Source: Acinetobacter sp. A47
GTDB lineage: Bacteria > Pseudomonadota > Gammaproteobacteria > Pseudomonadales > Moraxellaceae
Length of the DNA stretch: 64,000 bases
Assembly (NCBI RefSeq): GCF_000805455.1
Contig: NZ_JSUS01000001.1
Location: forward strand, 310,001-374,000
Direction of reading: 5' to 3'
Every line of letters begins with the position of its first letter. Position 1 is the stretch's first letter. Shown in pieces: positions 1 to 64,000 of this stretch. Under the pieces are notes generated by a model, which was not told the DNA's origin, made no database searches, and saw nothing but the letters and a program-made list of their open reading frames with translations. A program made the position numbers and the translations under genes.

Positions 1-263
1 GCACCGGCCTGTTCATACTGCTGGGCAATTTCTGCCGGATTAAAATCCGCACGAATCACGCCTTTAGACGGCGATGCTTTCTTAATTTCGGCAATCACGG
101 CCGGGCGTTTATGTTGCAAGGCCTTTGCAAAACCACGTACCGGGCTTGCCTGTTTTGCCCATTGTTCAACGTCGTGTAAGCTACGTTGTTTTAACCGTGC
201 TGCCAGCTCCTCATGTTTGCGGTCAACAATTTTACCTAAAATGGTATTTTGAATATCGATCAT
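1..263 (-). CDS. trpC: Indole-3-glycerol phosphate synthase, N-terminal part (runs off the window)
   Basis: TrpC closes the indole ring, converting carboxyphenylaminodeoxyribulose phosphate to indole-3-glycerol phosphate in tryptophan synthesis (cytosol). The visible 87 residues begin [20 protein letters not shown] and include the family's early catalytic block [12 protein letters not shown], whose lysine belongs to the active site. The rest of the TIM barrel lies before position 1. The ATG sits 9 bases after the trpD stop, with an AAGGA-type ribosome site overlapping that stop, so trpD and trpC form one transcript and are probably translationally coupled. No sign of damage in the visible part. 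Confidence 0.95.
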
Positions 264-272
264 GAGAAGTCC

Positions 273-1322
273 TTAGTCTGCCTGATATTGTTTCAATGTT
301 TTGGTAAATTCAGCGAGAATGCTCATTTTTTCCAAGGCCTGTCCGCCATAAAGAATATCCTGAGCCAGCTCAACGGCCTGTTTATAGGTTTTGGTAATCC
401 CTGCAACGTAAATCCCTGCACCTGCATTAAGGGCAATCATGTTGGCGGCCTTTTCACCAGTCGCCGATTTGTCACGGCTTAACGCATCCTTGATCAGCTT
501 TAAACTTTCTTCCGAGCTATTCACCACTAAACCTGACAAGGTCTGAGAGGGGATGCCGACATCGTCCGGATTGAGTATCCATTCGGTGACTTCGCCATCT
601 TTTAGTTCAGCCACAGTGGTGGGTGCAGCCAGACTGATTTCATCCAGTCCATCTTTAGAATGTACCACCAGTACATGAGTCGCCCCCAGCTGTTTTAATA
701 CCTCGGCAATCGGACGGCACAATTCATCTGAAAATACGCCAATCACAAAGCGGTTAACACCCGCCGGATTGGTCAATGGGCCAAGCAAGTTGAAAATACT
801 CCGAATGCCCAATTCACGACGTGGTGCAGCAGCGTATTTCATGGCTTTGTGATGATTTGGTGCAAACAGGAAACCGACGCCAATTTCACGGATACAACGT
901 TCGGTTTGCTGCATATCCAGATCAAGATGGATACCGGCCTGTTCGAGTAAGTCTGAAGAACCCGATTTGCTCGACACGCCACGGTTACCGTGTTTGGCAA
1001 TGGTCGCCCCCGCAGCAGCAATGACAAAGCTGGAAGCGGTAGAAACATTAAACAGGTTCTGGCCATCACCGCCAGTACCGACGATATCCACCAGATGTGG
1101 CAGGTCGCTGACATCAATCTTGATGGCAAATTCACGCATGATACGAGCAGCTGCGGTCATTTCATCAATACTTTCACCTTTCATGCGCAAGCCCATCATC
1201 AGCGCACCGATCTGGGCCTCTGTGGCTTCGCCCTGCATGATACTGCGCATGACATCTTCCATTTGGGACTGGGTTAGATGAATGTTCTTGGTAATGTGAT
1301 TCAGCGCCTGTTGGATATTCAT
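273..1322 (-). CDS. trpD: Anthranilate phosphoribosyltransferase
   Basis: Transfers the phosphoribosyl group of PRPP to anthranilate, the second step of tryptophan synthesis. 349 residues, normal for the family. The PRPP/Mg loop GTGGDG is at residues 82-87, followed by NVSTASS and [15 protein letters not shown], all typical. An ATG two codons upstream (1328) is also possible; the MNIQQALN start was chosen because Acinetobacter TrpD begins this way. It is followed closely by trpC. Its usual partner trpG is not adjacent but lies 7.6 kb away on the same strand, so trpDC needs its own promoter, probably in 1323-1676. Confidence 0.96.
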
Positions 1323-1676
1323 AGTCATGAGTTATAGCATCAATGATTAAAATTTTGTGTGGGGTCGGTTATCAGGATAGAGGTTTGGCTTGATGTGATC
1401 CAGTTTCACAAGCTGCGAGTTATGTTAGCAGAAAATAAGCAAAGATTTTTGTTGTTGCCGCAGAGTTTTGAAAAAATTGCTGTTGTATGGGCGCTTCCGG
1501 CATTGATCAGTTCAACGGCTTTGTTGAAAAAGGTTTTAATTTATTCTGAGTTTTTATGATAAATAATCAAGCTTTTGGTATATCTTAATCTTACATATCA
1601 CTAGAAAAAATGCGTATAAATCAAACAAATAAAAGTAGATATAGTAGGGCGGTCTTTCTCTTTTCCATCAATCAAT
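1323..1676. other. Intergenic region between trpD and a TonB receptor gene
   Basis: This 354-base AT-rich stretch separates divergent genes and should carry the trpDC promoter (leftward) and the receptor promoter (rightward). A 66-codon frame at 1359-1559 has no recognisable product and no ribosome site, and I do not regard it as a gene. I see no clear Fur box, terminator or repeat. The receptor start at 1677 has only a weak ribosome site. Confidence 0.4.
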
Positions 1677-4409
1677 ATGTATTTAAATAACTTGAAATAT
1701 CTAGGGGCTATAAATCATAAACGCTCATTGGTTTTGATATGTGTTGCATTTTTCTATCCCTTACAGGCCCATGCGGAAACCGGGCCTGTAACACCCAGAC
1801 CGGAGGGAGCTTCGGATAAGGTTGTTCGTGTTGCAGTGACGGGGTCCCGTATTTCTAAAGCGCAAAAAGACGGCCCGACCAGTGTAACCGTGATTACCGC
1901 AGCCGATATTGAAAAACACGGCTATAGCAATGCTTTTGATGCATTAAATAACCTGACCCAGAATACCGGTTTTGTACAAGGGGCCGACTATGGCAATACC
2001 TTTACGCCTGCAGCCAATGCCATCAGTTTACGGGGACTGGGGCCGAATCATACCTTGACCTTAATCAATGGACACCGGGTCGCCGATTATCCTGTGCCTT
2101 ATGACGGCTCTGTAAATTTTGTCAATCTGGCCAATATCCCGACAGCCATTATAGATCGGATTGAAATCTTGAATGGCGGAGCTTCCGCGATTTACGGTTC
2201 AGATGCAATCGCAGGTGTGGTCAATATCATTTTAAAAAAGAAAACAGATGGGACACAGTTCAATATCAAGGCAGGGGGAACCAAAGAAGGAGGCGAAAAC
2301 TTACGTCTGCAACTGAGTGGCAGTCAAACATTGGACAAGCTCAACCTGGTATATGGACTTGAACTGAGTGGGCGGGAGCCGATCTGGGCCGCTGACCGGG
2401 ACTTTATGACCAGTCGGACCCGTTTAGGGGAAAAGCCGGACACGATCGCTGGCCGCAAAAATGCCAAGACGGGACAATATCTTCCGATGGGGGGCTGTGA
2501 TGCATTTGACGGGCTCTTTAAAGGCTCGGTAACAAATATTGGAAAAGCCGGAACAGATAACTGTGCCAGTGGTCTGGCCCGTCCGACCTACTGGACAGTG
2601 CAAACCAAAAACCGGAGCCAGAATGGTTATCTCGGGCTGGACTATGAACTGAACGAGAAAACCCAGTTATTTGCTGATGTGCTGATTGGTGCCAATCAGA
2701 TTGAAAATAATACCCGCGGCCCGACCTGGACATCTGCTGTCAATCATAAGGGATATTTTTTCAATCAGGATTCCGGGAATTATGAAACCTGGAGCCGCCG
2801 TTTTGCACCAGAAGAACTGGGTGGTGTAGAACAGGTCAATAAAAAGTGGCAGGAGTTGTCCTCAAATTTAAACTTTGGTATTCGTGGTGACATCGGGGAG
2901 AGTAGCTGGGGCTATGAAGCGGCATATAACGGCTCGATTTATACCAGTCAGCTACGCCGTCAGGGCCTGATCCGGTCAAATATTGATGAATTCTTTTTAG
3001 GTCAGCAATTGGGTACAGATCAGGACGGGGTTCCGATTTATTCGCCTCATCTGGATCGTTTAAACCGGCCTCTGACGGCTAGTGAATTTGAACGTATTTC
3101 AGGAAGCACAAAAGAAAAGGATAAGTCGTGGGCACAAAGTTTAACCTTGAGTGCCAATGGTGATGTGTTTGAATTACCGGCTGGAACGGCCAAGCTTGCC
3201 GCAGTGGCTGAGCTTGGTCGGCAGGGGTTTCGCATTAAGCCGGATAAGGCTCTGGAAAAAGGGGCATTTTACAATACCAGTTCCAATGGAGAATATGGTG
3301 GGGCCCGGACGCGTCAGGCCTTGGGCGCAGAATTATTTCTGCCTCTGGCCAAACCGTTAAATGTGACCCTTTCGGGGCGTTATGACCGTTATGCCTTATC
3401 GGATAGCAGCATTGATAAATTTACCTTTGGTTCGGGTTTAGAGTTTAGGCCTCATCCCACTTTACTGGTTCGGGGGAATTATGCGACCAGTTTCCGCGCC
3501 CCAGATATGAACTACCTGTTTTTAAATAAACAGGATGGTTATTTCCCGAGTACAACCGATTATTTACGTTGCAGCCAGACCGGTCAGCCCTTAGACAAGT
3601 GTAGCTTTAAAGACTATTCACCGGGAGCAAACTACACTTTAACCGGAAATAAAGCGCTAAAACCTGAAGAAGGCAAATCCTATGGCGCAGGTTTTGTCTG
3701 GTCGCCTAGCAACAAGTTTGATATTTCCGTGGATTACTGGGATATCAAGATTGATAATCTGGTAACCAATCTGAGTCCGGATAAAATTTTACGTCAGGAG
3801 GCTGCCTGTCGTTTAGGAACGCAAGATATCAATTCTGCAGCATGTATCGATGCACTGGCACGGGTGGAGCGTAACCCCGACAATGCAATGGTAAATCCGA
3901 ATGTGATTACCAATATCAATATTGTCCCGATCAATGCGGCTTCAGATCATACCCGTGGTCTTGATTTCACCAGCAGATGGCGCTGGAAAACAGACCGTCT
4001 GGGGAACTTCCTATGGACAGTGAACTATAGCCGGGTGCTAGAGCGTGAATATCAGCAATCTAAAGACGGCGAGAAAGATAACTATTTAAAAGACTTGACC
4101 ATTCCAGACTGGCGAGACCGTTTTAATACCAGTCTCAGCTGGAACCTGGGAGATTGGGCGTCAACCGTACTGGTCAATCGTTATGGCAAGATTCCAAACG
4201 GCAATCAAACGGCCTATCTAAGCCCAACCTATCTGGTGAACTGGAGCGGAAGTTACCAGATCACTGCAAATGCTTCTGCATCAATCATTATCAATAACCT
4301 GTTTGATAAAGTAAAACGGGATGATACGGGAGGATGGCCATATTATCCGGTCGGTTCTTATTCACCCTTCGGCCGTCAGGGCTGGCTAGAGTTTAACTAC
4401 AAATTCTAA
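1677..4409 (+). CDS. TonB-dependent outer-membrane receptor
   Basis: A 910-residue outer-membrane barrel with a plug, of the kind that imports a scarce ligand (siderophore, haem, cobalamin, nickel or a carbohydrate/peptide) using TonB energy. A signal peptide ends near residue 33 (cleavage after AHA). The plug domain follows, with the segments VTVITAADIEKHGY, ISLRGLG, and GASAIYGSDAIAGVVNIILK (roughly residues 70-185). The barrel ends in aromatic-rich strands and a C-terminal Phe (residues LEFNYKF), the usual assembly signal. The plug resembles receptors with an 'iron complex outermembrane receptor' label, but the ligand cannot be read from sequence. It is followed by an exported M1 aminopeptidase, so a peptide ligand is conceivable (inference only). 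Confidence 0.9.
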   Translation: MYLNNLKYLGAINHKRSLVLICVAFFYPLQAHAETGPVTPRPEGASDKVVRVAVTGSRISKAQKDGPTSVTVITAADIEKHGYSNAFDALNNLTQNTGFVQGADYGNTFTPAANAISLRGLGPNHTLTLINGHRVADYPVPYDGSVNFVNLANIPTAIIDRIEILNGGASAIYGSDAIAGVVNIILKKKTDGTQFNIKAGGTKEGGENLRLQLSGSQTLDKLNLVYGLELSGREPIWAADRDFMTSRTRLGEKPDTIAGRKNAKTGQYLPMGGCDAFDGLFKGSVTNIGKAGTDNCASGLARPTYWTVQTKNRSQNGYLGLDYELNEKTQLFADVLIGANQIENNTRGPTWTSAVNHKGYFFNQDSGNYETWSRRFAPEELGGVEQVNKKWQELSSNLNFGIRGDIGESSWGYEAAYNGSIYTSQLRRQGLIRSNIDEFFLGQQLGTDQDGVPIYSPHLDRLNRPLTASEFERISGSTKEKDKSWAQSLTLSANGDVFELPAGTAKLAAVAELGRQGFRIKPDKALEKGAFYNTSSNGEYGGARTRQALGAELFLPLAKPLNVTLSGRYDRYALSDSSIDKFTFGSGLEFRPHPTLLVRGNYATSFRAPDMNYLFLNKQDGYFPSTTDYLRCSQTGQPLDKCSFKDYSPGANYTLTGNKALKPEEGKSYGAGFVWSPSNKFDISVDYWDIKIDNLVTNLSPDKILRQEAACRLGTQDINSAACIDALARVERNPDNAMVNPNVITNINIVPINAASDHTRGLDFTSRWRWKTDRLGNFLWTVNYSRVLEREYQQSKDGEKDNYLKDLTIPDWRDRFNTSLSWNLGDWASTVLVNRYGKIPNGNQTAYLSPTYLVNWSGSYQITANASASIIINNLFDKVKRDDTGGWPYYPVGSYSPFGRQGWLEFNYKF

Positions 4410-4489
4410 CAAGGCGTTATGGATGCAGCAAAGTGGTACGCCATTTGCTGCGTCTTTTATTTTTAAAAATTATCGAGGACAGCTCTGCT

Positions 4490-7195
4490 ATGTTGCTCAA
4501 ACCTTCATTTAAAAAAACATTGCTACTGACAACATTACTTTCACTCTCTGCGACAGCGGTTTTTGCATCGACATCGAATGGCAGCGAACAGATTCCTATT
4601 GGCAAGCTACCGGAATGGGCAATCCCCCAATCTTATGATCTGGACTTTAAAATTGATCCTGAGCAAAAAAGGTATAGCGGGACAACCACAATTCACTTAC
4701 AACTGACGCAGGCCACCGATCATCTGTGGATTCATGGCAAGTCTTTATCGGTACAGGCTGTGACTATAACTGCTACAGATGGCAGCAAGACCAAGGCTCA
4801 ATATGAACAGGCTTCAGATGTGGACGGGGTGAGTGTGATCCGGTTTGGCAAGCGCTTGCCTGCTGGTCAGTATCGTCTGGTAATCGATTTTAATGCCGCT
4901 TATGACCAGCAACTGGATGGCATTTATAAAATCGAATTTGAAGGCAAACCCTATGTCATGACCCAGATGGAAGCGATCAGTGCGCGCCAGTCTTTTCCTT
5001 CATTTGATGAACCACGCTTCAAGACGCCTTTTAATATTCGCTTAACCATTCCAAATAAATATTCAGGCTTCGCCAATACCAATCAGGTTGCTGAACAGAC
5101 CGAAAAATCAGGTTGGAAAACCCTCAGTTTTGCTCCAACAAAACCTCTGCCAACGTATTTACTGGCATTGGCAGTTGGACCTTGGCAAGTACAAAAAGGC
5201 CCTGATATTGCTGCAACCGCATGGCGTAAAGAGGCGGTCAAATTACGGGGGCTAGCGCCTGAGGGCAAGGCTAAAAAAATGCAGCATGCCTTGTCGGAAA
5301 CCCCCGCCATTCTGAAAACACTGGAAGATTATTTTGCCTATGGTTATCCATTTGACAAGCTGGACTTGCTGGCAGCCCCTGATTTTGCAGCTGGGGCAAT
5401 GGAAAACCCCGGCCTGATTACTTTCAGGGACTATCTGATGTTGCTGGATCAGGACTCGCCGATATCTTTTGTCCAGAATTCATTCAATGTCAATGCCCAT
5501 GAACTGGCACATCAATGGTTTGGTGATGTGGTGACCATGCCGTGGTGGGATGACCTGTGGTTGAATGAGTCTTTTGCGACCTGGATGCAAAGTAAAATCA
5601 CGCAACAGCTCCATCCTGAATTTAATGCTGATCTGGAGCGAGTGGCCGATACGGCGGGTGCCATGAAAAGCGATGGTCTGGTCAGTGTACGCCGTATCCG
5701 CCAGCCAATTTTAAGTAATGCCGATATCCAGACGGCATTTGACGGAATTACCTATCAAAAAGGTGCGGCAGTCCTGAATATGTTTGAAACCTATCTGGGC
5801 GAGGAAAAATTCAAGCAGGGGGTACGCAATTATATTAAGAAGCATCAGTATGGTAATGCCACAGCCAATGATCTCATTGGGGCATTGGCAGAGCAGTCCG
5901 GTCAGGGCGAACGCTTTGCCAAAGCCATGAAAAGTTTTATTGATCAGCCGGGCGTACCACTGCTCAATACATCCTTACAGCAGCAAGGCAACAAGGTCTT
6001 TTTAAATGTCCAGCAATCCCGCTATTTGCCGGTCGGTTCCAAGGGTGATGCAAACAGCGTGTGGGGTGTACCATTATGTGTCCGTTACGAGGTACCGAAT
6101 GCACCGAGCAAGGTACAGTGTGCACTGATTGATCAGGCGCAAGCCAAGATTGAACTTAAAGGCGCAACCCCGGATAGCTGGTACATTCCAAATGCCAATG
6201 CCGCGGGGTATTATCAGTTTAGCTTGCGGGAAAAAGAGCTGGCACGCTTAACCGCAGCAACGGGGAAACTGTCTCATAGCGAGCAACTGGCATATGCCTA
6301 TGCAATTTCAGCCGCATTTAACCATGGTGATATCAATCTGTTGGCAGTGGTTGAGGTGGCGAAAAAGCTTGCTCAATCAGATAGCCGCCATATTGGCACG
6401 GCCTTATTCCAGCAATTGAGCGAAATTGACCGTCATGTTTTAAAAACACAAGCTGAACGTGAACATTTTAGAAAAGTTCTGGCACATATTTACCTGCCAA
6501 AACTGAACCAGCTGGGGTATGCCAACAAAGCAGGCGAGCCGGCTGAAGACCGTTTATGGCGCAGTGAGTTGACACAATTTCTGGCATTAGACATTCAGGT
6601 TCCTGACGTCAGGGAAAAACTGTTAAAGCAATCCGATGCTGTATTTGAACAGACACAACTGGACTTTGCACAGCTGACTCCGGAACTATTACCTGCCATT
6701 TTGGCAGTACGTGTGCAAGAAAAGGGCAAGCCTGCGTTTGATCGTTTAGCTGGAGAATTACAGCGGGTTACCCAGCCGACCCAGCGTCTGGCCATCCTGT
6801 CTGCTTTAGGTTCAGCCAACCAGACTGCAACACGCGAACAGGCCCGCCAGCTTATTCTGGACCCAAGGGTCAAAGTCGGTGAGGTACGTACCGTGATTAA
6901 CTCAATCAATAATTATGGTGGTGAGCACGGTGCATTATGGTCATGGTTCCAGGTCAATCACGATGCTGTCTTTGACCGTCTGGGCAAATCTTCTGCCGGG
7001 CGCTTTCCAGCCCTGTTTAGTGGGGCTGCATGTAGCCAGCAGGAAGCAACACAGCTCAACAGCTTCTTTGCGCCACGTATCAAAGAACTGGTTGGGGTCG
7101 AACGAGGTTTGAATCAGACCAAGGAGCGGATTCAACTCTGCGAATCCTTAGTGGCAAAACAGGAAAGTTCAGTCGTACAGCAGTTAAAACTCTAA
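4490..7195 (+). CDS. Exported M1-family zinc aminopeptidase
   Basis: Removes N-terminal residues from peptides. 901 residues from the ATG at 4490, which has GAGGA 11 bases upstream and opens a signal peptide (hydrophobic core LLLTTLLSLSA, cleavage near residue 26 after VFA). An in-frame start 57 bases earlier would bury the signal peptide and is less likely. Substrate motif GAMEN is at residues 302-306 and the zinc site HELAH at 337-341, with the downstream glutamate in LNESFA. The C-terminal ERAP1-like helical domain is present, so the protein is complete. It follows the TonB receptor by 80 bases and may be co-transcribed. Export suggests periplasmic scavenging of peptides, unlike cytosolic PepN. 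Confidence 0.93.
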   Translation: MLLKPSFKKTLLLTTLLSLSATAVFASTSNGSEQIPIGKLPEWAIPQSYDLDFKIDPEQKRYSGTTTIHLQLTQATDHLWIHGKSLSVQAVTITATDGSKTKAQYEQASDVDGVSVIRFGKRLPAGQYRLVIDFNAAYDQQLDGIYKIEFEGKPYVMTQMEAISARQSFPSFDEPRFKTPFNIRLTIPNKYSGFANTNQVAEQTEKSGWKTLSFAPTKPLPTYLLALAVGPWQVQKGPDIAATAWRKEAVKLRGLAPEGKAKKMQHALSETPAILKTLEDYFAYGYPFDKLDLLAAPDFAAGAMENPGLITFRDYLMLLDQDSPISFVQNSFNVNAHELAHQWFGDVVTMPWWDDLWLNESFATWMQSKITQQLHPEFNADLERVADTAGAMKSDGLVSVRRIRQPILSNADIQTAFDGITYQKGAAVLNMFETYLGEEKFKQGVRNYIKKHQYGNATANDLIGALAEQSGQGERFAKAMKSFIDQPGVPLLNTSLQQQGNKVFLNVQQSRYLPVGSKGDANSVWGVPLCVRYEVPNAPSKVQCALIDQAQAKIELKGATPDSWYIPNANAAGYYQFSLREKELARLTAATGKLSHSEQLAYAYAISAAFNHGDINLLAVVEVAKKLAQSDSRHIGTALFQQLSEIDRHVLKTQAEREHFRKVLAHIYLPKLNQLGYANKAGEPAEDRLWRSELTQFLALDIQVPDVREKLLKQSDAVFEQTQLDFAQLTPELLPAILAVRVQEKGKPAFDRLAGELQRVTQPTQRLAILSALGSANQTATREQARQLILDPRVKVGEVRTVINSINNYGGEHGALWSWFQVNHDAVFDRLGKSSAGRFPALFSGAACSQQEATQLNSFFAPRIKELVGVERGLNQTKERIQLCESLVAKQESSVVQQLKL

Positions 7196-7209
7196 GGCGG
7201 CAAGCCATA

Positions 7210-7241
7210 AAAAAAGCCAACGTAAAATGTTGGCTTTTTTT
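7210..7241. terminator. Bidirectional intrinsic terminator
   Basis: Stem AAAAAGCCAAC / GTTGGCTTTTTT with a 7-base loop and A/T runs on both sides, between the convergent aminopeptidase and cystine transporter genes. It can stop transcription from both. Confidence 0.9.
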
Positions 7242-7255
7242 ATATTCAGGATAAT

Positions 7256-8620
7256 TTAAGCATCATCCGCAGCGTCAGGATTTCTGACCCCCAGTAACTG
7301 GCTGGTTGCTGTACCTGCCGTCATTGAGCCGTTGACATTCAGGGCAGTACGACCCATATCAATGAGCGGTTCAATGGATATCAGCAAGGCCACCAGGGTA
7401 ATCGGTAAACCCATCGCTGGCAGCACAATTAAAGCCGCGAACGTGGCACCGCCTCCGACACCAGCAACACCAATTGAACTCAGTGTTACGACAACGACCA
7501 GTTGTGCAATCCACAATGGGTCAAGCGGATTGATGCCAACGGTTGGCGCAACCATGACAGCAAGCATGGCTGGATACAAGCCTGCACAGCCATTCTGGCC
7601 AATGGTGGCACCAAATGAAGCCGAGAAACTGGCAATGCCTTCCGGTACGCCAAGCTGTTTGGTCTGGGCTTCAATATTCAACGGAATACTGGCAGCACTG
7701 GAACGGCTGGTAAATGCAAAGCTCAGTACCGGAAATACTTTCTTGAAAAAGTCGATCGGATTAACACGCACAAATAGCAAGATCAGCGCATGGACAAGGA
7801 ACATGATCGCAAGACCGAGGTAGGATGCCACCAGGAACTCGCCGAGCTTGACGATGTCTGCAAGGTTGGCCGTTGCCACCATTTTGGTCATGAGAGCCAG
7901 CACACCATAAGGGGTAAACTGCATGACCAGACGGACCAGGCTGATGACCAGCGCCTGTAAGGCTTCAATACCATGCCGGATTCTTTCGCCGTTAACCGTA
8001 TCCTTATCCATTAACTTCAGTGCGGCTACACCTAAAAACGCAGAAAAAATCACTACGCTGATAATGGCGGTCGGGCGTACACCGGTTAAGTCTGCAAATG
8101 GATTTTGCGGGAACAGGGACAGCAGCAGTTTCGGAACATCCAGATCGGTAACCTGTCCAATATACTGACTTTGGATGGCCGCCAGACGAGCAGCTTCTTT
8201 GGTTCCCTGTACCAGACCTTCGGCAGACAAGCCAAACAGGTTGGTAATACCCGCACCGACCAGCGCCGCAATTGCTGTAGTAGCCAGCAGGATACCAATC
8301 ACCAGAACACTGATTTTTCCAAGCGAGGCGGTCTGGTGCAATTTCACTACAGCACTCAGGATCGAAACGAAAATCAGTGGCATGATCACCATTTGCAAGA
8401 GCTGCACATAGCCATTACCGACAAGGTTAATCCATGCAACCGAATGCTCGATCACGGGACTGTCACCATAGATCGTTTTCAGTGCTAAACCAAAAAAGAT
8501 ACCCACCACCATACCGATAAGGACCTTTTTGGAAAGGCTCCAGTCTTTTCGGTAACTCAAAAACAGGCCTGCCAGTAGCAGGACAAAAACAATAATATTC
8601 AATAAAACCAAGGTATTCAC
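7256..8620 (-). CDS. tcyP: L-cystine/cation symporter, TcyP (YdjN) type
   Basis: Inner-membrane dicarboxylate/amino acid:cation symporter family protein, 454 residues, with the family's eight membrane spans and re-entrant loops. The serine-rich HP1-like segment [20 protein letters not shown] and the substrate region [20 protein letters not shown] match the TcyP branch, which imports cystine, rather than the GltP/DctA branch. The start is GTG with AGGA nine bases upstream. It stands alone between a shared terminator and a 357-base spacer. Specificity for cystine is inferred from subfamily resemblance. Confidence 0.85.
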
Positions 8621-8977
8621 AATAGGTTATCCTGATCGATATTTCAGGGAGGTGCTAAAAACAATGGGGTGGATTCTACCATTCAGCAGCCCTGAAACTT
8701 AATCATTCCTATGACTATAGTTAATCTAAAAAATTAAAAAGATGCCTGCGGATAGCAAAATACCCTGTTCAGGTCATTTTTAATAACATGTGAAAAGTGG
8801 ATTAATTATTGAAAAAGAATGATTTGTTTTTAAATAAAGCCTGATAAAGATTATTTTAGTGCTGAAATTTCAACCGGTATGTATGAGTTCTATATGGTTT
8901 TTATATGTTCAAAATACAAGCAGCCCATTGACTTAAAATGGGCTGCTTCGGGCTGAAATGAACATGCTCAATGTCGT
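8621..8977. other. Intergenic region between tcyP and trpG
   Basis: AT-rich spacer of 357 bases. The left part should hold the tcyP promoter (leftward). The right part holds the trpG terminator at 8910-8948. No frame longer than about 30 codons looks like a gene. Confidence 0.5.
8910..8948 (-). terminator. Intrinsic terminator after trpG
   Basis: Perfect 12-bp stem (AAGCAGCCCATT at 8918-8929 region with AATGGGCTGCTT at 8937-8948), followed on the minus strand by a T-rich run. It lies 30 bases past the trpG stop, so trpG does not read on to trpDC in one transcript unless termination is regulated. Confidence 0.75.
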
Positions 8978-9562
8978 TTAGGCATAAATATCCAGAAAGT
9001 TTTTGAAAATCTGATGGCCATGTTCACTTAAAATCGATTCAGGGTGGAATTGTACTCCTTCGACTGGCAAGGTCTTATGCTTGACCCCCATAATTTCTTC
9101 AATCGTGCCATCTGCCTGATTGGTCCAGCAGGTCAGCTCAAGACATTCAGGCAAGGTTTCCTGTTCAATCACCAGTGAGTGATAACGTGTTGCTGCAAAT
9201 GGTGACGGCAGGTTGCTAAAAATTCCTTTGTCGGTGTGATACATGTCAGACAAGCGGCCATGCATGACCGTCTTGGCACGGATGATGTTCCCGCCAAATG
9301 CCTGACCAATGGCTTGATGGCCTAAGCATACACCCAGCAATGGTATTTTTCCGGCAAAATGATGAATCGCTGGAATGGAAATTCCGGCTTCAGTCGGAGA
9401 GCAAGGGCCGGGGCCAATCACCAGATATTTTGGCTGCCATCGTTCAATATCCTCTAATGAGACTTGATCATTGCGAACTACTTTTACGTCCTGATTCAAC
9501 TCGCCAAAATACTGGACGATGTTGTAGGTAAAAGAGTCGTAATTGTCGATCATTAGAAGCAT
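8978..9562 (-). CDS. trpG: Anthranilate synthase component II (glutamine amidotransferase)
   Basis: Releases ammonia from glutamine for anthranilate synthase (TrpE) and probably also for aminodeoxychorismate synthase (folate). 194 residues, a complete class I amidotransferase: the nucleophile Cys79 in GVCLGHQ and the His173/Glu175 pair in FHPES. The N-terminal [14 protein letters not shown] is typical of TrpG/PabA. In A. calcoaceticus the classical order is trpGDC; here trpG is followed by its own terminator and 7.6 kb of unrelated genes before trpD. Confidence 0.95.
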
Positions 9563-9651
9563 TTTATATTCAACCTATTGAATGTAAATGATATTTTTTA
9601 TTGATGTGGTTTCGGTACTCAATTCGATACTCAATATTGGAAAAGTATCTA

Positions 9652-9678
9652 TAAAAACAAAACCACCTCAATAGGTGG
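9652..9678 (-). terminator. Intrinsic terminator after the peptidase operon
   Basis: On the minus strand, stem CCACCT-ATTG-AGGTGG is followed by TTTTGTTTT. It lies about 170 bases beyond the aminopeptidase stop and ahead of trpG, so it probably ends the transporter-peptidase transcript. Confidence 0.6.
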
Positions 9679-9849
9679 CTAATATAACAAAAAAAGAAGT
9701 GACCAGTTTAACTATTTGATGCATTGAAAATGTGCACAAACAAAGCGGTAACCGGTCAGCAGACTTTGAAATCAGAAATCATGACCATCAAGGCAGAGCA
9801 TAATTTTACCGGAAATAAAAAAACATTCTGCCTGAGCCACAGGATAAGC

Positions 9850-11652
9850 CTAGATCTGGCGTGTGTTATCAATCAGCCAAGCCAGAACATCACCGGACAG
9901 GTGTTCGGCCAGTTTTTCCTGCACGGTTTGATGGTAGCGATTTAACCAGTCTTTTTCTTCCTGTGTGAGCATATCCACAACGATGCAGTCTAAATGAATC
10001 GGGCAAAGGGTGAGGGTTTCAAATTCTAAAAACTCACCGTAGGTTTTTTCAAAACCGGTGTGGAGCTGGTTGGCAACCAGATTTTCAATCCGAATGCCAT
10101 ATTGGCCTTCATGATAGAGTCCCGGTTCATTGGAGATAATCATGCCCTCACGCAGTTTGCTATATGCATGGATAGGGGCGTAATAAGAAAGCACTTGTGG
10201 CCCTTCATGAACATTCAGTGCAAAGCCTACACCGTGTCCTGTGCCGTGACGATAATCCAGACCATGCTGCCATAAAGTCTGGCGACAGATTGAATCGAGC
10301 AGAGGCGCGGCCAAACCTTCTGGATAAATGGTTTTTGCCAAAGCAATATGGCATTTTAAAACCAGTGTATAGTCACGCTTCTGTTGCGCTGTTGGCGTCC
10401 CGACAGGAACAACACGGGTAATATCCGTGGTTCCATCGACGTACTGCCCGCCCGAGTCGATCAATAACAGGCCATCACCTTTAATGAACGAATACTGTTC
10501 TGGCGTTGCACGGTAGTGAGGCAATGCACCATTGGCATTAAAGCCCGCAATCGTGGCAAAACTTGGGCCGATAAAGCCGTCTTGTTGCGCTCGGAAGGCG
10601 GTAATTTTCTCATCAATGGTCAGTTCTGAAATGTTCTCCTGACGATCAAGGGCTTTTTCTAGCCAGTGGAAGAAATGGCAAAGAGCGACGCCATCTTTCA
10701 CCATGGCATGACGGATATGCGCTATTTCACTTGCCTGCTTGCGCGATTTAAAAAGTGTACTCGGATTGATGTCGTAGACAACCTGAATATCCTTTGCAAT
10801 CGCCTGTTGATGAAAAATAGAGACTTTGGCCGGATCTAACAGTATCGATGCATGAGTCATATTGGCCAGAAAAGCGGCTGTTTCCTGATAGTGACGAAGC
10901 TCGATACCATCAGCTGTGAAAGCCTGTTGGGTGGCTAAGTCAACTTTGCTGCGATCAATAAATAACACAGCCTGTTGAGTGCTGATAAAAAGATGTGAGA
11001 GAAATACCGGGTTGTATTCTACATCTTGGCCCCGTACATTTAGCACCCAGGCAATATCATCTAGAGATGAAATGAAATGCCCTTCAATTGCCTTGGTCGC
11101 TAATGTTTCGCGGATGGCCTGAATTTTTTCTTTACGGGACAGGGCATTTAATCCTTCAGGCATTAAATGAATCTGCTCTAAAGGAAGTTCTGGACGATTA
11201 GACCAGATCGAGCCAATTAAATCTTGCTGGGTTTCAAGTTTGAAACCGCCTTGTTTGGCGGTATGTTCCAGTGCCTTAAATTGCTGGATTGAAAGCGTTT
11301 GCCCATTGACTGAAATGACCGAACTGGTCGGTAGGTTTTGCTCAAGCCAGGCAAGATGGGTCGAAGATTCATCACTGGTCAGTTTTTGTAATTGGAAGCC
11401 GGTGCCAGCGAGTTGTTGTTCGGCCTGAACCCAATAACGGCCATCGGCCCATAGACCTGCAAAGTTCTGGGTCACAACCACAGTGCCAACCGAGCCGCTA
11501 AAGCCGCTTAACCACTGCCTTGCTTTCCAGTAATCAGGTAAATACTCCGACATATGCGGGTCTGCACTCATGACAACCAAGGCATCAACATGCTGACTGG
11601 TCATGAGTTCACGAAGTTGTGCTAGTTTTTCCGGAACAGTTAAGTCGTTCAT
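9850..11652 (-). CDS. Xaa-Pro aminopeptidase (M24B family, long form)
   Basis: Cleaves the N-terminal residue from peptides with proline in second position. 600 residues, the long three-domain form related to eukaryotic aminopeptidase P1, with two creatinase-like N-terminal domains and a C-terminal pita-bread metallopeptidase domain. Metal ligands lie in LLIDSGGQYVDGTTDITR, in HGTGHGVG (near residues 467-474) and in the final glutamates (IISNEPGLYHEGQYGIRIEN region). There is no signal peptide, so it is cytosolic. Its start overlaps the stop of the upstream peptide transporter by 4 bases (ATGA), so uptake and breakdown of peptides are coupled. Confidence 0.93.
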   Translation of the reverse strand: MNDLTVPEKLAQLRELMTSQHVDALVVMSADPHMSEYLPDYWKARQWLSGFSGSVGTVVVTQNFAGLWADGRYWVQAEQQLAGTGFQLQKLTSDESSTHLAWLEQNLPTSSVISVNGQTLSIQQFKALEHTAKQGGFKLETQQDLIGSIWSNRPELPLEQIHLMPEGLNALSRKEKIQAIRETLATKAIEGHFISSLDDIAWVLNVRGQDVEYNPVFLSHLFISTQQAVLFIDRSKVDLATQQAFTADGIELRHYQETAAFLANMTHASILLDPAKVSIFHQQAIAKDIQVVYDINPSTLFKSRKQASEIAHIRHAMVKDGVALCHFFHWLEKALDRQENISELTIDEKITAFRAQQDGFIGPSFATIAGFNANGALPHYRATPEQYSFIKGDGLLLIDSGGQYVDGTTDITRVVPVGTPTAQQKRDYTLVLKCHIALAKTIYPEGLAAPLLDSICRQTLWQHGLDYRHGTGHGVGFALNVHEGPQVLSYYAPIHAYSKLREGMIISNEPGLYHEGQYGIRIENLVANQLHTGFEKTYGEFLEFETLTLCPIHLDCIVVDMLTQEEKDWLNRYHQTVQEKLAEHLSGDVLAWLIDNTRQI

Positions 11653-13190
11653 ATGGTTTCCAAATCAGGTTGAACTTTGCTGGTACTTTTGCCCATTAAT
11701 TTGTTGATTGGTTTCTTTAATAAAAATAACACGATTGCCCCAATAACCAAGGCCAGTACGCAGCGCATAAACAGGGTAGGTAAATTTTCGATAGCATCTG
11801 CTGCGACCTGTCCACCAATCAGGCCTGCCATGAGGTTGCCCAAAGCCGAACCGGTAAACCAGAGTCCCATCATTTGCCCGCGAATAACCTCTGGCGCAAG
11901 TTTGGTCATGGTTGATAAACCGATCGGGCTGAGGCAAAGTTCTCCTATAGTAAGCAGAAATAAAGCTCCAACTAACCAGAAGGGGGAAACCAGACCATCG
12001 TTAATGGCAAAATGGCTCGCCAGGGCCATCAGTAAAAAACCGCCTGCTGCCATTACAAGAGCAATAATAAACTTTGAAATATAACTTGGATCTTGGTTCG
12101 ATTTACCTAATTTTGCCCATAGCCAGGCTGCCACCGGTGCAAAAATAATAATAAAAATCGCGTTAATTGATTGAAACCAGACTGTTGGAATTTCAAAACC
12201 GAACACATGACGGTCGGTATGATCTTGTGCGAACAGGTTAAAGGAGGTCGGATTTTGCTCAAAGGCTGACCAGAACAGGGCAGAAGTGATCAGGAGGACA
12301 AAACAGATAATGATTTTAAATTTTTCACTTTGCTCTAAATTGAGGAAAAGCAGCAAATAAGCAAAATAACCAATAATTCCAAGGCCAATTCCTACGGTTA
12401 AGTAGGCCGCAACTGTGACCGGGTTGATATGAATGATTCCCATATAAGTCAGGGCAATCACCGCTGCGACTGTAAATAAAAAGCCAAATACAATTTTAGG
12501 GGCATTTTTATTGTCTACCACAGGTTGGTTGCAGCTGTTGCTTTGTTGCCGTAGTGCGTTAAAAGTTGCGAGCTGGGGCATCGCCATACATCGGAAAATT
12601 AAGAGTGCAATGAGCATCCCGAGGCCGCCGATACCAAAGCCTAAATGCCAGCCATGGTCTCTGACCAGAAGCCCCGTAATCAGCGGTGCCGTAAATGAGC
12701 CTATGTTAATGCCCATATAGAAAATGGAAAAACCCGCATCACGTCTTGCATCCTGGGCCTTATATAAAGTTCCGACGATGACTGAAATGCATGTTTTAAA
12801 CAGACCTGAACCTAAAACAATCAGAACTAAACCTAAGTAAAAGAAGGACTGATCAAGTAGGGCGGTCAGGGCAATTGACAGATGGCCCAAGGCAATAATA
12901 ATTGAACCATACCAGACTGCACGTGCTTGGCCTAACCAGTTATCGGCAACCCATCCACCGAAAACGGTCATTAGATACATGGAACCTGCAAATAATCCAA
13001 CAATTGCAGCGGCAGTTGGCCGATCCAGTCCCAGCCCACCTTGATTGACCATGGCAATCATATAAAGAATCAGCAAAGGTCGGATACCATAATAGGAAAA
13101 TCTTTCCCAGAGCTCGGTAAAAAACAGCGTTTGTAGGGGTTTGGGATGGCCGAAAAAAGCTTTATCGGATTGATCAAAGTCATATTTCAT
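11649..13190 (-). CDS. POT/PTR2-family proton-coupled di/tripeptide transporter
   Basis: Inner-membrane MFS-type peptide importer, 513 residues with 12 to 14 hydrophobic helices. The signature ExxERFSYYG is at residues 26-35, where the glutamate and arginine take part in proton coupling, and the family block PTR2-2 (FSIFYMGINIGSF) is also present. It is the first gene of a two-gene operon with the Xaa-Pro aminopeptidase. A long AT-rich upstream region shared with glnA should contain its promoter. Confidence 0.93.
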   Translation of the reverse strand: MKYDFDQSDKAFFGHPKPLQTLFFTELWERFSYYGIRPLLILYMIAMVNQGGLGLDRPTAAAIVGLFAGSMYLMTVFGGWVADNWLGQARAVWYGSIIIALGHLSIALTALLDQSFFYLGLVLIVLGSGLFKTCISVIVGTLYKAQDARRDAGFSIFYMGINIGSFTAPLITGLLVRDHGWHLGFGIGGLGMLIALLIFRCMAMPQLATFNALRQQSNSCNQPVVDNKNAPKIVFGFLFTVAAVIALTYMGIIHINPVTVAAYLTVGIGLGIIGYFAYLLLFLNLEQSEKFKIIICFVLLITSALFWSAFEQNPTSFNLFAQDHTDRHVFGFEIPTVWFQSINAIFIIIFAPVAAWLWAKLGKSNQDPSYISKFIIALVMAAGGFLLMALASHFAINDGLVSPFWLVGALFLLTIGELCLSPIGLSTMTKLAPEVIRGQMMGLWFTGSALGNLMAGLIGGQVAADAIENLPTLFMRCVLALVIGAIVLFLLKKPINKLMGKSTSKVQPDLETI

Positions 13191-13676
13191 TATTCAATTC
13201 CTTGAATGCTTTTAAGTTTTTATAAACATAACTTTGAGTTTGTTTATTCATAACAAAAAATTATGCATAAGATTTTTAGTTTTTTTAATAACAAATGCAA
13301 GTTTGACCTGTATAAAAAAAGTGAATGAAAAAGAACATGAATTGTAAAATTTGTTTTAGCCCGGCGTGGCCAAGATGAACAGAGGCAGCTTTATGCAGGC
13401 TAGGACAGCCAGCAGATCGCAGCCTTATGCCGGAAAACGCAGAAAATAAAAAAACAACCGGTTTTTAAATCAAGACAGTCCTTTGATTGAGATTTTAACC
13501 AGCCAGATCCGGTGGCTGAAAAGTCAATTAAGCTACTCATCCGGTAAGCTGGCTGCAAGAGATGAGATTATTTGTGACTCGTCCGGTCAGAATCTCGATA
13601 TTTTATATCAGAAAGTATTATGATCATGACCGACTGTTAGAAATTGATGCAATGGGTTATATCAGTGCAACAATTT

Positions 13677-13693
13677 TGCACTAAATTAGGGCA
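13677..13693 (+). promoter_or_regulatory. NtrC-type enhancer site upstream of glnA
   Basis: TGCACTAAATTAGGGCA matches the enterobacterial NtrC dyad TGCACCA-N3-TGGTGCA at 12 of the 14 conserved positions. It lies about 150 bp upstream of the sigma-54-like promoter, the usual enhancer distance for glnA. Confidence 0.7.
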
Positions 13694-13728
13694 ATAATGA
13701 GCAATTTAAATATGCCATAATTTGAAAA

Positions 13729-13745
13729 TGTGTGAATATGGTGCA
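13729..13745 (+). promoter_or_regulatory. Weaker second NtrC-like site
   Basis: The right half TGGTGCA is perfect and the left half (TGTGTGA) is poor. It starts 52 bp after the strong site, about five helical turns, so both would lie on the same DNA face and could load NtrC cooperatively. The distance is seen; the role is inferred. Confidence 0.45.
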
Positions 13746-13762
13746 TTTACACAAGCAAACAG

Positions 13763-13768
13763 TATAAT
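13763..13768 (+). promoter_or_regulatory. Possible sigma-70 -10 element upstream of glnA
   Basis: A perfect TATAAT hexamer lies 17 bases after the weak NtrC-like site. No good -35 hexamer is visible at 16-18 bp, so this would be an activator-dependent or weak promoter, by analogy with E. coli glnAp1, which NtrC represses. Confidence 0.35.
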
Positions 13769-13793
13769 GGGTCCAAGACAAGGAGCCTAAATC

Positions 13794-13811
13794 ATGAATA
13801 CTTATAAGTAA
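13794..13811 (+). other. Five-codon mini-frame MNTYK upstream of glnA
   Basis: ATG-AAT-ACT-TAT-AAG-TAA is preceded by AAGGAG eight bases upstream, a stronger ribosome site than most genes here have. It would be in the leader only of a transcript begun upstream (for instance at the TATAAT at 13763), not of the sigma-54 transcript. It may be a translated leader or chance. Confidence 0.3.
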
Positions 13812-13840
13812 TTCAAAGTTTTAGGTATGCTGTAAAAATG

Positions 13841-13858
13841 TTGGTATGATAATTGCTA
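13841..13858 (+). promoter_or_regulatory. Sigma-54 (-24/-12) promoter for glnA
   Basis: TTGGTATGATAATTGCTA has the invariant GG and GC separated by exactly 10 bases, as RpoN promoters require (consensus TGGCAC-N5-TTGC). Transcription would begin near 13869, about 50 bases before the glnA start. With the NtrC sites it implies nitrogen-regulated glnA. Confidence 0.7.
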
Positions 13859-13922
13859 ATTATACCTCAACACCTAACACGCACTTAACAAGTGCATAAA
13901 AATTTCATTGGAGCAAATGAGC

Positions 13923-15332
13923 ATGGCGAACAAGGTCCTTCAACTCATCAAAGAAAGTGGCGCAAAATGGGTCGATTTTCGCTTTACTGATACCAAGGGC
14001 AAAGAGCAGCACGTCACTTACCCGGCAGATACCATTGATGAAGATACCTTTGAAGACGGTAAAATGTTTGATGGTTCTTCAATTGCTGGTTGGAAAGGCA
14101 TTGAAGCATCTGACATGATCTTACGTCCAGATGCTGAAACCGGTTTCCTTGACCCGTTCTTTGCTGAACCGACTGTTGTTGTGACTTGTGACGTTATTGA
14201 GCCATCAACTGGCCAAGGTTACGAGCGTGACCCACGTTCAATTGCTCGCCGTGCTGAAGAATACTTAAAATCTACAGGGATTGGTGATACTGCTTTCTTT
14301 GGTCCAGAACCAGAATTCTTCGTTTTTGACGAAGTGAAATGGGACATCGACATGTCTGGCGCGCGCCACACCCTGATCGCTGAAGAAGCAGCATGGTCAA
14401 CCGGTAAAGACTATGAAGCAGGTAACTCAGGTCACCGTCCACGTGTGAAAGGCGGTTACTTCCCGGTTCCTCCGGTTGATTCTTCACAAGACATGCGTGC
14501 TGACATGTGTGCAAAAATTGAAGACATCATGGGCCCGGGCCGTGTAGAAGTACATCACCACGAAGTTGCATCTTGCCAGTTAGAAATTGGTGTAAGCTTC
14601 AACACTTTAGTTCGTAAAGCGGACGAAGTTCAACAGTTCAAATATGCAGTTTGGAACGTTGCCCATCAATATGCAAAAACAGCAACCTTTATGCCTAAAC
14701 CAATGGTAGGTGATAACGGTTCTGGTATGCACGTGCATATGTCAATCTCTAAAGATGGCAAGAACCTGTTTGCTGGTGATGAATATGCCGGTTTATCAGA
14801 AATGGCATTGTTCTTCATTGGTGGTGTGATCAAGCACGCTCGTGCATTGAATGCAATTACCAACCCTTCTACAAACTCGTATAAGCGTTTGGTTCCACAT
14901 TTTGAAGCGCCGATCATGCTTGCTTACTCAGCACGTAACCGTTCTGCTTCGATCCGTATTCCTTACGTTTCTAGCCCGAAAGGCAAGCGTATTGAAGCAC
15001 GTTTCCCAGATCCAATGATGAACCCGTACCTAGGTTTCGCGGCATTGTTGATGGCTGGTCTTGATGGTATCCAGAACAAGATCCACCCAGGTGAAGCTGC
15101 TGATAAAAACTTATATGACCTTCCTCCTGAAGAAGAAGCAAAAATTCCAACCGTTGCTCACAGCCTGGACATGGCACTTGAAGCACTTAAGAATGACCAT
15201 GAATTCCTGTTGAAGGGTGGTGTATTCACTAAAGAAATGCTTGATGCATATATCGAACTTAAAACTGAAGATGTTCGTCGTCTTAACACGACAACTCACC
15301 CGGTTGAACTTGATATGTACTACAGCCTGTAA
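13923..15332 (+). CDS. glnA: Glutamine synthetase, type I
   Basis: Makes glutamine from glutamate, ammonia and ATP; the main ammonia-assimilating enzyme, a cytosolic dodecamer. 469 residues from the ATG at 13923, chosen because GGAGC lies eight bases upstream; the ATG at 13917 is too close to it. Conserved blocks: [24 protein letters not shown], the ATP loop [34 protein letters not shown], and the adenylylation loop NLYDLPPEE, whose tyrosine is the target of GlnE. This indicates control by adenylylation as well as by NtrC/sigma-54 at the promoter. It is monocistronic and ends in a strong terminator. Confidence 0.98.
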
Positions 15333-15345
15333 TACCCCTTCATTC

Positions 15346-15375
15346 AAAAAAGCTCGCTTCGGCGAGCTTTTTTTA
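15346..15375 (+). terminator. Intrinsic terminator after glnA
   Basis: Stem AAAAAAGCTCGC / GCGAGCTTTTTTT with a short TTCG-type loop and a T-run, 13 bases after the glnA stop. Confidence 0.95.
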
Positions 15376-15434
15376 TGTTTTTGATTCGATTGAAAGTCGT
15401 ACTCTTTTTTGAAAAAAAATCATGTACACTCATA

Positions 15435-15714
15435 GGGTCTGCTGACACTTCACCTTGCGAGCTAAAGCTCTCATTGCGACAGAGGATATTTTTTAGATGT
15501 TACAAGGCGGGCCGTACGAAATTTAGTGCTTCTAAATGAATACGAGCTAACGTCGTAACATCAAAAAATTTCCCTGTCCCGAAGGGTTATGTCTAAAACC
15601 TCCCCAAACTTCGTTATGAAACTTGACAAGGGTATCGCCATTGTCTACGTTTCATGCCTTGTTTCTGTGGTTTTAGCCTATAACGCAATGCATGGCTGAG
15701 GTATCAGCAGACCC
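15435..15714. mobile_element. MITE-like non-coding element (280 bp) ahead of ubiC
   Basis: The ends form a 20-bp terminal inverted repeat (GGGTCTGCTGACACTTCACC against the reverse complement of the right end, with three mismatches). Both ends are flanked by TA (15433-15434 and 15715-15716), consistent with a TA target duplication as made by IS630/Tc1-type transposases. There is no transposase frame; inside is a second inverted repeat (ATGTTAC near 15497, GTAACAT near 15555). It begins 60 bp after the glnA terminator and ends 25 bp before the ubiC start, so it probably separated ubiC from its original promoter or supplies a new one. Confidence 0.75.
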
Positions 15715-15739
15715 TAATGATGTTTTTAGTGAGCCAAGC

Positions 15740-16231
15740 ATGCGAAATTTACGACCAAACAGAATAAAAGGAAAAGAGCTTCCTGCAGTATTAAAAAAAT
15801 GGTTGTATGCATCAGGATCACTGACCCAACAATTGACCGATCTGGGGCAAGGTCAGTTTCATGTTGAACGTATTAAAGAACATTATCAGCGAATGACCTT
15901 GACTGACAGCCAGTGGATGAAAATGCCGCCCCAGCATGTGGCATGGGTGCGAGAAACCCATCTTTATGGTAGTGAACAACTGGCCTGGGTAAAAGCCAAA
16001 AGTATTTTCCCGATTTTAAGCCTGCAAAAGCAGGCAAGATTATTTCAGCATATCGGTAATAAACCGATAGGCTGGTTCCTGTTTCACAGAACCAGTCCAG
16101 CTTGTGAAAGACGGGTCATCTATCTGGAAGAAGGATGGACACGTCAGAGTTGTTATACTTGGCATGGTTGTAAATTTATCGTGCAGGAAACCTTTTTACC
16201 CGCATTTGAACAGTTTATTCAACAGCATTGA
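15740..16231 (+). CDS. ubiC: Chorismate lyase (chorismate to 4-hydroxybenzoate)
   Basis: Makes 4-hydroxybenzoate, the ring precursor of ubiquinone, by removing pyruvate from chorismate; a small cytosolic enzyme. 163 residues from the ATG at 15740. A start at 15692 would give 16 further residues, but those codons are part of the mobile element's inverted repeat, so they are unlikely to be native. Recognisable family features are the LYASGSLTQQL segment near the N-terminus, the central WVRETHLYG segment with its conserved arginine, and PACERRVIYLEEG near the C-terminus. It is followed 14 bases later by ubiA, the next enzyme. Confidence 0.88.
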   Translation: MRNLRPNRIKGKELPAVLKKWLYASGSLTQQLTDLGQGQFHVERIKEHYQRMTLTDSQWMKMPPQHVAWVRETHLYGSEQLAWVKAKSIFPILSLQKQARLFQHIGNKPIGWFLFHRTSPACERRVIYLEEGWTRQSCYTWHGCKFIVQETFLPAFEQFIQQH

Positions 16232-16245
16232 CGCTAAGGATTATT

Positions 16246-17127
16246 ATGGAAACAGTGCAGCATACGTCTTGGCGACAACGTTTGGAAGCCTATTATTATC
16301 TTTGCCGTTTTGATAAGCCGATTGGTACGGAACTGGTATTCTGGCCTACTATGTGGGCATTATGGATTGCATCTAAAGGTATACCGGACCTAAAAATCCT
16401 CCTGATTATGATCTTGGGCGTTATCTTCATGCGGGCTGCAGGCTGTGCCATTAATGACTTTGCTGACCGTAAAGTAGATGCGCATGTTGAAAGAACCAAG
16501 ACACGTCCTTTAGCCACGGGTGTAATTCGGGCAAAAGAGGCGGTTTTTGTATTTCTGGCTTTGGTGGCAGCAAGTGCTGCACTATTATTTTTTCTGCCGA
16601 TTGAAAGCTTTTACTGGTCGTTTGGTGCGCTATTTCTAGCGTTTATTTATCCTTTTATGAAGCGCTATACCCACTTGCCTCAGGTTTTTTTAGGTGCGGC
16701 TTTTTCCTGGTCCATTCCTATGGCCTATACGGCTGTTGGGCAAACGCCTGATTTAACCTGCTGGTTGCTTTATTTTGGCAATCTGGCCTGGACTGTGGCC
16801 TACGATACCCAATATGCAATTACAGACCGTGAATATGACTTAAAGATTGGGGTGAAATCGACGGCGATTCTATTTGGACGTTACGATATCCAGATCATCG
16901 GTTTGCTCCAGATGCTAAGCCTGCTCCTGATAGGGGGGGCCTTGTATCTGGAAAACCTGTTACTCCCATTTGGGCTGGCTGCACTAGGTGTTGTGGCGGC
17001 AGATTTTGCCTATCAGGCTTACAAAACAAAAGACCGTAATCCTCAAATCTGTTTCTGGGCCTTCCGTCATAATCGCTGGGTTGGGCTGATTATTTTTATT
17101 GGCATTTTTCTGGGTTTAATCTTTTAA
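16246..17127 (+). CDS. ubiA: 4-Hydroxybenzoate polyprenyltransferase
   Basis: Attaches the polyprenyl tail to 4-hydroxybenzoate in ubiquinone synthesis; inner-membrane protein with about eight or nine helices. 293 residues from ATG 16246, with TAAGGA six bases upstream. The first aspartate-rich motif is in GCAINDFADRKVDAHVERTK and the second in YDTQYAITDREYDLKIGVKS, both needed to bind Mg-diphosphate. It forms a two-gene unit with ubiC and ends at a terminator. Confidence 0.96.
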   Translation: METVQHTSWRQRLEAYYYLCRFDKPIGTELVFWPTMWALWIASKGIPDLKILLIMILGVIFMRAAGCAINDFADRKVDAHVERTKTRPLATGVIRAKEAVFVFLALVAASAALLFFLPIESFYWSFGALFLAFIYPFMKRYTHLPQVFLGAAFSWSIPMAYTAVGQTPDLTCWLLYFGNLAWTVAYDTQYAITDREYDLKIGVKSTAILFGRYDIQIIGLLQMLSLLLIGGALYLENLLLPFGLAALGVVAADFAYQAYKTKDRNPQICFWAFRHNRWVGLIIFIGIFLGLIF

Positions 17128-17144
17128 ATTGACTGGTTCGTTGA

Positions 17145-17172
17145 AAAGTGTCCTAGGCAGGGCACTTTTTTT
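17145..17172 (+). terminator. Intrinsic terminator after ubiA
   Basis: Stem AAAGTGTCCT / AGGGCACTTTTTTT (one G-T pair), T-run of seven. Confidence 0.85.
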
Positions 17173-17235
17173 ATGTCTTAATAAGCTGGCATGTAGTTTC
17201 ATGCACAACAAAAACAAGGACTAAAAGGATATTTT

Positions 17236-18573
17236 ATGAAACGGTCTAAAATCGCACTGGCAATGGCATTTTCTATTTCTGCTTCATTCTTAACGGCATG
17301 TAATGATAATGATGATAACTATACCGGGGTAGATTCGGATAAAACCTATTTATCTGAAAGCACTTATTCCAAGGATAAAGTGGATAATGCTTCATCAATT
17401 AAAGTCATGACTTATAATATGGTAAATGTTCAGGGCCGTACTGCCAAAGCGACTGCCTTGGTTATGTTCCCGAAAGTTGCGGCGCCTAAAGATGGCTATC
17501 GTGTGGTGGTGTGGGAGCATGGAACAGTCGGGGTGGGTGATAGTTGCGCGCCTAGTAATAATGTAATCAGTGCACGTTTTAAAATTCTTGCTGAAAGCTT
17601 GCTGGCTGCTGGTTATGTGATCGTTGCTCCTGATTATGAAGGTTTAGGTACACCCGGCATTCATCCTTACCTGAACCTGTCTAGTGAAGCAAAATCTGCA
17701 CTGGCTGCCGTCAAGGCTGCAAAAGATCATTATGGCATGCAGCTAAATGGTGAATGGATGTCGATTGGCCAGTCTCAAGGGGGGCAGGCCTCTTTGGGTA
17801 CAGCAGAATATGCAAATGCTGATACCAGTTATAAAGGGGCAGTTGCTGGCGCACCTGCGTCGAGTTTAGGAAAAATTATTCTTGAAGTTGCGCCTGCAGC
17901 TTTGGCCGATATCGAGTCTAAAGAAATAGCAGCTGGTGTACCGCTGAGCAAACGTGTATCTGTTGATTCTTATGCGACCTTACTGGCTTATGCGGCATTA
18001 ACCGGTGTAGGGATCAAGGCTTATGAACCAAGATTTAATTATCGAGATCTGTTTCAGGAGAGAGCAAAACCACTTGCTGAGTTTGCAGAAGGTACAACCG
18101 GTGAGAATGGTCTTTGTCTTGATGATGGCAGTGATCCGAGCCTTAGCCTGATCGAGAAGTTTAAAACGGACATTATTCAGTATATGAATGCTAATCCTGA
18201 TAAAAAGGTAATGGATTATCCTGGTCTGGATGTGAACAACTTTAAAAATAATGAGACCGTTCAAAAGTTTCTGATCGCGAGCCAGCCTGGTACAAAACGT
18301 ATTGACAAGCCTGTTTATATTGTACAGGGAACAGCTGATACAAACGTACCGTTCCCTGTTACCAAAGCATTAGTTGCGAATCTGGAGGCATTAGGTTCAG
18401 CAAATGTGAAGCTCGATCCTGTCTTAAATGCGACCCATACTCAAGCGATCGTCTGCCGAAATCTGCAGGTATATAATTTTGTTCAGGCCCAGATGCCTGC
18501 TAAAACAAATATTGTGGTTGATCCTGCCAAGATTGATGCCAGCCAGAGCCCTCACTGTACGGGTAAATTTTAA
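17236..18573 (+). CDS. Lipoprotein alpha/beta-hydrolase, secretory-lipase-like
   Basis: Probable envelope esterase or lipase. 445 residues; a lipoprotein signal with lipobox LTAC puts the acylated Cys at residue 22, followed by an Asp/Asn-rich linker (NDNDDN), which is compatible with outer-membrane sorting. The alpha/beta-hydrolase nucleophile elbow GQSQGG places the catalytic serine at residue 180. The acid and histidine are probably in GTADTNVPF and NATHTQAI near the C-terminus. Overall it resembles the fungal-type LIP (secretory lipase) branch that also occurs in Acinetobacter. Substrate unknown. It is monocistronic with its own terminator. Confidence 0.82.
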   Translation: MKRSKIALAMAFSISASFLTACNDNDDNYTGVDSDKTYLSESTYSKDKVDNASSIKVMTYNMVNVQGRTAKATALVMFPKVAAPKDGYRVVVWEHGTVGVGDSCAPSNNVISARFKILAESLLAAGYVIVAPDYEGLGTPGIHPYLNLSSEAKSALAAVKAAKDHYGMQLNGEWMSIGQSQGGQASLGTAEYANADTSYKGAVAGAPASSLGKIILEVAPAALADIESKEIAAGVPLSKRVSVDSYATLLAYAALTGVGIKAYEPRFNYRDLFQERAKPLAEFAEGTTGENGLCLDDGSDPSLSLIEKFKTDIIQYMNANPDKKVMDYPGLDVNNFKNNETVQKFLIASQPGTKRIDKPVYIVQGTADTNVPFPVTKALVANLEALGSANVKLDPVLNATHTQAIVCRNLQVYNFVQAQMPAKTNIVVDPAKIDASQSPHCTGKF

Positions 18574-18600
18574 GATTTTCATTTAGGTAGAAATTTGCTT

Positions 18601-18634
18601 TAAAAAAGAGTCTCTTTATCGAGGCTCTTTTTTG
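18601..18634 (+). terminator. Intrinsic terminator after the lipase-like gene
   Basis: Stem AAAAAAGAGTCTC / GAGGCTCTTTTTT with a short loop and T-run. Confidence 0.85.
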
Positions 18635-18683
18635 TTATATTGTTGCATTGTTAAAATAGATGTCGTTTGAGTTTAAAGCAGCT

Positions 18684-18890
18684 ATGAGCCAGCAACCTGT
18701 TGAAAAAAAATCAGTTCCTTGGTTATTGATGAGTCTGGGGTTGTTGATCCCTATTTTTATTGTGGGAATGGCTTTTCTTGCGGCAAAAAGTGATGCGCAA
18801 ACCAAGAAGAAATATGATCAGCAACATGCAGAGATTGCCAAAAAGTTTGAACAGCAGAAAAGTGCTGAACAAACAGCAAAAGCCGAATAG
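18684..18890 (+). CDS. Small single-span membrane protein, function unknown
   Basis: 68 residues from ATG 18684 (MSQQPVEKKSVPWLL...). One hydrophobic helix covers about residues 12-33 (SLGLLIPIFIVGMAFLAA). The tail is a charged, Gln/Lys/Ala-rich helix likely to form a coiled coil. An in-frame ATG at 18660 would add eight residues, but it is close to a possible -10 (TAAAAT at 18652) and has no ribosome site. I do not recognise a family; it resembles short conserved Acinetobacter proteins. Convergent with the DUF2726 gene. Confidence 0.6.
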   Translation: MSQQPVEKKSVPWLLMSLGLLIPIFIVGMAFLAAKSDAQTKKKYDQQHAEIAKKFEQQKSAEQTAKAE

Positions 18891-18908
18891 AGACAGCAAT
18901 AACTTTTG

Positions 18909-19349
18909 TTAGCGGATATCTATCTGCAACTGTCTTACAGAAGGGATCTGGGTATAACGGTATACCCGATAACCCGCTTCTTTAAGCATCTGGTCGCGTT
19001 TCTTGTCTTCCAGTTCTTTACCAGCATGGCTTGGATCATCTAGTTCAATCACGGCCAGTACATTCATTTCCTGATCCAGAATAACAAAGTCGGTGACCTT
19101 GCGATTGAACTTACTACGGATCTTATAATGATCACTGGTAATTAATGCGCTAAAAGCCACCTGGGCAAGCACATGGTGCTGTGGAAAGGCTTGCTGTAAA
19201 CGGACAAACATGCGTGTTTCAAACGCTGTAATCACGGGGCGGGCAAAAAATTTCTGTTTGGGAAAGAAAGGGCGTAGGCAGCTATAAAGCAGCAACGCTG
19301 TGCTGATCAAGCCAATGCCAAGGAACAGGAGATGATTCGATTCAAACAT
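18909..19349 (-). CDS. Membrane-anchored DUF2726 protein
   Basis: 146 residues from the ATG at 19349 (an upstream TTG start is less likely). One N-terminal membrane helix (LLFLGIGLISTALLLYSC) is followed by a cytosolic DUF2726 domain. The core KVTDFVILDQEMNVLAVIEL then DDPSH resembles the restriction-endonuclease-like fold, with D, E-x-D and a later lysine (KKRDQML) in the expected order. DUF2726 has no settled function; nuclease-like activity is an inference from the motif pattern. It lies downstream of tRNA-Asn on the same strand but after that gene's terminator. Confidence 0.75.
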   Translation of the reverse strand: MFESNHLLFLGIGLISTALLLYSCLRPFFPKQKFFARPVITAFETRMFVRLQQAFPQHHVLAQVAFSALITSDHYKIRSKFNRKVTDFVILDQEMNVLAVIELDDPSHAGKELEDKKRDQMLKEAGYRVYRYTQIPSVRQLQIDIR

Positions 19350-19370
19350 ATATTTAACAAGGCGCAAATA

Positions 19371-19399
19371 AAAAACCCACTCGCTAAGAGTGGGTTTTT
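19371..19399 (-). terminator. Intrinsic terminator after the left tRNA-Asn
   Basis: Symmetric hairpin AAAAACCCACTC-GCTAA-GAGTGGGTTTTT just past the 3' end of the tRNA; it works leftward for the tRNA. Confidence 0.85.
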
Positions 19400-19406
19400 A
19401 GAATCT

Positions 19407-19482
19407 TGGCTCTCCCACCTGGGCTCGAACCAGGGACCTGCGGATTAACAGTCCGTCGCTCTACCGACTGAGCTATGGGAGA
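19407..19482 (-). tRNA. tRNA-Asn (anticodon GTT), copy 1
   Basis: Minus-strand sequence folds as a normal tRNA: acceptor TCTCCCA / TGGGAGA, anticodon loop CTGTTAA with GTT, T-loop GGTTCGAGCCC, discriminator G and encoded CCA. It is identical to the copy at 20057-20132; identity extends beyond the gene, from 19395 to 19487 (93 bp). Confidence 0.97.
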
Positions 19483-19567
19483 ATCTGGAACGAATTCTAG
19501 GGCTTAAATGCAGGTCCGTCAAGTAAAATGAGTATGAATAATAAACGCTTAATAAAAATATTGTGGA

Positions 19568-19876
19568 TTAGCGGGCAACCTGATTACATTGTGCCAGTTC
19601 AGGAGAGCGTGCGTCCCAACTTGCGCCTGCCGAGTTTTTATAATAACTGATCTTGCCAATCCGTAGCACCAGGCTTTGACAAGAGTCGACCGATAAAGCA
19701 TTGCCCCAAGGGCCAGACATACTGCACACTTTTCCATTGCATTTCCACACCACATTGGGCCCGTTCTCGATCGAGACGGTCACGGTGCCTTTGTAAGAAG
19801 AACCAGCATACCAGGTGGTCTGAGCTGCCATCGCCGGGCTACAAAACAATAGTGTGCACAACAGGATCTTTTTCAT
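19568..19876 (-). CDS. Small secreted cysteine-containing protein, function unknown
   Basis: 102 residues. The first 18 form a classical signal peptide (MKKILLCTLLFCSPAMAA), so the mature protein is about 84 residues and periplasmic or secreted. Four mature cysteines (WKCNGKVCSM, VDSCQSL, LAQCNQ) suggest two disulfides. Aromatic and Gly/Ser-rich composition suggests a small beta fold, perhaps binding. I do not recognise a named family. It lies between the two identical tRNA-Asn genes, on the same strand. Confidence 0.7.
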   Translation of the reverse strand: MKKILLCTLLFCSPAMAAQTTWYAGSSYKGTVTVSIENGPNVVWKCNGKVCSMSGPWGNALSVDSCQSLVLRIGKISYYKNSAGASWDARSPELAQCNQVAR

Positions 19877-20018
19877 TATTTGCTTTCCCTAATATAATAA
19901 TGAAGTTTTATTTTAGATTATAAAAAAGAGAAGCGGTTTAAATTTGTACAATATTCAACATGAAATGCACAAAGTCTCAGTCATTCAAATGCAGCATATT
20001 TTTAATGGGTGTAAAAAT

Positions 20019-20050
20019 AAAAAGCCCAGATCAATGATCTGGGCTTTTTA
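20019..20050 (-). terminator. Intrinsic terminator after the right tRNA-Asn
   Basis: Perfect hairpin AAAAAGCCCAGATC-AAT-GATCTGGGCTTTTT adjoining the tRNA 3' end. Its stem sequence differs from the terminator of the other copy. Confidence 0.9.
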
Positions 20051-20056
20051 GAATCT

Positions 20057-20132
20057 TGGCTCTCCCACCTGGGCTCGAACCAGGGACCTGCGGATTAACA
20101 GTCCGTCGCTCTACCGACTGAGCTATGGGAGA
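20057..20132 (-). tRNA. tRNA-Asn (anticodon GTT), copy 2
   Basis: Identical in sequence to the first copy, including discriminator G and encoded CCA. The repeated unit is 20045-20137 here and 19395-19487 for copy 1, in direct orientation with a 557-base interval. Confidence 0.97.
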
Positions 20133-20368
20133 ATCTGAGTGCCATTATAGGCAGCTTTTAAAATCGGTCAAGCTAAAAATGTCATGTTTCCTTCATTTTT
20201 GTGTCGTATGCTTTTTATTTGCACAATTACGCTAAAGTTGGAAAAATAACTTGAACTTTAATCAGGCTATTGCTAGATTCAAACGAGAAAGAACGTTTAG
20301 ATATTCATCTAAACAGTGTGGATTTAACCCTACTTGCCAGCACTAAAATGGCTAAACCGGAGGACAAA

Positions 20369-20800
20369 ATGACAAGTCTCAGTATTCCAACTATTTTTTC
20401 AAATTTTTCTTTTTATCAACAACATTATCTCGATATTATCCAAGATCCGGCACAGTACTATACGCCAGTCGAACATGCATTCTTAAATACCTTTCCTTTT
20501 AAGCAACAAGCCTTGTATCTGGGGGATTTACTGCAATTATGGTTTGGTAATAAATGGAAAATTCAAAGCATTAACAATTTATTGCCACAAAAAAATATAG
20601 CCACGCTCGATCAAGATTCCCCATTGTATTTATTTCAACTGGGTGGTGAACTCTTTCTAGGGGCAAATACGGCACTGGCCTGGTCGGTTGCAGAACAGAA
20701 GGTCATCAGCGTACAGGTAAAAAGTATCTGGCAATATGCAGTGTTCAGTCATTTGTGCATTCGGCCAAAGCTATTCAAGCCAAATAGAGCGATTGCATAG
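20369..20800 (+). CDS. Hypothetical protein, no family recognised
   Basis: 143 residues from ATG 20369, chosen for the strong GGAGGA four bases upstream; the same frame is open back to 20270 and also has an ATG at 20348. The protein is soluble, rich in aromatic and Leu/Gln residues, with no signal peptide or membrane helix. The stretch LFQLGGELFLGANTALAWSV is its most hydrophobic part. A stem GGGCTAT / ATAGCCC right after the stop (20799-20819) may act as a weak terminator. Function unknown. Confidence 0.6.
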   Translation: MTSLSIPTIFSNFSFYQQHYLDIIQDPAQYYTPVEHAFLNTFPFKQQALYLGDLLQLWFGNKWKIQSINNLLPQKNIATLDQDSPLYLFQLGGELFLGANTALAWSVAEQKVISVQVKSIWQYAVFSHLCIRPKLFKPNRAIA

Positions 20801-20837
20801 GGCTATGATGAAATAGCCCATTGGTTTTGATTTTAAT

Positions 20838-21275
20838 CTATGGACGAATGATCATGCAGGTTGCAGTCGCATGTGCATAGAGCTTGCCTTCTGCATCAAT
20901 AATTTTGCCTTCGGAAATCCCTAGATTTTTACTGAGATTAATTATATTTCCAGTGGCAATCAGCTTCTGATTTCTTGGCACAGGCCGGCACATTTTAATG
21001 TTGAGATCAATGGTGCCGTAGCCTACGCCAGCTTCCAAAAGGGTATGTACAGCACAACCGGTCACTGAGTCCAGTACTGTTGCAGCAAAACCGCCATGCA
21101 CACCACCGAGAGGGTTCAGGTGTCGTTCATCGGCCTGTACTTCAAATTTGATATAACCTTCCGCAACTTCAATGGGTTGCATGGGAATAGTTTGGCTAAT
21201 ACTGGCGGGTGGAATTTTCCCTTCACACATGGCGGTTAAAAATTCAAGTCCATTCATTTCTTTTGGATGTTTCAT
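20838..21275 (-). CDS. PaaI-type hotdog-fold acyl-CoA thioesterase
   Basis: 145 residues, the usual size for a single hotdog domain. The segment NPLGGVHGGFAATVLDSVTG carries the HGG motif and the Asp on the central helix that activate water in PaaI/YigI-type thioesterases. These hydrolyse small-chain or aromatic acyl-CoA; the substrate cannot be deduced. It is cytosolic and monocistronic. A consensus-like promoter lies just upstream on the same strand. Confidence 0.88.
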   Translation of the reverse strand: MKHPKEMNGLEFLTAMCEGKIPPASISQTIPMQPIEVAEGYIKFEVQADERHLNPLGGVHGGFAATVLDSVTGCAVHTLLEAGVGYGTIDLNIKMCRPVPRNQKLIATGNIINLSKNLGISEGKIIDAEGKLYAHATATCMIIRP

Positions 21276-21316
21276 CTTATATTTCCTTTTATAGTTCTAA
21301 AATAGAACCTGTCGAT

Positions 21317-21345
21317 ACCATAGCCTTGACAGATCGGGCTGTCAA
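21317..21345 (-). promoter_or_regulatory. Sigma-70-like promoter for the PaaI-type thioesterase
   Basis: On the minus strand: -35 TTGACA (21340-21345), 17-base spacer, -10 TATGGT (21317-21322), about 40 bases before the start codon. The -35 is also the arm of an inverted repeat TTGACA-N8-TGTCAA (21326-21345), which could bind a dimeric repressor. Confidence 0.55.
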
Positions 21346-21460
21346 TATTGCGCATCTATTCGTTGAGTATGTTGTAAATTCCAAGTTACTCGCGAAATGC
21401 TTTGTTTTATAATGGTTATAAATGTCTTTATAACAATTTTGAATAAAAGGTAAATTTATA

Positions 21461-21880
21461 ATGAACGGACAATGTGTATGTGGCGAAACCACTTTTGAAG
21501 TTGAATTAAGTAATCATGATGTGCATGCCTGCCATTGCTCCATTTGTCGTAGACAGACCAGTGGCGTGATTATGACGCTTGATGTCGAACAGGGCAGTCT
21601 AAAATTTTTAAAACAAGACTATCTCTCTATCTATAACTCATCGGCATGGGGAGAGCGTGGTTTTTGTAATGCGTGTGGAACAAATTTGTTTTGGCGCACT
21701 AAAGATCAAAATTATTGCAATATCAATGCATTTTCTCTGAATGAACCACCACAAAATCTTAATTTGGATCTGGAAATTTATATTGATTGCAAACCGGATT
21801 TTTATACGTTTCAGAATTCAACCAAGAAGATGACAGAGGCAGAGGTCATTGCACGCTTTAATGAAGAGCCCCAAAAATAG
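21461..21880 (+). CDS. GFA/CENP-V family zinc protein
   Basis: 139 residues. Cysteines follow the glutathione-dependent formaldehyde-activating (GFA) pattern: C5 and C7 (GQCVCGE), C24/C26/C29 (HACHCSICRR) and CNACG later. The CHCSxCRR motif binds zinc in this family. Members are often annotated as S-(hydroxymethyl)glutathione synthase, but most have unproven function, so I leave it unnamed. Single gene with AAGGT-type ribosome site; its terminator is shared with aspC on the other strand. Confidence 0.88.
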   Translation: MNGQCVCGETTFEVELSNHDVHACHCSICRRQTSGVIMTLDVEQGSLKFLKQDYLSIYNSSAWGERGFCNACGTNLFWRTKDQNYCNINAFSLNEPPQNLNLDLEIYIDCKPDFYTFQNSTKKMTEAEVIARFNEEPQK

Positions 21881-21913
21881 CTTGGGCGGAATATCTGGAT
21901 AAAAGAATCACAT

Positions 21914-21946
21914 AAAAAAAAGCTTCCATCTGGAAGCTTTTTTTTA
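21914..21946. terminator. Bidirectional intrinsic terminator
   Basis: AAAAAAAAGCTTCCA-TC-TGGAAGCTTTTTTTT, symmetrical, between the convergent GFA and aminotransferase genes. Confidence 0.92.
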
Positions 21947-21955
21947 TAGCAGAAC

Positions 21956-23191
21956 TTATTTTGCAGCTTTTTCCGCTTCGATTGATGCAATGGCAGCGTC
22001 TACGCCGTCAATTGAATCAGCTGCTTTTTTGATACGGGCTAAAGCATCCACCAGCACTTCATCCGCAGTTGCATAAGAGATACGCATAAAACCGCCTAAA
22101 CCGAATGCATCGCCAGGAACTACGGCAACACCGGTTTCTTCAAGTAACCATTCAGAGAATTCTGTACAAGATTTTAAACCTTTGGCACGAATCAATGGAC
22201 GGATGTTGGCGTAGGCATAGAAAGCACCATCAGCAGGTAAGCAAGAAATACCTTTGATGTCATTTAGGCCATTTACGACTAAGTCATGACGGCGTTTGAA
22301 TGCTTCGATCATCGGCTGTAAGACATCTTGTGGGCCATTCAATGCCGCTTCAGCCGCAACTTGTGAAATCGAAGTCGGGTTTGAAGTAGATTGAGACTGG
22401 ATTTTTTTCATTGCGCCAATGATTTTTGCAGGGCCTGCTGCATAACCAATACGCCAGCCTGTCATTGCATAGGCTTTAGACACACCGTTTAAAACGATGG
22501 TGCGGTCATACAGGTCTGGGGCAACCGTTGCGATGTTGTAGAACTCATCTTCCCAGCGGATTGGTTCGTACATGTCATCAGATGCAACAAAAACTTGCGG
22601 GTGACGACGTAATACTTCAGCCAAAGCTTCGAGTTCAGCTTTGGTGTAGATCATGCCTGTCGGGTTCGATGGGCTGTTTAAGACCACTAAACGTGTATTT
22701 GGAGTAATTGCCGCTTCCAGTTGTTGTGGGGTGATTTTGAAACGTTGTTCTTCACCACATTTCACGATCACTGGTGTGCCTTCAGCAATGATCACCATAT
22801 CTGGATAGCTAACCCAGAACGGTGCAGGAATAATCACTTCATCGCCTTTGTTTAACAAGGCAAGTGCCAGATTAAAGAAGCTCTGTTTACCACCACAAGA
22901 CACCAGAATCTGGTTAGCTTGATAATCAAGGTTATTATCGCGTTTAAGTTTGGCAATAATTGCTTTTTTTAAGCCTGGCGTACCATCTACTGCTGTGTAT
23001 TTGGTAAAGCCGTTATTAATGGCTTCAATAGCAGCGTCTTTGATGTGTTGAGGGGTGTCGAAGTCTGGTTCGCCTGCACCTAAACCAATCACGTTTTTAC
23101 CTGCAGCTTTAAGCTCAGCAGCCTTGTTGGTTACTGCAAGTGTAGGGGACGGTTTGATAGCATTGACACGATCAGAGAGACGTACGTCCAC
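21956..23191 (-). CDS. aspC: Aspartate aminotransferase (class I, PLP-dependent)
   Basis: Transfers the amino group between aspartate and 2-oxoglutarate; cytosolic PLP enzyme. 411 residues with the Bacillus/Thermus-type (subgroup 1-gamma) pattern: GAGEPDFDTP near residue 38, the NSPSNPTG loop at 172-179, and the PLP lysine K239 in NGVSKAYAMTGWRIGY, with the substrate-binding Arg near the C-terminus (FMRISYA). Some enzymes of this subgroup also act on prephenate, so the precise acceptor is uncertain. C-terminal Ala/Glu/Lys tail is unusual but harmless. Monocistronic. Confidence 0.93.
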   Translation of the reverse strand: MDVRLSDRVNAIKPSPTLAVTNKAAELKAAGKNVIGLGAGEPDFDTPQHIKDAAIEAINNGFTKYTAVDGTPGLKKAIIAKLKRDNNLDYQANQILVSCGGKQSFFNLALALLNKGDEVIIPAPFWVSYPDMVIIAEGTPVIVKCGEEQRFKITPQQLEAAITPNTRLVVLNSPSNPTGMIYTKAELEALAEVLRRHPQVFVASDDMYEPIRWEDEFYNIATVAPDLYDRTIVLNGVSKAYAMTGWRIGYAAGPAKIIGAMKKIQSQSTSNPTSISQVAAEAALNGPQDVLQPMIEAFKRRHDLVVNGLNDIKGISCLPADGAFYAYANIRPLIRAKGLKSCTEFSEWLLEETGVAVVPGDAFGLGGFMRISYATADEVLVDALARIKKAADSIDGVDAAIASIEAEKAAK

Positions 23192-23342
23192 GGCATTATT
23201 CCTTCTTATGGGATTAAAAAATAAAAAGCAGTTTATCTTAGCCTAATTAGGCCTTATTGTGGTCGAAACTTGACTTAAACGAATAAAAAAGTTACGAAAA
23301 AGCAGGACACATCAATATTCTATTTTTTTACATATTTTATTT

Positions 23343-23371
23343 TTATCAAAACAGGCAAAATCCATTACAAT
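23343..23371 (+). promoter_or_regulatory. Sigma-70-like promoter for a 59-residue protein
   Basis: TTATCA, 17-base spacer, TACAAT; predicted start of transcription about 28 bases before the ATG at 23406. A nearly identical -10 context (TCCATTACAATA) occurs upstream of gap at 28551-28562. Confidence 0.55.
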
Positions 23372-23405
23372 AGCGGCTAGAAATCTGGATTTCGAGAGAA
23401 TTTCA

Positions 23406-23585
23406 ATGAGTACTCAACAGCCCAAGGCGAAAAAAGCTTTGGTGAAACTGCCATTTCCGATGCCTTCCGCTCAGGAGACCTCCGAGGATGCTGCGCACAA
23501 TCAGGTTCGTCCAAAACCTGAACAGTATGCAGACCGCACCTGGATGCCACCTCGCGGTACACGCCGCTCAATGGGCAAGCGTTAA
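23406..23585 (+). CDS. Small basic protein (59 aa), function unknown
   Basis: Begins MSTQQPKAKKALVKLPFPMP and ends GTRRSMGKR. It has many Lys, Arg and Pro residues and a conserved-looking aromatic motif (YADRTWMPPRGTRR), with no signal peptide. Own promoter (23343-23371) and terminator (23587-23617) show it is a real transcription unit. Basic, proline-rich and disordered-looking, it could bind nucleic acid or a ribosomal surface, but this is speculation. I do not recognise a named family. Confidence 0.75.
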   Translation: MSTQQPKAKKALVKLPFPMPSAQETSEDAAHNQVRPKPEQYADRTWMPPRGTRRSMGKR

Positions 23586-23586
23586 T

Positions 23587-23617
23587 AAAAAAGCCAATCT
23601 GACGGATTGGCTTTTTT
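23587..23617. terminator. Bidirectional intrinsic terminator
   Basis: AAAAAAGCCAATC-TGAC-GGATTGGCTTTTTT, between the 59-aa gene and the convergent gene that ends at 23622. Confidence 0.9.
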
Positions 23618-23621
23618 ACAT

Positions 23622-24416
23622 TTAATGGCGGTTTAATGGATGCTGGATTTCCTGTTCACCGCGCCACAGTTTGATGAAATCATATTCATCAATATCGTAA
23701 AGTTCCATTAAGGCAATAATGACGCTGACAAAAATCATCGCCCCTTCAGTATTGTCATGAAAATTAAAAATCTTGCCGTTGAGCTTGCCAAGAATATCGT
23801 TGATTTCATGTTCACGGCCACGCCCATAGCGGTCTCGTGGGTAAAGTTCTTCATTTAAAACCACCAGTGCAATGGCTTTTTCAGCTGCCGTTAAAGTGGT
23901 TTTATCCAGTGCCTCTTCAAAAGATTCATAACCATGATTGAAATAGAAAATCACCTCATCCTTGATAAAGGCATGTACGGTTGCGGCAGTGAGATCGGGA
24001 AATTGTGAAACCGCATCTTCTTCGATATAAGGCCGGAATGATTCGGGAAAAATCACATTATGATGGATGCCTTTAAATAACGGGGCAATTTCCGAGACTT
24101 TATAGCCTGCAATACCACAGCCCAAGGCGGTCAGAAAGTATTTCATCTTTGCATGATTTTTTGCATAGACCTTAAAATCATCAACATAATGCCCGATTTG
24201 GGCGAGGGGCATCTGTTGTAAGTGTTCATTTAAGGTTGGAATGGCAAAACTCTGCCCGGCCCAGCCACGACCAACACCGTTGACGGCTGCAAAATGTTGT
24301 GCTGCGACACGTGCTGCGCCGCTGTCATGTATACCCGCCAGATTACTGCCAAAAACAAAAACCGTATCTTCAGGGAGCTCTGTGACTATCGTTTCATCGT
24401 GATATTGGTAAGACAT
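23622..24416 (-). CDS. Macro-domain-like protein with a helical C-terminal extension
   Basis: 264 residues from ATG 24416 (MSYQYHDETIV); a TTG 63 bases upstream is less likely. The N-terminal half has VFVFGSNLAGIHDSGAARVA, then GRGWAGQSFAIPT, and later LTALGCGIAGYKVSEIAPLF. This pattern (FGSNLAG ... GQSYAIPT ... GCGxAGY) is shared with phage and bacterial proteins of unknown role and looks like a macro-type nucleotide-binding fold, possibly acting on ADP-ribose or nucleosides. The C-terminal part (about 175-264) is acidic and helical, unrecognised. Divergent from uvrB with a 177-base gap. Confidence 0.6.
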   Translation of the reverse strand: MSYQYHDETIVTELPEDTVFVFGSNLAGIHDSGAARVAAQHFAAVNGVGRGWAGQSFAIPTLNEHLQQMPLAQIGHYVDDFKVYAKNHAKMKYFLTALGCGIAGYKVSEIAPLFKGIHHNVIFPESFRPYIEEDAVSQFPDLTAATVHAFIKDEVIFYFNHGYESFEEALDKTTLTAAEKAIALVVLNEELYPRDRYGRGREHEINDILGKLNGKIFNFHDNTEGAMIFVSVIIALMELYDIDEYDFIKLWRGEQEIQHPLNRH

Positions 24417-24593
24417 ATTTTTACCATTCAAATCGGGTATGACTTCATGTTGCAGTTGATTCGGCGGATGGTCAAGCAAAATCTACCAAATTGCACCGCA
24501 CAAAAGATTTCATAAAATCATCGTTGCAACACTTTAAATCAGTCATGCTTTGCCCCATAAATAGAGATTAAGTTTTAGTGTAGGAATGAGCCT

Positions 24594-26618
24594 GTGAGCG
24601 AAAACCAGCCTTTTGAGTTAGTCACCAACTATCAGCCTGCCGGCGATCAGCCTCAGGCCATTGAGAAACTGGTCAGAGGTATTGAACAGGGTTTTCGTAA
24701 TCAGTTACTGCTCGGGGTAACCGGTTCGGGTAAAACCTATACCATGGCCAATGTCATTGCCCAAACCCAGCGTCCGACCATTGTGATGGCGCATAACAAA
24801 ACCCTTGCAGCCCAGCTCTACGGCGAGTTCAAGGCATTCTTTCCCAATAATGCGGTGGAATATTTCGTCAGTTACTATGACTATTACCAGCCAGAAGCCT
24901 ATGTACCATCTTCCGATACCTTTATCGAAAAGGATTCGGCGATCAATGATCACATTGACCAGATGCGCCTGTCTGCAACACGTGCCTTATTAGAGCGTCG
25001 AGATGCCATTATTGTGGCTTCGGTTTCTGCCATTTATGGTTTGGGTGATCCCAATGCTTATATGCAAATGCTGTTGCATATCGTACAGGGTGACCGGGTG
25101 AGCCGGGATGACATTATCCGTCGTCTGGTAGAGATGCAATACACCCGGAATGAGCTGGAATTCTTGCGTGGTACTTATCGTATCCGTGGTGAAATCATTG
25201 ATATTTTCCCTGCCGAATCGGATAAGGATGCAATCCGGGTTGAATTATTTGATGATGAGGTCGATTCGATCCGCTGGTTTGATCCATTGACCGGAAAAAT
25301 GGTCCGCAAAGTCCCTCGTGTGACCATTTATCCAAAAAGTCACTACGTAACGCCGAAAGATCATTTAACCCGTGCCATTGATACGATTAAGGATGAACTG
25401 AAAGACCAGCTAAAATTTTTCAAGGATCATGACAAGTTGCTGGAAGCACAACGCATAGAGCAGCGTACCCGTTATGATCTGGAAATGATGCAGCAGCTCG
25501 GTTATACCAACGGGATTGAGAACTATTCCCGCCATCTTTCAGGCCGTGCGGCAGGTGAGGCACCGCCGACACTATTTGATTATGTGCCTGAAGATGCCTT
25601 GCTGATTATTGATGAATCGCATGTGACCGTGCCACAGATTGGGGCGATGTATAAAGGTGACCGTTCGCGCAAGGAAAACCTGGTGAATTATGGCTTCCGC
25701 TTACCGAGTGCCTTGGATAACCGTCCGATGAAATTTGAGGAGTGGGAGCGGATTGTTCCAGCCACGGTGTTTGTCAGTGCAACACCAGCACAGTACGAGC
25801 TTGAAAAGTCTGAACAGATTGTGGAGCAGGTGGTTCGCCCGACCGGCCTGATTGATCCGGAAATTGAGGTACGTCCTGTATTAACACAGGTGGATGATGT
25901 CTTGTCCGAGATCAATATTCGTAAACAGCTGAATGAACGGGTGCTGGTGACTACCTTGACCAAACGTATGGCGGAGGATTTAACATCATACCTGAAAGAG
26001 TATGGTATCAAGGTCGCCTATCTGCATTCCGATATTGATACGGTTGAACGGGTCAAGATTATCCATGAGTTGCGTACCGGTGTGCATGATGTACTGGTCG
26101 GGATTAACCTGTTACGTGAAGGTCTGGATATGCCTGAGGTGTCTCTGGTAGCGATTCTGGATGCCGATAAGGAAGGTTTCCTGCGTTCAGAGCGATCCCT
26201 GATCCAGACCATTGGCCGTGCAGCACGTAATGTAAAAGGTAAAGCGATTTTATATGCAGACCGGATGACCGATTCCATGCGTAAGGCAATCGATGAAACC
26301 GAGCGCCGCCGTAATAAACAGATCGAGTTTAATGAGGCGCATGGCATTACCCCACGGAGTGCAGTCCGTCAGGCTATCAAGGAAATCGATACCGGTGAGG
26401 TGCTGACGGATGAGGAAATTGATGACAATGTCATTACACAGTCGGCGGGCATTAGTGCTGATGAGCAACATCTTTTATCTGACCCGAAACTGTTTGCCAA
26501 GCATATCAGCAAGCTTGAGAAAGAGATGTTGAAAGCTTCCAAAGAGTTACAGTTTGAACAGGCGGCACGGCTACGTGACGAAATTGTGCGTCTGAAAGCA
26601 CACATGTTGCAATCATAA
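24594..26618 (+). CDS. uvrB: Excinuclease ABC subunit B
   Basis: Damage-verifying helicase of nucleotide excision repair; it receives DNA from UvrA and positions UvrC. 674 residues, the usual length. Start is GTG at 24594; the ATG at 24587 is out of frame. Walker A GVTGSGKT is at residues 41-48, the damage-probing beta-hairpin at [12 protein letters not shown], the DEAD-type box in LLIIDESHV, motif VI in QTIGRAARN, and the C-terminal UVR domain ([15 protein letters not shown]) that binds UvrC. No obvious LexA-type box was seen upstream, in keeping with Acinetobacter lacking a classical LexA regulon. Confidence 0.98.
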
Positions 26619-26737
26619 GCCAACAGAGAAGTCCTCAAAAGCGATACATATCGCAACAGTTTTTGTTTATTAAATAGGCTATTTTGATTAGCTAAGTATA
26701 TGACTATTGATAACAAATTCAGTTATGAGGATTTCTC

Positions 26738-27322
26738 ATGCCATTGATTAAAAATTTCCCGAAAGCAAGTTGGCGTTTGGCAAAGATTGCCGTGGGTGGG
26801 GTGGTTTTAACCGGGTTGGCTGTTGGCACCATTGCTTATGCTCAGGCCAAGCCTTTGCCAACGGTTGAAAAGGTAGAGCTCGATAAATATCTGGGAGTCT
26901 GGTATGAGGTTGCCCGAAAGCCGATGTTCTTTGAGCGTAAGTGTGTTTATAACATTACCGCGACTTATACCTTAAATGAAAATGGCAATATTGTGGTTGA
27001 TAACAAATGCTATGACGATGAGGGAAATCTGCAGCAAAGCATTGGTGAAGCCTTTGTCGCCAATGCACCGTTTAATACCAAGTTACGCGTCAGTTTCTTG
27101 CCTGAAGTCGTGCGCTGGGTGCCTATGGCGCGAGGTGATTACTGGATTCTGAAACTGGATAGCGACTATCAGACTGTTCTGGTCGGAGAGCCGGGTCGCA
27201 AATATTTATGGGTCTTGTCCCGTACCCCGCATCCGCATAAAGAAACCATTCATGAATATTTAAATTATGCCAAATCACTGGGCTATAACATTAGTGACAT
27301 GATTTACCCTGAACACCGTTAA
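26738..27322 (+). CDS. Bacterial lipocalin (Blc-like)
   Basis: Small beta-barrel that binds lipids or other hydrophobic ligands at the envelope. 194 residues; the lipocalin signature is GVWYEVARKP, with the family's second block DYWILKLD and third block LWVLSRTP. The N-terminal 30 residues have a hydrophobic segment (KIAVGGVVLTGLAVGTIAYA) that serves as signal peptide or membrane anchor. There is no lipobox Cys as in E. coli Blc, so it may be uncleaved or periplasmic. RBS GAGGA lies seven bases upstream. Confidence 0.9.
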   Translation: MPLIKNFPKASWRLAKIAVGGVVLTGLAVGTIAYAQAKPLPTVEKVELDKYLGVWYEVARKPMFFERKCVYNITATYTLNENGNIVVDNKCYDDEGNLQQSIGEAFVANAPFNTKLRVSFLPEVVRWVPMARGDYWILKLDSDYQTVLVGEPGRKYLWVLSRTPHPHKETIHEYLNYAKSLGYNISDMIYPEHR

Positions 27323-27340
27323 AATAAGATATACTTGTAT

Positions 27341-27370
27341 AAAAACCATGCATGCATGGTTTTTTTTATT
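27341..27370 (+). terminator. Intrinsic terminator after the lipocalin gene
   Basis: AAAAACCATGC-ATGCATGGTTTTTTTT; self-complementary stem with an eight-T run. Confidence 0.9.
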
Positions 27371-27423
27371 TTTATATAGTGGATAAATCACATATTTTTT
27401 AATTTTTAAAAACAGAGGTTCAG

Positions 27424-28368
27424 GTGTTTAAAGGCGTTGCTTATTCAGTTTTGGCTTCTGTAACCTTTGGGGTTCTGTATTTTTATACCCAGTTGCTCGG
27501 TACACTGGACAGTGAACAGACATTTGGCTGGCGCATTATTGCAACTTTGCCTTTTTTAACCCTGTTTATGTGGTTGAGTGGTGATCTAGGCCTGATCAGC
27601 ACTATTTTTAAAAGAATTCTGGGCAAACCCTTATTATTGCCATTTTTAATGATGACTTCGGTGCTGACTTCAGCGCAGTTGTGGTTATTCCTGTGGGCAC
27701 CCATGCATGGCCGTGGCCTGCAAGTGTCGTTGGGATACTTTCTGCTGCCCCTTGTGTTGGTGCTTGCCGGACGTTTTTTGTATGGCGAGACCTTATCAAG
27801 ACTACAGACGCTTGCAGTATTGCTCGCGGTCTTCGGTGTAGGGCATGAAATCTGGCGCTTGGGCAGCATTGCCTGGGAAACCGTGTTTGTTGCTCTTGGT
27901 TATGCTGCCTATTTCATTCTGCGTAAAAAACTGCAGACTGATCATTTAGGTGGGTTCTGGTGGGATCTTTTACTGATCCTTCCCGTTGCTGTTGTATTTA
28001 CCCAGACTGGTGATTTGCCTTTAGTGAAGTTTCTGGAACAGCCGACACTGATTTTTGTTGTCATCGGGCTAGGAGTATTAAGTGCGGTTGGTCTGGGAAG
28101 TTATATTCTTGCCAGCCGGTATTTGCCCCTGATTATTTTTGGTTTGCTTGGTTATCTGGAGCCTGTATTGCTGGCACTTGCCTCGTTGTTGATGGGAGAA
28201 AAAATTGGTACTGAAGAATGGCTGACCTATATTCCGATCTGGCTGGCGGTGCTGGTGCTGGTGCTTGAAGGGGCAGTGCATGTATATCAGCAAAGACAGC
28301 GCAAACGGCATTTGGAGCTCAACCTGAAACAATATGGCAAGCGTGTCGATCGGGATGAAAATGCCTGA
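27424..28368 (+). CDS. rarD: EamA-family permease RarD
   Basis: Ten-helix inner-membrane transporter of the drug/metabolite superfamily, 314 residues, two EamA repeats. The segments FTFGWRI-like (TFGWRIIATLP), GRGLQVSLGYFLLPLV and RYLPLIIFGLLGYLEPVLL match RarD. Substrate unknown; the name comes from chloramphenicol-sensitivity work in Pseudomonas. Start is GTG with AGAGG upstream. Positively charged C-terminal tail (QQRQRKRHLELN) is cytosolic. Confidence 0.85.
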   Translation: MFKGVAYSVLASVTFGVLYFYTQLLGTLDSEQTFGWRIIATLPFLTLFMWLSGDLGLISTIFKRILGKPLLLPFLMMTSVLTSAQLWLFLWAPMHGRGLQVSLGYFLLPLVLVLAGRFLYGETLSRLQTLAVLLAVFGVGHEIWRLGSIAWETVFVALGYAAYFILRKKLQTDHLGGFWWDLLLILPVAVVFTQTGDLPLVKFLEQPTLIFVVIGLGVLSAVGLGSYILASRYLPLIIFGLLGYLEPVLLALASLLMGEKIGTEEWLTYIPIWLAVLVLVLEGAVHVYQQRQRKRHLELNLKQYGKRVDRDENA

Positions 28369-28613
28369 AAAATGGCCGGGGTTATCAATAAAATTGTTAT
28401 GGGTGTGACAGCCATCACAGCTATTTTGATGATAAAAAAAGATTTTTACCAAAATTCACAAAAATAATTATAGGTATTTTATGAATTTATAGTCAATTAG
28501 GTCAAAATCTTAGCTCGTTTAACAGCTTTTGATTCAATCTTGATGATAATTCCATTACAATAATGGCGTTTTAAAAATTCACGCCCAGTATATATAAATT
28601 AGAGGACGTCACT

Positions 28614-30071
28614 GTGAGCAAAGAAACAATCATTGCCTTACACGCAGAACACCAAGGTCGTTGGAAAAACCGTGAAGAAATCGCGGAACGTATGATTACC
28701 CTGATTGGTCAATTGTACCGTGAGAAAAATATTGTTGTTTCTGTTTACGGTCGTTCTTTAATTAACCGCTCAGTGATCCAGATTTTAAAAACCCACCGTC
28801 GTACCCGTATGCTTGATGTGGAACTTTCTGTGGTTAACACCTTCCCGATTCTGGAAGCGTTAATGAAAGTTGACAATATCGGTTCGGCTGAAGTGGATAT
28901 CGGTAAGCTTGCTGTTGAATATAAAAAACAAGGCGGTGATGTTGACGCTTTTGTTGCTCAGGCCGTTACTTCGATTCAGGGCAATGCTGCAACTGCTGCA
29001 CCGAAAGATGTCGTACTTTACGGTTTTGGCCGTATCGGTCGTATCCTGGCTCGCTTGATTATCAGCCAGTCTGGTTTGGGTCGTGGCTTAAGCCTTAAAG
29101 CAATCGTTGTGCGTAAATCATCAGATGGTGATTTGGCAAAACGTGCTTCTTTATTACGTCGTGACTCTATTCACGGTACTTTTGACGGCACGATTTCTGT
29201 CGATGAAGAAAACGAAGCAATCATTGCAAATGGCCAGTTCATTAAAGTGATCTATGCGTCAAACCCGAGCGAAGTGGACTACACTGCTTATGGTATTGAA
29301 AATGCGCTTTTAATTGACAATACCGGTAAATGGCGTGATGTAGATGGTTTGAGCCAGCACCTGAACTGCGCTGGTGTTGCCCGTGTGGTACTTACTGCAC
29401 CAGGTAAGGGTGACATGAAAAACGTCGTGTTTGGTGTAAACCAGGCAGACATTCTTGATGAAGACAAAATCATCTCTGCAGCAAGCTGTACAACCAATGC
29501 GATTACACCTGTATTAAAAGTACTTGATGACAAATACAAGGTATTGAATGGTCACGTTGAAACAGTTCACTCATTCACAAATGACCAGAACCTGATTGAT
29601 AACTACCATAAAGCAGACCGTCGTGGCCGTGCTGCGACCTTGAACATGGTGATTACAGAAACTGGTGCTGCAAAAGCTGTAGCCAAGGCATTGCCTGCGC
29701 TTAAAGGCAAGTTAACCGGTAACTCTGTACGTGTTCCGACACCAAACGTTTCTCTTGCGATCTTGAACCTGACTTTGGATAAAGAGATTGATCGTGAAGA
29801 AGTAAACGAGTACATTCGCCTGATCTCGATTAACTCGAAGTTACAGGGTCAAATCGGTTATACCAACTCGAGCGAAGTGGTTTCAAGTGACTTTATCGGT
29901 TCGCGTACTGCCGGTGTATTCGATGCACAAGCGACCATCACTTCAGGTAACCGCTTAACGGCTTATGTCTGGTACGATAACGAAGTAGGTTATAGCTGTC
30001 AGGTATTACGTATTGCTGAACAGATGTGTGGTGTAAGCTACGCAAAAGTTCCTGCTGAAACAAATGCATAA
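28614..30071 (+). CDS. gap: Glyceraldehyde-3-phosphate dehydrogenase with N-terminal extension
   Basis: 485 residues, about 150 longer than ordinary GAPDH. Residues about 1-125 are an extra helical domain; the Rossmann domain starts at DVVLYGFGRIGRILARLI. The catalytic cysteine is C292 in SAASCTTNAIT, with the catalytic His in HSFTNDQNLIDNYHKADRRG. This long form is known in Acinetobacter, Pseudomonas and relatives, where glycolysis through phosphofructokinase is absent and the enzyme probably serves gluconeogenesis; cofactor preference cannot be read here. Start is GTG with GAGGA eight bases upstream. Confidence 0.93.
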   Translation: MSKETIIALHAEHQGRWKNREEIAERMITLIGQLYREKNIVVSVYGRSLINRSVIQILKTHRRTRMLDVELSVVNTFPILEALMKVDNIGSAEVDIGKLAVEYKKQGGDVDAFVAQAVTSIQGNAATAAPKDVVLYGFGRIGRILARLIISQSGLGRGLSLKAIVVRKSSDGDLAKRASLLRRDSIHGTFDGTISVDEENEAIIANGQFIKVIYASNPSEVDYTAYGIENALLIDNTGKWRDVDGLSQHLNCAGVARVVLTAPGKGDMKNVVFGVNQADILDEDKIISAASCTTNAITPVLKVLDDKYKVLNGHVETVHSFTNDQNLIDNYHKADRRGRAATLNMVITETGAAKAVAKALPALKGKLTGNSVRVPTPNVSLAILNLTLDKEIDREEVNEYIRLISINSKLQGQIGYTNSSEVVSSDFIGSRTAGVFDAQATITSGNRLTAYVWYDNEVGYSCQVLRIAEQMCGVSYAKVPAETNA

Positions 30072-30088
30072 TTTGTTTGCAACGCAAA

Positions 30089-30121
30089 TAAAAAAGCTCG
30101 GTTCTTAGCCGGGCTTTTTTA
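30089..30121 (+). terminator. Intrinsic terminator after gap
   Basis: AAAAAAGCTCGG-TTCTTAG-CCGGGCTTTTTT hairpin with T-run. Confidence 0.88.
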
Positions 30122-30207
30122 ATGACTGTACAGAATATATGCTGAATAAAACATAAAAATCGATGAGAATGATGGAAAAGGGAAATAATTAAATAAGGGA
30201 TAGATCA

Positions 30208-30951
30208 TTGTTGCAGTTCAGACGTTTATTTGTGGTATTTGCCCTGATTGTGGTCGCCAATCTGTGTGGGGTGTATATTGCAATGTGGGTATTCAAGCAT
30301 TTCAATATTTATATTCCCTTAAAGAATCAGGATGTTGCAATTGACTTGCAGGAACCTCTGCAGGTTCGCGTCAAAGTAAAGGATGCCCTGAATGTTGATG
30401 TAAATGGCCGTGTTGATGCCAAAATTCCGATCAACGAGCAACTGAATGTTCCACTGACCCAAACCCTGACACCACGGGTTTATTTTGACAATCTGGTTCC
30501 CATTAGCACCAGCATTCCTGTCAAGGAAACCATCAAGGTGAATCAGAGCTTGCCGATTGATACCAAGGTGCAGGTCAGAATACTGGGTAAGGATGTCTCG
30601 CTACCGTTAAAAGGTTCGATTCCGTTGCAACTCGATGTACCGATTGATATTCAGGTGCCGTTACAGCAAAAGGTTCATTTGAAGTTTGATGCGCCGGTTC
30701 GTACCGTGCTCAAGGAAAATCTGAATATTCCGCTAAAGGCCCAGCTGGATGCCAATATTCCGATTCAGGGGAATTTAAATGTACCGATTACTTCTGAACT
30801 CAATGCTTCTGTTGATGTTAAAAATACCTTGCCGGTGAAAATTGCTCAGGGTGAACTCAAGATTCCTTTATCCAGTATGTATCTGAACCGCGTAAAAACC
30901 CAGCCTGCAGATGAGCCAGCGTCACCAGCCGATATCAAGGTGGGTGAGTGA
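30208..30951 (+). CDS. Bitopic membrane protein with strand-like repeats (first of a pair)
   Basis: 247 residues. TTG start with AAGGGA eight bases upstream; no in-frame ATG is available. One membrane helix covers residues about 5-28 (LFVVFALIVVANLCGVYIAM). The rest (40-230), predicted periplasmic, is a tandem series of short strands with alternating hydrophobic residues and a recurrent 'I-P-I/L/V' core, e.g. KIPINEQLNVPLTQTL, STSIPVKETIKVNQ, PLQLDVPIDIQVPLQQ, NIPLKAQLDANIPIQ. This periodicity suggests an extended beta structure. I do not recognise a family. Its stop overlaps the ATG of a similar gene (TGATG). Confidence 0.7.
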   Translation: MLQFRRLFVVFALIVVANLCGVYIAMWVFKHFNIYIPLKNQDVAIDLQEPLQVRVKVKDALNVDVNGRVDAKIPINEQLNVPLTQTLTPRVYFDNLVPISTSIPVKETIKVNQSLPIDTKVQVRILGKDVSLPLKGSIPLQLDVPIDIQVPLQQKVHLKFDAPVRTVLKENLNIPLKAQLDANIPIQGNLNVPITSELNASVDVKNTLPVKIAQGELKIPLSSMYLNRVKTQPADEPASPADIKVGE

Positions 30952-31631
30952 TGGATATCACCAAGTCACTAAAAAGTATGCTGATCAGTTTTGTGATCGT
31001 GACTACCTTGGTGGCCATCCTGTTTTGGCTATATCTGAATATTCAGGCCTCTTTGGTTGTTTCAGCACAGCAGGCTGATATTCGCCTGCCTGAATCATTA
31101 GGCACCAAGATTCAGGTGGGAGACCATCTGCGGGTCAAGTCTCAAGGCCAGTTGAATACGGTGCTGGATATTGATCGTAGTTTGAGCTTGCCTTTAACCG
31201 GAAAATACCTTGCCGATCTCAGCTTTGAAGTGGAAACCCCGATTACCGTCGATATTAACTATGAAACCATTCTCAAGGTTGACGAGGTTGTGCCGATAGA
31301 AACCAGTACCGATCTGATCTATCAGAATAAATTATTGCCAAAATTTCCCTTGAGCCTGAATATTCCAGTCAAGCTGGATATCCCGTTCCAATTAAAACGA
31401 ACCTATACCGTTCCCGTAAAAATTGTATTTGATGGCCCGGTGCATTTTGCTTTTGATGAAACGATTGCTTTACCGGTGAAGCATCAGTTTAAACCCAGCT
31501 TTTATATGAATGATGCTATCAATATGAGCAAAATCTCGTCTTTTGATGCCGTAATGTATAACTCGGTTCAGCAGACCAAAGCCAATCTGGATATGCAGAT
31601 GGATTTACCCTTAAAAAATGTAAAACCGTAA
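30951..31631 (+). CDS. Bitopic membrane protein with strand-like repeats (second of a pair)
   Basis: 226 residues from ATG 30951, overlapping the previous stop by one base, so the two are translationally coupled. Same plan as its neighbour: one membrane helix at about 9-30 (MLISFVIVTTLVAILFWLY) and a periplasmic region of alternating-hydrophobic strands (SLSLPLTGKYLADLSFEV, PLSLNIPVKLDIPFQL, IALPVKHQF). The two proteins probably arose by duplication and may form a complex. The architecture recalls envelope lipid-bridge or DUF-type periplasmic proteins, but nothing identifies a role. Confidence 0.7.
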   Translation: MDITKSLKSMLISFVIVTTLVAILFWLYLNIQASLVVSAQQADIRLPESLGTKIQVGDHLRVKSQGQLNTVLDIDRSLSLPLTGKYLADLSFEVETPITVDINYETILKVDEVVPIETSTDLIYQNKLLPKFPLSLNIPVKLDIPFQLKRTYTVPVKIVFDGPVHFAFDETIALPVKHQFKPSFYMNDAINMSKISSFDAVMYNSVQQTKANLDMQMDLPLKNVKP

Positions 31632-31839
31632 ACGGTATTGTGTTCATGCAGCAAATAAATAAAAGGTAATGCTGTACAGCCGAGTCTGTCAAAATGCCCA
31701 TTTCCCACGGCTGAATGACTCAATTTGCCTGTTGAACCAAGAATAATTCCAAAAAAATCAAATTGCTGATTTTTCTATTCGAGAATTTTCTTAAAATGTG
31801 GCAAAATACCCCGTTTTAAAGAATTTAGAGGATTGGCAC

Positions 31840-33057
31840 ATGCGCTTTGTTGATGAAGCAGTCATTACCGTAGAGGCTGGCGACGGTGGCAATGGCGTAG
31901 CCAGTTTTCGCCGTGAAAAATTTGTCCCTTTTGGTGGCCCGGATGGGGGTGACGGGGGACGTGGCGGAAGTATTTACATCCAAGCCGATGATGATACCAG
32001 CACACTGGTAGATTACCGTTATACCCGTCGTTATCGTGCAGAACGCGGTAAAAACGGTTCAGGTGCAAACTGTTCTGGCCGTGGCGGTGAAGACGTTATT
32101 TTAAAAGTGCCAGTGGGTACAACCATTGTTGATACCGAATCTGGCGACATTATTGGTGACCTGGTGGCTGATGGCCAGCGTGTTAAGGTTGCCAATGGTG
32201 GTGATGGTGGCTTAGGCAATACACATTTTAAATCATCAACCAACCGTGCACCGCGTAAATGTACACACGGGGTGAAGGGTGAATATCGCGAAGTCCGTCT
32301 GGAGCTGAAAGTGCTTGCAGATGTCGGCCTGTTAGGTATGCCAAATGCCGGTAAATCGACGTTTATTCGTGCTGTGAGTGCGGCAAAGCCAAAGGTTGCA
32401 GACTATCCGTTTACCACCATGGTACCAAATCTGGGTGTGGTCGATGCCGACCGTCACCGTTCGTTCGTCATGGCAGATATTCCGGGCCTGATCGAAGGGG
32501 CAGCAGAAGGCGCTGGGCTCGGGATTCGCTTCCTGAAGCATTTGGCACGTACCCGTATCCTGTTACATATTGTTGATGTACAGCCGATTGATGGTTCTGA
32601 TCCGGCACACAATGCGCGGGCGATTTTTGCCGAGCTGGAGAAGTTCTCTCCAACATTGGCAAAACTTCCGGTGGTATTGGTATTGAACAAACTGGACCAG
32701 CTTCCTGAAGAATCCAAGGATGAATGGTGTCAGCACATTCTGGATGAACTGCAATGGAAAGGTCCGGTATTTAAGACCTCTGGCCTGATGTCTGAAGGGA
32801 CAAAAGAGGTCGTGTACTATCTCATGGATCAAATTGAGCAGCAACGTGAACGCGAGCTTGAAGATCCGGAGTACGCAGCAGAAGTGAAAGCATTCCGTGA
32901 GCAGCTTGAAGCTGAGACACGTGAACAAACCATCGCAGCAAAAGAAGCATATCGTGCCATGCGTAAAGCTCAGCGTGAAGCAGGTCTGGACGATGATGAA
33001 GACTTTGATGACGATGAGGATGAAGGCGGCGTGGAAAGTATCTACGTTCGTGACTAG
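31840..33057 (+). CDS. obgE: Ribosome-associated GTPase Obg/CgtA
   Basis: Essential GTPase for 50S maturation and stress signalling. 405 residues from ATG 31840, which has AGAGGA nine bases upstream; an upstream GTG frame lacks a ribosome site. The glycine-rich Obg domain ([16 protein letters not shown] and later) comes first. The G domain follows with G1 [10 protein letters not shown]3 [10 protein letters not shown]4 NKLD. The C-terminus is very acidic (runs of Asp and Glu, [11 protein letters not shown]), typical of gammaproteobacterial ObgE. Next to proB, a common pairing. Confidence 0.97.
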
Positions 33058-33072
33058 TGAACCGAGGGAAAA

Positions 33073-34206
33073 ATGATAGAAGTGGTCGATGGGCAACGTC
33101 AGCTCAATGCGTGTAAACGAATCGTTGTTAAAATCGGATCATCTTTACTCACCGCAAACGGGCAAGGTCTGGATTTAAATGCAATTTCGCACTGGGCGAA
33201 ACAGATTGCAGATCTACACAATGCCGGACACGAGATTATTCTGGTGTCATCAGGTGCGGTTGCAGAAGGGATGGTACGCATGAAACTTGCGAGTCGACCC
33301 ACTGATTTACCCAGTTTACAGGCATGTGCGGCCATCGGCCAAATGGGCCTGATTCATACCTGGTCAAGCGTACTGGATCAACATGGCATCCAGACTGCAC
33401 AGGTTTTGCTGACGCATGACGATCTGGCAGATCGTCGCCGTTATCTCAACTCATGTGATGCATTGCAGAACCTGATTGACTGGCGGGTTATTCCGGTAAT
33501 TAATGAAAACGATACGGTATCGACTGACGAAATCCGTTTTGGCGATAACGATACCTTGGCGGCCATGGTTGCAGGTCAGGTACATGCAGAATTGCTTATT
33601 ATCCTGACAGACCAGCAGGGGATGTTTGACTCTGATCCGCGCAGTAACCCGAATGCCAAGCTGTTTTCAGCCGTTCGGGCACTGGATGATAGCCTGTTTG
33701 AAATGGCAGGCGGCGGCGGTGTGCTGGGTCGTGGCGGTATGGTGACCAAGGTTCGTGCTGCGCGTCTCGCAGCACGATCAGGTTGTCCAACGTTGATTGC
33801 CAGTGGTGAAAGTGACAATGTTCTTGCACGCTTAATGGCGGGCGAGATGTTGGGTACCTTATTTACCACCGATAACGACCGTGTCACGGCACATCAACAA
33901 TGGCTGGCAGCGCATTTACAGACAGCAGGGCGTTTGGTGATTGATGATGGTGCGGTTGAAGCGATCAAGCGCAAGCATCGTAGTTTGTTACCGGTCGGCG
34001 TAAAAGCGATTGAAGGTCATTTTGATCGTGGTGATGTGGTGGAATGTGTGGATAGAAACGGTAGCCGTATTGCGGTTGGGCGTGTCAATTTCAGTTCACG
34101 TTCGGCAGAAATGATCAAGGGTTTATCATCAGAAAAAGTCTATCAGGTACTTGGTGAAGCACGTTCACTGGAAATGATTCATCGGGACCATATGGCCATT
34201 TATTAA
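33073..34206 (+). CDS. proB: Glutamate 5-kinase with PUA domain
   Basis: First step of proline synthesis: ATP-dependent phosphorylation of glutamate. 377 residues, with the amino-acid-kinase domain ([12 protein letters not shown] near the start, [19 protein letters not shown]) and a C-terminal PUA domain (about 285-377). Feedback inhibition by proline is the family norm. ATG 33073 has CGAGGG seven bases upstream; it starts 15 bases after obgE and is probably in the same operon. Confidence 0.97.
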
Positions 34207-34217
34207 ATTGTCACCCA

Positions 34218-34248
34218 TAAAAAAGCTCGCTTTAGGCGGGCTTTTTTA
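34218..34248. terminator. Bidirectional intrinsic terminator
   Basis: AAAAAAGCTCGCTTTAGGCGGGCTTTTTT hairpin between proB and the convergent HAD gene; it overlaps the HAD stop codon. Confidence 0.85.
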
Positions 34249-34905
34249 TTGCTGCTGTTTTTTGCGGGGCATCTGCAGTACAGGGAGACCTTTTTGCTCG
34301 CCCATCATGTATGGATAATCGGCCAGTGAAAGCATGTCTAAATCTTCTTCACTATTGCCATAGGCATAAATTGCGTCATAATCGTCTAACTGATATTTTT
34401 CTAAAATACGCAGTTTTTTCTGTTCAGAGCTACAGTCTGCCGAGTAATATTTTCCGGTGAATACCCCGTTTTTTATTTCTGTCCGGGTGCAGATTAAATC
34501 AATCTTGAGTACTTCACAGATTGGAACCAGATAGAGGTCAACCGAGGCGGAGACGAGCACCACCTGATCACCACGTTGCTGATGCTGCCGCAATTGCCTA
34601 AATAAATCGGGATCCAATTTTTTTAACAATTTCTGGGCATATTGCTGCGCCAGTTTTTCTACAACCTCAACTGGCATGCCTTTAAACATGGTTGCAAACA
34701 GGCGTGGTCGCATGGCATGTGCAGGGTAGAGGCGTAAATAGTAGGCCTGTATCCACGGCAGGATTTTCAGGCCTCGTTTCACAATATGACGTTTTGTTAA
34801 TGCAAAGAAAATAAATCCGGTAAAACTGTCTTTTGGATACAGTGTCCCGTCAAAATCAAACAGGGCAAGGTTTAAAGCTTGATGTTCTTTGCTCTTTGCA
34901 TGCAT
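34246..34905 (-). CDS. HAD-IB family phosphatase
   Basis: 219 residues. Motif I LFDFDGT gives nucleophile D17 and acid D19; motif II is VLVSASVDLYL; the motif III/IV region is ILEKYQLDDYDAIYAYGNSEEDLDML. The pattern matches HAD subfamily IB (SerB-like hydrolases, 'PSPase homologues'), with a cap region containing SKDSF-like residues. Substrate unknown. Its start overlaps the end of the DUF1615 gene by 34 bases, so both are in one transcript. Confidence 0.87.
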   Translation of the reverse strand: MHAKSKEHQALNLALFDFDGTLYPKDSFTGFIFFALTKRHIVKRGLKILPWIQAYYLRLYPAHAMRPRLFATMFKGMPVEVVEKLAQQYAQKLLKKLDPDLFRQLRQHQQRGDQVVLVSASVDLYLVPICEVLKIDLICTRTEIKNGVFTGKYYSADCSSEQKKLRILEKYQLDDYDAIYAYGNSEEDLDMLSLADYPYMMGEQKGLPVLQMPRKKQQQ

Positions 34906-36080
34906 GTTTCATATCGTCCATTTACACGACTTGCGAACCAGTTGGTATTGTAATCCCGGCTCAGTTTCGGGCCTGAAATGATGACCTCAGGCATGATTGC
35001 ATAAATCGGTGCTTTATTGGTTTTAGTTTGATAGAGTTTTTGCACAGCCAGATAGGTCTGGGTGTCTTCAAACTTTTTCTGTTTTTCTTTCTTTAAGTCT
35101 GCACGGATTTGACGTGGTGTAACCAGTATTTTATTGTTGGTAAATGCCGAAATAATCTCTTTTTCGGACTGGCTCAGTGCCGATTGCGGGCTGCCATCCT
35201 TGTTATAAAGTAATAAATCTCCATCGAGATCCAGATCTTTACCCTGTATCACTTCCAGCATCTTTTGAAATGCAGCATTACGGCTGGAGTACATACCCGA
35301 GTTATAATCTGCAAAACGATAAATGGCTTTGTCATAATCTGCTGAATATTCCATCAGGCGATGAATACCATAATATAAGCCGCCGTATTGGGTATACAGG
35401 TCATCGCGTAACTCTGCCATATTGCCGCTTTGGCGTTTATGCTCTTTGGCGTAGTTGATATGGACCTGCATTGAACCCAGAGTTGTAATCGGGTTCATTT
35501 TCTCGCCAATATCCTGTCCAACCAGTTTGGCTGCACCAGTCAAGGCACTGACATGATAATGCTTGGACATATAATCAAAAATTTCACGATAAAGCAGGTC
35601 CAGCTCACGTTCGGTTTTTACCTTGCGCATCTGGCTCATATAATTATTTTCTGGCGAAGGCTGGTTTCTTAAAACATCTTCAAAATAGCCTGCCACCGTG
35701 CCACCAATGGTTTCACCCAGCTTGGCTTCAAATTTTTCCTTGAGGCGGGTATTGATTTCCTGAACTGCTTTTTCACCCAGGCCGGGTACAGCGGGGTCAG
35801 CAACAAAGTTGGACTCCTGATCGACCACAGCGACAATGCTACATACATTTTGCTTGGTCTTGGGAATACTTAACTGTTGCATGATATCAAAGATATCTTG
35901 TGACCATGATTGGCGGTCATTCACCCGTGGTGGAAGAACCTTTTTGATCTGTTCTGCCTTCATTTCAGGTTCTCTGCCATTTGACCACCAAGCGTTGTCG
36001 CCACAAGCGGTTAAGCTTACGCTGATTGCCAGCAGGCTAAAGGTTTTAAGGAGGGGACGAGTCGAAACCGATTTGTTCAT
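34872..36080 (-). CDS. DUF1615 family lipoprotein
   Basis: 402 residues from ATG 36080; a TTG seven codons upstream is less likely. The lipobox LTAC puts the acylated Cys at residue 26. The segment IVAVVDQESNFVADPAVPGLG has a glutamate in a context like the SLT/lysozyme catalytic helix, and LGSMQVHINYA, GLYYGIHRLMEY and RFADYNSGMY are characteristic of the family. DUF1615 proteins are envelope lipoproteins of unknown role; a peptidoglycan-directed activity is plausible but unproved. Divergent from the interrupted dusB gene. Confidence 0.88.
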   Translation of the reverse strand: MNKSVSTRPLLKTFSLLAISVSLTACGDNAWWSNGREPEMKAEQIKKVLPPRVNDRQSWSQDIFDIMQQLSIPKTKQNVCSIVAVVDQESNFVADPAVPGLGEKAVQEINTRLKEKFEAKLGETIGGTVAGYFEDVLRNQPSPENNYMSQMRKVKTERELDLLYREIFDYMSKHYHVSALTGAAKLVGQDIGEKMNPITTLGSMQVHINYAKEHKRQSGNMAELRDDLYTQYGGLYYGIHRLMEYSADYDKAIYRFADYNSGMYSSRNAAFQKMLEVIQGKDLDLDGDLLLYNKDGSPQSALSQSEKEIISAFTNNKILVTPRQIRADLKKEKQKKFEDTQTYLAVQKLYQTKTNKAPIYAIMPEVIISGPKLSRDYNTNWFASRVNGRYETCMQRAKNIKL

Positions 36081-36162
36081 AATGAAGACAACACCGCACA
36101 AAAAGATGAGCCGAACGGGCGAATGAAGTATACTATGTTGATCAGAAATTGTAAGAAAATAT

Positions 36163-36249
36163 ATGTATATTGGTTCCTATCAACTGTCAAATAATTTGAT
36201 TGTTGCCCCTATGGCCGGTGGGTTTGATTGTTTTGTAATTATTATTTAA
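36163..36249 (+). pseudogene. dusB: dusB 5' stub cut by prophage insertion
   Basis: ATG at 36163 (TAAGA upstream) encodes MYIGSYQLSNNLIVAPMAGG and then eight unrelated residues to a TAA. Residues 1-19 match the N-terminus of Acinetobacter DusB (tRNA-dihydrouridine synthase; ...LIVAPMAGVTDRPFR expected). Homology ends at about 36219-36221, within the FMN-binding APMAG motif, and is followed by phage sequence. The remainder of dusB should lie beyond the other phage end. Integration in dus genes is a known habit of some islands. Confidence 0.8.
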
Positions 36250-36331
36250 ATCATAGGTTTATGTTATTTCGTGTGGTGCAAGGTGCAAATACGGTGCAGC
36301 CACACGATATTTAATTCAATAACTTACAAAT
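36250..36331. promoter_or_regulatory. Prophage left end, presumed attL
   Basis: The junction sequence GCCCCTATGGCCGGTG (36205-36220) is the last dusB-like stretch and is probably the attachment core. After it come 80 to 110 bases of non-coding phage DNA with GGTGCAAGGTGCAAATACGG (tandem GGTGCAA), possible arm-type binding sites. The exact core can only be set with attR. Confidence 0.45.
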
Positions 36332-36616
36332 TTAGCCATGCATGGCAGCCCAGTCCTTTTTAGCCTTTTCCTGCTGTGATTGCAACCACAAAACGACATC
36401 AGAAAGGTTGACATAAAAAGGGGACTTTACACCATCACTTTTAAAAGCAGGGAAAGGCAGATTGCATTTATTTGCCCGTTTATTTGCCTGCTCTAAAGTA
36501 AGGTGTGGCAAGTAGTCAGGCAGCAACTCTTCAAGAGATACCACTGGCTTTTTGTACTTGAGCATCAATAAGAAGCCAATATCAACAGGATCATCAATTT
36601 TTTTTGCTGCACCCAT
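36332..36616 (-). CDS. PrtN-like pyocin-activator family protein
   Basis: 94 residues. The layout LLMLKYKKPVVSLEELLPDY ... LTLEQANKRANKCNLPFPAF ... SPFYVNLSDVVLWL matches the short DNA-binding PrtN family (activator of pyocin genes in Pseudomonas), also common at phage ends, where it may act as an excisionase- or activator-like winged helix. It is the last gene of the leftward arm, next to the attachment site, which is where an excisionase would be expected. So a role in excision rather than pyocin-type activation is possible. Confidence 0.65.
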   Translation of the reverse strand: MGAAKKIDDPVDIGFLLMLKYKKPVVSLEELLPDYLPHLTLEQANKRANKCNLPFPAFKSDGVKSPFYVNLSDVVLWLQSQQEKAKKDWAAMHG

Positions 36617-36823
36617 TTAAGATTCCTCCCAATTTGCAGAGGCGACACAATCATCAGCGTAATCATCTGTCACTTCAACTACGCCCTTTAGACCACATTC
36701 ATTACACTTAATAATGTCGTCTTCATATAAAAACTTCTCATTACCCATTTCAGTTTCGACGATTGCTTTATTGCACCCACAACGAGGACAACTACCAAGC
36801 CAATCCACGTTAACTTTTCTCAT
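36617..36823 (-). CDS. Small zinc-ribbon phage protein
   Basis: 68 residues with two Cys pairs, CPRCGC near residue 12 and CNECG near residue 40, forming a zinc ribbon. The rest is acidic. Such proteins are frequent in phage early arms, often with unknown role. It abuts the PrtN-like gene (stop and start adjacent) and overlaps the upstream gene by 4 bases. Confidence 0.65.
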   Translation of the reverse strand: MRKVNVDWLGSCPRCGCNKAIVETEMGNEKFLYEDDIIKCNECGLKGVVEVTDDYADDCVASANWEES

Positions 36824-37209
36824 TTTCCGCCCCTTGCTGCTTCTACCAGCTCTTTATAATTACGAATAATTTCCCACTTCTTTTGAAGCAAGCTGTCTTT
36901 ATAGGCCTGATCTGCAATTTCCTGCCAAACCGCATCATTTTCTTTTCGCGGCTTTTCAACCTTATCTAAAGCCATCTTCTCTGCAATAGATTCACTCAGC
37001 TCAACAGGCACCACCACGCAGCCTTCAAGCTTTTTGGCTTGCTCTTGCCATGCCATCCAAGCGCCCTGAACATATTTCACAGTTGGCCCGCTATTTACCA
37101 TTGCTGCAAAATAATTATTAAAAGTTTCATCAAAATAAACTGTATGCAACTTATCGTTAATTTCAGGAATGGCCTCAAAAGCCTCGCGTTCTTTTTCAAT
37201 ATCAAACAT
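36820..37209 (-). CDS. Phage early protein, function unknown
   Basis: 129 residues, charged, helical. The block EGCVVVPVELSESIAEKMA resembles the VVVPVEPTxEM motif found in many small phage proteins of unknown role. N-terminal FDIEKEREAFE and AAMVNSGPTVKYVQGAWMAW are also typical of that group. Part of an overlapping string of leftward genes. Confidence 0.6.
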   Translation of the reverse strand: MFDIEKEREAFEAIPEINDKLHTVYFDETFNNYFAAMVNSGPTVKYVQGAWMAWQEQAKKLEGCVVVPVELSESIAEKMALDKVEKPRKENDAVWQEIADQAYKDSLLQKKWEIIRNYKELVEAARGGK

Positions 37210-37378
37210 CAGCCTTCTCCAAACAATATTTTGCAGCTTCTTCTAGTGTGTCGAATTCCTTTTCCTCATCACCAAGAAAAGCAAACCACTTACCATCCCA
37301 ACCGCACTTAGAAATAAGATTGCAATTAATCCAGATGTCATCGCCATCAAATTCAATCTTTGCATTTTCAATATTCAT
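37202..37378 (-). CDS. Small phage protein (58 aa), function unknown
   Basis: Begins MNIENAKIEFDGDDIWINCN and ends EEAAKYCLEKADV. It overlaps the next gene's start by 8 bases and the preceding gene's stop by 4 bases, which supports its being translated. Acidic with a Trp-rich core (DDIWINC, GWDGKWFAFL); no family recognised. Confidence 0.6.
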   Translation of the reverse strand: MNIENAKIEFDGDDIWINCNLISKCGWDGKWFAFLGDEEKEFDTLEEAAKYCLEKADV

Positions 37379-38073
37379 GCTGCAGCCCTCTTTTGAAGGT
37401 AACGGTTGTTGCGTTTGGCCAGTGTGCCCCGGTTAATTGAAATCATTGCCGCTGCCCGGGTTAGATTGCCGTAGGCAGCCAGTAGCGCTTTTTGGACAAT
37501 AATATCCTCCAGGTGCTCAATTAAATCTTTTGTTTTCCCGGTCTTAATTGCTTGATCAATATCAGACATACGAAATACAACCGAATTGTCTACCGGGGCG
37601 GAACCACCGCTTAAAAGTGGTTTCATATTTTGCTCATACCACACATCAAATTTTTCAGCGTCTTCCTTGGCTTTCAGTTTGCTCTGAGCAATATTTTTTT
37701 CATGATCTTCGGCTGAATCGGGCCAATTTAGCTGATTGCGATCATAAAATTCTTGAGCATTGGTATACATTTGCCATGTAACTTCGTTTGCCTGCTCAAC
37801 AAGATTTAATAGCCAATCACGGGCATTATCGAAATCACTTTCAATAAGAGCGCTGGCAGCAACAACAACAGCGTTATGGTGCATTGTGACCATTTCACAG
37901 TATTTCAGTTGATCAATATCTGCCATGTACATGAAGCTTTCGGCCAGTTCAGGCGTAAGTTCAACTTTGGTCCCTGACTTTGCTGCTTCACGTAAAATTT
38001 CTTTTTGTCGATCGAACCATTCCCAACGTTCTTGGGGTTTCATTGCATTCAATTTTTCAGGTACTGTATTCAC
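37375..38073 (-). CDS. Phage protein with C-terminal Fis-like helix-turn-helix
   Basis: 232 residues. The C-terminal 45 residues (QKALLAAYGNLTRAAAMISI then NRGTLAKRNN) have the Fis-type HTH layout, where RAAAMLxINRxTL is the recognition segment. The larger N-terminal part is helical and acidic, unrecognised. It may regulate phage or host promoters, or act as an accessory architectural protein. It overlaps both neighbours by 4 bases. Confidence 0.6.
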   Translation of the reverse strand: MNTVPEKLNAMKPQERWEWFDRQKEILREAAKSGTKVELTPELAESFMYMADIDQLKYCEMVTMHHNAVVVAASALIESDFDNARDWLLNLVEQANEVTWQMYTNAQEFYDRNQLNWPDSAEDHEKNIAQSKLKAKEDAEKFDVWYEQNMKPLLSGGSAPVDNSVVFRMSDIDQAIKTGKTKDLIEHLEDIIVQKALLAAYGNLTRAAAMISINRGTLAKRNNRYLQKRAAA

Positions 38074-38219
38074 TTTCTTTTTCTCCAGGTCGCTTCTTTT
38101 AGCTTTGCATTGGCTACGTGGGCCAGAATTTCGGATTCATTCACATTGTCGAAAATGTGTGTCATGTTGCCCCCGAACACCGTTAGTGTTCGGGTGATAG
38201 TGGAATAGTTGAATTTCAT
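38070..38219 (-). CDS. Small phage protein (49 aa) containing a DNA/RNA hairpin
   Basis: MKFNYSTITRTLTVFGGNMT to KLKEATWRKRK. ATGA overlaps at both ends with neighbours support translation from ATG 38219; an internal ATG (38165) would give 31 residues. A perfect 9-bp inverted repeat, CCCGAACAC-CGTTA-GTGTTCGGG (38172-38194), lies within the first codons and could fold in the mRNA. No family recognised. Confidence 0.55.
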   Translation of the reverse strand: MKFNYSTITRTLTVFGGNMTHIFDNVNESEILAHVANAKLKEATWRKRK

Positions 38220-39313
38220 GCAGTCTGGCCCTCATCGTTGACTGCACTTTCAAGCTGCAGGCGACGGGTATTTACGATGCGCATCATTTCTGCCTGAACG
38301 ACTGGGTCTAGGCTGCCGACATCGATCTCAAGTGCATCCAAAGTGGTAAGATCCGGTGCAGTTTGGATCTTAACCATCAGTGATGGTTCAGCCTTAGGTT
38401 GTGGGTTTTGAAATTCCTGCAGGCGGCGGCTGATAGCGCGTAACAGTGGTTGACGCTGTTCCTCTGTCCATGACTTTGTATAACGGACAAGGGCATTAGC
38501 TTCCTCAGGTGTTTTAGTCTCAGGAAGTCTTGCAAGCAATTCTTTCAGCTGCGTATTCCATTCAGCAGTTTCTTTTTTTACCCGGTCAAAGTAATGGCCA
38601 CCATCATTCGGTTTGATGATCTCTGGTGCTTCTGGATGTGGTGTATTAGCTGCTAATTGACAATAATTAGCGTTTGCAGCTAATGTTTCTGACTTTGCAC
38701 ACTTGGCAGCATTGATAGCTTGAAGTTGATCATCATTAAAACCGTACTTTTCAATACCGGAACAAACTGTTTCAACTTCATTGGCATCGACACAAGTAGC
38801 GATTGCATCAAGAATCACATCTTTATGCGCTTCGATTTCCTTTGCAGTTGGGCGTTTACCTTTCTGTTTTTTCTCGGTGCTAGGAACGTCATTGATCGTC
38901 AGTGCCAGATCTAAACCCAAAAATGCGTGATAGGCCTGCATCTGCAGTTTTGCATTTTCCATATCCCGTTGTACAACACCGCAACGTACAAAGTTCTGTA
39001 CAGCAGAAGTATGATCAAATTTGACCTTGTGAATTTCTGCATAAGGGAAAATACAGACATAGATCTCTTGGCCTTTTTTCAGCTCATCAATAGTGCATGG
39101 CTTAGTAAATTTAATACCAGCCATTTCCAACATTTCAATTTGAATGCAAAACTCCATATGAGGTTTTGCATATATATCTGCTGGATAATCTGAAATTGGA
39201 GCAAATTCTGAATCCAAGTGTTCGCCCTGACTATTTGCAATACAGCGTGCTAAAACGTTCTTGCCTACAATCATGGCATTAAAGGCTTCTTGAGCATTTA
39301 AAATATTATTCAT
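38216..39313 (-). CDS. Phage early protein upstream of the ERF gene product arm, function unknown
   Basis: 365 residues, mostly helical and acidic. It lies just downstream of the ERF annealing protein, the position often held by a partner nuclease, but I see no PD-(D/E)xK or other nuclease motif. A middle segment has KKQKGKRPTAKEIEAHKDV, a basic patch. Similar proteins in other Acinetobacter prophages are unnamed. Role in recombination is only positional inference. Confidence 0.55.
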   Translation of the reverse strand: MNNILNAQEAFNAMIVGKNVLARCIANSQGEHLDSEFAPISDYPADIYAKPHMEFCIQIEMLEMAGIKFTKPCTIDELKKGQEIYVCIFPYAEIHKVKFDHTSAVQNFVRCGVVQRDMENAKLQMQAYHAFLGLDLALTINDVPSTEKKQKGKRPTAKEIEAHKDVILDAIATCVDANEVETVCSGIEKYGFNDDQLQAINAAKCAKSETLAANANYCQLAANTPHPEAPEIIKPNDGGHYFDRVKKETAEWNTQLKELLARLPETKTPEEANALVRYTKSWTEEQRQPLLRAISRRLQEFQNPQPKAEPSLMVKIQTAPDLTTLDALEIDVGSLDPVVQAEMMRIVNTRRLQLESAVNDEGQTA

Positions 39314-39322
39314 AGCCTTATC

Positions 39323-40087
39323 CTAGTGATGCATTTGTTGATTTTGTTGGGTTTGAGTCTGCGATGGCATCGGTAATTCCCAGCCTTGCATGTCGGCACG
39401 CGCCTGGCATGCTTTTCTGATACCGGCATAAAAATTAGTGCCGTTAAATGTGCTCAAAGCTCTTTCTAAAGTCGCAGGATTATTCGCCTTACTGATAGCT
39501 ACTAATGCATCCTGAAAGCGCTGTCCCATAGACTTTTGAGCAGGCTGATTTTGTTGCTGTGCCGCAGTATTTTGGTTTTGCTGGTAATTACCACGCTGGT
39601 TGTTCTGACCATTCGCGTTTTGTTGGTTCTGACCTCTACTTTGCTGGTTGTTCTGACCCTGTGCACCAGTTTGCTGTTGATACGCTTCTGTATCAGCATC
39701 TTGAGTATCATCAATCAGGAATAGGCCATTCAAAGCGTATTTGCGCGCATAAGAGCTGGATGCCCCAAAAGTCTGGGCCACATCCATTCCTTTTTTATCG
39801 AGTTCTACACCGGCATGTGCAGTTGTCACAGTTTGTTTACCCTGATCATCGGTAAAGACAGCTTTAGCCGTGACCACAACAACCGGCCCGATCTGTTGCA
39901 CTTCATCAGTCACCACAAGGGTAGCGCCGTATTTCTGTAAGAGCGGTTTTACACCTTCCAAGATATCTTCCAGACTACGGTAATGAAACTTACCAAATTT
40001 GTTGAATTTGCTCTTTGGCGCTTTTAATTCTTGCTGAATAGTGCCTAACACATCCAATCCAGCAGACTGATTTTGTTGTTGTGACAT
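39323..40087 (-). CDS. erf: ERF-family single-strand annealing recombinase
   Basis: Anneals complementary single strands in phage recombination. 254 residues; residues 1-135 form the ERF core (SKFNKFGKFHYRSLEDILEG, QTFGASSSYARKYALNGLFL, DDTQDAD). A Gln/Asn-rich low-complexity linker covers about 136-190 and a conserved short tail (GQRFQDALVAI ... LERALSTF) follows. The linker is probably flexible and resembles the disordered tail of SSB-type proteins. It stands in the leftward early arm, as lambda's red genes do. Confidence 0.88.
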   Translation of the reverse strand: MSQQQNQSAGLDVLGTIQQELKAPKSKFNKFGKFHYRSLEDILEGVKPLLQKYGATLVVTDEVQQIGPVVVVTAKAVFTDDQGKQTVTTAHAGVELDKKGMDVAQTFGASSSYARKYALNGLFLIDDTQDADTEAYQQQTGAQGQNNQQSRGQNQQNANGQNNQRGNYQQNQNTAAQQQNQPAQKSMGQRFQDALVAISKANNPATLERALSTFNGTNFYAGIRKACQARADMQGWELPMPSQTQTQQNQQMHH

Positions 40088-40097
40088 AACAATCCCC

Positions 40098-40472
40098 TTA
40101 ATTAGACTGTGCGTTGTGGTAAGCGGTGCGCTGGTTAGCGCTGTAGCGTGATGTTTGGCTGTTACGTGCGTTACGTTCTTTTGAACGTTGTTCGTTAACA
40201 GCGCGCTTCAATTCACGCTTAACCCAAGGAATAGACAGCTCATCCGTGGTGATTTGACGGGGTTCAGCGTCCTTAGAATCCTTTACTCGAACTGAGTACC
40301 AGTCGAATGCAAGTTCCTGTGCACCGCCGAAAAAGTCATTATCGAAATCCGGCGTATAGTTCAATGAAACTTTGGCCATAAATATTTTTGAGCCAAGGCG
40401 AACGTGATAAACGCCTTGCTCATCTTTAAACAAGAATTCACGGAATGGGGTGGTATATTTAGTAATGCTCAT
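40098..40472 (-). CDS. Phage early protein, function unknown
   Basis: 124 residues. A compact N-terminal part (FLFKDEQGVYHVRLGSKIF) is followed by a basic, Ser/Asn/Arg-rich tail (VKRELKRAVNEQRSKERNAR) likely to bind nucleic acid. It precedes erf in the transcript and overlaps the upstream gene by 4 bases. I do not recognise a family. Confidence 0.55.
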   Translation of the reverse strand: MSITKYTTPFREFLFKDEQGVYHVRLGSKIFMAKVSLNYTPDFDNDFFGGAQELAFDWYSVRVKDSKDAEPRQITTDELSIPWVKRELKRAVNEQRSKERNARNSQTSRYSANQRTAYHNAQSN

Positions 40473-40930
40473 GATCCCCCCCGAACCATACGGTTTTTTT
40501 CAATGTGGGCAGTGATGACTGAGATCATGTTGCGGATGTCGTCAGCATTGGTGAAATCGTTATAACCATCGCCATTGGCAGTGAGAATCCGATCTACAGC
40601 CAGGTTATAGATAAATACCGCTTCATCATTGCTACCAAGTTGACCGTTATCATCTGGTACGATCTCAAAATCAAAGCTTGTGTACACACGGAACCCGTCC
40701 AGATTTACAACGGCCTGGCCGGTTGTTTCAGATGTAATTTGAGCCGCTAAAACGCCGTATGTAGATTGTGTATTGGCATAGTTAAAGGCAGGGGCGATAT
40801 CAACCGGCTTGGTAACCAGAGCATAAGCACCAGATAAAGTACCGGCAGTGATTGCTGCTACAGCACATCCTTTAAGCAAAGTCTTGCCAGATATGTAGCT
40901 ACGGTTGTGATTTAAAACGTTTTGTTCCAT
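40469..40930 (-). CDS. First gene of the leftward phage operon, possible membrane protein
   Basis: 153 residues from ATG 40930 (GAGG seven bases upstream; another ATG at 40942 lacks a ribosome site). Residues about 18-40 (TLLKGCAVAAITAGTLSGAY) may form a signal peptide or a membrane segment. The remainder is acidic (IVPDDNGQLGSNDEAVF). It is the first gene after the OL-like operator cluster, the position of lambda N, but it does not look like an antiterminator. Confidence 0.5.
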   Translation of the reverse strand: MEQNVLNHNRSYISGKTLLKGCAVAAITAGTLSGAYALVTKPVDIAPAFNYANTQSTYGVLAAQITSETTGQAVVNLDGFRVYTSFDFEIVPDDNGQLGSNDEAVFIYNLAVDRILTANGDGYNDFTNADDIRNMISVITAHIEKNRMVRGGS

Positions 40931-41005
40931 AATGGACCTCATTGTAGTGAGAAGCCCCGTCTAGTCCGCCAAGATTGTTCGGGGCTTTTTGCTGTGCGTG
41001 CTACA

Positions 41006-41034
41006 AATATAACTATAGTTATTTTAATAGTCAA
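41006..41034 (-). promoter_or_regulatory. PL-like early promoter, leftward
   Basis: On the minus strand: -35 TTGACT (41029-41034), 17-base spacer, -10 TATATT (41006-41011). The palindromic operator at 41009-41022 covers the -10 and spacer and the operator at 41035-41047 adjoins the -35, so repressor binding should block it. Confidence 0.65.
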
Positions 41035-41066
41035 TATTATAGTTATAAAAATATCTCTATAGTTAT
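41009..41066. promoter_or_regulatory. OL-like operator cluster (three sites)
   Basis: Site 1: perfect 14-bp palindrome ATAACTATAGTTAT (41009-41022). Site 2: degenerate TATTATAGTTATA (41035-41047). Site 3: ATCTCTATAGTTAT (41053-41066, two mismatches). The same perfect palindrome occurs at 42780-42793 in the OR-like cluster. Probably bound by the repressor encoded at 41973-42701. Confidence 0.65.
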
Positions 41067-41082
41067 ATTTGTGTTTTAATAG

Positions 41083-41112
41083 ACAAAAGAAAACCCACCG
41101 CTGGGGTGGGTT
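41083..41112 (-). terminator. Leftward terminator between repressor operon and OL
   Basis: Stem AACCCACC (41092-41099) with GGTGGGTT (41105-41112), followed on the minus strand by TTTTCTTTT. It would stop transcripts from the repressor operon before they reach the leftward early genes. Confidence 0.65.
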
Positions 41113-41126
41113 AGATGGAGTTTGTT

Positions 41127-41366
41127 ATGAGTAATAAATCCAAAAAAGAAGCGCGGTTTAATTTACTAAAGCCAAAAGATAGCGATTTTTCAAACAAGAA
41201 CATACATCAAAGAATTGCAGATATAAAAGCTGCAGATGAATTTATTAATATGCATAAAGTGAAGAAAATCACGGTGCATGTTTGTGAAAGCAAAGTGCCT
41301 CAATTTGAGAAGCACATGGCTAAGTTCTTTATTAAACATGGCTATAAGGCAAATATCATGGATTAA
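41127..41366 (+). CDS. Lone rightward gene in the immunity region, function unknown
   Basis: 79 residues from ATG 41127 (GGAG six bases upstream). Basic, no membrane segment: MSNKSKKEARFNLLKPKDSD at the start, with a later beta-alpha part (KKITVHVCESKVPQFEKHMA). It is the only rightward gene between the two operator clusters and converges with the 75-aa gene, overlapping it by 11 bases. Position suggests expression controlled by the OL-like sites. Could be a lysogenic-conversion or small regulatory protein. Confidence 0.5.
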   Translation: MSNKSKKEARFNLLKPKDSDFSNKNIHQRIADIKAADEFINMHKVKKITVHVCESKVPQFEKHMAKFFIKHGYKANIMD

Positions 41367-41583
41367 GTTTAGGCCATAAATCCAGCATCTGATCAGCCTT
41401 TTGCTCCTCATGTGCCTCATCAATCTTTTTAAGGGCATCTGTATATTCATAGATCCATAATCCTGGATCTGTGATATCAAAAGCACTTTCACGCTTAGAG
41501 CGTTCGTTAATAACGGCTTTGGTTAGCTCCAAAGCCAAAGCTTCTTTAGTTTCTTGCTTCACATTTTTCTCCACCCGAACCAT
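41356..41583 (-). CDS. Small helical protein downstream of the repressor, function unknown
   Basis: 75 residues, strongly charged and helical (ETKEALALELTKAVINERSK). It is transcribed in the repressor direction, so it should be made in the lysogen. Genes at this spot often exclude other phages (like lambda rexAB), but nothing in the sequence identifies a role. Confidence 0.5.
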   Translation of the reverse strand: MVRVEKNVKQETKEALALELTKAVINERSKRESAFDITDPGLWIYEYTDALKKIDEAHEEQKADQMLDLWPKLNP

Positions 41584-41629
41584 TGTAATGACTGTGTCGG
41601 GTTCACAGTTTTATTATTCAATACACATC

Positions 41630-41932
41630 TCAAACGTTTGAGTACTTTTCCAAAAATTCATCTACCCAACCCTGTGCTTGCTCTAAATTGCTTATATCCG
41701 CCACCTTTAGATTGGTCCCTTCAGCCTCATTAAATCCCTCAATTATGGCTTCAAAGATATTTGCTTCATTAATGATTTCTTGTGCCATTTCAGCGGCATC
41801 ATAGCTCTGTTTGGCTTTTTTTAATGATGCAATCTGCTTATCAATTCCATCACCGATTTTGGACAACGCCGCTTTAAATTCTTGTTTGTTGATTGAAAGG
41901 GCTGTTTTAGATTTGTTAAGTGTTGCGATCAT
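41630..41932 (-). CDS. Small coiled-coil protein downstream of the repressor, function unknown
   Basis: 100 residues, largely helical with heptad-like spacing (FKAALSKIGDGIDKQIASLK) and an acidic second half. It lies 40 bases after the repressor gene and is probably co-transcribed with it. No family recognised. As with the 75-aa neighbour, expression in the lysogen is likely; a superinfection-exclusion role is only a guess. Confidence 0.5.
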   Translation of the reverse strand: MIATLNKSKTALSINKQEFKAALSKIGDGIDKQIASLKKAKQSYDAAEMAQEIINEANIFEAIIEGFNEAEGTNLKVADISNLEQAQGWVDEFLEKYSNV

Positions 41933-41972
41933 GATTCTATTCCTTTAAATATTTATAGGATTTACGGCTTCA

Positions 41973-42701
41973 TTATGGTTTAACCAGAGCAGACTCTAAT
42001 CGACCAACAAAACTCAATTCATTAAGCTGCTCTTTTGTGATGATCTCATCTGGATATTTGTTTTTATCAGGATTGTCACTTTGTAAGCGCACGGTTTTCT
42101 CATCTCCATAGCTGATGAATACTCGTTTCATTCTCAAGAAGCTATTGTGGAGAAATACATACACATCACCATTGATCATGTTTGATGTATCGATCGGAGT
42201 AATATCTACAAATAGAGGGCTGTCCGGGAGAACTGTAGGCCACATGCTGTAGTCTGCCGAGTAGATAATACGAAGCTTCTCAGGTTTTGATTTAATACCT
42301 ACCATTTTTAGAAAGTCAGGATCGATATCTACATAACCGGTAACTTCTTCTAAAAAATTAGCAATACCATCTCCGCAAGCTGCTTTGACATTTTTATGGA
42401 CAGGAATTTTGACTGTATTTTTTTTATCGTAGTCAGTTCTAAACTCTACAGGGGTGATGTAAACCTCATCTCTGGTTTGTTTAGTGGTGACAGGCAGAAT
42501 CTTATCTTCACCAGTTTGAAGCCAAATTATATCAACACCAAGAAACTGCGCAATTTGTGGTAGATAAGAAGATTTCTGATTCTTGCCAGACTCTAAAGCT
42601 TGATAAGCTGGTTGTGACATTTTTACAGCTTCCGCAACCTCTGCTTGTGTCTTACCCGCTCTCTTTCGAGATTCTTTCAATCTTTCTCTAAGTGTCGTCA
42701 T
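41973..42701 (-). CDS. Prophage repressor, HTH plus S24 (LexA-like) domain
   Basis: 242 residues. Residues 3-58 form an XRE/lambda-type HTH (RERLKESRKRAGKTQAEVAE then AVKMSQPAYQALESGK). The C-terminal S24 self-cleavage domain has the serine in DYSMWPT and the lysine in FLRMKRVF; the cleavage bond is probably in KAACGDG (Cys-Gly) near residue 108. It holds the lysogenic state and is inactivated by autocleavage during DNA damage. The gene reads leftward from the OR-like cluster, where one site covers its own promoter. Confidence 0.92.
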   Translation of the reverse strand: MTTLRERLKESRKRAGKTQAEVAEAVKMSQPAYQALESGKNQKSSYLPQIAQFLGVDIIWLQTGEDKILPVTTKQTRDEVYITPVEFRTDYDKKNTVKIPVHKNVKAACGDGIANFLEEVTGYVDIDPDFLKMVGIKSKPEKLRIIYSADYSMWPTVLPDSPLFVDITPIDTSNMINGDVYVFLHNSFLRMKRVFISYGDEKTVRLQSDNPDKNKYPDEIITKEQLNELSFVGRLESALVKP

Positions 42702-42727
42702 AAACCATATACCGCAATTTTAAAACC

Positions 42728-42756
42728 AATATATAACCTAGGTTATAAGTAATCAA
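42728..42756 (-). promoter_or_regulatory. PRM-like repressor promoter, leftward
   Basis: Minus strand: -35 TTGATT (42751-42756), 17-base spacer, -10 TATATT (42728-42733). The 16-bp palindrome TATAACCTAGGTTATA (42732-42747) lies in the spacer and touches the -10, so binding there would repress the repressor gene. Confidence 0.6.
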
Positions 42757-42793
42757 ACAACTATAGTTATTGACCATTAATAACTATAGTTAT
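42732..42793. promoter_or_regulatory. OR-like operator cluster (three sites)
   Basis: TATAACCTAGGTTATA at 42732-42747 (perfect palindrome, CC/GG variant), ACAACTATAGTTAT at 42757-42770 (one mismatch from the 14-bp palindrome) and ATAACTATAGTTAT at 42780-42793 (perfect). Centre-to-centre spacings are about 24 and 23 bp, similar to lambda OR. The different first site may discriminate between repressor and Cro. Confidence 0.68.
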
Positions 42794-42798
42794 ATTAT
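42770..42798 (+). promoter_or_regulatory. PR-like early promoter, rightward
   Basis: TTGACC (42770-42775), 17-base spacer, TATTAT (42793-42798). The perfect operator lies in the spacer. Downstream, GGTTATATC (42799-42807) and GATATAACC (42817-42825) form a 9-bp inverted repeat ending at the cro-like ATG, which could hide the ribosome site in the mRNA or serve as another operator. Confidence 0.65.
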
Positions 42799-42825
42799 GG
42801 TTATATCTTCACTCGAGATATAACC

Positions 42826-43083
42826 ATGAGAGAGTCACAAAAAAACATTTATCAATCTTTAGTTGACTACTTTGGGGGGCAGGAAAGCACAGCTAACGCT
42901 CTCAAAGTCACTCAACCATCAGTCTCTGGATGGGTAAGACAAACTAAAAATATGTCGGAACTTGTGGCAATCAGGGCTGAAAAAGAAACAAAAGGTTTAT
43001 TCAAAGCCTCTGATTTATGCCCATCACTTCAAGAGTTCCAATCTTTTTCCAGTTCAACTCAGGAACAATCATGCAAAACCTAA
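42826..43083 (+). CDS. Cro/YdaS-like DNA-binding protein
   Basis: 85 residues; one short HTH (YFGGQESTANALKVTQPSVS then GWVRQ), the layout of YdaS/Cro proteins. First gene of the rightward early operon, divergent from the repressor, so it probably acts as Cro. Its ATG abuts an inverted repeat (42799-42825), suggesting control of its own translation or transcription. Confidence 0.8.
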   Translation: MRESQKNIYQSLVDYFGGQESTANALKVTQPSVSGWVRQTKNMSELVAIRAEKETKGLFKASDLCPSLQEFQSFSSSTQEQSCKT

Positions 43084-43379
43084 ATAGCACCATTAAGCCA
43101 GGAGAAAAACTATTGGAACCACTGACAACGCGCGTACCAGTTGAGGTAAAGCAGTTAGTAGATGATCTGGCGGGAGGCAATAGAGCTAAGTGGGTAAGAG
43201 AGGCCATAGATTTAAAACTTCAAATTGATTTAGGCCAATCATCATTAGAAACGCTGAAAAAATCAAAGAATACAACGAATTCAAGTGAATACAGAAATCT
43301 CCTAAAAAGTATTTTTTCCGTATTCCAGATAAGCAAAAAGCCCGATGTGCAAGATCGAGCTTTAAGCAGTGTTCATTAA
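43071..43379 (+). CDS. Small phage protein, possibly ribbon-helix-helix
   Basis: 102 residues from ATG 43071 (AGGA upstream), overlapping the cro-like gene by 13 bases. The segment PLTTRVPVEVKQLVDDLAGG then NRAKWVREAIDLKL has the strand-helix-helix layout of RHH DNA-binding proteins. The rest is basic and Ser/Asn-rich. Probably a second early regulator; CII-like function is possible by position only. Confidence 0.55.
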   Translation: MQNLNSTIKPGEKLLEPLTTRVPVEVKQLVDDLAGGNRAKWVREAIDLKLQIDLGQSSLETLKKSKNTTNSSEYRNLLKSIFSVFQISKKPDVQDRALSSVH

Positions 43380-43397
43380 CCAGAGAGATTAAATCAC

Positions 43398-43595
43398 ATG
43401 ACAAATATATCAAATCACCCATGCGCTGGCAAATGTAGTCACTTCACAGATGAGCAGTGCAACCATTGTTTAGTTATTGATGACATGGGAGACGATAAAT
43501 ATCTACATACCCGTGTATCACCGAATTGCAAAATCATGGGCGATGAATCACGACATTACCACCGTGCGCTTTCGGCTCAGGGAGAAATTTCATGA
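43398..43595 (+). CDS. Small Cys-rich phage protein
   Basis: 65 residues with HPCAGKCSHFTDEQCNHC and a further Cys (SPNCK), likely one or two zinc sites. Overlaps the next gene by 4 bases (ATGA). No function known. Confidence 0.55.
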   Translation: MTNISNHPCAGKCSHFTDEQCNHCLVIDDMGDDKYLHTRVSPNCKIMGDESRHYHRALSAQGEIS

Positions 43596-43894
43596 ATACA
43601 TCAAAACTCCCTGAATACAAACAAACACAAGCAATCCAATCCTGGCATGAACCGGCTTTAAGGACACTCAGTGACTTTTTGGAGATCCGGAAAGAAAACC
43701 TGCGCCGGATAAACCGGGATGAGGCCAACGCTGCAGTAACAAAGGATGAGCTTGTCGAGGATTTAAGCCGGGCTCACCGGATCAGTTACGTTAATGCCGG
43801 TTTAATTATCGCCAGCCTACTTCGGGCAGACAAAATCATTATGTTCGGTCGCTTCATTCAATTGAAGGACCAGGGCGGTGAGGTAAATGTATAA
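43592..43894 (+). CDS. Small phage protein, probable DNA-binding
   Basis: 100 residues. NAAVTKDELVEDLSRAHRIS followed by YVNAGLIIASLLRADKIIMF is a winged-helix-like arrangement. It starts by ATGA overlap and ends 8 bases into the replication gene. Position in front of replication genes suggests a replication accessory or regulator; no family recognised. Confidence 0.5.
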   Translation: MNTSKLPEYKQTQAIQSWHEPALRTLSDFLEIRKENLRRINRDEANAAVTKDELVEDLSRAHRISYVNAGLIIASLLRADKIIMFGRFIQLKDQGGEVNV

Positions 43895-44729
43895 ATATCT
43901 TCATCACATAAGTGATTTCATGGTTGATACGGCGCACTTAACTCCATTGGAGGAGTGCTTCTATCGCCGTGCGATCGACTTTTATTACCTGAATGAAAAA
44001 CCATTACCCAAAGAAACCCAGTCGGTTTTTCGTCGGTTACGTGCAATAACCCAAGAAGAAAGGGAAGCTGTATTAAATGTGCTTCAAGACTTCTTTGTTG
44101 AGCTGGAAGATGGTTTTCACAATAAACGTTGTGATTCAGAAATTGCTGAATATCACCAGAATGCCAACAAAAACCGTGAAAACGGTAAAAAAGGTGGCCG
44201 TCCACGTAAAACAAAACCGAGCGAAAACCAAAACGAAAGCCAGAGTGGTGAATCTGAAAACCCAGAAAAAACCCAGTCGGTTTCTGTGGGTTCTGAAAGT
44301 GAAACCCAAAAAAACCTTAACCGTAAACCGATAACCGATAACCGTGAACCAAATATAAATACACACACACAGGGCGCAGGTGAAAACCCGGCTCAGGAAA
44401 ATTCTTGGGTACCAAATCCGGAAACCCTGTTGAACGTGATTCGCCAAAGCATGGGTATTCAAGCTGAACAAGTAATCGCTATGCCTGATTACGATTTTCA
44501 TCTCGGAAAGTTTAATGCCCACTGGGAAGACAAGAAGGATCTCACTGATAACCAGCGCACATACAAGTTTGCTACTTGGTTGATTGATGAGTTCAAGAAA
44601 CCTAAGGCACCTGTAAAACCGAAAACCCAGAAACCATCGAATACAGGCCGCAACGTCAACGATGCATGGGGTGATGTACAGGATTACCCACCTGCAGTCG
44701 ATGATATCGATACCGGGAGCATGCTATGA
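43887..44729 (+). CDS. DUF1376 phage replication protein
   Basis: 280 residues. The first 90 residues (MYKYLHHISDFMVDTAHLTP, EECFYRRAIDFYYL, EIAEYHQNANKNRENGKKGG) are the DUF1376 domain seen in replication initiators of lambdoid phages. A low-complexity, Glu/Asn/Ser-rich linker follows (about 100-180), and a C-terminal helical domain (YDFHLGKFNAHWEDKKDLTD) that probably contacts the helicase loader. It directly precedes the DnaC-like gene, as lambda O precedes P. Confidence 0.85.
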   Translation: MYKYLHHISDFMVDTAHLTPLEECFYRRAIDFYYLNEKPLPKETQSVFRRLRAITQEEREAVLNVLQDFFVELEDGFHNKRCDSEIAEYHQNANKNRENGKKGGRPRKTKPSENQNESQSGESENPEKTQSVSVGSESETQKNLNRKPITDNREPNINTHTQGAGENPAQENSWVPNPETLLNVIRQSMGIQAEQVIAMPDYDFHLGKFNAHWEDKKDLTDNQRTYKFATWLIDEFKKPKAPVKPKTQKPSNTGRNVNDAWGDVQDYPPAVDDIDTGSML

Positions 44730-45475
44730 ACGCATTTGCTAATCAACTGAGTCAGAAAATCACAAGTACAAATCGTTTTTGTGAAATACACAAAGAGCGA
44801 ATGATCAGCGTCAGCGGACGTGATTTCTGTAAAACATGCGCTATGAACGCATACAAGCGCGCCCAGGATGAACATTTCCAATCTGTAAACCAGATGGTTC
44901 GGGAAAAACACTTCGCCGGTGCAATGCTTCCGGATCGCCATGAGAGCAGCGGATTTAAAAATTATTCTGTTGGGAACATTGGCCAGAAGAATGCCAAAGG
45001 CCAATGTCATGCATTCGCAAAAGATTTTAATGCCGGCATTAAGCGCAATTTGATTATGGTTGGTCGTACCGGTACCGGGAAAACCCATCTGGCTTGTGCG
45101 ATTGCCCGCAACATTTTAGACCAACGCAGCTATGTCCGTTATACGACTTCTGAAGACATGGCAAACGAGATAGCCAATGCCTGGACTAAAACTGACGACA
45201 GCGAAGCAAGCGCCGTGTTCCGGTTCACTGATTACGATTTGTTAATCATTGATGAGTATGGCCTACATGATCAGCATGAGAGCCGGTTACAGCTTGTGCA
45301 CAAAGTTTTGTATTCCCGCTATGACGCCAAAAAGCCAACAGTCCTAATTTCAAACTGGACTGAAGCGCAATTGAAAGAAAGCTTGGGCGACCGTTTGTGG
45401 TCCCGCTTCCAACACGATGGCCTCACCGTTGTTGAGTGCAACTGGGCCGATGAGCGTACAGGTGGTGGCTTATGA
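44726..45475 (+). CDS. DnaC-like helicase-loader ATPase
   Basis: 249 residues. N-terminal Cys motif (FCEIHKE ... FCKTCAMNAY) binds zinc, as in some phage loaders. The AAA+ domain has Walker A GRTGTGKTHLACAI, Walker B DLLIIDEYG and sensor-like SNWTEAQLKESLGDRLWSRF. It should load the host DnaB at the phage origin. ATGA overlaps on both sides mean coupled translation with the DUF1376 gene and with dcm. Confidence 0.9.
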   Translation: MNAFANQLSQKITSTNRFCEIHKERMISVSGRDFCKTCAMNAYKRAQDEHFQSVNQMVREKHFAGAMLPDRHESSGFKNYSVGNIGQKNAKGQCHAFAKDFNAGIKRNLIMVGRTGTGKTHLACAIARNILDQRSYVRYTTSEDMANEIANAWTKTDDSEASAVFRFTDYDLLIIDEYGLHDQHESRLQLVHKVLYSRYDAKKPTVLISNWTEAQLKESLGDRLWSRFQHDGLTVVECNWADERTGGGL

Positions 45476-46479
45476 AACACCCATTGGACACGCAAACAAT
45501 AGATTGGATCGATTATCAAAAAAATTTAGGTGGCTTAAATGAGTTGGCTCTTTTCGCAGGCGCTGGTGGCGGAATACTCGGATCGCATCTCATGGGATGT
45601 ACAACAGTGTGCGCAGTTGAACGTGATGCCTACGCCGCACAAGTTTTGGCGCAACGACAAAATGATGGAATTCTCCCGGCTTTCCCAATTTGGTCTGACA
45701 TTAAATCTTTTGACGGAAGACCATGGCGAGGAATTGTTGACGTTATTTCTGGCGGATTTCCATGCCAGGACATCTCATCTGCCGGCAAAGGCGCAGGGAT
45801 CGATGGGGAACGTTCAGGACTTTGGTCAGAAATGGCACGAATTATCAGTGAAGTTCGACCTGGCGAAGTCTGGGTGGAAAACTCACCAATGCTTGTTTCC
45901 AGAGGACTTGCCAGAGTCATCAGTGACCTTGCCCAAATGGGGTATGACGCGCACTGGGCACGTTTTTCAGCATCTAACTTTGGAGCGCCCCATATCCGCG
46001 ACAGGCTCTGGATTGTTGCCTACTCCGTGCAGTCAGGAACGGGGCGGAGCACACACACCGGGATCACATCTGACTTTAACCAAAGCAGTCAACGGCTGGA
46101 CAAAGGGAAGAGTGGGGCAGAATCCCAAGGAGTGTCGAATTTATCCAACACCCAAGGCATCGGACGGGAACAAACGTGGGAAGGTCAGCAACCATCCAAG
46201 GAACGGTCTGGCAGGTGTAGTGGAGAATTTACCAACGCCAACAGCAACAATGAGCAAAGGTTCATCGCCAGCAGCATTAACCAGAAAGGATGGCAAGAGC
46301 CGGATCAACGATCGGCTGGATCATCATGTAATGAACTCGCATGGTGGGAAGTTGAACCCGGATTGGGTCGAGTGGCTGATGGGGTGGCCCATCGGGTGGA
46401 CAGACTTAAAGCCATTGGAAATGGACAAGTTCCAGTCGTGGCTAAAAGCGCATTCAAATTTTTAGGTGGTGGTCTATGA
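45472..46479 (+). CDS. dcm: DNA cytosine-5 methyltransferase
   Basis: 335 residues. Motif I LALFAGAGGGILGSH, motif IV GGFPCQDIS with catalytic C98, motif VI VENSPML (Asn in place of the usual Val after Glu-Asn), motif VIII IRDRLWIVAYS and motif X LKAIGNGQVP. A weakly conserved, probably target-recognition region lies about residues 185-290 and is Ser/Gln/Gly-rich. It should protect phage DNA from restriction. Almost its whole length is also open in the +1 frame (see 45539-46465). Overlaps both neighbours by 4 bases. Confidence 0.9.
   Translation: MKHPLDTQTIDWIDYQKNLGGLNELALFAGAGGGILGSHLMGCTTVCAVERDAYAAQVLAQRQNDGILPAFPIWSDIKSFDGRPWRGIVDVISGGFPCQDISSAGKGAGIDGERSGLWSEMARIISEVRPGEVWVENSPMLVSRGLARVISDLAQMGYDAHWARFSASNFGAPHIRDRLWIVAYSVQSGTGRSTHTGITSDFNQSSQRLDKGKSGAESQGVSNLSNTQGIGREQTWEGQQPSKERSGRCSGEFTNANSNNEQRFIASSINQKGWQEPDQRSAGSSCNELAWWEVEPGLGRVADGVAHRVDRLKAIGNGQVPVVAKSAFKFLGGGL
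45539..46465 (+). CDS. Overprinted +1-frame gene inside dcm
   Basis: 308 residues encoded in the +1 frame of dcm. ATG 45539 has AGGTGG five bases upstream. The protein itself resembles a phage family usually found next to methyltransferases: ADFHARTSHLPAKAQG, WKTHQCLFPEDLPESSV then TLPKWGMTRTGHVF, GSGLLPTPC, and the C-terminal GGKLNPDWVEWLMGWPIGWT then DLKPLE. The same DNA yields Dcm motifs IV-X in the other frame. I recall the WVEWLMGxPxGWTDL block from phage proteins; its function is unknown. Two conserved products from one stretch is unusual and is explained further under findings. Confidence 0.6.
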   Translation: MSWLFSQALVAEYSDRISWDVQQCAQLNVMPTPHKFWRNDKMMEFSRLSQFGLTLNLLTEDHGEELLTLFLADFHARTSHLPAKAQGSMGNVQDFGQKWHELSVKFDLAKSGWKTHQCLFPEDLPESSVTLPKWGMTRTGHVFQHLTLERPISATGSGLLPTPCSQERGGAHTPGSHLTLTKAVNGWTKGRVGQNPKECRIYPTPKASDGNKRGKVSNHPRNGLAGVVENLPTPTATMSKGSSPAALTRKDGKSRINDRLDHHVMNSHGGKLNPDWVEWLMGWPIGWTDLKPLEMDKFQSWLKAHSNF

Positions 46480-47318
46480 AACTCGATCATCCATTAATTC
46501 GATACCACGGCGGTAAATTCCGTTTGGCACACTGGATTATTTCTCATATGCCAAACCATATTTGTTATACGGAAGCATTCGGCGGAGCGGCCGGAGTTTT
46601 GCTTCAAAAGCCACGTGCTTATGCTGAAGTTTATAACGATCTCGATGGTGATATCGTTAATTTATTTGAAGTGCTTCGAGATTCTAGCTCGAGAGAAAAG
46701 CTTATTGAACAACTGGTTTTAACCCCATATAGCCGGGCAGATTTTGAAAAGGCTTGGGAACCTATCGAAGATAAAGTAGAACGAGCGCGCCGTGTTTGTG
46801 TCCGGGCGCAGATGGGGTTCGGTTCGGCCGGCGCAACAAAGGGTATTACCGGTTTTCGCATAGATACAAAGCGTCAATATGGAACAGCACAATCATTATG
46901 GGCTACTTATCCAGAACATTTAGGCATCATTGGCCAGCGCTTGAGTGGAGTACTCATTGAGAATCGGCCTGCAATCCAGGTGCTCAAAGATCATGATGGT
47001 GAAACTACACTTCACTATGTAGATCCACCTTATGTCATGGATACCCGCTATGACGGCGCCAAATCTGGTCGAATCTACCGTCATGAGATGAATGACCAGG
47101 ATCATCAAGAGTTACTTGAAACATTAACCAATCTAAAAGGGATGGTAATGCTTTCAGGTTATCCATGTGAACTATATGGCGATTTGCTGGTTGGGTGGAA
47201 ACGTATAGACACAAGTTCACGTATTTCAGCTGGGCGCGGTACGGCTTTGCGTACTGAATGTTTATGGCTAAATCCAGCTGCTCAAACTCCAGATTTATTT
47301 AAAGGATTGCAGGCATGA
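46476..47318 (+). CDS. dam: DNA adenine N6-methyltransferase (D12 class)
   Basis: 280 residues. Motifs in D12-class order: N-terminal PLIRYHGGKFRLAHWI, the AdoMet loop EAFGGAAGVLL, NDLDGDIVNLFEVLRD, and catalytic DPPY in LHYVDPPYVMDTRY. Target is possibly GATC, but this cannot be read from the sequence. It sits beside dcm in the same coupled operon; together they likely give broad protection against host restriction. Confidence 0.9.
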   Translation: MKLDHPLIRYHGGKFRLAHWIISHMPNHICYTEAFGGAAGVLLQKPRAYAEVYNDLDGDIVNLFEVLRDSSSREKLIEQLVLTPYSRADFEKAWEPIEDKVERARRVCVRAQMGFGSAGATKGITGFRIDTKRQYGTAQSLWATYPEHLGIIGQRLSGVLIENRPAIQVLKDHDGETTLHYVDPPYVMDTRYDGAKSGRIYRHEMNDQDHQELLETLTNLKGMVMLSGYPCELYGDLLVGWKRIDTSSRISAGRGTALRTECLWLNPAAQTPDLFKGLQA

Positions 47319-47362
47319 AAAAGAACGTGACCATAAATGACAAGCGTGACGGAGAAGGGTGA
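47315..47362 (+). CDS. 15-codon bridging frame between dam and the next gene
   Basis: MKKNVTINDKRDGEG. It starts by ATGA overlap with dam and ends by TGATG overlap with the ATG at 47362; GGAGAAGGG inside it serves as the next gene's ribosome site. It may be translated only to keep ribosomes coupled. Too short to classify. Confidence 0.35.
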   Translation: MKKNVTINDKRDGEG

Positions 47363-47559
47363 TGGAGAAACATTCAGAAGGTTGTACTTGCATTCAACTA
47401 AACGGCAAAGAGTGTGCGTTTGAAGATCGAAATTATAAGTTTTGCCCTTGGTGCGTTGAGTTATTCGAGGGAATGGCTGCAATTGATGAAAGTTATATCG
47501 AACATGGCGGTCCTGAATATGAGGATGAATTTGCCGAAGATGAGGAACAAAGCCAATGA
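47362..47559 (+). CDS. Small acidic Cys-containing phage protein
   Basis: 65 residues from ATG 47362. Four cysteines in the first half (GCTCIQ, KECAF, FCPWC) suggest a zinc site; the tail is acidic (PEYEDEFAEDEEQS). Overlaps the RuvC-like gene by 4 bases. No function known. Confidence 0.55.
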   Translation: MEKHSEGCTCIQLNGKECAFEDRNYKFCPWCVELFEGMAAIDESYIEHGGPEYEDEFAEDEEQSQ

Positions 47560-47984
47560 TTCGAGTTGGTATTGATTGCGGCGTTAAGACCGGTTTTGCC
47601 GTTGCAGAAAAAGGGAAATTGAACCGGGTAGAGACTTTGACAATCACCCGGGCAATGGAAGAGGTCAAATCACTACATGCCCAGCATCCGGATTTAGTTG
47701 TCCGGATTGAAGATGCCCGTAAACGTACCTGGTTCGGAGCTACAGATGCGCGACAAGCCAAGTCGGGTGCCGGTGTACGTGAGGGCGTTGGATCTGTTAA
47801 ACGTGACTGCAGTATCTGGGAGCAGTTCTGTATCGAGCAGGGTATTAAGTTTGATCTGGTGCACCCGGCCGCGAACATGACAAAAACCAAGAGCGATTAT
47901 TTCAAAAAAGTAACTGGCTGGACTGGTAGAACAAGCGAGCACAGCCGTGATGCAGCAATGCTTGTATATGGACGGTTGAAATGA
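47556..47984 (+). CDS. RuvC-like RNase H-fold nuclease (probable Holliday junction resolvase)
   Basis: 142 residues. The acidic residues of the RuvC/RNase H fold can be placed: GIDCGVKTGFAV (first Asp), VVRIEDARK (Glu after a strand), and SEHSRDAAMLVYG (final His/Asp pair). A basic, Gly/Ser-rich loop follows the second motif (WFGATDARQAKSGAGVREGV). Phage resolvases of this type cut branched DNA before packaging. Coupled by ATGA overlap on both sides. Confidence 0.8.
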   Translation: MIRVGIDCGVKTGFAVAEKGKLNRVETLTITRAMEEVKSLHAQHPDLVVRIEDARKRTWFGATDARQAKSGAGVREGVGSVKRDCSIWEQFCIEQGIKFDLVHPAANMTKTKSDYFKKVTGWTGRTSEHSRDAAMLVYGRLK

Positions 47985-48139
47985 GACAGAAAAATAATGA
48001 TTGGGTTTACATAGTGGTTTTTATTGTATTGGCGATTTTATGTCTGGCACTAAATACATATAACGCCGTACAGATTTGTAAGACAGCAGATGTTTACTGG
48101 GTTAAAGGGACCCAGTACAGCTGCAGATGGTTGAAGTAA
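47981..48139 (+). CDS. Small single-span membrane protein (52 aa)
   Basis: MRQKNNDWVYIVVFIVLAIL at the start gives one membrane helix (residues 9-26), followed by a short Cys-containing tail that is probably periplasmic. Starts by ATGA overlap with the RuvC-like gene. It could be a small phage exclusion or holin-like protein; lysis function is doubtful because it is in the early operon. Confidence 0.55.
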   Translation: MRQKNNDWVYIVVFIVLAILCLALNTYNAVQICKTADVYWVKGTQYSCRWLK

Positions 48140-48152
48140 TAGGAGCGCAATT

Positions 48153-48896
48153 ATGTTAGTTGAAAAGTTTGATTTTTTGGAGTTGTTGCGTCTTGCTATT
48201 GCTCAGAGTAATGGGAAGGGGAAAATAACAAAGGATGTGGTTTTAGGGGAAATTGCATTAATGCCTGCTCATGCACAAAAATGGGCAGAGTTGTTGGTGG
48301 AGAGAATTGATTTTGAGCGTATAGCGGTCATAACGCCACCGGAAAAGCAAACTGAACTATTTTTGAGTAAATATGATTTTAATTACCAGGTTGAGCGCCG
48401 TATTGAAGACAGACCCGGTAAGGTGGAATTTATAAAAGGAGAGATTAAGTCTGCAGATTTTTTCCGGGTTCGTAATATTCTTGCCGGCAAGATCCACAAG
48501 GAAATGATCAAGAAGAATTTTAAACCAAATAACTGTCAGGGCGATTTAACGAATGTGGCCAAAGGGATCGCTGAGGTTGTATTGCGCGGTCGGTTATTCA
48601 CAAAAGCCATGTGTAACCCATGCCAAGGTTTGGGGAAGCTGGAATTATTTAATGAAAAAGGCTTTCCAGATGGATCAAAATTTTGTGAAAAATGTGGTGG
48701 GACGGGTAAGCGCCCATACACACTGCATGAGAAAATTACGATTGCAAAATTGAATGTTTCTAAATCTGGATACTCTGAACGATATGCGCCGTATGAATTA
48801 ATTGCAGAGGCTGCTATCGAAAATTGGGAGCACTGTATTAGAAATTACCTGGCAAGATCGTTTCATTTTGAACCAAGTGAGATTTCACTTGCTTGA
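48153..48896 (+). CDS. Putative late antiterminator (Q-like), with DnaJ-type zinc motif
   Basis: 247 residues with a zinc site CNPCQGLGKL (near residue 152) and CEKCGGTGKR, as in DnaJ-like zinc motifs that occur in some phage Q proteins. The flanks are basic and helical. It is the last gene before a consensus promoter (whose -35 overlaps its stop) followed by terminators, the layout expected for Q and its pR'/tR'. Sequence similarity is too weak to name it with certainty. Confidence 0.6.
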   Translation: MLVEKFDFLELLRLAIAQSNGKGKITKDVVLGEIALMPAHAQKWAELLVERIDFERIAVITPPEKQTELFLSKYDFNYQVERRIEDRPGKVEFIKGEIKSADFFRVRNILAGKIHKEMIKKNFKPNNCQGDLTNVAKGIAEVVLRGRLFTKAMCNPCQGLGKLELFNEKGFPDGSKFCEKCGGTGKRPYTLHEKITIAKLNVSKSGYSERYAPYELIAEAAIENWEHCIRNYLARSFHFEPSEISLA

Positions 48897-48921
48897 CATA
48901 AACAGAACGGTTCAGTATAAG
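48893..48921 (+). promoter_or_regulatory. Late promoter (pR'-like)
   Basis: TTGACA (48893-48898), 17-base spacer, TATAAG (48916-48921): the closest match to consensus in the prophage. A stem GGGCG (48934-48938) with CGCCC (48953-48957) covers the early transcribed region, where Q-type proteins act on paused polymerase. Confidence 0.75.
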
Positions 48922-48971
48922 TATTTCTAAAATGGGCGTTTTCTTAAGTGATCGCCCTGAAAGATTTCCAA

Positions 48972-48998
48972 GGCTCATCGAAAGGTGAGCTTTTTTTA
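48972..48998 (+). terminator. First late-region terminator (tR'-like)
   Basis: GCTCATC-GAAA-GGTGAGC followed by seven T, about 70 bases into the late transcript. Confidence 0.8.
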
Positions 48999-49061
48999 TT
49001 TCTGACCCTCACTTGCATCGGCGCAATGCGAGTCAACTGGCCGAGCGTATTTCGGCACATG

Positions 49062-49099
49062 AAGCCCCGCTGACATACATGTTATTGGCGGGGCTTTTT
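49062..49099 (+). terminator. Second late-region terminator
   Basis: AAGCCCCGC / GCGGGGCTT with a 17-base loop and a T-run, just ahead of the first late gene. With the first terminator it would silence the late genes unless antiterminated. Confidence 0.75.
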
Positions 49100-49120
49100 C
49101 ATTTCTTGTTTGGAGGTTCC

Positions 49121-49390
49121 ATGCTTCATATTGATGATGAGATTCGGGAAGCCGAACAGGAATTGATGCACATAGGCAGTTGCTCAACAGCAGGACTTAC
49201 GCCAGACCAGATCGCTCAATTAGATGAGCGATTTTTTTTGGCCATTGAAAAATTAAAATGGCTGAAAGGTCGCCGTGATATACGGGTGAAAGAATGGATA
49301 TCGACAAGTATTTTAAACTCACCAGAAAACGTGCACCGAAAACCAAGCCTAGAAATACGCCGTTGCCGAAAGCCAAACAAAACTATTTAG
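49121..49390 (+). CDS. First late phage protein, function unknown
   Basis: 89 residues from ATG 49121, chosen for GGAGG seven bases upstream; the open frame upstream of this runs through the terminator stem. MLHIDDEIREAEQELMHIGS begins a helical part, and LDERFFLAIEKLKWLKGRRD is its core. The last part overlaps the next gene by 97 bases. No family recognised. Confidence 0.5.
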   Translation: MLHIDDEIREAEQELMHIGSCSTAGLTPDQIAQLDERFFLAIEKLKWLKGRRDIRVKEWISTSILNSPENVHRKPSLEIRRCRKPNKTI

Positions 49391-49728
49391 AGGCAGAGGC
49401 AACTTTACTTGAAGAATTAAAAGATCATGCAATAGGTTTTGAGAGTAAATTCCAGCCGATCAGCACAAAGCACTGGCGTTTCGATTTTCATATTGTGAAA
49501 TTACGATTGCTTATTGAAATTGAGGGCGGGCCATGGTCCGGCGGTCGCCGTGGCAAATTGGCATTTAAAGCCTGGAGTATGGATCGGTATTACCAGGTTG
49601 AAGAGATGGGCTACAAGATTGAGCGGTTTCATCCGGATTCAATTTTATCAGGTTATGTCATCCACTGGATTAAAAGTGAATTGGAGAATTTAGAGCATGA
49701 GCCAGATCAGACCATTTCCACCAACTGA
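49294..49728 (+). CDS. Probable phage nuclease of the restriction-endonuclease fold
   Basis: 144 residues. WRFDFHIVKLRLLIEIEGGP followed by WSGGRRGKLAFKAW gives D-x-n-(E)-x-E then a lysine, an approximate PD-(D/E)xK or VRR-NUC-like active site. Basic N-terminus (FKLTRKRAPKTKPRNTPLPK). It could trim DNA for packaging or act on host DNA. Overlap of 97 bases with the preceding gene and 32 bases with the next is unusually long. Confidence 0.6.
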   Translation: MDIDKYFKLTRKRAPKTKPRNTPLPKAKQNYLEAEATLLEELKDHAIGFESKFQPISTKHWRFDFHIVKLRLLIEIEGGPWSGGRRGKLAFKAWSMDRYYQVEEMGYKIERFHPDSILSGYVIHWIKSELENLEHEPDQTISTN

Positions 49729-50338
49729 ATTGATGGACAAAGCCGATGAGGAAGAGGCTATCCGTTTGGCACCGGCACCGGATCTTATGGATTGGGTGGT
49801 AAAGAATTTTTTAACCATTGGTGGACCACTACATAACCCGGATCATGACCATATTGCTGAACTCATGCATGACAGTGAAGAGTTTCTGGCATTTGCTTGG
49901 GCATCATCTGCGTGTACTGCTAAAAAGCGTATGGTACTGGGCCAATGTGAAAAGGTGATGTTCAATCAGGGTGGATGGCGTAAAGCTCGACAAGAGCAGC
50001 AGATGCGCGACTGGTTTGGCTATGTGCCGGTATACCTCATCACGATTGATGCCAGTTTTTGCGAACAAGCTTCGGATCGGGACTTTTGTGCTTTGATCGA
50101 ACATGAGCTGTATCACATAGGTGTGGAACAGGATGAGGACGGCGAACCACTCTACAGTGACATGACCGGGCTACCAAAGCATTATCTTGCTGGCCACGAT
50201 GTAGAGGAGTTTGTTGGTGTGGTCAAACGATGGGGAGCGAGCGAGAACGTGAAGCGACTTGTAGAAGTGGCGAAGCAAGCGCCGTTTGTAAATGATGTAA
50301 ATATTTCCAAGTGCTGTGGGACATGCATTATCAGTTGA
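49697..50338 (+). CDS. Putative phage metallopeptidase
   Basis: 213 residues. The zinc motif HELYHIG (HExxH) follows ASDRDFCALIE near residue 137, as in the phage metallopeptidase family (PF18894-like) with its RMVLGQCEKV segment. N-terminal PAPDLMDWVVKNFL and C-terminal ASENVKRLVEVAK match the group. Its substrate is unknown; it stands just before the terminase genes. Confidence 0.75.
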   Translation: MSQIRPFPPTELMDKADEEEAIRLAPAPDLMDWVVKNFLTIGGPLHNPDHDHIAELMHDSEEFLAFAWASSACTAKKRMVLGQCEKVMFNQGGWRKARQEQQMRDWFGYVPVYLITIDASFCEQASDRDFCALIEHELYHIGVEQDEDGEPLYSDMTGLPKHYLAGHDVEEFVGVVKRWGASENVKRLVEVAKQAPFVNDVNISKCCGTCIIS

Positions 50339-50398
50339 GCCGGTTGGCTCATTTTTTTTTGCCATGCTTCCTTGACGTACCTTGACGGATAGAGAGAA

Positions 50399-50863
50399 AT
50401 GGCGACATTAAATAAGAAGCAAAAACTCTTTATTGTGCAATCACTTGCTGTGTTTAATACACCTCAAGAAACAGTCCAACTTGTCAAGGAAGAATACAAT
50501 ATCGACGTAACACGGCAGCAGGTTGAATCCTATGATCCGACCAAACGGGCTGGTAAGGATTTGAGCGCTGAGTTTAAAAAAGAGTTTGAGCTTATTAGGA
50601 AAGATTTTTTAGATAAGCCCTTAAATATTCCCACGGCGAACAAGGCTGTAAGGCTCAAGATCCTGAATGATCTTGTTTATAAGAACCATAGGAATCAGCG
50701 TGTTGTTCGTGGCTTGCTTGAGCAAATTGCTAAAGAGATGGGCGGCTTGTATACCAATAAACAAGAGGTTGACCATACAAGTAAAGGGGAATCAATCAAT
50801 AAACCTACAACTATTGAACTGGTAGCACCTAATGTCAAAGGTACAGATAGAACTGCCACCTAA
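50399..50863 (+). CDS. Terminase small subunit (DUF2280 type)
   Basis: 154 residues. The N-terminal HTH segment MATLNKKQKLFIVQSLAVFN and TPQETVQLVKEEYNIDVTRQ are typical of DUF2280 phage proteins that occupy the small-terminase place. It recognises the packaging site, presumably. It overlaps the large subunit by 32 bases. Confidence 0.82.
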   Translation: MATLNKKQKLFIVQSLAVFNTPQETVQLVKEEYNIDVTRQQVESYDPTKRAGKDLSAEFKKEFELIRKDFLDKPLNIPTANKAVRLKILNDLVYKNHRNQRVVRGLLEQIAKEMGGLYTNKQEVDHTSKGESINKPTTIELVAPNVKGTDRTAT

Positions 50864-52154
50864 GTTAATTCCACTATTCTCTACGCCTAATCTTCGTTAC
50901 TTATCTTCATGGGGTGGCCGTGGCTCGGGTAAGACACGATCATTTGCATTAATGACGGCGGTAAAGGGTTATATTTTTGCCGAGGCAAATATCAGCGGCA
51001 TGATCCTGGGTGGACGTGAATTTATGAATACGCTTGCAGATTCATCCATGGAGGAGATTAAGCAAGCTATCCGGTCAGTCCCATTTCTTAATGATTATTA
51101 TGAAATGGGTGAAAACTTTATCCGCACGAAAAACCGCCGTGTTTCATATGGATTTTGCGGTTTACGCCATAATCTGGATAGCATCAAGTCAAAAGCACGA
51201 ATTTTGCTTTGCTGGGTGGATGAGGCTGAAACTGTAAGTGAGATTGCATGGCGGAAACTCTTACCTACAGTGCGTGAGGAAAACTCAGAGGTGTGGATTA
51301 CATGGAACCCTGAGCGCGAAGATAGTGCCACCAGTAAGCGATTTAGGCATGAGGAAATGTTTGATGAGATTACTGGTGAGCTGATTGGCCTTGGTGTAGA
51401 GATGAACTACTCCGACAATCCGTGGTTCCCACAAGTGCTGGAGCTGGAGCGTAGACGTGACCAAGCTACCCAAGACGATGCTACCTATCGCTGGATCTGG
51501 GAAGGTGACTATCTGGAGCTTTCCGAAGCTCAAATTTTCCGTGATAAGTACAAGGTTGATGCCTTCCATGATGATCTATGGAAGCAGGCAGACCGCTTAT
51601 TCTTCGGTGCCGATTTTGGTTTTGCGAATGACCCAAGTACATTGATTAGATCCTTCATTCTGGACAATACGCTTTATATCGAATATGAGGCGTTTGGCTA
51701 TCATGTTGAGATCGATGATTTATGGAAGATGTACGCAGGTAAAGCTGGCGCAACAGAGGAGCAGTTAGCAAAATGGACGTCTGAGGATGACGCTAAATAT
51801 CCTGGCATTCCAGGTGCACGTGACTGGCCAATTAAGGCCGATTGTTCACGGCCAGAAACTATCAGCTACCTACGCCGTCAGGGCTTCAACATTGATGGAG
51901 CCGAGAAATGGCAAGGATCTGTGGAAGATGGTATCGCACACATTAAAGGCTTTGACAAAGTTGTAATACACCCACGGTGTAAAAAGATTTTGGAAGAGTT
52001 CCGCAAATATTCATACAAAAAAGATCGCCTCACTGATGAGGTATTACCAATCATTGTTGATAAATGGAACCATGGTATTGATGCTCTCCGTTATTCATTG
52101 GATGGCTACATCATGGCCCGTGGTGGTACCGGCGTTTGGTCAAGGCTTGCATAA
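50832..52154 (+). CDS. terL: Terminase large subunit (PBSX/Terminase_3 type)
   Basis: Packaging motor ATPase and nuclease. 440 residues: Walker A WGGRGSGKTRSF near residue 30, Walker B CWVDEAETVSE, and the RNase H-like nuclease domain with GADFGFANDPSTLIRS (first acidic residue), KADCSRPETISYL and DKWNHGIDALRYSLDG. All catalytic acids are present. The PBSX-type terminase with DUF1073 portal is a known combination in myophages. Confidence 0.93.
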   Translation: MSKVQIELPPKLIPLFSTPNLRYLSSWGGRGSGKTRSFALMTAVKGYIFAEANISGMILGGREFMNTLADSSMEEIKQAIRSVPFLNDYYEMGENFIRTKNRRVSYGFCGLRHNLDSIKSKARILLCWVDEAETVSEIAWRKLLPTVREENSEVWITWNPEREDSATSKRFRHEEMFDEITGELIGLGVEMNYSDNPWFPQVLELERRRDQATQDDATYRWIWEGDYLELSEAQIFRDKYKVDAFHDDLWKQADRLFFGADFGFANDPSTLIRSFILDNTLYIEYEAFGYHVEIDDLWKMYAGKAGATEEQLAKWTSEDDAKYPGIPGARDWPIKADCSRPETISYLRRQGFNIDGAEKWQGSVEDGIAHIKGFDKVVIHPRCKKILEEFRKYSYKKDRLTDEVLPIIVDKWNHGIDALRYSLDGYIMARGGTGVWSRLA

Positions 52155-52165
52155 GAGATTTTAAA

Positions 52166-53581
52166 ATGGGCTTATTTCAATTTACAAAAGATTCATTTCA
52201 GAACTTTGCTGCAAGAGTTGGTCTAGGTACTAACAATCAGCATAGCCAAAGCACCTACAGTAGCAACTATTTAAGTCGAAATAGATTGTTGCTTGAACAG
52301 ATGTATCGATCATCCTGGGTGGTTGGTCAGGTCGTTGATGTTGTAGCTGATGATATGACCCGTAAGGGATGCAATATCAAAGGATTCAGCTCACCTAAAG
52401 ATGGTGAAATGATAGACCAAGAAATGGATCGTTTGCAGGTTTGGGATCGGCTTAATAAGACTATTAAGTGGTCCCGTCTCTACGGCGGTGCCATTGCTGT
52501 CATGTTAATCGATGGTCAGAACGTTGGTACACCATTGAACCCTAATACTGTTGGTAAAGGCCAGTTCAAAGGGCTGCTTGTGCTGGATCGATGGATGGTA
52601 ATGCCTTCACTTGAGGATCTAGTCACTGAGTATGGTCCACATTACGGCATGCCAAGGTATTATGATGTGATTACTGATTCAGTAGGGTTATGCAACCAGA
52701 AAGTCCATTATTCACGTGTAATTCGCATGGATGGGGTTGAACTACCTTACTGGCAATCCATTGCAGAAAACTTGTGGGGGCAGTCAGTCATTGAACGTCT
52801 GGAAGACCGTTTGACCATTTTCGACAGTGCTACGTTAGGGGCTGGCCAGTTGGTCTATAAGGCTCATTTACGGACATACAAGGTTAAAGGTCTACGAGAA
52901 ATTATTGCCACTGGTGGTCGAGCATTTGACGGGTTGGTCAAGCAGATCGAGCATATTCGTCTTTGGCAGTCCAATGAAGGCTTAACCCTCATGGATGCCG
53001 AGGATGAGTTTGAGGCCCATCAATATGGTTTTACTGGTCTTGATAATTTGTTGCTGCAGTTTGGCCAGCAGATATCTGGTGCAACGGGTATTCCACTTGT
53101 CCGGTTGTTTGGTCAGTCGCCTGCCGGGCTGAATGCCACCGGTGAATCTGATCTAGCCAACTATTACGACAATATCAACCAACAGCAGGAGGGTCGATTA
53201 CGGACGCCGTTGCAGATTCTCTACGCCGTGTTGTCTATGTCAGTGCTCGGTAAGCCATTGCCAGATTCATTCGACTTTCAATTTGCCTCTTTGTGGCAGC
53301 TCGGTGATGACAAAAAAGCTGAGATTGCCAGTAAAGTAGCTGAAGCTGTAACCAAAGTAGAGGATGCTGGACTTATTAAACGGTCTACGGCGCTCAAAGA
53401 GTTACGACAATCAAGCGAAAATACGGGAATTTTCTCTCACATCACTGACGATGAAATTAATGAGGCAGATGATGAAGATCCACCGGCCCCAGGGGAAGTT
53501 TTAGACGATGAAGAATCAAATCAGCCGCCTGACGCCGAATCGGGCCAGAAAGATGGAGATCCGGTACAGTCAGCAGCTTAG
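52166..53581 (+). CDS. Portal protein (DUF1073 family)
   Basis: 471 residues from ATG 52166, starting after the terminase stop. SSWVVGQVVDVVADDMTRKG, WSRLYGGAIAVMLIDG, and QISGATGIPLVRLFGQSPAG are DUF1073 landmarks. Twelve copies form the DNA entry channel. Acidic tail (DDEDPPAPGEVLDDEESNQP). Some annotation systems label this family 'anti-CBASS Acb1-like'; the position between terminase and head morphogenesis genes shows that it is the portal. Confidence 0.9.
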   Translation: MGLFQFTKDSFQNFAARVGLGTNNQHSQSTYSSNYLSRNRLLLEQMYRSSWVVGQVVDVVADDMTRKGCNIKGFSSPKDGEMIDQEMDRLQVWDRLNKTIKWSRLYGGAIAVMLIDGQNVGTPLNPNTVGKGQFKGLLVLDRWMVMPSLEDLVTEYGPHYGMPRYYDVITDSVGLCNQKVHYSRVIRMDGVELPYWQSIAENLWGQSVIERLEDRLTIFDSATLGAGQLVYKAHLRTYKVKGLREIIATGGRAFDGLVKQIEHIRLWQSNEGLTLMDAEDEFEAHQYGFTGLDNLLLQFGQQISGATGIPLVRLFGQSPAGLNATGESDLANYYDNINQQQEGRLRTPLQILYAVLSMSVLGKPLPDSFDFQFASLWQLGDDKKAEIASKVAEAVTKVEDAGLIKRSTALKELRQSSENTGIFSHITDDEINEADDEDPPAPGEVLDDEESNQPPDAESGQKDGDPVQSAA

Positions 53582-54239
53582 AAAGATTGCTGGCTATGTG
53601 GATATGATCGTCAAAGGCTTTGATGTGAATGATCCTAGTACTCACCCATTGATTGTTTCGTCTTTGAAAGAGTATGCCAATACTCTCCAATTCTGGGCGC
53701 AGAATGCTGCAGGTCGAATTATTACTGATGTTGCCCTACGTGATGAGAAAACCTGGCTTATTTACGCACAGGATATGTCGCGCGGTATGCGTGAGCAGAT
53801 CCGCAATACTGACACCGGTGCGGTGTATCAACAATTGTTGAATGAGCAAGTCCGCTTAATTACTTCATTGCCATTGGAAGCAGCTCAACGCATACATGAC
53901 CTATCTACCAGATCCTTGATTGAAGGCAGCCGGGCAAGTGAGATTGCTGGCTTAATCATGGCCACTGGCCGAGTTACCAGATCCAGAGCAAATACAATTG
54001 CCCGTACTGAGGTCAGCCGTGCATCATGCCTATTCACTCAAGCCAGAGCTGAGAACCTTGGTTCTGAGGGATATACCTGGCGGACCAGTGAAGATGGGGA
54101 TGTAAGGCAAAGTCATAAGGCGATGAATGGAAAGCTGGTCTATTGGAATAATCCACCTACCTTGGATGGAATGGAAGGTCATGCTGGTTGTCTACCGAAT
54201 TGCCGTTGTTATCCCGAGCCAGTTATACCTGACATTTAA
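53508..54239 (+). CDS. Head morphogenesis protein (Mu F / SPP1 gp7 type)
   Basis: 243 residues, overlapping the portal gene by 74 bases. The C-terminal domain has RSRANTIARTEVSRASCLFT, YTWRTSEDGDVRQSHKAMNG and the Cys-containing HAGCLPNCRCYPEPVIP, as in Mu-F-like minor head proteins. It is normally present in a few copies per capsid and may be ejected with DNA. Confidence 0.88.
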   Translation: MKNQISRLTPNRARKMEIRYSQQLRKIAGYVDMIVKGFDVNDPSTHPLIVSSLKEYANTLQFWAQNAAGRIITDVALRDEKTWLIYAQDMSRGMREQIRNTDTGAVYQQLLNEQVRLITSLPLEAAQRIHDLSTRSLIEGSRASEIAGLIMATGRVTRSRANTIARTEVSRASCLFTQARAENLGSEGYTWRTSEDGDVRQSHKAMNGKLVYWNNPPTLDGMEGHAGCLPNCRCYPEPVIPDI

Positions 54240-54302
54240 GTATATTGTCTAAATTTTAATAGCTGGTATATTTATATTTTTTAAATCATTAGGAAAATAT
54301 TG

Positions 54303-54482
54303 ATGCGTGAATTAAAAGCTGGTGATGTTGTTACACTTCAATCAGATGGTGAGTATATGACGGTTGAACGTATTTATGAAAATGGCAAAGTTTGGTGTGT
54401 ATGGTTTGTAGATGGGGATATAAAAACTTATGAATTTTATCCAGAAGCTCTAAAGCTAATACGCAATGGAAATTTGGATTAA
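54303..54482 (+). CDS. Small DUF2158-like protein
   Basis: 59 residues from ATG 54303 (AGGA eight bases upstream). LKAGDVVTLQSDGEYMTVER then VWCVWFVDGDIKTYEFYPEA is the pattern of DUF2158 (YodC-like) SH3-type proteins. Has its own terminator, suggesting a moron-like cargo gene within the late region. Confidence 0.7.
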   Translation: MRELKAGDVVTLQSDGEYMTVERIYENGKVWCVWFVDGDIKTYEFYPEALKLIRNGNLD

Positions 54483-54495
54483 TTCAAAAAAAATG

Positions 54496-54522
54496 TAAAA
54501 CCACCTTCGGGTGGTTTTTTTA
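54496..54522 (+). terminator. Intrinsic terminator in the late operon
   Basis: AAAACCACC-TTCG-GGTGGTTTTTTT hairpin between the DUF2158-like gene and the protease gene. It must be read through for head genes to be made. Confidence 0.8.
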
Positions 54523-54541
54523 TGCCTATTAAAGGTGAATT

Positions 54542-55864
54542 ATGTTTAAGCGCAAAAAGACAAAAGATCAGAAAACGGTTGATCGATCCAACATTCTTAC
54601 ATCTGGGCAAATTGGCCGCACACGTGAGGTTACGCCAGAAGGCTACTTGCTTTGCCGTGATGTACGTTTAGCCAGAACCGGTGTTCTTATCTATGATGAT
54701 GGCGAGGTCCCGGTTGATGCAGACGATACAGGCTTAATTCAGATATATCGTGGAGAGGACGTTTTATTTGCACCTACCACAATTGCAAGTATCGAAGGAA
54801 AGCCGGTTACGGATGATCATCCTGATGATTGGGTTACGCCAGAGAACTGGAAGAACCTGTCCAAAGGATCTGGCCACAATATCCATCAGGGTGAAGGTGA
54901 AGATGCCGAGTATTTAATGGGTGATTTATTAATCATGGATAAGTCAACCATTGAGGCTGTTCAGGGTGGAAAAGTAGAAATTTCCCTTGGCTATGATGCT
55001 GAATATTCACAAATCAGCCCAGGCAAGGGGGTACAGAGCAATATTGTAGTTAATCATATTGCATTAGTTGATAAAGGGCGATGCGGTTCGCGCTGCTCGA
55101 TTGGAGATAGTTTTATGGCGACTAAGGTCAAAAAGAAAAAACTCAGCTTTGCTGACCGTATTCGTAACCTGGTTAAAACAGGTGATGCGGATGAGGCTGA
55201 AAAAATTGCTCAAGCTGTAGAGGATGAGGATCTCGATCTCAAAACCGAAGATGATGACGGCGACGAGGAAGAGAATCAAACTCAGACCGGTGACGCAGCA
55301 TTTCAGGCTCAAGTGCTTAACTTTATGAAAACCATTGATAAGCGTATGGCGGCCGTTGAAAAGCAGACCAAGGATTCGGAAAAGGATGAAACCGAGGACG
55401 GCGACGAGGAAGAAGAATCCGAAACAACGGACGATATTCTGGAAGCGGAAGAAGCTGGAAAGCTTTCTGAAGAAGGCGTCCAGAACTATACCGGTGATTC
55501 GCTGAAAAATGTTATCTCCCGCGCTGAAATCCTTTTCCCTGGCTATAGCATGCCTACTTTTGATAGTGCCAAAAATGGCAAAGCTGTGCTGAAATTAAAG
55601 CGTGCTGTACTTAAAGCATCTTATGGCACTAAAGATGGTAAAGGTGCGATTACGCCGTTTGTCGGTGAAAATCCTGACTTTGATAAACTGCCAATAGCCA
55701 CGATTGATGCTGCATTCACTGGGGCATCAGAACTAATCAAACTTCAAAATAATTCGGCTGGTGTACGTTCAGGTATTTCTACTCGTGATTTTGGCCGTGC
55801 GCCAATGACACCTGCAGAAATCAACCAACGTAACCGTGAATACTGGAAAAACAAAGGACAATAA
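54542..55864 (+). CDS. Prohead protease with fused scaffold (DUF2213)
   Basis: 440 residues. Residues about 20-190 are the DUF2213 protease: GKPVTDDHPDDWVTPENW, GKVEISLGYDAEY and VVNHIALVDKGRCGSRC, with conserved His and a possible catalytic Ser/Asp. Residues 192-300 are very acidic and probably scaffold; the C-terminal part (DSLKNVISRAEILFPGY on) probably binds capsid. An internal ATG at 55115 has GGAGA about 10 bases upstream (see findings). Start ATG 54542 has AGGTG upstream. Confidence 0.85.
   Translation: MFKRKKTKDQKTVDRSNILTSGQIGRTREVTPEGYLLCRDVRLARTGVLIYDDGEVPVDADDTGLIQIYRGEDVLFAPTTIASIEGKPVTDDHPDDWVTPENWKNLSKGSGHNIHQGEGEDAEYLMGDLLIMDKSTIEAVQGGKVEISLGYDAEYSQISPGKGVQSNIVVNHIALVDKGRCGSRCSIGDSFMATKVKKKKLSFADRIRNLVKTGDADEAEKIAQAVEDEDLDLKTEDDDGDEEENQTQTGDAAFQAQVLNFMKTIDKRMAAVEKQTKDSEKDETEDGDEEEESETTDDILEAEEAGKLSEEGVQNYTGDSLKNVISRAEILFPGYSMPTFDSAKNGKAVLKLKRAVLKASYGTKDGKGAITPFVGENPDFDKLPIATIDAAFTGASELIKLQNNSAGVRSGISTRDFGRAPMTPAEINQRNREYWKNKGQ
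55115..55864 (+). other. Probable internal start for the scaffold inside the protease gene
   Basis: In-frame ATG at codon 192 of the DUF2213 gene, preceded by TTGGAGATAGTTTT, a good ribosome site. It would give a 249-residue protein beginning MATKVKKKKLSFADRIRNLV, containing the acidic scaffold part only. Same arrangement as lambda C/Nu3. Confidence 0.5.
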
Positions 55865-55867
55865 TTG

Positions 55868-56344
55868 ATGAGCAATGCATTTTTATACCGTATGCCTTCC
55901 GGCATTCCAGGTGATATCTCACGTAAAGCACATTCCACTGTAGAGGCACATATTACCAAGGGTAATTTCAGTGGTTTTGGTCTTTTTGGTAAATTAACGG
56001 CTGCAGGCTTTGTGCCATTAGAAGCAGCAGACACTGACGTATATGGATTAATCGTCCGTTCATACCCAACTCAATCAGCAGTAAACGGTATGGGCCTAGC
56101 GGTACCACAGCCAAATATCGTACATGACGTTATGCGCCGTGGTTACATGACAGTTAAGTGTAATGCTGGCACAGCCAAGACAGCAGGAAAGGTTTTTGTG
56201 CGTGTGGCTGCAGGTACAGATTTAAAACCGGTTGGTGGGATTGAAGCTGTTGCCGATGGTGCAAACACAATTGAACTGAAAAACGCCTTGTTTATGCATG
56301 ATGCTGATGCACAAAACAACGTAGAAATTTCTTACAACATTTAA
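55868..56344 (+). CDS. Capsid cement/decoration-type structural protein
   Basis: 158 residues from ATG 55868 (a TTG directly before it is less likely). Located between protease/scaffold and the major capsid. Features such as NAFLYRMPSGIPGDISRKAH, VPLEAADTDVYGLIVRSYPT and ANTIELKNALFMHDADAQ match phage structural cement proteins. It probably trimerises on the capsid surface. Confidence 0.75.
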   Translation: MSNAFLYRMPSGIPGDISRKAHSTVEAHITKGNFSGFGLFGKLTAAGFVPLEAADTDVYGLIVRSYPTQSAVNGMGLAVPQPNIVHDVMRRGYMTVKCNAGTAKTAGKVFVRVAAGTDLKPVGGIEAVADGANTIELKNALFMHDADAQNNVEISYNI

Positions 56345-56362
56345 AAAATATTGACGTAAATC

Positions 56363-56388
56363 GAGACGCTATAGGCGTCTTTTTTTTC
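56363..56388 (+). terminator. Intrinsic terminator before the capsid gene
   Basis: GAGACGC-TATA-GGCGTCTTTTTTTT hairpin, 18 bases before the major capsid ATG. It could serve as an RNA-stability or attenuation element. Confidence 0.75.
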
Positions 56389-56406
56389 GTCCGGAGAAAA
56401 GAGAAC

Positions 56407-57432
56407 ATGAGTAAATTACTCCGAGCTACAACCATCGCTCAAGCAGTACAAATGGGGAAACCTATCTTGGCACGTACCCGTGACACTGGTGGGATGCGTA
56501 CCTTTGATGCTCGTACAATTGACAGTACCGGTGCATTTCTTTTAGGTGAGTTAGAGCGTCTGGATCAGACGTTACATGAGCCATTGGCAAATGTTACGTG
56601 GTCCCGTGATATGGATTTGCGTTCTGACGTTTCTATTGCTGATGAAACCTCATCCTTCACAAACTCGACCTTTGCAGCAGCGGGTGGCCCTTCACCAACT
56701 GGTAAATCTTGGATCGGGAAAAATACGGATGCTATCGCAGGCATTGCGTTGGATATTGGCAAGACAGCACAACCATTATCCTTATGGGGTATGGAAATTG
56801 GTTACACGATTCCAGAGCTTGAATCAGCACGCGCTGTAGGTCGCCCTGTAGACAGCCAAAAATTCGTAGGTATGAATCTTAAATATCAGATGGATATTGA
56901 TGAACAGGTTTATATCGGTGATGAAACACTTGGAGTGGAAGGCCTTCTAAACTCCACAAAAGTGGGTGCAACCAACGTAAATAAAAACTGGAAAACAGCA
57001 ACCCCTCAAGAAATTTTGGACGATGTAAACCTTGTCTTGAATAATGCTTGGGTTGCCTCAGGTTTTGCAGTATGTCCAGATAAGTTGCTGTTACCACCAG
57101 TGCAGTTTAGCTTTCTTACTTCTCGTATTGTGAGTGATGCCGGCAATATCTCCATTCTGGAATTCTTGAAATTGAACAGCTTAAGCAATTCTGTGAATGG
57201 GAAACCATTAGATATCCAGCCATCAAAATGGTGTGTAAAACGTGGTGCAGCGGGTACAGATCGTATGTTGGCTTACACACAAGCAGAAAACCTGGTTCGC
57301 TTCCCGTTGGTTCCATTACAACGCACGCCGATTGAATATCGTGGTATTCGTCAGATCACGACTTATTTTGGTCGTTTGGGTGTTGTTGAGTGGGTTTACC
57401 CTGAAACTGCATATTATGCCGATGGCCTGTAA
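56407..57432 (+). CDS. Major capsid protein (DUF2184 family)
   Basis: 341 residues, starting MSKLLRATTIAQAVQMGKPI. Segments NVTWSRDMDLRSDVSIADET, LSLWGMEIGYTIPELESARA, and WVYPETAYYADGL match the DUF2184 capsid proteins (HK97-fold) found with DUF1073 portals. A ribosome site GGAG lies ten bases upstream. It is the most abundant virion protein. Confidence 0.9.
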   Translation: MSKLLRATTIAQAVQMGKPILARTRDTGGMRTFDARTIDSTGAFLLGELERLDQTLHEPLANVTWSRDMDLRSDVSIADETSSFTNSTFAAAGGPSPTGKSWIGKNTDAIAGIALDIGKTAQPLSLWGMEIGYTIPELESARAVGRPVDSQKFVGMNLKYQMDIDEQVYIGDETLGVEGLLNSTKVGATNVNKNWKTATPQEILDDVNLVLNNAWVASGFAVCPDKLLLPPVQFSFLTSRIVSDAGNISILEFLKLNSLSNSVNGKPLDIQPSKWCVKRGAAGTDRMLAYTQAENLVRFPLVPLQRTPIEYRGIRQITTYFGRLGVVEWVYPETAYYADGL

Positions 57433-57441
57433 GGAGCGGTT

Positions 57442-57855
57442 ATGTCTAAGTTAGTACAAATCCTTTTGAACAAAGAACTAACCGTAAACCTTGGTCGTGA
57501 TGAACACGGCGAGGCAAAAACTATTGTTCTAAAACCCGGTCTGCAAGAAGTTGAAAAAGAAGTTGCAGACAACTGGTTTGTTAAGGCACACGCCCAAGAA
57601 ATCCCGGAAAACTCCGCTTACGCAAGTGAGCTTGAAGGTTTGATTCAGCAGAAGGACCAGCAGATCGGCACAATGCAGATCCAGTTGGAGGCGGCCGAGA
57701 AAACCATTAATCAACAGGTAGCTGATCTGCAGGCCAAGGATAAAGAGATCAGTGATCTTAAAATCCTTTTGGCCAAAGCCGAACAGGCACCAGCAGCAAC
57801 TGATGCCGGTACTAAGGGTGCGGCCAAAGCCAAAGAGCAGCCAAAGGAAGCGTAA
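57442..57855 (+). CDS. Phage protein with coiled coil, head-tail region
   Basis: 137 residues. The first 45 residues form a small beta domain (LNKELTVNLGRDEHGEAKTI); residues about 60-115 are a coiled coil (LIQQKDQQIGTMQIQLEAAE), and the tail is Ala/Lys-rich. In this phage group the gene lies between capsid and connector; a connector-accessory role is inferred from position. Confidence 0.65.
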   Translation: MSKLVQILLNKELTVNLGRDEHGEAKTIVLKPGLQEVEKEVADNWFVKAHAQEIPENSAYASELEGLIQQKDQQIGTMQIQLEAAEKTINQQVADLQAKDKEISDLKILLAKAEQAPAATDAGTKGAAKAKEQPKEA

Positions 57856-57858
57856 CCC

Positions 57859-58245
57859 ATGATCGATGAGCAATCCTTCCGGGAAACAATGCCGGTCTTT
57901 GCAGATCCTGTGCAATATCCAACATTCCAATTTAATTTTTATCTCAACCTTGGGAAAAAGTTACTGAATGAGGATCGATGGGAGGATCTGCTCGATTATG
58001 GTCTGACGCTGTTTATCGCTCACTATCTCACATTGTACAAAAGAGCAATGGTGATGGATGCAATTGGTGGTGATGTTGGCAAAGTAGTTGGCAACGAAAC
58101 CTCAAAGTCCGTCGATGGCGTTTCAAAGTCTATGGATGTATCTGGAGTAATCATTACCGATGCTGGCCATTGGAACCAGACTACATGGGGCGTCCAGTTC
58201 TATCAGTTATTACGGATGGTTGGTGCCGGAGGTATTCAGCTATGA
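57859..58245 (+). CDS. Head-tail connector (DUF4054 family)
   Basis: 128 residues. SFRETMPVFADPVQYPTFQF, LLNEDRWEDLLDYGLTLFIA and WNQTTWGVQFYQLLRMVGAG are the DUF4054 pattern, equivalent to adaptor/connector proteins (gp6-like). Overlaps the next gene by 4 bases. Confidence 0.82.
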   Translation: MIDEQSFRETMPVFADPVQYPTFQFNFYLNLGKKLLNEDRWEDLLDYGLTLFIAHYLTLYKRAMVMDAIGGDVGKVVGNETSKSVDGVSKSMDVSGVIITDAGHWNQTTWGVQFYQLLRMVGAGGIQL

Positions 58246-58802
58246 GCAGCAAGGTAATTTCCACTGGTAATGGTCTGTTAGATATTCTGCAAGCAGTTGG
58301 TGAACTGTCAAAGGTGGATGTCCTTGTGGGCATTCCCCACGGCGAGGTCAGAACTGATGGTGATGGCCTCACCAATGCCCAGATCGGTTATCTGCAGGAA
58401 ACCGGCTCACCGGCGATGAACATTCCTGAGCGTGCTTTTCTTGTGCCTGGCGTTGAAGAGGTACAGGACGAGGTTGGTGATACGCTGGTCAAGGCTGTTG
58501 ATGCGGCATTTTCTGGCAACCATAAGCGCATGATGATGTTGCTTGAATCCGCAGGGATGAAGGCAATGAACTCTGTTCGGGTATATTTCGTAAATGGTGA
58601 GTTTGCGCCGCTGTCTTTAGCGACTATCCGGGCACGTGCACGGCGTGGGCGTAAAGGTGCCAAAAAGTATCTTAAACAGCTTGAATCGGGACCAGCTGAT
58701 ACTGATCTGGTTCGGCCGTTGATCGATACCGGTGAGCTTCGCAAGTCCGTCACTTACATCATCATGAAAAAGGATAAGGAGGTAAAACGTGGCTCGTCTT
58801 GA
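58242..58802 (+). CDS. Tail-completion/virion morphogenesis protein (gp10-like)
   Basis: 186 residues from ATG 58242 (ATGA overlap). TGSPAMNIPERAFLVPGVEE, and PLIDTGELRKSVTYIIMKKD near the C-terminus are typical of phage neck proteins of the HK97 gp10 type. It probably links connector and tail tube. Overlap with the next gene is 14 bases. Confidence 0.75.
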   Translation: MSSKVISTGNGLLDILQAVGELSKVDVLVGIPHGEVRTDGDGLTNAQIGYLQETGSPAMNIPERAFLVPGVEEVQDEVGDTLVKAVDAAFSGNHKRMMMLLESAGMKAMNSVRVYFVNGEFAPLSLATIRARARRGRKGAKKYLKQLESGPADTDLVRPLIDTGELRKSVTYIIMKKDKEVKRGSS

Positions 58803-59157
58803 TGTTTCAGACGTTTTGCTGGATCCGGATTTTATGGATACCGGGATTGTCTGTAATCGTACTGCAGTAGTCGTGGGTGATAACGGTCGATCGCAGGAGA
58901 CTACAACGTCAACTCCATTTGCCGGTGTCGTCACTACTAATAGCGGCCTAAACATGGACCGCCGTCCTGATGGTACTTTGATCAAAGGTGCAATTAACAT
59001 TCATACCAAGTTTGCTTTGTCCTCAGGTAATTCTGAAACTAAAGCAGATGAGATCGTATGGCGGGGTAAAACCTACATTGTTTCTCAGGTTCTGGATAAC
59101 TTGCACTATGGCCAAGGTTTCGTTAAAGCAATTTGTGAGCTTAAGCCACTGGGGTAA
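58789..59157 (+). CDS. Head-closure-type neck protein
   Basis: 122 residues; GTG start with a perfect AAGGAGG upstream. A small beta-rich protein (ADEIVWRGKTYIVSQVLDNL) of the size and place of head-closure proteins in this phage group. No firm family assignment. Confidence 0.65.
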   Translation: MARLDVSDVLLDPDFMDTGIVCNRTAVVVGDNGRSQETTTSTPFAGVVTTNSGLNMDRRPDGTLIKGAINIHTKFALSSGNSETKADEIVWRGKTYIVSQVLDNLHYGQGFVKAICELKPLG

Positions 59158-59159
59158 AC

Positions 59160-59699
59160 ATGGGTGATTCTGCTTCCGGGGGATATATCACCCCCAGCGG
59201 CGGATCTGCTTATGACCAAGAACTTGAGGACATCTTTCAGGCCTTCATTATTGGTATTACATCTTTACCAGGTGCGCTGGTTCGTCCACGATTCCAGAAA
59301 GAACCACCGCCAATGCCGGCCATTGGTGTCGATTGGTGTGCATTCGCCGTAAAGTCAATAATTCCAGATGATGGGCCATACTTCGACCAGAAAGACGACA
59401 CAATGGATTCAATTCGACATGAAGAATTGACGCTGTTTTTATCGTTCTATGGCGACCATGGCCAGTCGATCGCAAATGTCCTTAGGGATGGTCTAGGCAT
59501 TCCGCAAAATATTGCGCAGCTCAAAGCGCAAAAAATCAAATTTATCAGTACCGGTGAGGTCATCACCGCGCCTGACTTTCTCAATAATCAGTATGTACAC
59601 CGATATGACCTAACCGCTGTCTTTAAGCGGAAAACGTCACGCACGTTTGCAGTTAAGTCGTTCGTAGATGCTGGAACAATAAAATTAAATCAGGAGTAA
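59160..59699 (+). CDS. Tail terminator protein (neck, LIC12616-like)
   Basis: 179 residues. ALVRPRFQKEPPPMPAIGVD then WCAFAV, HEELTLFLSFYGDHGQSIAN, and NQYVHRYDLTAVFKRKTSRT match the phage neck-terminator family. It caps the tail tube. It is followed by the sheath gene after 3 bases. Confidence 0.75.
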   Translation: MGDSASGGYITPSGGSAYDQELEDIFQAFIIGITSLPGALVRPRFQKEPPPMPAIGVDWCAFAVKSIIPDDGPYFDQKDDTMDSIRHEELTLFLSFYGDHGQSIANVLRDGLGIPQNIAQLKAQKIKFISTGEVITAPDFLNNQYVHRYDLTAVFKRKTSRTFAVKSFVDAGTIKLNQE

Positions 59700-59702
59700 T
59701 CC

Positions 59703-60824
59703 ATGACATTGCCCATTTCTAATGTCGTAAATGTCAGCATTAGCCTTGCTGCATTGGCGGCAGGGCCGCGCTCGTTCGGCACATTGTTGATTCTCGGTAC
59801 CACCAGTGGTGTGATCGATACCATTGAGCGGATGCGTCAATATTCAAATATCACTGAAGTTGGTGAGGACTACGGCGTTGACGATCCGGAATATAAAGCA
59901 GCCTTGGCATATTTCAGCCAGTCACCTAAGCCACGTACGCTCTATATCGGCTACTGGCACAAAGAAGGCGCCGATGCTGAGACAGCACAGCAAGTGGTTC
60001 AGGCCTGCCTAAAATCGCTTAAATGGTACGGTCTGGTGATTGCATCGGATCTGACTGAGCAACAAGCTTTAGATGTCGCTGCTTTAATCGAAGCCGCAGA
60101 CCCTTCGCGCTTATTCGGCTATACATCCCAGGATGAAAATTGCTTAAGTACAACCGATGTTACCAGCATTCCTTACAAACTTAAGCAGAAAAAATATCGC
60201 CGTACCTTCTCAATTTTTTCCAGTGATAACCCTTATGCGGCGGCATCAATGTTTGGCCGTGCATTCACTGTAAACTTCATGGGAACCAATACCACAATCA
60301 CATTGAAGTTTAAGCAACTTCCGGGCATTGCCTCTGAGGATCTGGATACAGATGAGGCTAAAGCACTGGTGGCGAAAAACTGTAACGTGTTTGCAGGCTA
60401 TAACAATGACACCGCCATCCTGCAGGAAGGTGTCATGACGGATGGAACATTCTTTGATGAGGTCCACGGCCTAGATTGGTTCCAAAACCATTTAGAAACG
60501 GCCCTATGGAACCTCTACTACACCAGTACAACCAAGATCTCACAATTGGGTAGCGGCGTGAACCGACAATGTGCTGTGTTGGAGGCTGCGTGTGAGCAAG
60601 GTGTTACTAATGCGCTACTTGGCCCGGGGCGCTGGAACGGTGACAGCTTTGGTGTGTTGGAAACGGGTGATTACCTGACCAAAGCCTACTATGTGTTTGC
60701 CAATAGCCTGGATGATCAACCTCAGGCCGATCGTGAAGCACGTAAAGCCCCAGTATTTCAAATTGCGATTAAGTTGGCAGGTGCAATCCACTTTTCCGAT
60801 GTTCTTGTCGCAGTAAACCGTTAA
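59703..60824 (+). CDS. Tail sheath protein (DUF3383 family)
   Basis: 373 residues. The N-terminal SNVVNVSISLAALAAGPRSF, central ITEVGEDYGVDDPEYKAALA, and C-terminal GAIHFSDVLVAVNR blocks belong to DUF3383, the sheath of this myophage group. Contractile sheath is the main evidence for a myovirus-type particle. Confidence 0.88.
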   Translation: MTLPISNVVNVSISLAALAAGPRSFGTLLILGTTSGVIDTIERMRQYSNITEVGEDYGVDDPEYKAALAYFSQSPKPRTLYIGYWHKEGADAETAQQVVQACLKSLKWYGLVIASDLTEQQALDVAALIEAADPSRLFGYTSQDENCLSTTDVTSIPYKLKQKKYRRTFSIFSSDNPYAAASMFGRAFTVNFMGTNTTITLKFKQLPGIASEDLDTDEAKALVAKNCNVFAGYNNDTAILQEGVMTDGTFFDEVHGLDWFQNHLETALWNLYYTSTTKISQLGSGVNRQCAVLEAACEQGVTNALLGPGRWNGDSFGVLETGDYLTKAYYVFANSLDDQPQADREARKAPVFQIAIKLAGAIHFSDVLVAVNR

Positions 60825-60834
60825 GGAGTAATTC

Positions 60835-61278
60835 GTGAGTACATATTCTTTTATGGATACCCATTGCACTTTAACGAGTGCAGATGCAGTAATCGACTTG
60901 GGTTATGGTGCTGCTATTTCGGATGAAGGCATTACCTTTGCCATGGCCGGTGACAAAAACACGATGACTATTGGTGCCGATGGTCAAGGCATGCATTCAT
61001 TACATGCTGATAACTCTGGTCAAATCACCATTCGTTTTCTTAAAACCTCACCGACGAATGCCAAGTTAATGAACCTCTATAACTTGCAGAAAAACAGCTC
61101 GGTGAAGTGGGGTAAGAACACTATTACCCTGAACCATGAAGGTTCAGGCGATAACCATACAGCCACCAAGTGTGCATTTAAAAAAGTCCCAGACTATACC
61201 AATGCTAAAGACGGCGGCATTGTGGAATGGGTCTTTGATGCAATCAAAGTCGATATGAAGTTAGGCACATACGAATAA
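60835..61278 (+). CDS. Tail tube protein (DUF3277 family)
   Basis: 147 residues; GTG start with AAGGAG upstream. LTSADAVIDLGYGAAISDEG, GEITIRFLKTSPTNAKL-like and VEWVFDAIKVDMKLG segments match DUF3277, the inner tube found directly after DUF3383 sheath genes. Confidence 0.88.
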   Translation: MSTYSFMDTHCTLTSADAVIDLGYGAAISDEGITFAMAGDKNTMTIGADGQGMHSLHADNSGQITIRFLKTSPTNAKLMNLYNLQKNSSVKWGKNTITLNHEGSGDNHTATKCAFKKVPDYTNAKDGGIVEWVFDAIKVDMKLGTYE

Positions 61279-61289
61279 GGTTTTAAATC

Positions 61290-61739
61290 ATGGAAATTAA
61301 TGGAATTGACTACACAATCGGCCGCTTAAATGCGGTCGATCAGTTTCACGTATCTCGAAAAATCGCACCGATTGTGCCAAAGCTGATGCCGATTATTGCG
61401 GAAGTGGCCAAAGGTGATTTGGCTAAAGCTATTGAATCGATCGATGGCGGTGAAGACGGCGATCTAAGTGATCTGCAGCCATTGGCCGATGCTCTATCGC
61501 CGTTGATGGGTGCAATTGCACAGATGCCTGAGGATGATGTGAATTACATCATTTTCAAGTGTCTGAGCGTTTCCAAGCGTGGCGGCGCTGCAGTATGTCG
61601 CAATAACACAATCATGTTTGATGACATCGACATGACACAGTTATTGCCGTTGGTGATTGCTACGATCCGGATCAACCTGGGAAATTTTATTCAAGGGTTG
61701 CTTACGAAGGCATCGAGCATGCAGAAGCAGCCTCAATAA
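61290..61739 (+). CDS. Tail assembly chaperone, zero-frame product (G-like)
   Basis: 149 residues. Located between tube and tape measure, the place of lambda G or its myophage counterpart. It is helical and acidic in the middle (IESIDGGEDGDLSDLQPLAD). Its 3' part contains the -1 slippery heptamer GGGAAAT, from which a longer G-GT-like product can be made. Confidence 0.8.
   Translation: MEINGIDYTIGRLNAVDQFHVSRKIAPIVPKLMPIIAEVAKGDLAKAIESIDGGEDGDLSDLQPLADALSPLMGAIAQMPEDDVNYIIFKCLSVSKRGGAAVCRNNTIMFDDIDMTQLLPLVIATIRINLGNFIQGLLTKASSMQKQPQ
61679..61685 (+). promoter_or_regulatory. Programmed -1 frameshift site (slippery heptamer)
   Basis: GGGAAAT is in the correct phase, read G-GGA-AAT in the chaperone gene, and fits the X-XXY-YYZ rule. 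It differs in the last base from lambda's GGGAAAG. The -1 frame is open from here to 61927 with no stop. Confidence 0.68.
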
Positions 61740-61927
61740 GTTTTAAGTGCTTGCCGGATGAGTCTGATTGGCTCATGCGGCCAGTGATCAAAGGCATGTG
61801 TAAATACGAATCTTTAAAAAATGGTGAGCTGGATCTCTTTGATATAGCTCTCATGAATGATGCGCTTGATGTCGTAGCAGATAATGAATACCTGTTACAC
61901 AAGGAGCGTGAAAGAAAAAATAAATAA
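61685..61927 (+). CDS. -1 frame extension of the tail chaperone (T-like part)
   Basis: 80 codons in the -1 frame relative to the chaperone: after the slip the chain reads FYSRVAYEGIEHAEAASISF and continues to LLHKERERKNK. The core SDWLMRPVIKGMCKYESLKN and LDLFDIALMNDALDV looks like a real second tail-assembly domain, helical and hydrophilic. It has no convincing start of its own (an ATG occurs at 61775). It ends one base into the ATG at 61927. The fused product would be 212 residues. Confidence 0.65.
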   Translation, partial: FYSRVAYEGIEHAEAASISFKCLPDESDWLMRPVIKGMCKYESLKNGELDLFDIALMNDALDVVADNEYLLHKERERKNK

Positions 61928-61938
61928 TGGTGGTTCCC

Positions 61939-64000
61939 ATGGCAGATGGTGTAATTCGTGATTTCTTGGTTTCGCTGGGGTTCGATACTGACAATACCGG
62001 CTTGGCCAAAATGAAAAGTGCAATGGATGGCATCGAGTGGAAAGCTAAAGCGCTTAACGGCGCTTTATTGGCTTTGGCCACTGGTGCCGTACTTGCTGTA
62101 AAACAAACGGCCAGCGAGCTGGATAGGCTGTATTTTTCATCTCAGCGTATTGGTGCCAGTGTTACGAACATCAATGCATATGGGAACGCTATTGCACAGC
62201 TCGGTGGCAGTGCCGAGGGGGCAGTCGGATCTCTTGAGGCGCTATCGGAGAAGATCCGGAACTCTCCGGGCTATGAAGGGCAGATCAAAAGTCTTGGTGT
62301 AAATACCCGTGATGCCAACGGTGCCATGCGTGACCGCGTAGAGGTGATGAAGGATCTAAGCGGCGTTTTATCTAAAATGCCTGCTTATCAAGCCAATGCT
62401 TATGCCAATTCCCTTGGCATCGATCAAAAAACCTTGCTGGCCATGCGTGATGGTAAATTCATGGCAAACATGGAGAAATACCAGAAGATCCAAAAAGAAC
62501 TCGGTATGAATGATGACTTGGCCAAGTCTGGCAATGAGTTCATGACTGAGTACCGTGATCTGACAATGATGACCAAAACCGGGTTCCAGGTCATTGTCAT
62601 GCAGGCGGGTAAAGCGTTAATTCCTATCTTGAGAATGTTGAATCAGTTGATTCAGGCAGGTATTCATGCCTTCTCTCAACTGAATCCACAGATCAAAGAA
62701 GGTCTCGCCGTGGGCCTGCGCTTTGCAATGCTTGCTCTGATGTTTGGAGCTTTGGCCAAGTCGCTTGGATTACTACTTAAGTTCATACCATCATTTAAAA
62801 CCTTTATTGAGTTACTCAAATTATTCCGATTAGGCTTCTTAGCTTCTCCAATTGGAATTATCTTGGCACTCGGTGCTGCCCTGGCTTTGTTATGGGATGA
62901 CTGGAAAGTATGGAAAGAAGGTGGTAAATCCTTAATTGATTGGAGTTGGCTGAATGGTATGGATGCCATTATCAACAAAATCAAGGATTTTCTGTCCATT
63001 CTGGAAAAGGTTAAGGACAAGACAATCGAGTTTGTCCAGAAAATCATTAAGGACCCCGCCGGCGCACTAAAAGAGGTTGCTACGGAAGTTGAGAAGGGTG
63101 TCACCAAGACTGCTGAGAAAGTAAATAATGCAGTTGATAAGTACATCAATCCAACAGATCCGAAGAAGGTAACCCCGACACAGGATAAAGTGGCCAGCGT
63201 CACGGATTTTGCATTTTCTCTGGTTGATAAGGGCTTGGCGTGGCTTGGTAATGCAGATGCGCAGCACCGGGTTGACCAGCGCGACCGGGGCGAGATTGGT
63301 TACCAGTCTGTTGCAACCGGTGCAGCTAAAGCGGCAGTGAGTGCTGTTAAAAATGTTGTGAAAACTGGTAATGAGCTGAAATTATCCGAACAGGATATCG
63401 TTGATATCATGAAAGTGGCATCAACTGAGGTCGTTGGGTCTTTAAAAGGTCAGGCTTTTGAGCAACAAGCTGCAGGTGTCATTGATACCATTTTGAACCG
63501 TACGGCATCTGGTAAATATGGAAAAACTTTACGTGATGTGGTTAATCAGCCCTATGCATTCTCAGATATTAACTCTAATCAAAAAACAGCCTATGGTAGC
63601 GTTCAAAACGTACCGATGAGTAGAGTAAGTAAACGCATGGAGAAATTTGTGCGGGAATACATAGAATTACGTGCAAATGGTAAAGCCTCAAGCGTGGGCC
63701 TAGACGTATCTTATGCAAATCCATACTTCATAGGTCCAAAGGCAAGCGCCAATACCAAGAAGTGGGTAGCAGAAGTTGTTGAGCAGGCAAAGGTGAGTGG
63801 ACAAAGATATGGAGCAGGTAATGCAGTTCATGTGCATGGAACCCCGAGTGCTGATAAGCACAAGATGCCAAAACCATTTTATATTTCCACTCCAAACTCA
63901 GGGAGTACACCAAAAGGAGCAACTTCATTAGCAGAGTTCGCACAAAATGCAATTTTGCCTAATATCCTTTCTTTTGGCCCTCCATCTGGGAATCCGCATA
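61939..64000 (+). CDS. Tail tape-measure protein with SleB-like hydrolase domain (partial)
   Basis: Sets tail length and probably helps puncture the cell wall. At least 687 residues are visible, running past the window end. ATG 61939 has a GGTGG-type ribosome site (an ATG at 61927 is possible). Residues 1-240 are helical; hydrophobic stretches lie at about 251-330. Residues about 490-610 resemble SleB-type cell-wall hydrolases: EVVGSLKGQAFEQQAAGVID then TILNRTASGKYGKTLRDVVN, with PYAFSDI following. The catalytic-like Glu is in VASTEVVGSL. Muralytic domains occur in some tape-measure proteins. Confidence 0.85.
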   Translation, partial: MADGVIRDFLVSLGFDTDNTGLAKMKSAMDGIEWKAKALNGALLALATGAVLAVKQTASELDRLYFSSQRIGASVTNINAYGNAIAQLGGSAEGAVGSLEALSEKIRNSPGYEGQIKSLGVNTRDANGAMRDRVEVMKDLSGVLSKMPAYQANAYANSLGIDQKTLLAMRDGKFMANMEKYQKIQKELGMNDDLAKSGNEFMTEYRDLTMMTKTGFQVIVMQAGKALIPILRMLNQLIQAGIHAFSQLNPQIKEGLAVGLRFAMLALMFGALAKSLGLLLKFIPSFKTFIELLKLFRLGFLASPIGIILALGAALALLWDDWKVWKEGGKSLIDWSWLNGMDAIINKIKDFLSILEKVKDKTIEFVQKIIKDPAGALKEVATEVEKGVTKTAEKVNNAVDKYINPTDPKKVTPTQDKVASVTDFAFSLVDKGLAWLGNADAQHRVDQRDRGEIGYQSVATGAAKAAVSAVKNVVKTGNELKLSEQDIVDIMKVASTEVVGSLKGQAFEQQAAGVIDTILNRTASGKYGKTLRDVVNQPYAFSDINSNQKTAYGSVQNVPMSRVSKRMEKFVREYIELRANGKASSVGLDVSYANPYFIGPKASANTKKWVAEVVEQAKVSGQRYGAGNAVHVHGTPSADKHKMPKPFYISTPNSGSTPKGATSLAEFAQNAILPNILSFGPPSGNPH

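Follow-up and report, generated by a model that had tools for sequence, protein, structure and literature searches.

A prophage cytosine-5 DNA methyltransferase that is probably made as two chains from overlapping frames of the same DNA

The dcm gene of a prophage in Acinetobacter sp. A47 shares nearly its whole length with a second open frame, and the locus is probably best understood, from the sequence comparisons described here, as one cytosine-5 DNA methyltransferase made as two polypeptides from the same DNA. The window analysed is a stretch of 64,000 nucleotides (RefSeq assembly GCF_000805455.1, contig NZ_JSUS01000001.1, positions 310,001 to 374,000), and coordinates refer to positions within it unless a relative is named. 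Our computations establish that both frames are under selection, that the C-terminal half of the +1-frame product is homologous to the recognition and motif IX region of single-chain phage Dcms, and that no such region is apparent in the Dcm chain. In the proposed enzyme, the dcm frame would supply the large domain, comprising motifs I-VIII (AdoMet binding and the catalytic PCQ) followed by a linker and then the helices of motif X. The +1 frame, initiated independently at its own ATG, would supply the small domain with target recognition and motif IX, and its N-terminal extension over motifs I-VI may aid association of the chains. The two chains would then assemble and methylate the phage DNA, probably against host restriction. 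Translation from the +1 ATG, assembly of the chains, their activity and their biological role are what we infer for this system.

Results

Organization of the locus

The dcm gene (45472-46479, + strand) encodes 335 amino acids, identified from the open reading frame, Pfam and a structural model as the large methyltransferase chain with motifs I-VIII, a linker and motif X. The +1-frame gene (45539-46465, + strand; 308 codons, 308 amino acids) is proposed, on the basis of its open reading frame, its relatives and the selection tests, to encode the recognition chain (target recognition domain, TRD, plus motif IX). A first-pass annotation, made from the nucleotide letters, had described two overlapping open frames sharing about 925 bases; both are open as claimed, on the same strand, and have 927 bases in common. 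Direct reading places a Shine-Dalgarno-like AGGTGGTGG at 45460-45468 (+ strand) before the dcm ATG and a Shine-Dalgarno-like AGGTGG at 45528-45533 (+ strand), five nucleotides 5' of the +1 ATG, just where that annotation had reported it. The +1 peptides that it quoted are present as well, and the WVEWLMG block and the RVADGVAHRVDRLKAIGN of Dcm are encoded by the same bases. The upstream neighbour is an IstB/DnaA-like ATPase gene (44726-45475). The downstream neighbour, which is context outside the proposed system, encodes a D12-class adenine methyltransferase (46476-47318, + strand; Pfam PF02086, 1.2e-13). Promoter-like sites (2 vs 4.1 in shuffles) and terminator-like sites (5 vs 2.6) were counted and none was taken as meaningful.

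The Dcm chain

Residues 26-274 of Dcm match the Pfam DNA_methylase family (E 2.8e-35), and P97, C98, E136, N137, R176 and R178 are invariant among 88 aligned Dcms. The chain carries the cytosine-5 methyltransferase motifs I, IV (PCQ), VI (EN) and VIII, and 205 of 215 loci have motif X inside the dcm ORF; Pfam, the alignment and the invariant residues agree with the earlier listing of motifs I, IV, VI, VIII and X. The catalytic core, motifs I-VIII, was assigned by alignment to residues 22-185 (45535-46026, + strand). A model of the chain, built with 88 of 101 picked sequences, is confident over residues 21-190 (block-mean pLDDT 83-98), and a Foldseek search with it returned M.HhaI (E 1.7e-14) and M.HaeIII (E 4.3e-14) over about 170 columns at 27-30% identity. 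Residues 193-304 mostly have a pLDDT below 50 and no secondary structure, and across 46013-46342 the dcm frame is mostly predicted to be unstructured (block-mean pLDDT 36-50, residues 191-310). Residues 305-331 are helical in the model (block means 50-90); the alignment and the model place RVADGVAHRVDRLKAIGN and the motif X helices at 46360-46464 (+ strand). Between motifs VIII and X the dcm chain has 29-256 residues, with a median of 85 over 205 loci. The model, this gap length and the codon-position rates given below all indicate that the dcm chain itself holds no recognition domain and no motif IX. In M.HhaI and M.HaeIII, as far as the available text of PMC3404938 describes them, most motifs lie in the large domain while the variable region and motif IX lie in the small domain, and the two frames split the enzyme along this same line. 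M.HhaI and M.HaeIII share the large-domain fold with Dcm, but each is a single chain with the recognition domain and motif IX in frame.

Selection on the two frames

The +1 frame is a conserved coding frame under selection of its own, as confirmed by its openness, by a cross-validated profile and by codon-position rates. When synonymous codons were permuted within dcm, the +1 frame was open in none of 20,000 sequences (mean 5.6 stops), and when codons were drawn from eight other genes of the window it was again open in none of 20,000 (mean 9.6 stops). The claim that 308 open codons are unlikely to arise by chance therefore stands against 40,000 null sequences of two kinds. In a set of 205 loci with related sequences, selected because motif X lies within their dcm ORF, the +1 frame is open over motifs I-VIII in 197 vs 10.5 expected from permutations (17 stops vs 582) and over VIII-X in 203 vs 69.9 (3 stops vs 232), the first 4 and last 28 codons of the frame being omitted from the stop counts. 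The eight loci that are not open (L004, L242, L246, L252, L253, L256, L257 and L340) are all distant. At the first of these, in phage Bloom, a DNA cytosine methyltransferase has been annotated in both frames (L004, 2007-2711), while in Paenibacillus phage Shelly (L005, 2007-2711) the second frame carries the label 'g55 internal gene' from its depositors.

The training set for a profile was the 149 loci of a single 55%-identity cluster, and the other 56 served as test loci, each compared with 100 permutations that preserve dcm. The true +1 frame scored above all 100 permutations in 50 of the 56 loci for the I-VIII part and in all 56 for the C-terminal part; for the N-terminal region, the median best permutation reached 140.9 bits vs 190.6 observed. 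In five canonical phage methyltransferases used as controls, the longest +1 stretch was 108-189 codons and none contained the C-terminal half. Weak +1 matches were found in these controls to the C profile (four of five, over motifs VI-VIII, E 1e-5 to 2e-3) and to the N profile (three of five, E 3e-4 to 1e-3). Over the catalytic core the +1 similarity is therefore in part a passive echo of Dcm, and the argument over motifs I-VIII rests on the permutation tests, not on raw similarity.

Substitution rates were obtained from 253 pairs from 107 loci, with 59 gene pairs for the flanking genes (0.185/0.135/0.402 at codon positions 1/2/3). In the dcm frame the rates at positions 1/2/3 are 0.082/0.034/0.199 over motifs I-VI, 0.131/0.044/0.170 over VI-VIII, 0.509/0.258/0.268 over VIII-X and 0.187/0.088/0.158 at the IX/X end. 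Because dcm position 1 is +1 position 3, the VIII-X region evolves as +1 coding sequence with the dcm frame as passenger, and motifs I-VI evolve mainly as dcm. When each locus entered a single pair (54 pairs, counts that take no account of relatedness among the loci), position 1 exceeds position 3 over VIII-X in 47 of 51 informative pairs, with the reverse in 3, and position 3 exceeds position 1 over motifs I-VI in 51 of 51. The codon rates and permutations thus describe the N-terminal part of the +1 product (residues 1-98; 45539-45832, + strand), which lies over dcm motifs I-VI, as follows: dcm dominates there by codon rates, yet the I-VIII part is conserved beyond dcm in the test loci counted above. 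Stops appearing in the +1 frame of related dcm genes and a lack of suppressed synonymous change had been named in the first-pass annotation as signs against a second gene; we tested for both, and the results bear out neither.

The +1 product

Searches with the +1 product gave nothing above cut-off in Pfam (best YhdP, E 0.048) and no match in NCBIfam. It does match PHROG 1008 (E 1.6e-25). That family, compiled by other workers, also takes in a split mycobacteriophage enzyme through its second ORF (E 2.4e-95) and a single-chain Dcm through residues 261-418 (E 3.5e-56), and it independently links the +1 product with the single-chain enzymes. The C-terminal half consists of LPTP repeats and LNPxWVEWLMGWPxGWT. 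It matches the in-frame VIII-X region of Shauna1-like single-chain Dcms in hmmsearch (E down to 2e-13), and hhalign against 26 single-chain Dcms (Shauna1, PFR2 and 24 viral contigs) gave a probability of 98.3 and an E of 1.2e-14. Judged by these profile comparisons, the C-terminal half is homologous to the recognition and motif IX region of single-chain phage Dcms. Its LPTP-rich recognition region (residues 159-268; 46013-46342, + strand) is marked both by this homology and by the reversed codon-position rates, and sequence and profile comparison places a motif IX-like LNPDWVEWLMGWPIGWTDL at 46346-46408 (+ strand). In a whole-length alignment of single-chain Dcms with canonical methyltransferases at lowered stringency, RLAAAFPEWMMGWPAGWV faces the motif IX RKLTPRECWRLQGFPDWAF. 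Direct comparison of the +1 motif IX profile with five canonical methyltransferases found nothing; the motif IX link passes through the single-chain enzymes. Four of these were scanned with the Pfam model, which spans IX and X in PFR2 and ends near VIII in the other three. A model of the +1 protein (125 of 129 picked sequences) was weak, with a pLDDT of 60.4 and no fold match, and we therefore claim no fold for it; two matches in a PDB sequence search with the +1 profile (E 0.46 and 1.4) were taken as chance. The N-terminal part has no known relative.

The annotation had offered a partner of Dcm as one identity for the product, and this is the best reading, given the homology of the C-terminal half to a region that the Dcm chain lacks. 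Its other suggestion, restriction evasion, is plausible for a methyltransferase of a phage. A restriction endonuclease was considered and rejected, since no nuclease family of Pfam, PHROG or NCBIfam matched. At three E. coli loci the neighbours were inspected for a restriction enzyme; they are prophage genes, none of them so annotated.

Start of the +1 gene

In at least 151 of 215 loci the dcm start codon stands 4 nt before the +1 ATG (NTGA-ATG), a low count, as some loci classed 'other' (e.g. L057) have NTGAATG adjoining. The +1 ATG follows TTAA in 17 of 215 loci, where dcm starts elsewhere; 15 of these 17 have a Shine-Dalgarno-like core before it, scored with a permissive pattern that had no chance control. 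The remaining start contexts are other (23), no nearby ATG (13) and no N-terminal part (11). Where dcm starts with NEL, all 177 loci use AAT for Asn-2, the codon that gives rise to the +1 ATG, and Asn in the flanking open frames is AAT in 2157 of 5275 cases and AAC in 3118. Similarly, TAT encodes the Tyr of GYDA in 72 of 79 cases vs 1560 of 3724 in the flanks. These flanking counts come from open frames of at least 150 codons rather than checked genes, and the loci are phylogenetically non-independent. Six of ten distant loci inspected (L242, L246, L252, L253, L256 and L257) have a +1 frame that opens only 115-175 nt within dcm, so the stretch reaching back to the dcm start may have been added later.

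Alternative explanations

Several other accounts of the two frames were weighed. Ribosomes might start at dcm and slip into the +1 frame after motif VIII by programmed frameshifting, giving a fused chain of motifs I-VIII, TRD and motif IX, with the upstream +1 frame not translated by itself. The mycobacteriophage enzymes of Bumblebee11, Artemis2UCLA and Krili, which are two overlapping ORFs in the same register with motif X in the second, and Shauna1, which has everything in one frame, lend this some appeal. It is nevertheless improbable, because 197 of 205 loci have the +1 frame open upstream of the slip, with more conservation than dcm accounts for in 50 of 56, the codon making the +1 ATG is kept at every NEL locus, and a fused chain would be without motif X, which 205 of 215 loci have in the dcm ORF. 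We consider equally improbable an independent anti-restriction or regulatory phage protein that is merely co-located with dcm. Overlapping genes are described, in the available text of PMC6195259, as coding for functionally unrelated proteins, and the N-terminal part lacks known relatives; but the C-terminal half is homologous to exactly the Dcm region missing from the Dcm chain, and no copy apart from dcm was seen among the 350 best-match loci.

Less probable still is an inactive Dcm chain, with the pair as a relic or decoy: an unstructured linker is predicted to replace the recognition domain, but the six catalytic-core residues named above are invariant in 88 Dcms and dcm-frame selection is strong over motifs I-VI. 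Least credible of all is an open +1 frame that is a passive by-product of the Dcm sequence and its codon usage. The weak echoes in canonical methyltransferases and the bit scores reached by N-region permutations are what such a by-product would give, but none of the 40,000 null sequences was open, 197 loci are open vs 10.5 expected, and the codon-position rates are reversed over the recognition region. The preferred reading is therefore the two-chain methyltransferase.

Comparison with other cytosine methyltransferases

The small chain of M.EcoHK31I is reportedly encoded in another frame within the gene of the large chain. The available text of PMC3404938 assigns motifs I-VIII and X of this enzyme (YGGCCR) to the large chain and motif IX to the small chain, and that of PMC3439449 calls it naturally split. 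Here the motifs are divided between the two products in the same way. In that printed description, however, the predicted recognition domain of M.EcoHK31I is in the large chain, whereas the recognition region here is in the second frame. The second frame moreover spans nearly all of dcm, starting 4 nt past the dcm start codon in at least 151 of 215 loci, and the system of the window lies in a prophage and adjoins an adenine methyltransferase. As the recognition region is placed differently, we regard the system as a variant of the M.EcoHK31I type and not a member of it. M.AquI (CYCGRG) is described in the available text of PMC3404938 as a natural two-chain cytosine-5 methyltransferase split at the variable region, with motif X in the small chain; here motif X is in the large chain in 205 of 215 loci, so that IX and X are not together in the small chain, and dual coding extends across nearly the whole gene. 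Natural and artificial cytosine-5 methyltransferases split between motif VIII and the recognition domain are functional according to the available texts of PMC3404938 and PMC5944983.

The Shauna1-like Dcms (Shauna1 gp67 and PFR2; split in Bumblebee11, Artemis2UCLA, Krili and KHumphrey) have a homologous LPTP-rich region and an EWMMG motif IX, but in them a single frame holds the recognition region, IX and X, which either continue from I-VIII in a fused chain or form a separate second ORF. Arthrobacter phage KHumphrey gp42 and gp43 (L426, 1363-1971 and 1952-2419) are both annotated as DNA methyltransferase, and its +1 ORF at 1712-2416 matches the recognition profile (E 1.6e-19). The same +1 arrangement as in the window, with motif IX in the +1 frame, is seen in E. 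coli phage K1ind3 (ORF30/ORF29) and in the E. coli prophage Dcms L440-L442, with motif X in dcm by profile in L440-L442 and by eye in K1ind3. These E. coli systems are distant, and K1ind3 has no match to the +1 N-terminal profile. Depositors labelled K1ind3 ORF29 'Mte8-like', and a literature search did not find the source of the label. Among the top matches of a search of the open-licence literature, no description of a phage dual-frame overlap of this kind was found.

Distribution and origin

In tblastn, the +1 product found relatives in 78 of 50,697 phage records, 8 of them covered to at least 80%; the nearest annotated phage is Acinetobacter phage vB_AbaM_ABMM1, with 74% identity across the whole product. 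Among viral contigs at least 598 relatives were confirmed of 600 stretches listed, and in a genome scan 247 of 257 stretches were confirmed, with titles from Proteobacteria to Planctomycetota, Verrucomicrobiales and Clostridium bins; the best 80 of each were used. In the genus of the window 9 of 175 genomes have a match, including the window's own. A viral contig with an identical +1 product is probably the same prophage.

By profile, 348 of 350 loci, taken as best matches from named phages, viral contigs, genome contigs and genomes of the window's family and containing many repeats, have the +1 product over dcm in the same +1 register. The two exceptions are L225, with a broken dcm frame, and L346, with no match; within the 348, L340, L347 and L350, from one genome, have motif IX in the dcm frame. 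From 344 usable loci, 215 remained below 90% identity and 205 of these have motif X in the dcm ORF, so the two-frame form is present in about two hundred distinct loci. These loci are the best matches of longer lists, and rarer forms could be missed. The annotation had tied the lack of stand-alone homologues to the stops and synonymous changes discussed above as joint grounds for abandoning a second gene; none of the 350 best-match loci has a stand-alone +1 gene, as that argument supposed, and the accompanying signs did not appear.

The suggestion that the second gene was born inside dcm holds for the N-terminal part over motifs I-VI only. This part looks overprinted on dcm, and several of the most distant relatives lack it or have it interrupted. 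The C-terminal half, in which the +1 frame is dominant, is by sequence comparison of common ancestry with an in-frame Dcm region, and origin de novo, which would leave no outside homologues and a frame that is not dominant, fits the N-terminal part alone.

With slightly less confidence than for the locus itself, we think it likely that phages have a large and old methyltransferase family whose catalytic and recognition subunits are encoded in two frames of one stretch, typically of 700-1000 nt. The selected frame would switch along this stretch, from dcm over the core to +1 over the recognition region and both over IX/X, with dcm reduced in the recognition region to a linker that keeps motif X, and +1 extended back over the core. 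Such encoding would lock specificity and catalysis together genetically. Two-protein cytosine-5 methyltransferases are already known; if the reading is true, the two-frame form in these two hundred or so loci would give double-stranded DNA phages a long same-strand dual-coding region of very wide conservation. Annotation usually keeps one frame, so that half of the enzyme would then go unnamed in many records of phage methyltransferases. It would also explain the apparent absence of a recognition domain from phage Dcms of this group and would allow the evolution of overlapping genes to be tested on an easily assayed enzyme.

Some individual loci depart from the general pattern. At the Gallionella bin locus L225 (2385-3484) the dcm frame is in two pieces within motifs I-VIII. 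One relative from the window's genus (L031, 3000-3907; L431, 1500-2407; genome G113) has WVEWLMG in the dcm frame, and its motif X is found in a third one, which would fit an indel close to motif IX that moved both; sequencing error is possible. The best segment of the contig L382, compared with L353/L359, is 99% identical to Shauna1 gp67, yet its recognition region and motif IX are in the +1 and not the dcm frame, by frame switching or assembly error. In K1ind3 (L355) no +1 signal rose above the permutations over motifs VI-VIII. Single-chain Shauna1-like genes (L353 2792-3119, L356 1756-2020 and many of L359-L419) also carry a +1 segment SETxP-SGMTR-LPTP over VI-VIII, which mostly scores higher than shuffles that preserve dcm; for the +1 segment over VI-VIII in 21 distant loci, z is 2.9-5.9 in 20 and the score exceeds every one of the 200 permutations in 16. 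On the chromosome of E. coli PT62, two methyltransferase genes of this kind (L441, 2256-3242 and 5214-5951) lie some 2 kb from each other among phage-like genes, and both have the +1 frame.
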